Below are positions 1 through 21,900 of a stretch of 21,900 nucleotides of DNA, in pieces; position 1 is the stretch's first letter, and each line of letters opens with the position of its first letter. The notes beneath the pieces were generated by a model. The model made no database searches. It was given only the letters and a program-made list of their open reading frames with translations, and had not been told where the DNA came from. The stretch spans positions 1 to 21,900 of the IMG/VR virus record IMGVR_UViG_3300025652_000641; one strand, 5' to 3'. Made by a program: the position numbers and the translations under genes. This DNA is from a virus.

Positions 1-105
1 CAAGAGGTTGGGATTGATCACCCGTAAAAGGTCCTAAAAAGTGGGAGGGACGAAAAGTAACCGTTAGTATTCACCATACGAGTGTGAACCACAACTAGAT
101 TTTAT
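1..105 (+). ncRNA. Structured RNA module A, upstream of a tRNA-like element (5' end outside window)
   Basis: No convincing reading frame lies here. Short helices can be drawn: GGTT at 6-9 with AACC at 59-62, GGG 10-12 with CCC 21-23, and TTCAC 70-74 with GTGAA 84-88 around a 9-nt loop. It shares TTGATCACC (14-22) and ACCGT (60-64) in the same order with the segment upstream of the second tRNA-like element (693-701 and 763-767), so the two may be copies of one RNA type. The tRNA-like element follows directly, so RNase P cleavage before position 106 could give this RNA a defined 3' end (inference). The strand is taken from the tRNA-like element and the flanking genes. An untranslated leader is the alternative. 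Confidence 0.4.
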
Positions 106-169
106 AAAGCATATGGTACAAGCACACTTATGTAATGGTGCTTGGTAGGTTCGATTCCTGCATGCTTTA
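106..169 (+). ncRNA. tRNA-like element 1, without D-arm or canonical anticodon arm
   Basis: A perfect 7-bp acceptor stem is formed by AAAGCAT (106-112) and ATGCTTT (162-168), with A169 in the discriminator position and no encoded CCA. The T-arm is canonical: GTAGG 145-149, loop TTCGATT 150-156, CCTGC 157-161 (one G-U pair). The D-arm is reduced to ATGGTA (113-118), which keeps a GG that could contact the T-loop. In place of the anticodon arm is a 7-bp helix, CAAGCAC 119-125 with GTGCTTG 138-144, closing a 12-nt loop, so no anticodon is presented. At 64 nt it is shorter than a decoding tRNA. The geometry resembles RNase P/RNase Z substrates such as mitochondrial t-elements and mascRNA. It is probably a processing signal or a decayed tRNA rather than a translating tRNA. 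Confidence 0.7.
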
Positions 170-198
170 CTACATATAAACACTAATAACATTTTACA

Positions 199-432
199 AT
201 GGCACTCAAGAAAACAAAAAGAAAGAAAGTAGACAAAATACTAAGAAAACTAAAAAAGAAAGTTAGTGATTACTCTAGTCAATTAGGTTTCTTACCTAAT
301 GGACAGCCATCACAGCTATCACAGTTAGATATTAATAGTTTATCACATACTTCGTATGCAGATTTAAATATTAGTAGATATTATACTACTAGTTGGTATA
401 ATAGAGTAGATAACTTTCAAGGACTATATTAG
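199..432 (+). CDS. Small basic hypothetical protein, 77 aa
   Basis: This frame begins ATGGCACTC after an A/T-rich leader with no Shine-Dalgarno sequence, as is usual in Bacteroidota phages. The first 22 residues are very basic (KKTKRKKVDK and KLKKK), suggesting contact with nucleic acid. The rest is rich in Ser, Tyr, Leu and Asn with no recognised motif. It sits between the first tRNA-like element and the next gene, whose ATG follows its TAG stop with no gap, so the two are probably translated together. No family is recognised. The gene call rests on the uninterrupted frame, the spacing and the downstream coupling. Confidence 0.65.
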   Translation: MALKKTKRKKVDKILRKLKKKVSDYSSQLGFLPNGQPSQLSQLDINSLSHTSYADLNISRYYTTSWYNRVDNFQGLY

Positions 433-696
433 ATGACTAAGTTTATAGTATTTAATACTCTTGCACAAGCGGAAGACTATGCAAGACGTAGACAGAAACC
501 ATTTAAACATGGACAAGTCTCAGATCCAGAGTATCCTGAACTATTATCAATATACTTTGTAATTGATAAAAAGCGTAAACGTGTGTTATGTAAAACTTAC
601 ATTGACTGTGGTAGATGGAATAATCCAGACATATGTGTTGATGTTATAGGTAGATATAAACAAACTACCGCATCAAAAAAAAGGCGTGAAGGTTGA
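433..696 (+). CDS. Hypothetical protein, 87 aa
   Basis: The ATG abuts the TAG stop of the preceding gene. The product alternates hydrophobic and charged residues (SIYFVIDKKRKRVLCKTYI), which suggests a small beta-rich fold, and it ends in a basic tail (KQTTASKKRREG). No catalytic motif is visible. Its TGA stop (694-696) lies in the loop of a small hairpin (AAGGT 689-693 with ACCTT 699-703) that opens the second structured RNA module. Ribosomes finishing this gene would therefore run into that structure. The function is unknown. It may form a two-gene unit with the 77-aa protein before it. Confidence 0.65.
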   Translation: MTKFIVFNTLAQAEDYARRRQKPFKHGQVSDPEYPELLSIYFVIDKKRKRVLCKTYIDCGRWNNPDICVDVIGRYKQTTASKKRREG

Positions 697-821
697 TCAC
701 CTTTAATCTTTATAGGAACAAAATCCAGGGTCTATAGAGTAGCATAAAATCTCGGTGTGGTGACCGTCAATGATGTACAAAAGAGAGTGTATTAGATCAA
801 TACACTCTCACATCTTCTTAT
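689..821 (+). ncRNA. Structured RNA module B, upstream of the second tRNA-like element
   Basis: The 226 bases between 697 and 922 contain no reading frame worth calling. Visible helices are AAGGT 689-693 with ACCTT 699-703, CGGT 753-756 with ACCG 763-766, and a perfect 11-bp hairpin, GAGAGTGTATT 783-793 with AATACACTCTC 799-809, around a 5-nt loop. The hairpin is followed by ACATCTTCTTA rather than a U-run, so it is not a clear terminator. TTGATCACC and ACCGT occur in the same order as in module A at the left edge, and again a tRNA-like element follows. The simplest reading is a small phage RNA whose 3' end is set by cleavage at the tRNA-like element (inference). It could instead be the structured leader of the gene at 923. 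Confidence 0.45.
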
Positions 822-862
822 AAAGCAAATGGTTAATGTGAGTTCGATTCCCACATGCTTTA
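822..862 (+). ncRNA. tRNA-like element 2, acceptor plus T-arm minihelix
   Basis: The acceptor strands AAAGCAA 822-828 and ATGCTTT 855-861 form six pairs with one A-A mismatch next to the T-stem. The T-arm is GTGAG 838-842, loop TTCGATT 843-849 and CCCAC 850-854, with one A-C mismatch. Only nine bases (829-837) lie between acceptor and T-arm, and they keep the ATGGT seen in element 1. There is no anticodon region, so it cannot decode. The 41-nt shape is close to the minimal acceptor/T-arm substrate known for RNase P. A862 would be the discriminator, and CCA is not encoded. The flanks TTATAAAGCA and ATGCTTTACTA are shared with element 1. The mismatches lower confidence in its stability. Confidence 0.6.
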
Positions 863-885
863 CTATGCATAAGCATAATCAACAA

Positions 886-922
886 CTATTTATTAATTAA
901 TTACTTTAAAACAACAAGTAAA
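886..922 (+). promoter_or_regulatory. Leader motif shared with the gene at 1604
   Basis: CTATTTATTAA (886-896) and TTTAAAACAA (905-914) precede the ATG at 923. The same two words, spaced 4 instead of 8 bases apart, precede the ATG at 1604 (1571-1581 and 1586-1595). In both cases the motif lies downstream of a hairpin and is followed by an A-rich stretch running into ATG. It may combine a phage promoter-type element with the A-rich initiation region used in Bacteroidota. The match to the host -7 promoter consensus (TAnnTTTG) is poor, so a role as promoter is only suggested. Confidence 0.35.
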
Positions 923-1513
923 ATGGAGAAAAATCCACAAATCAGAATCGAGCGTGTACGAAGTACAGCAAACAAGCAAGTAGTTCAACTTGAACTAAGA
1001 AAAGAACAAGCATCATCAACTGATGGTAGTTTATTAAACATGTCTTTAGGTAGTCGTGCTAAGAAATATGTAGACTGGTTCCCAGTTGACATTAATTTCC
1101 TTGAAGCATATGGTTATGACTTTGACGCTGTTACATTAGGTAACATAGTAAACGCACCTAAGCAAGAGATGACTCTTGACGGAGATAATCTATTCAATAA
1201 CCACTTAACAAGAGTGAGTGATGTAGAAATATCTACTCGTCCAGGTGAGTTATTTCTAGAAGAGTTTCCAGTTGTAGATTTATTTATAACTGAATCATTT
1301 AGCCCATCATACGATGGACACAACCCTAAGCAGAATCCTTCTACTAAAGAAGTGATGTGTAAAGAGGGACAGCCTATCTATTGGCAGTGTAAAACTAAAA
1401 TAGCTGAACACGAAGAGTCATTTGACACATTCATCCAAGCTGATGGATCTAAAGAAGCAGGTGCAAAAGCTGACGCACTTGTAGAAATGATGTCTAACGA
1501 GTTAGCAGATTAA
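923..1513 (+). CDS. Hypothetical protein, 196 aa, monocistronic unit
   Basis: The frame begins at ATG 923 after an A-rich leader. The product is acidic overall and soluble, with no membrane segment and a Glu/Asp/Ala-rich C-terminal tail (ADALVEMMSNELAD). The middle part (about residues 50-130) looks beta-rich, with segments such as FPVVDLFITESF. A single-stranded-DNA-binding or structural accessory role would fit such a composition, but no family signature is recognised, so no function is assigned. It stands alone between a structured RNA and a strong terminator at 1542-1571. That isolation suggests its own promoter and possibly high expression, unlike the tightly packed genes downstream. Confidence 0.8.
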   Translation: MEKNPQIRIERVRSTANKQVVQLELRKEQASSTDGSLLNMSLGSRAKKYVDWFPVDINFLEAYGYDFDAVTLGNIVNAPKQEMTLDGDNLFNNHLTRVSDVEISTRPGELFLEEFPVVDLFITESFSPSYDGHNPKQNPSTKEVMCKEGQPIYWQCKTKIAEHEESFDTFIQADGSKEAGAKADALVEMMSNELAD

Positions 1514-1541
1514 ATTAGATTGTAGTAAGTCTAAGTTAAAT

Positions 1542-1571
1542 GAGAGTACTGGTGTAACAACCAGTGCTCTC
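1542..1571 (+). terminator. Strong hairpin terminator after the 196-aa gene
   Basis: GAGAGTACTGGT (1542-1553) pairs with ACCAGTGCTCTC (1560-1571) over 12 bp with one T-G pair and a 6-nt loop. TATTTATT follows. It lies 28 bases after the stop at 1513. The downstream U-tract is interrupted, as is common for terminators in AT-rich phages. Confidence 0.75.
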
Positions 1572-1603
1572 TATTTATTAAAAGTTTTAAAACAAATAAG
1601 AAA
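1571..1603 (+). promoter_or_regulatory. Second copy of the leader motif
   Basis: CTATTTATTAA (1571-1581) and TTTAAAACAA (1586-1595), then ATAAGAAA and ATG 1604. It matches the leader at 886-922 apart from the spacer between the two words. The first word starts at the last base of the terminator hairpin, so part of the similarity could be terminator tail rather than promoter. Confidence 0.35.
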
Positions 1604-1855
1604 ATGATAACAGTAACTTTTGTATTAGCAGTTATAGCTAACATTATTGCAGTGTTTACATTATTAGTGAACATGTCTACAGACAAAGCATTGCAAGATT
1701 TAGAAAATGGTGTTAGAGAATGTATAGCATATTCACGAACTAATAAGCTACTTATTGACACTTTAGACAATAAAGTAAACAAACCTAAAGCTAAAAGAGG
1801 TAGACCAAAGAAGAATGTTAAACCTGTTGTGCACCACCTCAATGGAAAGCAATAA
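1604..1855 (+). CDS. Small membrane protein with AT-hook-like basic motif, 83 aa
   Basis: Residues 2-24 (ITVTFVLAVIANIIAVFTLL and following) form one clear transmembrane helix without a cleavage site, so the protein is probably membrane-anchored with its longer part on one face. Residues 27-58 look helical and charged. Residues 62-70, KAKRGRPKK, match the core of an AT-hook (RGRP), which binds the minor groove of AT-rich DNA in other proteins. A membrane anchor plus an AT-hook could tether phage DNA to the membrane, but this is inference from two short signals. The gene follows a terminator and a leader motif, and it overlaps the next gene by 14 nt. Confidence 0.65.
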   Translation: MITVTFVLAVIANIIAVFTLLVNMSTDKALQDLENGVRECIAYSRTNKLLIDTLDNKVNKPKAKRGRPKKNVKPVVHHLNGKQ

Positions 1856-2129
1856 GGAATTTATTACTCGTATGGCAGTGATGCTCAACGAGTTACCAGA
1901 AGAAAAGAGGCGTGATTATTTCACGCTTCTTCCTTTTTTAGACGTACAGTTAACTCTTAGAGATAATTTGTTTATTATTGAATTAATGACTAATCTTGAG
2001 TTTCATTTAATAGAAAAATTAGATTGGTATGGTAGAGCAAAGATTAAAAAACAACTCCGAGAAGAACTTAGAAATTTCTGTGACACAAGTAAACATTCTT
2101 TCTCGTTTTATGACGATGACAAAGAGTAA
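1842..2129 (+). CDS. Hypothetical helical protein, 95 aa
   Basis: The frame can be opened further upstream at 1815, but ATG 1842 is preferred. It gives the short 14-nt overlap with the previous gene that is typical here, and the upstream extension would lie wholly inside that gene. The product is rich in Leu, Glu, Lys and Arg and predicted helical (RDNLFIIELMTNLEFHLIEK), with an acidic end (YDDDKE). No known family is recognised. It overlaps the small frame at 2110. Confidence 0.6.
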   Translation: MESNKEFITRMAVMLNELPEEKRRDYFTLLPFLDVQLTLRDNLFIIELMTNLEFHLIEKLDWYGRAKIKKQLREELRNFCDTSKHSFSFYDDDKE

Positions 2130-2229
2130 GTGTAACAAATTTTGGGCCGTAAGGCATATAGATAGAATATTAAAAATACTAAACAGACATCTAAATGATA
2201 CAATTCGTAGGAAACCCAAAGCTTCTTGA
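2110..2229 (+). CDS. Small basic peptide, 39 aa, linking to the polymerase gene
   Basis: The frame starts at ATG 2110 (or ATG 2116, 37 aa) inside the end of the 95-aa gene and stops at 2229 inside the start of the polymerase gene, filling the gap between them. The product is strongly basic (WAVRHIDRILKILNRHLNDT, then IRRKPKAS) and could form one amphipathic helix. Support comes from the way it bridges the gap and from the local habit of overlapping genes. Against it are its length and the use of already coding DNA at both ends. No function can be suggested. Confidence 0.45.
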   Translation: MTMTKSKCNKFWAVRHIDRILKILNRHLNDTIRRKPKAS

Positions 2230-4069
2230 TTGCTGTGCTACATGTACAGATCTAGAACCTGTAATAAACTATTGTAAAGACAAGAAAATACTTGCAATAG
2301 ACACTGAGACTACAGGATTGAATCATATTGACGACAAAATGATTATGTTTCAGATAGGTGATAAAGATGTGCAGTTTGTTATTGATACAAGATACATAGA
2401 TATAACACCTCTTAAATTCATACTAGAAGATCCTGGAATACTTAAGATACTACACAATGTTAAGTTTGATTACAAGTTTATTATGAAATATAATATTAGA
2501 CTTAATAATGTATGGGATACTATGCTAACTTCACAGGTTATACATTGTGGTAAACAGATGTCACATAGCTTACTAAATGTTCTTGAAAGAGAGCTAAATA
2601 TAACTATGGATAAATCTATAAGAGCTAGTTTTATTATAAAAGGTAGCGATGAGTTCACTGAAACAGAGATCAAGTATGGTGCTAGAGATGTAGAATATCT
2701 TATAGAACTATATAATAATCAAACAGTTACAGTGATACAGCATAATCTTATACATACAGCAGAACTTGAGAACAAAGCTGCGCTAGCGTATGCAGACATC
2801 GAGTACAATGGTATTGGTTTGGATAAAGATAACTGGATTAAACTTGCACAAAAAGCAGCTTACAAAGTTACAAGTATGTGCAACACTCTAGATACATACA
2901 TAGAATCTAATCCAAAACTTAATAAGTTTATAGATGATTATGTACAAGGTGATTTATTTATGGATGTAACACAGCTTAGAAAAGTAAATGTAAAATGGTC
3001 ATCACCAAAACAAGTGTTAGATGTATTTAAAACATATGGTTTAGATGTGGAAGATGTGAACGGTAAGAATTTATACGTGCACAGTAAAGATCCATTTGTT
3101 AAAACCTATATTAAGTACAAAGAGCAAGCCAAACTGGCTACAAGTTATGGTGATAAGTTCTTTGAGAATGTAGATAGTGACGGCAGAGTTCGCACAAGCT
3201 TTAAACAAATACTAAATACAGGTAGAGTTGCATCAGGTAGACCCAATATGCAACAGATACCAGCACACAATGATTATCGTAATTGCTTTGTTAGTGGTTA
3301 TGATGATTGGGTATTTGTATCAGGCGACTACAGCTCACAGGAGCTATGTATTATAGCCACAGGGAGTAAAGACCCAGTGTGGATTAAAGCGTTGGAAGAT
3401 GGAGAAGATCTTCATAGCGTGTGTGCAGATTTAGTTTATGGCAAAGAATGGCAAGATGCAGCAGACCCTGATTGTGCTTATATGCAATCAAAAGCTAAAT
3501 GCAATTGCAATAAACACAAGAAGCTGCGCACAAATGTAAAAAGTATAAACTTCGGTTTAGCCTATGGTATGGGCCCACACAAACTAGCTGATACATTATT
3601 AATAACTATCAAAGAAGCAGAAAGATTAATTCAGAAATACTTTACAGCATTTCCTGCAATTAAAAACTTTCTTGAGTCTCTTGGTAATTATGGTAAGCAG
3701 AATGGACATATTAAAACATATGCACCATATCGTCGTATTAGATGGTTTGAAGAGTGGCAAGGACATAATACAGATAAGGCTGTAATGGGTAAGATAGAAC
3801 GTGCTAGCAAGAACACACCTATACAAGGTAGTGGTGCTGACATGTGTAAGTCTGCACTTGTTATGGTACGTGATTATATACATCACAACAACTTACCTGT
3901 TAAACTAGTGATGACAGTTCATGATCAGATCGACACAATTGTACATAAAAGCTACGCAGACACGTGGAAATACACATTGCAAGACATCATGGAAACATCA
4001 ACACTAGATATTATACCATCAGGGCTACTAAAAGCAGAGACAGAAATATCAACAGTATGGAAAAAGTAA
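2195..4069 (+). CDS. polA: DNA polymerase, family A, with 3'-5' proofreading domain (624 aa)
   Basis: Replicative phage DNA polymerase of the Pol I type. The N-terminal DnaQ-like exonuclease shows Exo I with D36 and E38, Exo II with N88 and D92 (HNVKFD), and Exo III with Y161 and D165 (YGARD), so proofreading should be active. The polymerase part shows the template-primer motif NTGRVASGRPNMQQIP (341-356), motif A with D378 (DYSSQE), motif B with K449 and Y457 (KSINFGLAYG) and motif C with H576-D577 (VHDQ). There is no 5'-3' exonuclease domain, as is usual for phage enzymes. Between motifs A and B, C427, C436, C438 and H441 form a possible metal-binding insertion. The SF2 helicase gene begins inside its last codons. 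Confidence 0.96.
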   Translation: MIQFVGNPKLLDCCATCTDLEPVINYCKDKKILAIDTETTGLNHIDDKMIMFQIGDKDVQFVIDTRYIDITPLKFILEDPGILKILHNVKFDYKFIMKYNIRLNNVWDTMLTSQVIHCGKQMSHSLLNVLERELNITMDKSIRASFIIKGSDEFTETEIKYGARDVEYLIELYNNQTVTVIQHNLIHTAELENKAALAYADIEYNGIGLDKDNWIKLAQKAAYKVTSMCNTLDTYIESNPKLNKFIDDYVQGDLFMDVTQLRKVNVKWSSPKQVLDVFKTYGLDVEDVNGKNLYVHSKDPFVKTYIKYKEQAKLATSYGDKFFENVDSDGRVRTSFKQILNTGRVASGRPNMQQIPAHNDYRNCFVSGYDDWVFVSGDYSSQELCIIATGSKDPVWIKALEDGEDLHSVCADLVYGKEWQDAADPDCAYMQSKAKCNCNKHKKLRTNVKSINFGLAYGMGPHKLADTLLITIKEAERLIQKYFTAFPAIKNFLESLGNYGKQNGHIKTYAPYRRIRWFEEWQGHNTDKAVMGKIERASKNTPIQGSGADMCKSALVMVRDYIHHNNLPVKLVMTVHDQIDTIVHKSYADTWKYTLQDIMETSTLDIIPSGLLKAETEISTVWKK

Positions 4070-5235
4070 GTTCTAGAACAGAGAGGCAGCTTGAGATAGT
4101 TCAGAAGTTTGCTGATAATAAAGGTAAAGGTACACTGCTAGCAGCTACAGGCTTTGGTAAAACTTTCACAGCTATTATGGTTATTATAAGATTATTGAAG
4201 GCTAGGAAAGACGGTAGAGTTATTATTGTTGTGCCTACAATTAATCTTAAGAATCAGTGGAAGAAAGAGCTAAAGCAAAACAAAGTACATAATAGCTGCG
4301 ATGTAATTGTCATTAACACTGCGTATAAAAATAAACTTACATGTGATTTACTTATATGTGATGAGATACATGCTTATGGCGCAGAACAGTTTATTAAAGT
4401 ATTTGATAAGATTACATATCAGTTTATATTTGGTTTGACAGCTACAATAGAACGCTCAGATGGTATGCATGAAGTATTACTAAAGTATGCACCTGTTATT
4501 GATGAAGTTCCTATTGAAGAATGCCATCAGAATGAGTGGGTTAGTGATTACCTTGTGTACAATCTAGCTGTACCTATGTATGATGATGAGCAAATTGCAT
4601 ATGATAAAGCAAACAAGAAGTTTAGGTATGCCGCAGGTAGACTAGGCTTTGGTGGTGCACAATCATTTAATAATGCTCGTAAGTATCTACAAGACAGTAG
4701 TGCTGATCCTGGATTACGTGCAGCTGCAGCTATATATTATAACTCTATGCGTGAGCGTGGTGATATATGTAAGAATTCTCAAGCTAAAATACCTGTTATT
4801 AAAGAGTTGCTAGAAAAGTTTGATGACCGTAAAGCCTTGCTATTCAGTGCTTCAACTAAATTTGCAGATGAAGTACAAGAAGAGTTAGGTGATGTGTGTC
4901 TAAGTTTTCACAGTAAACGTACAAAGAAACAGCAGGTAGAAATACTTAAGAAGTTTAAGGATGGACGTACAAAACAGCGTGTAATTAGTAGTGTTAAAGC
5001 TCTGAATGCAGGTTTTGATGTCCCTGACTGTTCTCTTGGTATTGTAGCTGCAGGTAATTCTAAGAAACTTGATAATATACAACGTACTGGGCGTATTATT
5101 AGGTATGTCCCAGGTAAAACAGCAATTATTATTAATCTCTATGCACCTAACACGCAGGAAGTTTCGTGGCTTAACAAGCGACAGGAAGGACAGAATGTAG
5201 TGTGGGCTGAAAGCATAGAAGAAATTACAGTATAA
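4057..5235 (+). CDS. Superfamily 2 DNA helicase, DEIH type (392 aa)
   Basis: ATP-dependent helicase or translocase of the XPB/UvsW-like branch of SF2. Walker A is ATGFGKT (30-36) and Walker B is DEIH (102-105). Motif III is TAT (128-130), followed by ERSDG. In the second RecA domain, FSASTKFADEV, the NAGFDVP segment and motif VI QRTGRIIR are visible. An in-frame opening at 3964 would lie deep inside the polymerase gene. ATG 4057 fits the first helicase motif (RTERQLEIVQKF) and gives a 13-nt overlap, so it is chosen. Its place beside the polymerase suggests fork remodelling, branch migration or annealing during recombination-dependent replication. The next small gene starts on the last base of its stop codon. 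Confidence 0.93.
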   Translation: MEKVSSRTERQLEIVQKFADNKGKGTLLAATGFGKTFTAIMVIIRLLKARKDGRVIIVVPTINLKNQWKKELKQNKVHNSCDVIVINTAYKNKLTCDLLICDEIHAYGAEQFIKVFDKITYQFIFGLTATIERSDGMHEVLLKYAPVIDEVPIEECHQNEWVSDYLVYNLAVPMYDDEQIAYDKANKKFRYAAGRLGFGGAQSFNNARKYLQDSSADPGLRAAAAIYYNSMRERGDICKNSQAKIPVIKELLEKFDDRKALLFSASTKFADEVQEELGDVCLSFHSKRTKKQQVEILKKFKDGRTKQRVISSVKALNAGFDVPDCSLGIVAAGNSKKLDNIQRTGRIIRYVPGKTAIIINLYAPNTQEVSWLNKRQEGQNVVWAESIEEITV

Positions 5236-5381
5236 TGGATGAACATGTAAAAGTGCTACTTAAAATTGTAGACGCACAGCAGAAGCAATTAGAATCAAGC
5301 CAACAGCAGATAAGTGTAATGACAAAAGAATATGTCAAGCTTGCTGCTTTAATAAAAGATAAATTAGGCAAGAGTGATTAA
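5235..5381 (+). CDS. Small coiled-coil-like protein, 48 aa
   Basis: The ATG overlaps the TAA of the helicase gene (TAATG), which implies translational coupling. The product begins MDEHVKVLLKIVDAQQ and is rich in Gln, Lys, Leu and Val with a heptad-like pattern, so a short coiled coil is likely. No family is recognised. It is the last gene before the 429-nt non-coding region and ends at TAA 5379-5381. Confidence 0.6.
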   Translation: MDEHVKVLLKIVDAQQKQLESSQQQISVMTKEYVKLAALIKDKLGKSD

Positions 5382-5581
5382 CGGTTAAACTCTAATCATC
5401 TCAGTTACCGAGCGCGATACTGCGATACCAAACCTGAGAGCCTATTTTCTAAAAGCTAAAACAACTACGGATAGGAACCACGAAGCAATCTCTTAGGAGT
5501 GCGCATGGTGGAAGTAGAGGACGCGATACCATGAAAATCCCTACTGAGTCTGGAGTCACTGACGAGTGACATAGCTTTTTT
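5382..5581 (+). ncRNA. Structured RNA region with several helices, ending at a terminator
   Basis: No reading frame longer than about 14 codons is seen. Helices that can be drawn: TCTCAG 5399-5404 with CTGAGA 5434-5439; CCTAT 5441-5445 with ATAGG 5471-5475; AGTAG-A-GGA 5513-5521 with TCCCTACT 5538-5545 (one bulge); and CATGGT 5504-5509 with ACCATG 5528-5533, which excludes the previous one. AAAAGCTA 5451-5458 can pair with TAGCTTTT 5572-5579, the U-run of the terminator. GCGATAC occurs three times (5414, 5422, 5523), the last two extending to GCGATACCA. The density of pairing and the terminal hairpin suggest an independent phage RNA, or a leader that switches termination. It matches no RNA class I can name. 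Strand is inferred from the flanking genes. Confidence 0.45.
5555..5580 (+). terminator. Hairpin followed by U-run
   Basis: GTCAC 5555-5559 pairs with GTGAC 5566-5570 around TGACGA, and ATAGCTTTTTT follows. The stem is short (5 bp) and four bases separate it from the U-run, so efficiency is uncertain. The U-run can also pair with 5451-5458 upstream. Confidence 0.5.
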
Positions 5582-5583
5582 AT

Positions 5584-5644
5584 AACCCTCCTAAATCTTT
5601 ATTTAATTTTTGGATTTAATTTACTTTTTTTGCATTGGAGGGTT
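5584..5644. other. Inverted repeat closing an AT-rich stem-loop
   Basis: AACCCTCC 5584-5591 is the exact inverse complement of GGAGGGTT 5637-5644. Directly inside it, TAAATC 5592-5597 matches GATTTA 5613-5618. The enclosed 45 bases are almost pure A/T with a run of seven T at 5625-5631. This could be an RNA hairpin, or an AT-rich, easily melted DNA element next to the short repeats that follow. Confidence 0.5.
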
Positions 5645-5658
5645 TAGTACGTGAGCAA

Positions 5659-5709
5659 GCTGCGTGAATGCTGCATCTCATACGAGAGTGGGCTGCGTGA
5701 GTGCTACAT
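5659..5709. repeat. Two imperfect 18-bp direct repeats, 33-bp period
   Basis: GCTGCGTGAATGCTGCAT (5659-5676) and GCTGCGTGAGTGCTACAT (5692-5709) agree at 16 of 18 bases. Between them lies a small hairpin, CTC-ATAC-GAG. A weaker third unit, ACGTGAGCAAGC, precedes the first copy by about one helical turn. Such spacing could suit iterated protein-binding sites, as at an origin, or two equivalent arms of an RNA. The sequence is richer in GC than its surroundings. Confidence 0.55.
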
Positions 5710-5749
5710 ATTTAAATCCTAGTTTAAGCAATATGGCTAGGTTGTTCTG

Positions 5750-5799
5750 TCGGGGAGGTTAAAGAAATGGTCGTCGGCGGCCTCCCTGATTTAATTTTA
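5750..5799 (+). terminator. Terminator-like hairpin before the 5811 gene
   Basis: TCGGGGAGG 5750-5758 pairs with CCTCCCTGA 5781-5789 over 9 bp with one G-U pair and a 22-nt loop, then TTTAATTTTAA. It is preceded by a second hairpin, CCTAG 5718-5722 with CTAGG 5737-5741. A 14-codon frame (ATG 5767 to TGA 5809-5811) runs through the 3' arm and overlaps the ATG of the next gene, so attenuation or coupling is an alternative to simple termination. Confidence 0.4.
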
Positions 5800-5810
5800 A
5801 AGCAGAAGTG

Positions 5811-5942
5811 ATGCCTAAAAAAAGAAAACTAAACAGTACAAACCCTAAGTATCGTCCTGCTACAAAAAAGGTAGTAGACACTACAAAACACGATCTAATA
5901 TGTATAGCAAAAGGTGTTAAAATCTATGCTACATTTAGATAA
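5811..5942 (+). CDS. Small basic protein, 43 aa
   Basis: The frame runs from ATG 5811 to TAA 5940-5942. The product begins MPKKRKLNSTNPKYRPATKK and ends in a hydrophobic-mixed segment (DLICIAKGVKIYATFR). The strongly basic N-terminus suggests nucleic acid or ribosome contact. It is the first gene after the structured region. No family is recognised. The gene call rests on the frame, the spacing and the A-rich codons typical of its neighbours. Confidence 0.5.
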   Translation: MPKKRKLNSTNPKYRPATKKVVDTTKHDLICIAKGVKIYATFR

Positions 5943-5963
5943 TTATTAATTTAAATTTACATT

Positions 5964-6143
5964 ATGGAAGTATTTTTAGGAGTAATAACTGTCATATTAT
6001 TATATGTGACATTTGAAACAATTAAATTAAAACAAAAAGAAAAAGAAAATGAGCGTAGAAGAAAACAGCGAAAGACTGGATCGCCACGAAAAAGTTATAG
6101 AAAAACTAATAGATCAAGTGGCAAAGCTACAAGTAGCAAATAA
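5964..6143 (+). CDS. Small membrane protein with basic tail, 59 aa
   Basis: Residues 2-17 (EVFLGVITVILLYVTF) form one hydrophobic helix able to span or enter the membrane. The remainder is a Lys/Arg/Ser-rich tail (KEKENERRRKQRKTGSPRKS). The layout resembles small phage inner-membrane proteins, but no family is recognised. The last 95 bases are also read in another frame by the gene at 6049, so the composition of the tail may be partly dictated by that overlap. Confidence 0.5.
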   Translation: MEVFLGVITVILLYVTFETIKLKQKEKENERRRKQRKTGSPRKSYRKTNRSSGKATSSK

Positions 6144-6219
6144 TATACAAAACTTTATCAATGAAGCTAATTCAAAAGGTAAAGAGGAAGACATTTCTGA
6201 TACGCCACTCAGGCCGTAG
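6049..6219 (+). CDS. Small acidic coiled-coil-like protein, 56 aa
   Basis: The frame starts at ATG 6049 inside the 59-aa membrane gene and ends at TAG 6217-6219 inside the radical SAM gene. Residues 8-34 (ERLDRHEKVIEKLIDQVAKL, then QVANNIQ) have a clear heptad pattern of a coiled coil, followed by a polar tail. Small holin-associated or lysis accessory proteins can look like this, but nothing proves that role. The good heptad pattern despite overlap at both ends makes it likely to be translated. Confidence 0.55.
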   Translation: MSVEENSERLDRHEKVIEKLIDQVAKLQVANNIQNFINEANSKGKEEDISDTPLRP

Positions 6220-7021
6220 CACAGATTTTATATCTCCATCCTTTGGCTATGGCTGCTTATATAATTGCTCATATTGTTATATGAAACGCCATAAGCCTGA
6301 AGGATTGAGTGTGGCCACTAACATTGGTGATATACTTACAGAGTTAAACAACCATGCATACTTCACACCAGTGGAGAAACCCAATCAGACACATGCAGAG
6401 TATACTACGTACGACATTAGTTGTAATGAAGACTTTGCACTGCATGCTAAATACTATGATTGGGAAAGGATCTTTGCATTTTTTAGAGATCATCCTGTTG
6501 CAATGGGTTCGTTTGCTACTAAATATGTTAATCCAAATTTAATTAACTTTGATCCGCAAGGTAAAATACGTATTAGATTTAGTTTGATGCCGCAGTACAT
6601 GTCAACATTGCACGAACCAGGTACATCTAAAATTATAGATAGAATTAAAGCTATCAATGCATTTATAGAGGCAGGTTACGATGTACATGTTAACTTTAGT
6701 CCTGTTATCGTAGAAGATAATTGGCTAGAGGATTACGAAGAACTGTTTGATATGCTTAACGACTATGTTGAGTATAAAGATCAAGTTAAAGCAGAAGTAA
6801 TATTTTTAACACATAATAAAAAGAAACATGAAGAAAATTTAGTAAAGCACCCTGAAACAGAAGTACACCTATGGAATCCTGCAATCCAGGAAGAGAAAGT
6901 CTCGCAGTACGGTGGAACTAACATAAGGTATGCTAGACATTTAAAGTATTTGTATATAGATGCATTTAAAGCTTTACATGAAAAGATTATACCTTGGAAC
7001 ACAATAAGATATATATTTTAG
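6161..7021 (+). CDS. Radical SAM protein, spore photoproduct lyase/DNA photolyase-like (286 aa)
   Basis: The cluster motif GCLYNCSYCYMKRH carries C32, C36 and C39 in the CX3CX2C spacing that binds a 4Fe-4S cluster and S-adenosylmethionine. The following Tyr and the region YTTYDISCNEDFALHAKYYD, then VNFSPVIVEDN, resemble the SplB-like group (COG1533), members of which repair thymine dimers in spores or are uncharacterised phage enzymes. A DNA repair or base-modifying role is therefore plausible but unproved. The protein is shorter than Bacillus SplB (about 340 aa). The start at ATG 6161 overlaps the preceding small gene by 59 nt. The alternative is another radical SAM activity, such as nucleotide modification. 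Confidence 0.85.
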   Translation: MKLIQKVKRKTFLIRHSGRSTDFISPSFGYGCLYNCSYCYMKRHKPEGLSVATNIGDILTELNNHAYFTPVEKPNQTHAEYTTYDISCNEDFALHAKYYDWERIFAFFRDHPVAMGSFATKYVNPNLINFDPQGKIRIRFSLMPQYMSTLHEPGTSKIIDRIKAINAFIEAGYDVHVNFSPVIVEDNWLEDYEELFDMLNDYVEYKDQVKAEVIFLTHNKKKHEENLVKHPETEVHLWNPAIQEEKVSQYGGTNIRYARHLKYLYIDAFKALHEKIIPWNTIRYIF

Positions 7022-7022
7022 T

Positions 7023-7235
7023 ATGAAAAAAGGATACCATGACTACACTCCTGTAGTTGAAAAAAAGAAACTTAAAAAGAAAAAGAAAAATACAACAGGT
7101 CTTGTAACAAAAGACGTGTTTGAACTTCAATTTGGATTTGAATACCCAAAAGTCTATCAAAAATATAGACATGTAGAACCAATTAGATACCCTAAAACAG
7201 ACGGAAGCAATGGCAAAGTTAGTAGATTTCGCTGA
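7023..7235 (+). CDS. Hypothetical basic protein, 70 aa
   Basis: The frame starts one base after the stop of the radical SAM gene and overlaps the DUF932-like gene by 26 nt. The N-terminal third is extremely Lys-rich (EKKKLKKKKKNTTG). The rest is polar and aromatic (FELQFGFEYPKVYQKYRHVE). The Lys-rich part comes from an A-rich stretch that could also serve as an initiation region. No family is recognised. Confidence 0.6.
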   Translation: MKKGYHDYTPVVEKKKLKKKKKNTTGLVTKDVFELQFGFEYPKVYQKYRHVEPIRYPKTDGSNGKVSRFR

Positions 7236-7956
7236 TCTGGGTCTTATTAAGACACCAGAGCGCACAGAGACTTACGTACCAGTAAGTCACCAAGAATTAG
7301 TAACAAGAATTAAAGAAGCAGGTACAAAACATTACAATACTGCACCTTTTGAAGAGAGACTAGAAGTAAATCATAAAGGCCAACAAATGTTTGGTAGTAT
7401 GACATTTCATCATGGCTCTAGTTTAGCAGGTAGCGGTATGAATAGAAGTATAGGCTTTCGTAATTCTTATGACAAGACATTACCTATAGGTGTATGTGGT
7501 GGAGCATCAGTATTTGTATGCTCTAACCTTATGTTTACAGGTGATATTATTAAGATGCGTAAACACACGCAGAATGTAGAAGACGACTTAGATATTCTTA
7601 TACAGAAGCTTTTTGCTGATGTAGATCGTCGTTATGATGAGTCTGTTGAAGCTAAACAAACTATGCAAGAAATAGAATTTAGCGATACAGACGCAGGTAA
7701 TTATTTTGGTCAATTATTTGTAAATCAAGGTGTTTTGAACGGTGCACAACTAAACAAAGCAACTAAAGAATGGTTTGAATCTCCTGTATTTACTGAGCGT
7801 ACAGCTTGGTCTGCATATAATGCATGTACAGAAGCACTTAAAGCTGCACATCCAATGAATGCTTTGGAAAAGTATACTAAATTACATACATTTACAAAAG
7901 AATTTTCGATAGACCCTTATCTTAATATGTTAAAACAAGAGCGTCTATTGTTCTAA
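7210..7956 (+). CDS. DUF932-like phage/plasmid protein, 248 aa
   Basis: The central segment, IGFRNSYDKTLPIGVCGGAS followed by VFVCSNLMF, is the hallmark of the DUF932 family (phage/plasmid-like proteins), where an asparagine-serine/tyrosine-aspartate motif is followed by a Gly-Gly and a Cys-Ser-Asn motif. Members occur in many phages and plasmids next to replication and recombination genes. Their biochemical role is not firmly established. The C-terminal half is helical (KATKEWFESPVFTERTAWSA). The protein is soluble and lies in the middle of the replication block. Confidence 0.7.
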   Translation: MAKLVDFADLGLIKTPERTETYVPVSHQELVTRIKEAGTKHYNTAPFEERLEVNHKGQQMFGSMTFHHGSSLAGSGMNRSIGFRNSYDKTLPIGVCGGASVFVCSNLMFTGDIIKMRKHTQNVEDDLDILIQKLFADVDRRYDESVEAKQTMQEIEFSDTDAGNYFGQLFVNQGVLNGAQLNKATKEWFESPVFTERTAWSAYNACTEALKAAHPMNALEKYTKLHTFTKEFSIDPYLNMLKQERLLF

Positions 7957-7965
7957 AATGTAAAT

Positions 7966-8193
7966 ATGAAGAAAAGTCCCTATAACGGTAAAGAAGTTGG
8001 AATCTTTGAGATTCATAATATGTATAACGTTTTAAAGTTTTACTATGATGATCTCGAAGACCTTCCTCTTGACGCTGTAACAGATATAATACGGATTGAA
8101 TTTGGTTGTAAAATAACCAGAAATAACGTATATTTATATCTAATTTTAGCACCGCATTGGGACAATGATGGTAATTTAATAAGCAATGAATAA
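7966..8193 (+). CDS. Hypothetical acidic protein, 75 aa
   Basis: The frame begins 9 bases after the DUF932-like gene, with an A-rich leader. The product is a mix of helix and strand segments (IFEIHNMYNVLKFYYDDLED, then NNVYLYLILAPHW) with no known motif. The next small frame starts 8 bases before its stop. No function is assigned. Confidence 0.6.
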   Translation: MKKSPYNGKEVGIFEIHNMYNVLKFYYDDLEDLPLDAVTDIIRIEFGCKITRNNVYLYLILAPHWDNDGNLISNE

Positions 8194-8362
8194 TTGTATA
8201 CAATGTGCGGATGAATTAAGATGTTTACCAGATGATGCTTTGGTAAACTTAACTGAAGAGGAACTAGATAAATATTTAAATTGCGATGAAAGTGTCTTTA
8301 AACTTAACCAAGTTGAAGGGCAACAAACTGACTCCAAGCGAGTTTGTTTACATGTTAATTAA
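8186..8362 (+). CDS. Small Cys-containing protein, 58 aa (uncertain)
   Basis: The frame begins MNNCIQCADELRCLPDDALV, with C4, C7 and C13 near the start and C33 later, a spacing that could hold a metal ion. It overlaps the 75-aa gene by 8 nt, which favours it, but shares 77 nt with the putative loader gene, which argues against it unless the loader starts at its internal ATG 8352. The N-terminal half looks like a real acidic helical protein (NLTEEELDKYLNCDES). The C-terminal third is less protein-like. Confidence 0.4.
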   Translation: MNNCIQCADELRCLPDDALVNLTEEELDKYLNCDESVFKLNQVEGQQTDSKRVCLHVN

Positions 8363-8825
8363 AAGCGAAAGCAGTAAACAACTCGAAAAGTACCTAGAAA
8401 TCCTACCTATAGACGAAGCAAAATTGCAGAAGCGTGGCTTTATTAAAATAATGCCCGATGACTCTCTTACGCTCCGTCAAAAAGCGTTGGATCTGTTTAA
8501 GGTACGAGGATGTGAAGATTGTTGGAATCAATTTGCTATTGCCTATCCTAGGAAGGATCAAGGCAGACCTTTACATAATGATATGAAGCGTAACAAGCTT
8601 AAGTACATAGCATTAATAGAAAGGAACCCTGGTTTGCACGAAACTATACTTAAAGCTATTGCAGCTGAACATGAAGATAGAAAGCAAGCCAGCTACACTA
8701 ATGAGTTTCGTCCACGTTGGAAAATGATGTCATCTTATTTAAACCAGGAAGCCTGGACTATGTATGATGGTATTGAACCCCCAAAAGCAAGTGACGAACA
8801 AAACTATGGAGGAGATTTAATATGA
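8286..8825 (+). CDS. Putative replication initiation/helicase-loader protein, 179 aa
   Basis: The N-terminus (MKVSLNLTKLKGNKLTPSEF and following) resembles a winged-helix start, and KLQKRGFIKIMPDDSLTLRQ fits its wing. The C-terminal half (FAIAYPRKDQGR, KYIALIERNPGLHETILKAI, SSYLNQEAWTMYDG) resembles the DnaT/DnaD-like or loader tails, where a WNQF/YP motif and a final YLNQxxW motif recur. The gene ends in an ATGA overlap with the DnaB-type helicase gene, a usual position for a loader. Loader is an inference from context and weak similarity. An internal ATG at 8352 is possible, but the upstream start keeps the whole winged-helix-like region. Confidence 0.6.
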   Translation: MKVSLNLTKLKGNKLTPSEFVYMLIKSESSKQLEKYLEILPIDEAKLQKRGFIKIMPDDSLTLRQKALDLFKVRGCEDCWNQFAIAYPRKDQGRPLHNDMKRNKLKYIALIERNPGLHETILKAIAAEHEDRKQASYTNEFRPRWKMMSSYLNQEAWTMYDGIEPPKASDEQNYGGDLI

Positions 8826-9829
8826 GTGAAGAACACAAACCTTTACCATGGCGCCATATATCTAAAGCGTCTAGTGCAGCATTGCGCTATATAGACGGTA
8901 GAAGAAAAGGCGAGATTAAATCTTTAGCTACCCCTTGGAAAAAGTTTAATAGAATTTCTATGGGTGGTATAGAATGGCAGACTATCACAACTATTGCTGG
9001 TATGTCTGGTAGCGGTAAGACTGCAATACTCGGCCAACTTGAGACAGGATTGAAAGATCTTAATCAAGAGGAAGATTTTGCAATGCTCTCATTTAACTTT
9101 GAGATGTTATCCTCACGGCTGATTGGCCGTAAACTTAGTAATAAGATGAATATTACTACACAGCAGCTGTATAGTGCGTCAGACACATTTAAACTGAATG
9201 ACAATTACTATATGAATGCAGTACAGGAAGCTCGTAAGTTAAATAAGTATGATATAAATTACGTAGATATACCAGGTAGTGTTAAATCTTTAGAAGCTAC
9301 AATATTAGCTTTTTCTAAAGAAAAGAACAAACCTGTTATAATTATGTTAGATCATACTCTACTTGTAAAGAAGGTGGGCGGTGCGCAGGATAGAGATTTA
9401 CTCTATGATTTGATGGCTATGTTTAATGGTTTAAAAAAGGTTATTAGGGTGGCATTCATTCTAATATCTCAAATGAATCGTAACATCGAGGCATCAGAGC
9501 GTATACAAAACCCTGATTTACATTACCCTAAGAAGCAAGACATTTTTGGTGCAGATGCATGTTATATGTATTCTGACATTGTTATTGTAACACACAGACC
9601 AGAAATGCTTGGTATTAGGGCATACGGCCCAAAGAGATGGCCTACAGATAATGCTATATTTTGGCACTATCTGAAGGTTAGGGAGGGCGAGCCTTGCATT
9701 GCTTTAATGGAAAATGATTTGGCTCATAATCAAATATTAGATGCTAAACCACCAACCTATTCAAGCAATGAAAGTAAAGAAGTACGAGAAGAGAGTGTCG
9801 GTGATACTCTTGAACAAGCCCAAGGCTAG
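8822..9829 (+). CDS. Replicative DNA helicase, DnaB/RecA-like SF4 ATPase (335 aa)
   Basis: Fork helicase of the DnaB type. Walker A is GMSGSGKT (60-67). FNFEM (91-95) places the catalytic Glu at 94. Walker B is VIIMLDH with D177. ISQMNR (215-220) is the motif with the conserved Gln. YPKKQDIFGADACYMYSDIV matches the C-terminal DnaB pattern. Bacterial DnaB is about 450 aa; this protein lacks the N-terminal primase-interaction domain and is essentially the ATPase domain. The start overlaps the preceding stop (ATGA), and GGAGGAG lies about 7 bases upstream, one of the few Shine-Dalgarno-like sequences in the window. Confidence 0.92.
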   Translation: MSEEHKPLPWRHISKASSAALRYIDGRRKGEIKSLATPWKKFNRISMGGIEWQTITTIAGMSGSGKTAILGQLETGLKDLNQEEDFAMLSFNFEMLSSRLIGRKLSNKMNITTQQLYSASDTFKLNDNYYMNAVQEARKLNKYDINYVDIPGSVKSLEATILAFSKEKNKPVIIMLDHTLLVKKVGGAQDRDLLYDLMAMFNGLKKVIRVAFILISQMNRNIEASERIQNPDLHYPKKQDIFGADACYMYSDIVIVTHRPEMLGIRAYGPKRWPTDNAIFWHYLKVREGEPCIALMENDLAHNQILDAKPPTYSSNESKEVREESVGDTLEQAQG

Positions 9830-10064
9830 AGATTGTGATTATGTTTTATATGCATTTGTTTTATTAGCATACAATGTTAATTTAAATACTCTAAGCACCA
9901 GAGATTTTCTAAAAGGTTTACACAATAAAGAATACCCTTCATTTGAAGGGGTAGGACGTTGTCGCCGTAAACTTCAAGAAAAACATCCTGAGCTTAGAGG
10001 TAATAAATACAATGCAAGACATACAGAACAAGAAAACGTTAAAAAAGAAATCAATTTATTTTAA
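9768..10064 (+). CDS. Hypothetical DNA-binding-like protein, 98 aa
   Basis: The frame is open from 9741, and ATG 9768 or a TTG/GTG between 9793 and 9810 are alternative starts. All overlap the DnaB gene, because the body (DCDYVLYAFVLLAYNVNLNT) begins right at the DnaB stop. The region SFEGVGRCRRKLQEKHPELR, followed by GNKYN, strongly resembles a recurring phage replication-gene product in which a helix-turn-helix-like part precedes RRKLQExxPELRG. Its place after the helicase suggests a role in replication or regulation. The start is the main uncertainty. Confidence 0.7.
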   Translation: MKVKKYEKRVSVILLNKPKARDCDYVLYAFVLLAYNVNLNTLSTRDFLKGLHNKEYPSFEGVGRCRRKLQEKHPELRGNKYNARHTEQENVKKEINLF

Positions 10065-10066
10065 TC

Positions 10067-10240
10067 ATGGAAGAATCAGAAACAATTAAATGGGGCTTTA
10101 ACGATGAGCCCCAAAACATTAGAAGTGAAGAACACAGAAACTATCTTATTACTAAATATAATAAAGATAAGCCTGAAGAACAACATGTTCGCACGATGGA
10201 AGAATTAACTATAGCATTAAAAAGAGAAAAACAAAACTAA
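10067..10240 (+). CDS. Small acidic protein, 57 aa
   Basis: The frame starts 2 bases after the previous stop and ends in a TAATG overlap with the Sak4-like gene. The product begins MEESETIKWGFNDEPQ and has a charged helical C-terminus (VRTMEELTIALKREKQN). No family is recognised. Perfect spacing on both sides makes it very likely a real gene, perhaps an accessory to the ATPase that follows. Confidence 0.7.
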   Translation: MEESETIKWGFNDEPQNIRSEEHRNYLITKYNKDKPEEQHVRTMEELTIALKREKQN

Positions 10241-10920
10241 TGGCACAAGAAGTATTAATAGTTGGCGCTAGTGGGACAGGGAAATCCACTTCAATTGCAA
10301 ATTTAAACCCTGAGTCTACATTTATTGTTAACGTAGCCCGTAAGGCGTTACCGTTTAGAGGATGGAAGACTAAGTATCCTATATTTGACAAAGAGAACCC
10401 ACAAGGTAGATTCTGTTCTACAGATAAACCTAGTGAGATTCTTGGTTGTTTGAATTACATCAATGAGAAACGTCCTGAGATCAAGACGATTATTGTTGAT
10501 GATTATCAATACACTATGGCTAATGAGTATATGCGTAGAGCTAACGAGACTGGCTTCAAAAAGTTTACTGAGATTGCTCAGAATGCTTGGTCAGTTATCA
10601 ATGCAGTTAAATCTATGCGTGATGATTTATTAGTTGTATTTATGATGCACTCAGAAACTACATTTGACGCACACGGTAATAAAGTTACCAAAGCTAAAAC
10701 TATCGGTAAAATGATGGACAATGTAGTTACTCTTGAGGGTATGTTTACAATTGTATTGTATACAGATGTCACAAAGAATGAAACTGGTATGACATATTCG
10801 TTTATTACACAAAACGATGGTGCTAATACTGGTAAAACTCCAAAAGACATGTTTGGATCTGTTAAAATACCAAACGATTTAGTAATGGTAGCAGAAGCTA
10901 TCGAAGAGTATAATAATTAA
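10240..10920 (+). CDS. Sak4-like RecA-fold ATPase, single-strand annealing (226 aa)
   Basis: Walker A is GASGTGKST (9-17), and Walker B is TIIVDDYQ with D87 and D88. The overall pattern (VLIVGASGTGKSTSIANLNP, then FIVNVARKALPF) is that of the AAA_24/Sak4 family. Sak4-type proteins stimulate single-strand annealing recombination together with a phage SSB, and an SSB-like gene is next door. It sits in a tight operon with the 57-aa gene upstream and the SSB 22 bases downstream. The HSETTFDAHGNKVTKAKTIG segment resembles the family's later motifs. A general ATPase of unknown role is the alternative. Confidence 0.87.
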   Translation: MAQEVLIVGASGTGKSTSIANLNPESTFIVNVARKALPFRGWKTKYPIFDKENPQGRFCSTDKPSEILGCLNYINEKRPEIKTIIVDDYQYTMANEYMRRANETGFKKFTEIAQNAWSVINAVKSMRDDLLVVFMMHSETTFDAHGNKVTKAKTIGKMMDNVVTLEGMFTIVLYTDVTKNETGMTYSFITQNDGANTGKTPKDMFGSVKIPNDLVMVAEAIEEYNN

Positions 10921-10942
10921 TTAATTTCTAAAAGAGAGAAAA

Positions 10943-11497
10943 ATGTACGGAAGTAACGTAGAAAGTAACAACACAGGTGGTGTAGTACCATCGGTAGGTA
11001 TTCAAGAAAATTGTGAATTAGTGAGTGTATCACTAAACATGGACAAAGGCGGAAGACTTGACTTTGAATTCAAGCAGTCTAATGGTGCAACAGTTAAACA
11101 TGCAGAGTTTCCTGCTAACCCAGATTATGGTGATGTAGAAAAACAAGCTACAGATGTATCTCGTCGTGTAAAGCATATTGCTACTAAGTTTATGCCTGAA
11201 TCAGAATTTGTAATAGAAAATGTTACATCTTTTGCAGATTATGCAAATAAAGTAACAGCTTTGTTTGGTCAAAAGTTCTTAAGTAAAAAGTTTAGAATGC
11301 TATTTATCTACAGAGGTAAGTATGCATCTTTGCCAAAGTACCCTAACTTTATTGAGTCTATGGATGTACCTGCAGACAAAACTAATATTTATATTTCTGA
11401 TTGGAATAAGAAAAAGTTAGTTAAGCCTGAACCAGATGCAGCTACAGTAACACCAGATACAGTAATGGCCACTGGCGGCGCTGAAATGCCATTCTAA
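10943..11497 (+). CDS. ssb: Single-stranded DNA-binding protein-like, 184 aa
   Basis: The protein has a beta-rich body with patterns such as VSVSLNMDKGGRLDFEFKQ and ends in GGAEMPF, like the acidic, Pro-Phe-ending tip through which SSB proteins bind partners. The 30 or so residues before the tip are disordered and Pro/Thr/Ala-rich, as in SSB tails. The tail is less acidic than in bacterial SSB. It lies between the Sak4-like ATPase and the primase, and the primase ATG uses the last base of its TAA stop. The N-terminal motif MYGS also begins the primase. The fold itself cannot be proved by eye. Confidence 0.7.
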   Translation: MYGSNVESNNTGGVVPSVGIQENCELVSVSLNMDKGGRLDFEFKQSNGATVKHAEFPANPDYGDVEKQATDVSRRVKHIATKFMPESEFVIENVTSFADYANKVTALFGQKFLSKKFRMLFIYRGKYASLPKYPNFIESMDVPADKTNIYISDWNKKKLVKPEPDAATVTPDTVMATGGAEMPF

Positions 11498-12570
11498 TGT
11501 ATGGCAGTAGAGTAATAGAACTAAGTGACGAAGAGATTTTAAATAAAATTACTTGTATAGATATTTTTGCATATTATATAGGTAAAGACTTTAAGATGGG
11601 GAGAGCTATGTGCTCTCCTCTTCGTAAAGATAAGTCTCCTTCATTTACTGTGTTTAAACATAATAGCGGTAAATTCTTTTTCAAAGATTTTAGTACGGGG
11701 GATTCAGGTGATTGCTTTACATTTCTAACAAAAATGTATAATCTTAAAAGATTTGACACATATCGTCTTGTAGATAACGACTTTCAATTAGGTATATCTA
11801 CAAAATCTTTTACTGCCCCTACTAAAAAGTATATTGGAGAACATTTAAAAGAGTATGAAAACGTTCAATTATCTTCTACATTAATACAAATTAAATCACG
11901 TCCTTGGAATAATAAAGAGGACAAAACATTCTGGTCTAAATATGGAATATGTTGTAACATCCTTAATAAATTTCACGTCCAACCCGCAGAACACGTGTGG
12001 GTTAATAATAATCTTATTGTTAGCGCTAATAGGTACAATCCTATATACGCTTACAGTTTTGGACAAGGAAAAATAAAAATATATCAACCATATAGCAAAT
12101 TTAAATGGCTTAGTAATACTAACGTGTCTGATCTTCAAGGTTTGAGCCAACTGCCTAAAAGCGGCGACACGTTAGTTATTACTAAATCACTAAAAGATGT
12201 TATGTGTTTAGATATATGGGGAATACCTGCAATTGCTCCAGCGTCAGAGAGTTGTGTCATTCCTGCAGATATTGTCAAGAATTTATATGACAGATTTGCA
12301 CAAATATGCATATTATATGACTTTGATCGCACTGGCGTATCTTTTGCTAACAAACATAGAAAACTGTATGGATTTATACCATTATTTTTTACTAATGGAA
12401 AATTCAATACCTTTGACTACAAAGCAAAGGATTTGTCGGACTTTATAGCTAATCGTAGCTTAAGGGATGCGGCAGAGTTAATAGAATATGTATGCCAAGA
12501 GGAATATTTATACCAGGGAACGTCCCATCAAGTAAGAATGGTAGAAGATGGACAGGGAGATACTTTATAG
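11497..12570 (+). CDS. DNA primase, DnaG-type TOPRIM, divergent (357 aa)
   Basis: The N-terminal part (CSPLRKDKSPSFTVFK, then FFKDFSTGDSGDCFTFL) follows the DnaG zinc-domain pattern, but only C39 is in place: the usual paired Cys/His ligands are missing. The TOPRIM part shows LVITKSLKDVMCLDIWGIPA (226-245), SES at 250-252 and DFD (275-277) in ILYDFDRTG. The expected first glutamate of TOPRIM is replaced by K230 (TKSLKD). E251 might take over, as proposed here only by inference. It makes RNA primers for the phage fork with the DnaB-type helicase. The last 79 bases overlap the RusA-like gene, so its C-terminal tail is probably unstructured. Confidence 0.83.
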   Translation: MYGSRVIELSDEEILNKITCIDIFAYYIGKDFKMGRAMCSPLRKDKSPSFTVFKHNSGKFFFKDFSTGDSGDCFTFLTKMYNLKRFDTYRLVDNDFQLGISTKSFTAPTKKYIGEHLKEYENVQLSSTLIQIKSRPWNNKEDKTFWSKYGICCNILNKFHVQPAEHVWVNNNLIVSANRYNPIYAYSFGQGKIKIYQPYSKFKWLSNTNVSDLQGLSQLPKSGDTLVITKSLKDVMCLDIWGIPAIAPASESCVIPADIVKNLYDRFAQICILYDFDRTGVSFANKHRKLYGFIPLFFTNGKFNTFDYKAKDLSDFIANRSLRDAAELIEYVCQEEYLYQGTSHQVRMVEDGQGDTL

Positions 12571-12866
12571 TATCTAAACAAACGCAACGATATTACAAAG
12601 AAAGTAAAGAAGCGTGGAAAGACAATGAGAAAGTATTTAAAAAGATGATCAAAGGTAAATCTAAACCTTATAGAATATCATTTAAATTTGTACGTAAGAG
12701 TAAACATAAGTTTGATTATATCAATCCTGCTCAAACAATACAAGATCAAATGGTAAAATACGGTTGGATAGACGATGATAATGCAGACGAAATGCTTCCA
12801 ATATTTGTTAAGTTTGAATATAATAAAGAAGCCCCAGGAGTTTATATTAACGTTTTAAAATCATAA
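12492..12866 (+). CDS. rusA: RusA-family Holliday junction resolvase (124 aa)
   Basis: The opening GNVPSSKNGRR matches the RusA N-terminal pattern (PxSxNxxWR-like), and FDYINPAQTIQDQMVKYGWI followed by DDDNAD carries the acidic residues of the catalytic site (D75, D85, and the D94-D96 group). The length fits RusA, which is about 120 aa. The enzyme cuts four-way junctions made by recombination, and it is placed with annealing ATPase, SSB and exonuclease. It overlaps the primase gene by 79 nt; the start cannot be later, because the N-terminal motif lies inside the overlap. Confidence 0.82.
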   Translation: MPRGIFIPGNVPSSKNGRRWTGRYFIVSKQTQRYYKESKEAWKDNEKVFKKMIKGKSKPYRISFKFVRKSKHKFDYINPAQTIQDQMVKYGWIDDDNADEMLPIFVKFEYNKEAPGVYINVLKS

Positions 12867-12868
12867 TT

Positions 12869-13183
12869 ATGTCAAAACCCACTATTATATATCCAGAAGA
12901 CTTTAAAACAAAGTGTTTTAATTATCTTCGACACTTTATGGATATTAGATTATTAATGTCTGCGATAGAGCACCGCAGAGATAATGTAGTACGATACTAT
13001 CTTGAAAATGCTATAGATGATCCAGAATTATATGTGGATCATATGGTAGATGACGGAGATCGTGTTGTCGCAAATGCTAAAATTCATGCCCACAAGCAGC
13101 GGCAAGAATTATATAATGAGTATATGGATTTATTAACTAAAATTGAAGAAACACAAAATGCAAGACGAGAATTACTACGCTAA
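12869..13183 (+). CDS. Hypothetical helical protein, 104 aa
   Basis: The frame starts 2 bases after the RusA-like gene and overlaps the exonuclease gene by 26 nt. The product is strongly helical and charged (NVVRYYLENAIDDPELYVDH; KQRQELYNEYMDLLTKIEET) with no recognised motif. Position in the recombination block suggests an accessory role, but nothing in the sequence shows what. Confidence 0.7.
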   Translation: MSKPTIIYPEDFKTKCFNYLRHFMDIRLLMSAIEHRRDNVVRYYLENAIDDPELYVDHMVDDGDRVVANAKIHAHKQRQELYNEYMDLLTKIEETQNARRELLR

Positions 13184-14138
13184 AGAATCTGTATCAAATA
13201 GCGATTTAGGATATTTAAAAATATCCCCAAGACAATTTCTTATGCGTAAGCAAAAAGAAATGCAAACTAAAAGTGCTGCAATGGAGCTTGGTACTCTTAT
13301 TCATAAATTTACACTTGAGCCTGATGAGTTTATCATAGCTGATGTAGAACCTGTAACAGGTAAAATGGGGGAATACATACAAGCGTATTTTGAATTAGAG
13401 AAATCTGGAGTAGACAAAGATAAAATTGCTGAAATGGCTTACGCACATGCTCAGTATAAACCATCTCATTCTAAACCAGAGACTATTCTTAAAAGTTTTA
13501 AGAAAAAGCAAGAAAATATTGCTTACTATGAATTCCTTAAAAGAGCTGATGGTAAAATTGCTTTAGGGCAAAAAGACAAACAAGTTATTGAAGGATGTCT
13601 TACATCTCTTAGAGGACATGTAGTAGCTAATAAATTGCTTTTTAACGAGCCTGAAGGTAATGTAGAAACTTTTAATGAGAAAGAAATTTACTTTAATCAA
13701 CATGGTGTAGACTGCAAGTCTAAACTAGACAGAATTATTGTAAATCATGACAGTAAAACAGTGACTATTGTAGATCTTAAAACTACTAGTAACCAAGTAT
13801 ATGGTACTTGCACCCCACTTAATACAGGTACAGGTATATTACTTAGAGACTGGCACACTACAGGATTTATGTATTCATGTTTACAATACTCTTACTACAG
13901 ACAACTAGCATTCTATATGAACGCTGCTATTGCTGAATACCCAGACTATGGAGTAGAAGCTTTTATTGTTGCTGTAGATACAAAAGGTTCTTACGATGCA
14001 GCTGTTTATAAGTTGCCTTCAGAATGGATAGAAGAAGGTGTAAATGAGATACAATGCTTACTTAGCGAGTATCAATATTACAAAGAATCTAATTCTTGGT
14101 CCATAAAGCAAGGTTACGAACAAGTAGTAGAGTATTAA
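13158..14138 (+). CDS. PD-(D/E)XK exonuclease, RecB/Cas4-like (326 aa)
   Basis: The frame can be opened at a TTG at 13143, but ATG 13158, preceded by AAACACAAA, gives the usual beginning for this family (ENYYAKESVSNSDLGYLKIS). Motifs in order: GTLIH with H49, E176 in NEKEIYF, D191 in KSKLDR, D206 and K208 in IVDLKTTS, and Q249 with the Tyr pair in YYRQLAFY. These are the nuclease motifs of the RecB-like/PDDEXK exonucleases that work with phage annealing proteins. It would make the single-stranded ends used by the Sak4-like ATPase. An insertion between 220 and 245 (CTPLNTGTGILLRDWHTTGF) is unusual in length. Confidence 0.88.
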   Translation: MQDENYYAKESVSNSDLGYLKISPRQFLMRKQKEMQTKSAAMELGTLIHKFTLEPDEFIIADVEPVTGKMGEYIQAYFELEKSGVDKDKIAEMAYAHAQYKPSHSKPETILKSFKKKQENIAYYEFLKRADGKIALGQKDKQVIEGCLTSLRGHVVANKLLFNEPEGNVETFNEKEIYFNQHGVDCKSKLDRIIVNHDSKTVTIVDLKTTSNQVYGTCTPLNTGTGILLRDWHTTGFMYSCLQYSYYRQLAFYMNAAIAEYPDYGVEAFIVAVDTKGSYDAAVYKLPSEWIEEGVNEIQCLLSEYQYYKESNSWSIKQGYEQVVEY

Positions 14139-14156
14139 TTTTTTTATTTATTCGCA

Positions 14157-14726
14157 ATGAAGAGAGACTATGAAGGAAGATTGATGCGAAATAAATCTTT
14201 TACTTACATTTTACCTATGATGTCATTGTATTTTGACATTAAACCTCAGAATTTATTAAATACATTTTTACGCAGCAGCGATAAACCAGAATTTAAAAAC
14301 CATATATTCTTTTTATATAAGTTTTCTGGAGATAAAAACTATTTAGTGTATGAAGATTATTTAGAAAATCAAGAATTGTTTGAAGTTTCTTACGATCCTG
14401 ATAAACATCATACTTTATATTGTTTTAAAATTCCTGACAGCTATAAAGATATATACGATAAATTTCTGAAAGGTAGATATTCCGAATTTCCACAGGATTA
14501 TAAAATTCATATTTTTAAATACCACGGTATTAAAAATCCAACACATAGAGTAGCACAAGTTTTATTTAGACACCCTGATCTAAGAGAAGAGTGGGAAGAA
14601 AAACTTGGAGTTGAAATATCAGATGAGGCAGAAGTTTCTTCTCCGCCTGATTTAGAGTTGGAAACATACCAAGAAGAATATAAATACGTTAATCCTTTAA
14701 AACCCGAAGAAAAACCATTTGAATAA
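14157..14726 (+). CDS. Hypothetical protein, 189 aa
   Basis: The ATG follows an 18-nt AT-rich spacer, and the stop is followed with no gap by the rIIA-like start. The body is aromatic and Lys-rich (FKNHIFFLYKFSGDKNYLVY), suggesting a compact mixed fold. The last 45 residues are acidic and Pro/Glu-rich (ELETYQEEYKYVNPLKPEEK) and probably disordered. No catalytic motif is seen and no family is recognised. A link with the rII pair is possible by position only. Confidence 0.75.
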   Translation: MKRDYEGRLMRNKSFTYILPMMSLYFDIKPQNLLNTFLRSSDKPEFKNHIFFLYKFSGDKNYLVYEDYLENQELFEVSYDPDKHHTLYCFKIPDSYKDIYDKFLKGRYSEFPQDYKIHIFKYHGIKNPTHRVAQVLFRHPDLREEWEEKLGVEISDEAEVSSPPDLELETYQEEYKYVNPLKPEEKPFE

Positions 14727-17132
14727 ATGAAACTACAACAACACACGAATGTCGAAGAAGTTATCGGCGTTCAAAAACAACACAAGTTCAAAATTACGGA
14801 CGGATCACAGGCTATCATTATGGATAGCCTGATTAATTTATACTCGGACCCTATTGGTTCGATTGTCCGTGAGATCACTTCTAATTGTATTGATGCAAAC
14901 CGCGAGCGAAACTTAAAGATAGACGGTAAAATTCCTATGGAAACAGAGGATGATAAGTCTTTCTGGTCTAATCGTCAAACGGTTTGTATCGAATATATTA
15001 CGAAGAACACTATCCTAGGCGTGGATGAGTGTATTATGTTCCACGATTATGGTTGTGGTTTATCTCAAGAGCGCGTACAAAATGTATTTACTACATTTGG
15101 CGCATCTACTAAGAGAGATAACAACTACGAGATCGGTGGGTTCGGCCTCGGTGCAAAATCACCTTTGGCTTATGCAGATACTTTTTATGTATCTAGTAGA
15201 CACAATGGTACTGAGACATATTATATGATCTATCGTAATAACGATAACGTTCCACATATGGATCAGGTATATCAGGCAGCTACAGATCAACAAAATGGTA
15301 CCACTATTATTGTCCCTATTAAAAGCAGGTATGATGCTTCTGACTTTAGAGATGCCATCAGTAATCAGCTTGCATACTTTGACAACATTGTATTAAAGAA
15401 TGTTGAAGAAGGTATAGGTAAAGTTCGTAACTATTATCACGGCAAGAATGTAATAGAAGAAACAGATTCTTATGTCATAACTAATGATGGCGCTGATCCG
15501 TGTCTTCTTGTAGGCAGAGTTAGGTATCCTATTAACTGGAGTATGCTTAAAGATGTAGATGAATCCTACTATAAAGCTAGTGTAGCTTTTAAGTTTAATA
15601 TTGGTGTGCTTGATCTTGTACCTTCTCGTGAAGAGATACGATACACTCCTAAAACTATTAAACTTATTAAGACAGTACTTAATGATGTAAAGAAAAAGTT
15701 TAAGGATGATATAGCAGCCAAATATGCTGATATTACAGATTACATTGAATATTTACTTGCTATATCTAATATAGGTGGTGGAGGCTATCACTATTCATCT
15801 CTTACAAGTAGTGATCCATCAGCTGTAAAAGCTAGTATGGCAGCCTTAACAGCTTATGATGTGCAGTACAAGCCTAACGAAACCCTTACTCCTAGTAGAG
15901 GGCATGGTTATGATAGAGCTTTTCATCAAATATTTGATGGTATATCTGTGTATCATTGTAAGAAAACTAGTAATTCTTCTGCTATAGGCGGTGAAACTAT
16001 ATACAATAAAGAGTTGTTTAGTTGGCATGAAGTTTTTGATGCACTTACAAAGGTAGAGCATATGTATTATGTGCAAGGTAACTTTAATAAACTTAAGAGT
16101 TATTCTATTATAAATGGTAGAGAAGAAGAATCTTTTGTAGCATTTAAAGCAGATAAACTTAAGATCGGTGCTAAACTTGAATCTAAATCTAACAATCTTA
16201 CTGACTCTCGTCCTCTAGCTCAGAAGCAAATGACATATACTACTGTGGCTAGATTACTTGGTCAATCTAAATGTATGATGTCCTATGAAGATGTAGAAGA
16301 TGCAGATATTAGTGAGTCTTTTGGTGATGTGGTTGATAACAAGACCCGTCGTAAGATTAACAAGATGGTGTTTGCTCGTGATGCTTATGTTAAAGCTAGT
16401 GGCTATGAAGTAGGTATTAAATATTCTAATCATGAATATAAAATTGCTGATCTTCAAGAAAAACTACAAGAAGAAGATCCTACTTTAAAAGCTGTAGTCT
16501 ATGCTGAAACTAAAGATATTGACGAACTTGAGAAAGTTGTCAAAATTCTTAGTAGCACTAAAGATTACATCTACAGTCAATACGGCGGCTATGATTATCA
16601 CTTTGGAAGTCAATACAAAGTTTTAAAAGTCGCTAAGAGTGTAGCAAAAGATTTTAAAGATTTAGAAGGATTTATAACAGCACATGAGTTTATGAAAAGC
16701 CCAAAACACCTGCAGAGATTTATTACTGCACAGAAAATTAGTGGGTATATTAAAAGTTTTACATTTTTATCTAACTATAAAGAGTATAATGGATCATTGT
16801 TTGGTTTGTACAAATCTCTTGATAAGTATTGTAATGACAATACCAACAGTTGTTGGCGTTGTGAAGACGATATAAAACCTATAGTTAATGAGCTTATGAA
16901 ACTAGATATACCAGATGAAGTTAGGTATAGTATGAACATGATAGATAAGCTAGAAGAGGTGGTAGAATATTCACAAGGTTTAGACCTTTTGAACTATGTA
17001 AACTTCTGCTCTACAGCTAGGAAATCTATAGAAGATTTCTTATCTTTAAAGGACAAACTACCTGGCAATCAACAAATTAAATTAACATTAACAGCTAAAA
17101 ATCAAAATGAAAATGAACTACTTAGTAGCTAA
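14727..17132 (+). CDS. rIIA: rIIA-like GHKL ATPase protein (801 aa)
   Basis: The N-terminal part is a GHKL/histidine-kinase-type ATPase domain: N-box REITSNCIDANRE (48-60, with E49 and N53), G1 box FHDYGCGLSQERV (D107, G109, G111), and G2 box IGGFGLGAKSPLAYAD (136-151). This matches the RIIA family of T4-like and other phages, a membrane-associated factor that lets phage overcome prophage exclusion. The length is close to T4 RIIA (725 aa). The remaining 600 residues are helical with long Lys/Glu stretches and no recognised motif. The rIIB-like gene starts within its last codons, as in T4, where the two are adjacent. Confidence 0.9.
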   Translation: MKLQQHTNVEEVIGVQKQHKFKITDGSQAIIMDSLINLYSDPIGSIVREITSNCIDANRERNLKIDGKIPMETEDDKSFWSNRQTVCIEYITKNTILGVDECIMFHDYGCGLSQERVQNVFTTFGASTKRDNNYEIGGFGLGAKSPLAYADTFYVSSRHNGTETYYMIYRNNDNVPHMDQVYQAATDQQNGTTIIVPIKSRYDASDFRDAISNQLAYFDNIVLKNVEEGIGKVRNYYHGKNVIEETDSYVITNDGADPCLLVGRVRYPINWSMLKDVDESYYKASVAFKFNIGVLDLVPSREEIRYTPKTIKLIKTVLNDVKKKFKDDIAAKYADITDYIEYLLAISNIGGGGYHYSSLTSSDPSAVKASMAALTAYDVQYKPNETLTPSRGHGYDRAFHQIFDGISVYHCKKTSNSSAIGGETIYNKELFSWHEVFDALTKVEHMYYVQGNFNKLKSYSIINGREEESFVAFKADKLKIGAKLESKSNNLTDSRPLAQKQMTYTTVARLLGQSKCMMSYEDVEDADISESFGDVVDNKTRRKINKMVFARDAYVKASGYEVGIKYSNHEYKIADLQEKLQEEDPTLKAVVYAETKDIDELEKVVKILSSTKDYIYSQYGGYDYHFGSQYKVLKVAKSVAKDFKDLEGFITAHEFMKSPKHLQRFITAQKISGYIKSFTFLSNYKEYNGSLFGLYKSLDKYCNDNTNSCWRCEDDIKPIVNELMKLDIPDEVRYSMNMIDKLEEVVEYSQGLDLLNYVNFCSTARKSIEDFLSLKDKLPGNQQIKLTLTAKNQNENELLSS

Positions 17133-18120
17133 AGTAACGCCGAGTGACGTTACAGTAATTATTGATGGAAAGCACAAGAGAATCCGAAAGGATTCTCCTG
17201 ATGCTGAATTAGTTATTGCTCTCGTAAAGCAATACAATTCGTGTAATATTCTAACTGAGAGGGAAGATATTATTACAAAGATAGAAGAACTTTGCAATCC
17301 TGCAAAGAAAATTGAATTTAATTCTGATGGAAGATTTGAATTCGATGGTAACTCTGCTATGTATCTTAAAGGTACAAGCGATCCGATACCTGAGTTTCTT
17401 GCTAAAAAGCTTTTAGAATATATTGACAAAGGTTTAAACGTAGAAGCTCTGGTTAACTTCTGGAAGAACACGTTGCTTAACCCTGATAAAGGTGTTAGAC
17501 AACAGCTGTTCGGATTCTTAGAACATAATGGACATCCTATCACTGATAAGGGATATTTCTTAGCTTATAAAGCTGTAGCTGTTAAACGTAAGTTTGATGT
17601 AGAAACAGGTGAAGAGGTTATAAGTATTCGTTATGACGAAGAAACAGGTGAGCGTGTGGAAGAAACTCTTAATCATTCTATGACGTTTAAACCGTTCCAT
17701 TCTGGGTCTCATGGTATGACTATTAAAATGGGTGAGCCTATTACAATGCCAAGAGAAGAGTGTGATTCTGATCCTGATGTAACTTGTTCTGCAGGTTTAC
17801 ATGTAGGCTCTATGCAATATGTACATGATTTTGGTTACAGTGATAGAGTAATACTTGAAGTATTAGTTAGTCCTCGTAACGTTGTAGCCGTTCCTACTGA
17901 CTATAACAATACAAAAATGCGATGCTGTGAATACTATCCTATTGCTATTACTAATGGTGAGAATGATACTATTTACTTAGAATCTGACTATGCAGCATTT
18001 GATCATGCTACTATGGAAGATGATATTGTAAACTATGAAGAATCTAAACGAGATGTAATTAAACAAATCGAAGATGAGTTAGCAGAACGCAGACTTGTTG
18101 CAGATTCTATTATAGATTAA
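17107..18120 (+). CDS. rIIB: rIIB-like protein (337 aa)
   Basis: The segment FWKNTLLNPDKGVRQQLFGF, then FLEHNGHPITDKGYFLAYKA, and later CSAGLHVGSMQYVHDFGY, followed by VILEVLVSPRNVVAVPTDYN, is the conserved core of phage RIIB-like proteins. T4 RIIB (312 aa) works with RIIA against exclusion, at the membrane or at the replication complex. An N-terminal basic region (KHKRIRK) could bind nucleic acid. Two ATGs lie at 17107 and 17113; the first is used here. It overlaps the rIIA-like gene by 26 nt and is the last gene of the + block, 83 bases before the convergent - strand gene. Confidence 0.88.
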   Translation: MKMNYLVAKVTPSDVTVIIDGKHKRIRKDSPDAELVIALVKQYNSCNILTEREDIITKIEELCNPAKKIEFNSDGRFEFDGNSAMYLKGTSDPIPEFLAKKLLEYIDKGLNVEALVNFWKNTLLNPDKGVRQQLFGFLEHNGHPITDKGYFLAYKAVAVKRKFDVETGEEVISIRYDEETGERVEETLNHSMTFKPFHSGSHGMTIKMGEPITMPREECDSDPDVTCSAGLHVGSMQYVHDFGYSDRVILEVLVSPRNVVAVPTDYNNTKMRCCEYYPIAITNGENDTIYLESDYAAFDHATMEDDIVNYEESKRDVIKQIEDELAERRLVADSIID

Positions 18121-18177
18121 TATATTAAAAATCTAGCGTGTTGTTGTTGATTACTTGTTGTTGTGCTAGAGTTAGAT

Positions 18178-18198
18178 AGAGGGGCCTTGAGCCCCTCT
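18178..18198. terminator. Bidirectional terminator between convergent blocks
   Basis: AGAGGGGC 18178-18185 and GCCCCTCT 18191-18198 form a perfect 8-bp GC-rich stem with a 5-nt loop between the rIIB-like stop (18120) and the - strand stop (18204). Flanking bases are AT-rich on both sides (CTCTATTAAT and TATCTAAC on -). A second, longer-range inverted repeat, TCTAGC 18132-18137 with GCTAGA 18165-18170, lies just before it. It probably stops transcription from both directions. Confidence 0.8.
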
Positions 18199-18203
18199 CT
18201 CTA

Positions 18204-18659
18204 TTAATCTTGACAAGCTACAAATGTTTCAATTTGTATCGTACCACTACTAGATTTTGCTGATATTTTATCTATAGCAGTTGGGGCATCGTATGTAGTA
18301 CCTATTGTACTAGATGAGTCTCCATCTTCTATAGCATTCATCAAACTATTGCCTAATAAAAAATGATCTTCTGGTTCTACTTTTACAAAGTATTCAGAAT
18401 CTGCTTGAGATACTCGTAAGAAAATATCTGCAGAAGCATCTAAGTTTGTAATACGTAAGTATTGTACAGACCCGTCTTTAAATGTACCTGCGGCTGCAGC
18501 TGCACCAAATTTAATCACGTCTACAAAGTTAGTACCCACATCCATTATTCTGTGAGATACTTCATTTACAGTTTCAGTGTGTACGTTTGTTGTACCTCTA
18601 TCAGTACTACCGTCACCCATTGTGACAGCTTCAGTCAGTGTTATCGTAAGTGTTGCCAT
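18204..18659 (-). CDS. Probable virion structural protein, 151 aa
   Basis: The product is beta-rich with alternating polar and hydrophobic residues, many Ser/Thr/Gly/Asp and no long helix (ATLTITLTEAVTMGDGSTDR; SVQYLRITNLDASADIFLRV). This composition and length are typical of small Ig-like or jelly-roll decoration or tail proteins of marine phages. No Cys pair except one Cys near the end. It lies on the opposite strand from the replication block, next to the giant virion-type protein, which supports a structural role. The exact role is not known. Confidence 0.72.
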   Translation of the reverse strand: MATLTITLTEAVTMGDGSTDRGTTNVHTETVNEVSHRIMDVGTNFVDVIKFGAAAAAGTFKDGSVQYLRITNLDASADIFLRVSQADSEYFVKVEPEDHFLLGNSLMNAIEDGDSSSTIGTTYDAPTAIDKISAKSSSGTIQIETFVACQD

Positions 18660-18795
18660 TATCTATAATTATAAAAATTTGTATTAATCCTAAAAAAAAT
18701 TGTATTTCATAGTAAGGAGCATATTCTTCTGGTTGGAAATGTCTAATCCCAAATAATAATCCTTTTGCCCATTGTATTCCAAAAGCTATCTTCAT
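18631..18795 (-). CDS. Small membrane peptide, 54 aa
   Basis: The frame runs from ATG (complement of 18793-18795) to TGA (complement of 18631-18633). It starts on the last base of the giant gene's TAA (TAATG on the - strand) and overlaps the structural-type gene by 29 nt. Residues 33-45 (FFLGLIQIFIIID and upstream QPEEYAPYYEIQ) form a hydrophobic helix following a more polar part (MKIAFGIQWAKGLLFGIRHF). This coupling on both sides makes it likely a real gene. It may be a holin-like or membrane-bound virion component, but that is not shown. Confidence 0.6.
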   Translation of the reverse strand: MKIAFGIQWAKGLLFGIRHFQPEEYAPYYEIQFFLGLIQIFIIIDNGNTYDNTD

Positions 18796-21700
18796 TATTT
18801 TACTGGTTTATATAAGAATCCTAATGCTTCGTCTATTTTTCTACCTGTTTGGTACCATATAGGAACTAAATCTTTGAATTCTTTTTCAAGTTTTAATGTC
18901 CCTTTACGTTTACCTTGTGTGTATGTTTCAAATTCACCTCCCATACTTACAGCTGCAATATCTGAGTAAAGTTGATCCATTAATTCAATACCATTTTGTA
19001 TTAAACTTATAGATGCTGCAGGAGATCTTAATATTCTAAGCCCTTCTGTAATAGATGTAAATGCTCTAAGTTCTGAATACAATCTACGTGTGTAGAATGC
19101 GGTTAACATCATAAGAGCTTTTTGTTTTTCATCATCTTCATCTTGTGCTGCTGAATATAGTAAAGCACTAACGTTAGCGGCTATAAGCATTATAGTCATT
19201 TCTGTTACAGTCTTTAAAATATTAGCTTTTTCTCTAGCAGATAGTTTAGCCCAGTTATCAGTTGTTAGCTCTAAAGAGAATTTTTTATAATCTCTAAATA
19301 GATTTCTAATAAATCTAACTGTAGTTGTATATGTACCCTCATCTAGATCTTGTATTTCTCTACTGTAGTACAAATCTTCTGCCGTAAGCGCTTCATTTGG
19401 TATTAAAGATGTTCCTATACCTCTATATCTTCTACGTATTCCTGGTTCTAACCATTTTCTAAGCATAAATGCTAACTTACCTACAGCATGTCTTTGCGCC
19501 ATAGCTTGGTTATTTGTAGTGTAGTTACCGTTTAGTCTACGATTTAAATGATTCAGGTATCTTTTTACTTGAAATTCAGCTTTTCTTCTATCTTTTAAAG
19601 ATATTTCTAACCCGCTTTTAAGCTCTATTGATGCTCCTGTTCCTACAAAAGATTTTATCTTAAGTCTAGGGGCCTTTCCTTTATTGTCTATCTCATAGGC
19701 TTCATCATAAGTCATAGCTTCTTCTCTTGACTTAACAACCTCCCCTTTTTTATTTATATATTCCCCTTTAGAATTTTTAACTTTTATTCCTTGTAAAAAC
19801 GAATACATTAATGTGTTTTGTATATAGTGTTCTGCTATATTAGTTACAAAATGTAAAGAGTTGGTATCTGCAATCTGACTAGTTTTTGTTGCACCTGCAA
19901 ACTTTTTTGCTACAGCGCTAAAATCTTGTGTTGATTCAAATATTTCAGATAATAACCCTGTTTTAGAGCTAGGTACAATTTTACCTATGTCTCCTGTGAT
20001 GTTAACTATATCTGCATCATATTTTAACTCTGCTTTTGCAACATCTTTTTTATTAAAATCTATACCACCTACAGATTCTATAAACGTCATAGTTTTACCT
20101 TGAAATACAGAAGCTCCTGCAGAGAAATAGTTACCTATTAAAAACAGGTTCCCTGTATACTTCATTAAAGAAGATGTTAGTTTTTGCATAAATGGATTAC
20201 CTAGAGCTTTAACTCCATACAATCTGTCTTCTATTAAACTACTTAAAGCTTTATAAGAGTTAGACTGATCTCCAGGAACTGTTGCAGGTGTTTGATCTCC
20301 AAACCCTAGCTTTGCAGCTATTTTAGTTTTACCGCCTAAAGTTCTTTGAACCACTTTTCTTGTAGCTAAAGATTCTCTAAATACTTCTAGCATAGGTAAT
20401 GCCTTATATTTTTCTGCATAGTTTGTAGACCCCCAATAATCCATTAGATATATACTAAGCAAATCATAAGACTGTGTCTTTGCATTTACTTTATTATAAT
20501 TTCTAAAATATTTAGGTATTGTTTTTAACTCAGTTGTATCTGCGTCTACAAGTACTTTAATTTGTCTTTTTAAAGTATTCCAAACTTCCATTTCCACTTC
20601 GTCTGGATTCTCTTTATGCAATTCTATATCTGATGCTCTTACCTTAAAACTATCTCCAAGACCAGCTCTTACCCAATCTATTACACCGTTTTCAAAAACA
20701 TTCTCTAACCCTGATTTTTCTATAGCAGGTAATTTAAATCCTGCAGGGTGCCCTAAGTAGTTTTGATCTCTTTTATTTGCAAGGTCTGTTAAGAATTGGT
20801 ACATATCATAATTAGCTTGCCCTTTATTTTTTTTATCTCTAAAATATGCAAACTTAGGGTTATTCCATTTAGATGCAGGTTTATATCCATCCTGATCTTT
20901 AACTTGGTTTACTCTAGACCATTGAGTGTAAGCTCTTTTAGCTGCTATAGCTTCATTACTCTCTTCTCCAAACTCTTCCTCTGCTTCTTTCAAAGCATTT
21001 ATTTTTTCTCTTCTTTGTATATAATACTCTGATTTAATAGGACCTATTAAATATCCTGTTAAATTACCTTTTCCATCTTTTGCTAGTAAGTCATCATACA
21101 ATGTTTGCATGTTTCTAGTATCTTTTCCAACTTTAAATCGCTCGAATAGATCATACGCTTCTTTTGTTTTATTTATAGTCTCGCGCATTACATTATAGTC
21201 TGCAGAGTCTAATATTTCTACAGCTATTTGTACTATCTCATCAGTAAGATCTCTAGGGTTACCAAATAATGCATCAAGAAAACTAATATCTTGACTTTTA
21301 TTTATTAGCATATTTTTAATAGATGCTTTCTGACTGTCTTTTATAGACTGCTCTTCTTGCTTTACTCTATTTGCTACATGCTCGTCTAATGCTTTTTGAT
21401 AATCTGCTTTCTTAGCTCCAGGGTTATTTCTTAACCAAACACTTCTAGGTTCAAAAGCATTTCTAAATCTTCTTTCCGCAAGCCTTAACTGTTTTCCAGG
21501 CAACTCTCCCCAAACATCTCCTATTCTATCTACGTATCCCTCAATTAATCTTTTTCTTGTACTAACTATACGAGATACTAAATCTTTATACTTTATACCT
21601 TTCTTTTCAAAGTATTTTTTTATTGCAGGACTTTTAGTGTCTATTAAATAAACAACATCCTCAATAGCATTAAAATATGTAAACTTAGTTAAGTTCTGAT

Positions 21701-21893
21701 AGTAATCGGATACGTCTAGAGCTAAATTATCTAGCGCTTTATTTACATTAGTAAGTAATGTATCTACTTCTTGCACATATTCTGCAAGCCCTATTTCTGT
21801 ATTTTTTACTTTTAAACTAGTTAGTATCTTTTCTAACTGATTCTTTAATCTTTCTTTAGCACGACGTCTAACATCGTCCTTTGCTTTCATCAT
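18795..21893 (-). CDS. Giant virion-associated protein, C-terminal part (1032 aa, probably incomplete)
   Basis: The frame begins at an ATG 7 bases from the window edge and has no in-frame stop before the edge, so it may continue upstream into a larger protein. The visible part is mostly helical with many Lys/Glu/Asp residues, long coiled-coil-like stretches near residues 1-250, and a region about residues 830-870 (HAVGKLAFMLRKWLEPGIRR, then RYRG) that recurs in very large phage virion proteins. A stretch with hydrophobic residues near 930-950 (TVTEMTIMLIAANVSALLYS) could contact a membrane. It fits a large polyvalent or internal virion protein, perhaps injected with the DNA. No enzyme motif is visible in this part. 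Confidence 0.7.
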   Translation of the reverse strand: MMKAKDDVRRRAKERLKNQLEKILTSLKVKNTEIGLAEYVQEVDTLLTNVNKALDNLALDVSDYYQNLTKFTYFNAIEDVVYLIDTKSPAIKKYFEKKGIKYKDLVSRIVSTRKRLIEGYVDRIGDVWGELPGKQLRLAERRFRNAFEPRSVWLRNNPGAKKADYQKALDEHVANRVKQEEQSIKDSQKASIKNMLINKSQDISFLDALFGNPRDLTDEIVQIAVEILDSADYNVMRETINKTKEAYDLFERFKVGKDTRNMQTLYDDLLAKDGKGNLTGYLIGPIKSEYYIQRREKINALKEAEEEFGEESNEAIAAKRAYTQWSRVNQVKDQDGYKPASKWNNPKFAYFRDKKNKGQANYDMYQFLTDLANKRDQNYLGHPAGFKLPAIEKSGLENVFENGVIDWVRAGLGDSFKVRASDIELHKENPDEVEMEVWNTLKRQIKVLVDADTTELKTIPKYFRNYNKVNAKTQSYDLLSIYLMDYWGSTNYAEKYKALPMLEVFRESLATRKVVQRTLGGKTKIAAKLGFGDQTPATVPGDQSNSYKALSSLIEDRLYGVKALGNPFMQKLTSSLMKYTGNLFLIGNYFSAGASVFQGKTMTFIESVGGIDFNKKDVAKAELKYDADIVNITGDIGKIVPSSKTGLLSEIFESTQDFSAVAKKFAGATKTSQIADTNSLHFVTNIAEHYIQNTLMYSFLQGIKVKNSKGEYINKKGEVVKSREEAMTYDEAYEIDNKGKAPRLKIKSFVGTGASIELKSGLEISLKDRRKAEFQVKRYLNHLNRRLNGNYTTNNQAMAQRHAVGKLAFMLRKWLEPGIRRRYRGIGTSLIPNEALTAEDLYYSREIQDLDEGTYTTTVRFIRNLFRDYKKFSLELTTDNWAKLSAREKANILKTVTEMTIMLIAANVSALLYSAAQDEDDEKQKALMMLTAFYTRRLYSELRAFTSITEGLRILRSPAASISLIQNGIELMDQLYSDIAAVSMGGEFETYTQGKRKGTLKLEKEFKDLVPIWYQTGRKIDEALGFLYKPVK

Positions 21894-21900
21894 TACACCT

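What the first reader, a model, noticed from the sequence alone, without database searches (positions are those of the whole stretch)
106..862. Two tRNA-like elements that cannot decode, one near the size of a minimal RNase P substrate
Seen: both have the acceptor plus T-arm geometry (GGTTCGATTC or AGTTCGATTC loop region) and a GG in the reduced D region, but no anticodon arm of canonical size. Known: RNase P and RNase Z recognise the acceptor/T-arm, and t-elements and mascRNA use this. Inference: they are punctuation marks that set RNA ends in phage transcripts, and possibly are modified or tailed with CCA.
Basis: partly seen in the sequence, partly recalled or inferred. Interest (0 to 1): 0.75.

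Follow-up and report, generated by a model that had tools for sequence, protein, structure and literature searches.

The report
Mini-tRNA punctuation marks in phages
Two 41-64-letter RNAs in this phage look like the top half of a tRNA with the decoding half removed, and the same kind of element turns out to be widespread in phages, placed between genes and at the end of the giant GOLLD RNA exactly where a real tRNA or a terminator sits in relatives, so it probably tells the host's tRNA-trimming enzymes where to cut phage RNA.

Summary
Both elements are real: E1 (window 106-169) and E2 (822-862) have an acceptor helix, a T-arm with canonical T-loop, a GG where the D-loop was, and no anticodon arm. 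ARAGORN and Rfam call nothing. They belong to an undescribed family (typically about 42 nt) in many unrelated phages. With only ATGGTTAAT...GGTTCGATTCC fixed, 42 of 43 distinct hits pair the three free T-stem pairs (shuffled 6) and 31 pair a full acceptor (shuffled 1.5), with 28 different acceptors; a 20-sequence alignment is 99.5% paired and all six acceptor pairs covary. The window is a crAss-like phage; there the element leads a conserved ORF just upstream of PolA. In two phage groups it directly follows GOLLD RNA. In one GOLLD phage a canonical tRNA-Gly occupies that exact spot, and in another group an intrinsic terminator does. In one phage it stands at every gene-module junction, right after the stop codon and before a hairpin plus Shine-Dalgarno. 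This fits RNA punctuation by RNase P / RNase Z: the geometry is what those enzymes recognise and acceptor identity is not conserved. Cleavage itself is not shown; CCA tailing is untested.

The parts
106..169 (+). E1: tRNA-like element. Acceptor 106-112/162-168, GG 115-116, extra hairpin 119-125/138-144, T-stem 145-149/157-161, T-loop 150-156, discriminator A169; predicted cuts 105/106 and 169/170
   Evidence: sequence; R1 37.1 bits E 5e-6; near-identical copies in L004, L008, L009; MFE fold gives this structure, z -2.5
822..862 (+). E2: minimal tRNA-like element. Acceptor 822-827/856-861, GG 831-832, T-stem 838-842/850-854 (one mismatch), T-loop 843-849, discriminator A862; predicted cuts 821/822 and 862/863
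   Evidence: sequence; R1 64.3 bits, R2 62.1 bits E 1e-14
864..877 (+). Small hairpin UAUGC-AUAA-GCAUA directly 3' of E2, would be the 5' end structure of the downstream mRNA after cleavage at 862/863
   Evidence: fold; similar hairpins after 21 of 58 distinct elements against 7-12 in control windows and 5.5 after shuffling
783..809 (+). 9-bp hairpin upstream of E2, part of a non-coding leader (697-821); hairpins also lie 5' of the element in relatives
   Evidence: sequence; leaders of relatives
923..1513 (+). Conserved ORF (196 aa) led by E2; homologues of 162-231 aa (27-36% identity between subfamilies) are led by the same element. Probably a single-stranded-DNA-binding protein, by position before PolA and a C-terminal EDIPF in some homologues (inference only)
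   Evidence: no Pfam/PHROG/PDB match; fold prediction too weak to use, pLDDT 46.6
199..432 (+). ORF of 77 aa whose start lies 29 nt after E1
433..696 (+). ORF of 87 aa, between E1 and E2
2195..4069 (+). Family A DNA polymerase; best named relatives are Crassvirales
   Evidence: phrog_17 E 1e-104; tblastn 26-30% to crAss-like phages

Best explanation
E1 and E2 are members of a widespread phage RNA family, 'mini' tRNA-like elements of about 42 nt (40-95 nt with insertions). They keep only what tRNA-maturation enzymes recognise: a 12-layer acceptor/T-stem helix, the T-loop, and a GG that can dock into the T-loop to form the tRNA elbow. Proposed mechanism: in the phage transcript the element folds; host RNase P cuts at its 5' side (105/106, 821/822) and RNase Z or another tRNA 3' processing nuclease cuts behind the discriminator (169/170, 862/863). 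This gives the upstream RNA (GOLLD, another structured RNA, or an mRNA) a defined 3' end, and gives the downstream mRNA a new 5' end that often begins with a hairpin before the ribosome-binding site. Shown: presence, structure by covariation, spread, position at RNA junctions, and exchange with a real tRNA or a terminator. Inferred: the enzymes, the cuts and the effect on RNA levels.
For: Structure: A7, 10 of 12 pairs change on both sides, 94% paired against 30-48% when slid; A8 of 20 diverse elements, 11 pairs 99.5% paired, 107 double-change cells against 32 shuffled, all six acceptor pairs covary; hits of a pattern that fixes no acceptor base: T-stem 42/43 (shuffled 6.2, max 14), acceptor 31/43 (shuffled 1.5, max 6), 28 acceptors. 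Ruler: with free search the outer end of the acceptor helix falls at tRNA position 71-73 in 54 of 74. No conserved identity: 39 acceptors, base 73 is A20 C14 G9 T6. Context: sense strand and directly 5' of the same ORF family in the window's relatives; GOLLD directly 5' of the element in crAss-like phages and in tRNA-rich large phages; in three crAss-like contigs (L110, L016, L073) a second element lies 5' of GOLLD. Exchange: of 13 GOLLD loci outside the terminator group with enough sequence, 10 have a mini element, 1 a canonical tRNA-Gly and 2 a tRNA-Gly-like gene at the same place, and the near-identical third GOLLD group has an intrinsic terminator there. L163/L118: elements at each gene-module junction, 0-12 nt after a stop codon, then hairpin, AGGAGG and ATG; no canonical tRNA. 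Enzymology: acceptor + T-stem + T-loop hairpins are cut by RNase P and the rest of tRNA is dispensable (PMC11143913; PMC11221534).
Against: No RNA ends or cleavage data. E2 itself carries an A.A and an A.C mismatch, and its minimum-energy fold is not the T-arm fold, though the element is a strong family match. In the window's relatives only one locus per genome has the element, which a cis-regulatory leader would also give. The downstream hairpin is enriched but far from universal. RNase P of type A prefers RCCA; most elements have CUA or other bases after position 73. The GOLLD loci come from few lineages, so they are not independent counts.
Confidence: 0.66

Rival explanations
1. Cis-regulatory leader: the tRNA-like fold is bound by the downstream protein (autoregulation), by the ribosome or by a tRNA-binding factor, and controls translation of the next gene without being cut.
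For: In the window's relatives always 50-144 nt before the start of one ORF family. T4 gene 32 (an SSB) mRNA is leader-regulated (own knowledge); it was also the first mRNA reported as an RNase P substrate (PMC11143913).
Against: The same family sits downstream of a conserved 69-79-aa ORF in nine other phages, behind GOLLD and before tRNAs in others, and is not tied to one gene. A canonical tRNA or a terminator takes its place.
Confidence: 0.15
2. Trans-acting tRNA mimic: a released 42-nt RNA that is CCA-tailed, modified or aminoacylated, or serves as a decoy for tRNA-targeting defence nucleases or tRNA enzymes.
For: T-loop UUCGA and elbow GG are invariant in the alignments, more than a bare RNase P hairpin needs; encoded CCA in a few; a six-fold tandem array in L117.
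Against: Acceptor sequence and base 73 are free to vary, which argues against one synthetase; usually a single copy at a gene junction; no anticodon, so no bait for anticodon nucleases. Invariance of the T-loop and GG is partly forced by the search patterns.
Confidence: 0.12
3. Remnants: decayed tRNA genes, or tRNA pieces left by integration (attachment sites), conserved by descent only.
For: Integration is a common source of tRNA fragments (PMC9897764).
Against: att fragments keep one side of a tRNA, not a re-closed 5' acceptor strand; stems covary strongly; the stretch between acceptor and T-stem clusters at 10-12 nt; the crAss-like records have almost no tRNA genes.
Confidence: 0.03
4. Transcription terminator.
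For: A true intrinsic terminator occupies the same place in one GOLLD group.
Against: No U-run follows the stem in nearly all listed elements; in the window and in L163/L118 genes continue on the same strand right behind it.
Confidence: 0.04

Closest known systems
tRNA punctuation of polycistronic transcripts (mitochondria) and tRNA-spaced phage transcripts such as T4
   Same: tRNA-shaped elements at gene junctions, presumably cut by RNase P and a 3' endonuclease; most developed in L163/L118
   Different: Elements cannot decode: no anticodon arm, no D stem, about 42 nt; found in phages of bacteria
Model RNase P substrates (pATSer hairpin, MD1 duplex)
   Same: Acceptor + T-stem (12 bp) + T-loop only
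   Different: Those are designed in vitro substrates; these are natural, keep the D-loop GG and lack a fixed RCCA
Phage RNase P substrates: C4 antisense RNA, M3 RNA, T4 gene 32 mRNA
   Same: Phage RNAs cut by host RNase P
   Different: Single cases; here one recurrent, covarying element family
mascRNA / t-elements (recalled, not tested here)
   Same: tRNA-like structure used as a processing signal next to a long RNA
   Different: Eukaryotic or organellar, near full size; here minimal and in phages
tmRNA tRNA-like domain
   Same: Acceptor and T-arm, reduced D region without a D stem
   Different: No G3.U70 alanine identity pair, no mRNA domain, variable acceptor
GOLLD RNA (RF02032)
   Same: Known to lie near tRNAs and downstream of tRNA-Met (PMC12286853)
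   Different: The mini tRNA-like element at its 3' border lies outside the Rfam match and was not mentioned in the papers found

Membership tests
tRNA (RF00005) | Score over the curated threshold, recognisable anticodon arm | tested here: not met
   ARAGORN 0 in the window; Rfam 0 at gathering; relatives score 17-25 bits against a cut-off of 29
tRNA (RF00005) | 7-bp acceptor, 5-bp T-stem, UUCRANN T-loop | tested here: met
   (many members have 6 acceptor pairs plus one mismatch)
RNase P substrate | Coaxial 12-layer acceptor/T-stem with T-loop at fixed distance | tested here: met
   Outer helix end at tRNA position 71-73 in 54 of 74 by free search
RNase P substrate | Cleavage at the 5' side of the acceptor | not testable with these tools
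   needs RNA end mapping or in vitro assay
RNase P substrate (type A preference) | 3' RCCA | tested here: not met
   Mostly ACUA; ACCA in two of the L003-type elements
tmRNA tRNA-like domain | G3.U70 and linked tag reading frame | tested here: not met
   Acceptor pairs vary freely; Rfam finds no tmRNA in the window
Punctuation element (tRNA punctuation model) | Sits at gene/RNA junctions on the sense strand | tested here: met
Punctuation element (tRNA punctuation model) | Exchangeable with a true tRNA or other end signal at the same site | tested here: met
   GOLLD 3' border: mini element, tRNA-Gly or terminator
Integration site / tRNA fragment | Only one side of a tRNA kept, no covarying helix | tested here: not met
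   both acceptor strands present and covarying

The most novel reading that the evidence does not exclude
Bacteriophages across many lineages share a minimal natural substrate of the host tRNA-maturation machinery and use it as a portable cut-here mark: to free the GOLLD nanocage RNA, to give leaders a hairpin at their 5' end, and in some phages to separate every gene module as mitochondria do with tRNAs.
Probability: 0.5. Interest if true: 0.88.

Novelty: new variant of a known kind. Interest (0 to 1): 0.8.

Why it matters
If true, phages have reduced the tRNA to the part RNase P and RNase Z read and use it as general RNA punctuation. That would reveal a hidden layer of phage transcript processing, give a handle on how GOLLD RNA gets its ends, supply natural minimal RNase P substrates with many sequence variants, and explain structured 'degenerate tRNAs' that annotation tools drop. 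It also makes the tRNA-punctuation idea directly testable in an isolated phage (Flavobacterium phage FL-1).

Tried and rejected
Upstream reading frame: ATGGT opens a frame through the T-arm (e.g. MVQVQVRFLHA), but E2 and its relatives use different frames and the bases change in pairs, so the constraint is on RNA. GOLLD in the window: no match; the similar-looking 697-820 stretch is not supported. Promoter reading of TTGACA behind the elements of L163: it is one arm of a hairpin (TTGACAC-GTGTCAA), and no promoter with a -10 box was found there. Gut crAss-like genomes: only weak R1 hits (E 0.01-0.07), the one at W05 lying in an ordinary tRNA array. SSB identity of the downstream ORF: fold prediction too poor, no profile match. 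L016's GOLLD stretch and its downstream protein have no match in named phages, nor does window 1-2400. Literature searches for tRNA-like + phage + crAss/GOLLD/RNase P found no description of such elements; the original 2009 GOLLD paper was not found and PMC7549688 is not held, so prior mention there cannot be excluded. Alignment A3 contained one sequence that I had shortened by a base; it was not used further.

Full report
What is in the window. E1 (106-169) and E2 (822-862) are as described: acceptor helix, T-stem, a UUCGAUU T-loop, and AUGGU after the acceptor, as in a D-loop. E1 carries one extra 7-bp hairpin with a 12-nt loop in the place of an anticodon arm; E2 has nothing there. Neither can decode. 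ARAGORN and Rfam at gathering score are silent. The window is a 21.9-kb virus record with a family A polymerase closest to crAss-like phages, at 26-30% identity.

Close relatives. An exact pattern taken from E1/E2 found eleven IMG/VR stretches with elements of 44-65 nt that share the ends and differ in the middle. Relatives fetched by PolA and by the downstream ORF gave more, including elements with wholly different stems (L016 AAGAGTA/TACTCTT; L062 GAAACAG/CTGTTTC). The middle can be a bare 9-12 nt, a hairpin that covaries (CAAGCAC/GTGCTTG against CAAGAAC/GTTCTTG), or a longer insert. On alignment A7, 10 of 12 pairs show changes on both sides and 94% of cells pair, against 30-48% when the partner is slid. 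The element lies on the sense strand, mostly 50-144 nt before the start of one diverged ORF family that precedes PolA. Records of 80-96 kb have one such locus and essentially no canonical tRNAs. Some have two or three elements there (L003 type: three).

A family far beyond crAss-like phages. Some hits are ordinary tRNAs in another register, but among 114 distinct hits the free T-stem pairs are complete in 102 (shuffled mean 12), and the acceptor hexamer is complete in 38 at one register (shuffled mean 1). A stricter pattern returned 55 viral and 7 genome stretches, five of the seven in Bacteroidota MAGs. In that set 42 of 43 distinct T-stems and 31 of 43 acceptors pair, against 6.2 and 1.5 after shuffling. 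Alignment A8, behind model R2, holds 20 elements: 11 pairs, 99.5% paired, 107 double-change cells. The acceptor helix ends at tRNA position 71-73 in 54 of 74 elements when searched freely: the 12-layer ruler of tRNA is kept while sequence is not. Base 73 and the acceptor pairs vary freely. An isolated phage, Flavobacterium phage FL-1, has one between genes, and Lactococcus phages of the 712 type have a longer version, AGCGGTA...TACTGCT.

Context that speaks for processing. (1) GOLLD RNA, recognised by Rfam at 197-308 bits, lies 5' of the element in crAss-like phages (L016, L071, L072, L073) and in tRNA-rich large phages (L172, L187, L196, L215, L289, L299, L306 and others). In three crAss-like contigs (L016, L073, L110) another tRNA-like element lies 5' of GOLLD. 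(2) A scan with a conserved GOLLD motif, blind to the element, gave 48 loci. Of 13 outside the terminator group with enough downstream sequence, ten have a mini element (one of them, L256, a 93-nt version), one (L253) a canonical tRNA-Gly, and two (L238, L240) a tRNA-Gly-like gene with an odd T-arm, at the same place. The third group has an intrinsic terminator there in all but one of the examples printed. Some of these loci are the same or near-identical contigs, so lineages, not loci, should be counted. (3) In L163/L118 (one phage type), elements stand after each module of one to four genes, 0-12 nt after the stop codon, each followed by a hairpin such as UUGACAC-AACC-GUGUCAA and then AGGAGG-AUG; no tRNA gene was found there. 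Some of these have only five acceptor pairs and score lower. (4) A hairpin starts within 12 nt behind 21 of 58 distinct elements, against 7-12 in control windows, also behind E2.

Mechanism. [quoted passage not shown] hairpins of exactly this make-up are cut at the right place (PMC11143913). Free variation of acceptor identity with strict shape fits shape-reading enzymes, not a synthetase. I therefore hold that the elements set RNA ends: upstream RNA gets a 3' end, downstream mRNA a 5' end that often starts with a hairpin. The enzymes and cuts are inferred. CCA tailing, modification and a role of the released 42-nt RNA are open.

Limits. The search patterns fix the T-loop and AUGG, so their invariance is not evidence. 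Fold energies of the short elements are modest, and E2's minimum-energy fold is another one. IMG/VR records may be fragments. I found no paper describing the element, but the libraries miss subscription papers, including the original GOLLD paper.

Noticed in passing
L117 (IMGVR_UViG_3300028883_000018), reverse strand about 8984-9680: Six mini tRNA-like elements in tandem in this record, separated by 106-157 nt spacers of G-poor, AAC/ACA-rich sequence that looks unstructured.
   Followed up: partly
L253 (IMGVR_UViG_3300043410_001471), +85 from the GOLLD motif: A canonical tRNA-Gly occupies the exact position where related phages have the mini element.
   Followed up: partly
L238, L240, about +84 from the GOLLD motif: tRNA-Gly-like genes with an abnormal T-arm (GGGGGAGCGAAACCTTC) that ARAGORN does not call.
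   Followed up: no
L232 1430-1530, L234 1431-1529: About 100-nt tRNA-like RNA with a conserved internal block (GTTGCTAATATTGGCC.TAGGGTGGAGCTTATACCTCCATA) in 24 phage records of Escherichia, Pectobacterium, Vibrio, Klebsiella and Pseudomonas; partly annotated as tRNA-Ile.
   Followed up: partly
L052 -174..-96, L053, L063, L069, L073 (relative to the downstream ORF): A mobile 78-nt module (AATAAGTACAAC...GTTGTACTTATT closing an inner fold) recurs in different orders upstream of the elements; the non-coding leaders are mosaics of such modules.
   Followed up: partly
L073 1140-1209: Pistol self-cleaving ribozyme between genes of the same crAss-like contig, another possible RNA-end maker.
   Followed up: no
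L078 4339-4728; L172, L187, L288, L289, L306: Phage-encoded tmRNA, in the GOLLD phages about 1.2 kb upstream of GOLLD.
   Followed up: no
L061 2789-2887: Element with an insert that contains a second T-arm-like hairpin (ATAGG TTCAATT CCTGG), as if one element sat inside another.
   Followed up: no
window 6161-7021: Spore photoproduct lyase homologue (Pfam PF20903, 89 bits) in a crAss-like phage.
   Followed up: no
window 18795-21893 (-): 1032-aa ORF without any Pfam match, on the opposite strand.
   Followed up: no
L105, L120, L131, L138, L170, L186, L206, L207, L218: Nine contigs with the element 5-108 nt behind a conserved ORF of 75-79 aa (MSNLISKRFVLRKSLIGKNVTIEF...), a third recurrent context.
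   Followed up: partly

Follow-up and report, generated by a model that had tools for sequence, protein, structure and literature searches.

A candidate gene-end RNA element with two pseudoknot families in a probable marine relative of crAss-like phages

A gene-free stretch in a phage related to the crAss-like phages

What does a phage with densely packed genes do with 429 nt that hold no evident gene? Such a stretch (positions 5382-5810) was noticed in a virus record of 21,900 bases, referred to here in its full length as the window, and a first-pass annotation had suggested a large phage RNA, a switch for the genes from 5811 onward, or a replication origin. The absence of an evident gene was borne out: only open reading frames of 32-40 aa lie in or across the stretch, and a 44-aa frame begins at 5808. 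The gap between genes thus stood, but the conserved structure has other borders, running from 5363 to about 5800 and beginning inside the 3' end of a 48-aa open reading frame. This frame was found in relatives L002, L003 and L006 and is missing in L005, L008 and L010, where module A (see below) directly follows the helicase gene.

Sequence comparisons suggest that the window's phage is a marine relative of the crAss-like phages: its polymerase and helicase share 24-34% identity with crAss-like phages, among other phages, and the structural protein of a 96-kb relative matched 85 phage records, with all eight of the matches listed being crAss-like. These three proteins were used for the assignment because a search of two records for the terminase (PF03237) gave no match.

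DNA similarity searches against 50,697 phage records gave weak, chance-like matches only, and the exact window pattern had no match in viral contigs. The helicase and the protein encoded at 6161-7021, used as queries, yielded 34 and 80 loci from viral contigs, and BLASTN of the stretch against these loci revealed two conserved blocks (window positions ~5360-5448 and 5643-5677), with the ~195 nt between them missing or replaced in relatives. The folding energy of the stretch is not above that of shuffled sequences (MFE z-score -0.79, equalled or surpassed by 21 of 100 shuffles); the predicted fold of the island is supported by covariation, not by energy, and the right leads in the first-pass annotation were the repeats and the gene-free length. 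The features of the window are as follows, all on the + strand.

5235-5381: 48-aa open reading frame upstream of the gap; its stop codon (TAA, 5379-5381) sits in the P2 loop of module A
5363-5447: module A (covariation, covariance model, RNAalifold)
5366-5369 with 5440-5443: helix P1 of A (alignment of relatives)
5372-5375 with 5389-5392: helix P2 of A (alignment of relatives)
5382-5385 with 5407-5410: pseudoknot of A, 4 bp (alignment of relatives)
5400-5404 with 5434-5438: helix P3 of A (alignment of relatives)
5413-5415 with 5422-5424: helix P4 of A (alignment of relatives)
5448-5583: insert E, between A and D; variable, common only to L025/L125
5451-5458 with 5572-5579: closing helix of insert E (compared by eye)
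5555-5570: terminator-like hairpin in insert E (terminator scan; shuffle mean 0.5)
5584-5644: hairpin D, AACCCTCC (5584-5591) with GGAGGGTT (5637-5644), by eye
5647-5676: module B, first copy, H-type pseudoknot (model 46.0 bits, covariation)
5680-5709: module B', second copy with a different stem (model 39.2 bits, covariation)
5714-5746: hairpin F, CCTAG/CTAGG, by eye
5744-5800: hairpin C, terminator-like; stem 5749-5790, loop with GGTCGTC

Two conserved pseudoknot modules and their variable surroundings

In module A, helices P2 and P3 lie inside P1 and P4 lies inside P3, and the pseudoknot joins the P2 loop with the strand linking P3 and P4. An alignment of 27 of the 29 unique A sequences (86 columns; L179 and L026 were omitted as too diverged) has 96.9% of 540 cells paired, with changes on both sides in 11 of 20 pairs (83 cells); none of 500 shuffles matched the paired cells, the double changes or the covariation score, kinship being ignored, while the count of pair types was not above these shuffles. 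The nested helices were recovered by RNAalifold unaided. The window sequence is itself a member of the training set of the A model, and E-values of these short-calibrated covariance models are rough. A pattern built on the loops of A picked 101 stretches; 51 of the 65 new loci were submitted to model R1, and A was present at 80-99 bits in 29 of them. Among these 29 new copies (25 distinct), none used in the model, 97.0% of 500 cells are paired; double-sided changes affect 11 pairs and 68 cells, values that 0 of 500 shuffles reached (kinship ignored). The search pattern set 8 of the 40 paired columns and left P1, P4 and the larger part of both P3 and the pseudoknot free. The most diverged member scoring clear of chance is L188 (59 bits). 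In bacterial genomes the pattern matched 87 stretches, and since none of the 80 tested with the model exceeds 23.9 bits, A appears restricted to phages. A distant A variant behind the helicase gene (17 loci, 20.9-25.4 bits) is unproven against bacterial chance matches of up to 23.9 bits; its matches fit the fold of A by eye, and a joint alignment, in which MAFFT misplaced two helices, had only 83.5% of cells paired.

The proposed 18-bp repeats are real as repeats but longer, namely two copies of 29 nt (5648-5676 and 5681-5709), 79% identical and 33 nt apart, and these are the two B pseudoknots. In B, three nucleotides (mostly ACG or AAG) form the pseudoknot with the loop of the hairpin (CGU or CUU). 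The 5-bp stem differs in sequence between copies with its pairing maintained; both stem and pseudoknot covary. Among 55 distinct sequences, 97.3% of 440 cells are paired and 52 cells are changed on both sides; the paired cells, double-changed cells and score were reached by 0 of 500 shuffles (kinship ignored), and the count of pairs with double changes was matched by 131 of 500. This alignment holds 55 of 90 unique segments; near-duplicates, copies in which one additional base follows the pseudoknot strand, and a small number of apparent chance matches were left out. The pattern derived from the second conserved block matched 106 stretches in viral contigs and none in a genome collection of 84,980 species. 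B also turned up unsearched in 12 of the 51 loci fetched by the A pattern, in nine of these within 6 nt behind A. Many loci carry a single B, and the small pseudoknots of both A and B have strictly conserved unpaired bases. The proposal of a conserved structured phage RNA is thus strongly supported by the covariation of A (in two sets) and of B.

The elements between and behind these modules vary more. Of the rearrangement proposed within insert E, the helix 5504-5533 loses two of six pairs in L025, the sole relative sharing the segment, and its competitor (5513-5545) is kept there with one G-C to G-U change (by eye), so that no switch is supported. The long-range pair that closes the insert is uninformative in L025, because it is identical to that of the window; in L003, L007 and L009 closure at this position falls to another helix, different yet self-complementary (by eye). 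GCGATAC is present three times (5414, 5422 and 5523), and a fourth time at another place in the window (0.82 expected), but the triple is not conserved: relatives have GTAAGAC and similar sequences. In the inserts of L003, L007, L009 and L011, between A and D or B, another possible pseudoknot module, GGTAATGTCTCAACAATACCAATAAGACC, was seen by eye. Hairpin D shows one compensatory pair in relatives (AACTCTCC/GGAGAGTT, by eye), and the outer pairs of hairpin F change together in some relatives (CCTAGC/GCTAGG, CCTAGT/ACTAGG, by eye).

Of the two terminator-like hairpins of the first-pass annotation, one was recovered by the terminator scan, which picks 5555-5570 in the window, not hairpin C; a second, G+C-rich hairpin folds at 5749-5790. 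Hairpin C folds in all 26 sequences examined (one of the 17 rows of the C/F alignment, L211, is a wrongly placed and uninformative stretch) and, with its U-tract, closes the long form of the island shortly ahead of the next start codon; the tract is strong in many relatives and weak in the window and some others. C resembles an intrinsic terminator by its U-tract in many relatives and differs by its large conserved loop (GGTCGTC...) and by the A/B pseudoknots and F ahead of it.

One island among replication genes, often at stop codons

The module order in the window is A, insert E, hairpin D, B, B', F and C. The order A, B', F, C is kept in several lineages, with a recurring arrangement A-(insert)-(B)-B'-F-C; short forms are A alone between two genes (at its shortest 85 nt, wedged between them), B alone behind genes, A without C, and B without A. 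In searches of whole records, 9 of 13 matched model R2 and 7 of 15 matched model R1. Within a record the matches share a single site, G013 excepted, and each matching near-full-length relative has one island. In G013, B modules lie at both ends of one contig (113-142 and 67724-67753); the break in the assembly seems to fall within the island, and variation of its inserts between strains may be the reason. The largest such island was seen in L190 (413-1030), whose ~600 nt include four B modules and several hairpins but lack a convincing gene.

The island is located among replication genes, and the genes and inserts beside A and B turn over between relatives. Arrays with A have nine upstream and 14 downstream gene families, with several downstream families behind the same helicase gene; such varied neighbours are as expected of an element serving a gene boundary rather than one gene. 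A small membrane-protein-like gene is next downstream in 29 of 75 unique cases, compared with 16% of control small open reading frames, a link found in some lineages and not general. Directly beside B, one locus has a tRNA; at two further loci the neighbour is a tRNA-like gene carrying a long insertion. The tRNA-like genes (L029 7714-7850 and L184 12578-12721) have ~65-75 nt inserted relative to the tRNA model, and ARAGORN missed both. A tRNA with anticodon TCA was also observed at L029 1042-1137 (and L234 6968-7063); ARAGORN predicts tRNA-SeC, and it could be a UGA suppressor tRNA.

The first elements of the arrays often start between 22 nt before and 15 nt after the stop of a frame of at least 50 codons (A, 32 of 57; B, 26 of 70; random positions in the same range, 476 of 6350), and in the window and in others A overlaps the end of the coding frame. 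These counts take one locus per contig, with duplicates removed as recognised by hand; they include the 17 loci of the distant A variant, as do the neighbour-family counts. The other first elements (25 of 57 for A, 44 of 70 for B) lie away from a recognised stop, in part as a result of the count's limit to upstream frames of at least 50 codons. B copies with a CUU loop are found at the stop of a frame of at least 40 codons in 18 of 23 unique contexts, against 13 of 113 for CGU-loop copies (Fisher p 3e-10, kinship not corrected); in the CUU copies the pseudoknot strand often coincides with the stop-codon sequence (UAAG, UAG), or the frame ends at an in-loop UGA. This contrast links the B pseudoknot to translation termination.

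Known RNAs, possible functions and significance

Membership in GOLLD or another catalogued large RNA, as first considered, was not supported: no Rfam family matches the window at the gathering score, and a search of 5200-6200 at E<=5 gave weak matches far below gathering. Across the window and the related loci tested, nothing in Rfam, including ROOL and ribozyme families, matched at A, B, F or C, and tRNA was the sole match at A/B in 13 further loci. A and B were likewise not found in the bacterial genomes tested or in ten named phage records (eight Crassvirales and two unclassified faecal scaffolds; best scores of 20.1 bits for A and 16.6 for B, unconvincing). No description of the island's element was found in the titles and abstract openings of mainly open papers on structured RNAs of phages and crAss-like phages. 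GOLLD itself (RF02032, 197-222 bits) does occur outside the island: 4 of the 28 records of relatives carry it, on the strand of module A and ~4.5-6 kb upstream of that module. The window lacks it. The copies are:

L007 2277-2672 (G009 16791-17186, + strand): GOLLD RNA
G006 23394-23783, - strand: GOLLD RNA
G020 7067-7486, - strand: GOLLD RNA
G021 4049-4442, + strand: GOLLD RNA

We read the island as a cis-acting gene-end RNA element, at a probability of about 0.38, which would fold after the terminating ribosome leaves and would protect, process or terminate the mRNA. The A and B pseudoknots are predicted to form immediately after the upstream gene's stop codon or to span it; because a terminating ribosome would cover their 5' strands, folding could follow only on its departure. 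Once folded within a transcript presumed to be a single RNA, A and B would serve as mRNA punctuation, a rigid block defining the mRNA end and protecting it against exonucleases or after cleavage, and hairpin C would form the terminator-like 3' boundary of the long form. Exonuclease-resistant RNAs are defined by stopping an exoribonuclease, and in phage T7 RNase III processing hairpins lie between genes and recur along the genome. Like the latter, the island is structured RNA that separates one gene's stop codon from the next start codon in a phage operon; it differs in consisting of pseudoknots and in occupying one place per genome. A general processing site would be expected to recur, and the single island per near-full-length record tells against the punctuation reading, as do the first elements away from a recognised stop (about half of them), the weak U-tract of C in the window and some relatives, and the lineages with A but no C or B but no A.

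The single island per genome, together with its indifference to neighbouring genes, makes a trans-acting phage noncoding RNA a close rival, possible although unlikely, which would be released by processing from the operon and act in the style of GOLLD/ROOL or as a decoy against host defence (pseudo-ToxI). Consistent with it are also the recurring module order, the three loci that have a tRNA or tRNA-like gene amid their modules, and the GOLLD copies elsewhere in relatives; a module as short as 85 nt between two genes, and one that overlaps the end of a coding frame, fit it poorly. Passages of PMC12286853 describe GOLLD and ROOL as structured, pseudoknotted phage RNAs with variable inserts and with tRNAs nearby or inside. 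The island shares these traits, but is smaller, is built of modules of 26-85 nt, lies at stop codons and has no Rfam match. ToxI repeats are described in a part of PMC3475682 as near-identical 36-nt units beside the ToxN toxin; B resembles ToxI and phage pseudo-ToxI as a short pseudoknot unit, at times in tandem, but the window's two copies are 79% identical with different stems and many loci carry a single B, so that a tandem array of the ToxI type was rejected. ToxN (PF13958) was found in 0 of 14 records, with the control genomes likewise silent.

It is also conceivable, though we are rather doubtful of it, that A and B are two new RNA classes that incorporate a stop codon in a pseudoknot, or bring it up beside one, and thereby read out translation termination. 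The element would stay open while ribosomes terminate and would lock when upstream translation ceases, altering the fate of the transcript; the change of B from ACG/CGU to AAG/CUU with stop-codon use would be the mark of this coupling.

Less likely than a trans-acting RNA is a leader or attenuator of the downstream gene, in which A or B would sense a ligand, a protein or the ribosome and decide on read-through at hairpin C. The position of the terminator-like C shortly ahead of the next start codon and the small membrane-protein-like gene in 29 of 75 cases would suit it, but the downstream gene varies (14 families behind A arrays), A without C exists, and the competing helices of insert E are unsupported. 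The proposed switch for the genes from 5811 is no more than a possibility, and the differing flanking genes of relatives that keep the RNA speak against a device dedicated to one gene. The varied downstream genes also led to rejection of an autoregulatory pseudoknot of the gene 32 type, which, according to a part of PMC3014915, is part of the 5' leader of the T4/T2 gene for the single-stranded-DNA-binding protein and is bound by gp32; the island likewise has compact H-type pseudoknots in the mRNA of phage replication genes, but its modules stand at gene ends beside many different genes.

A or B might instead be a self-cleaving ribozyme cutting the transcript at gene ends, which is improbable: small pseudoknots with strictly conserved unpaired bases at gene boundaries would fit, but no Rfam ribozyme family matched in the window and related loci tested. 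A DNA site, i.e. the replication origin first suggested or a recombination site for gene-cassette turnover, is very improbable despite the location among replication genes, the turnover beside A and B and the B modules at both ends of G013, as in three near-full-length relatives of 91-96 kb the GC-skew turns follow gene strand and are kilobases away from the island, the covarying set of five short helices with a pseudoknot is better explained by RNA, and the integrase (tyrosine recombinase, PF00589) was found in 0 of 13 records, some incomplete, against 14 of 14 control genomes, by which an integron-like cassette site was rejected.

Modules A and B make up two families of compact pseudoknotted RNA, strongly supported by covariation and unmatched in Rfam, carried by an uncultured marine phage group that appears related to the crAss-like phages, and they are well-defined objects to probe. 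That relatives keep these modules, vary them with pairing preserved and often place them at gene ends points to a new phage RNA element, and the placement of A and B on stop codons would allow a direct test of whether translation termination is coupled to the fate of transcripts in phages.
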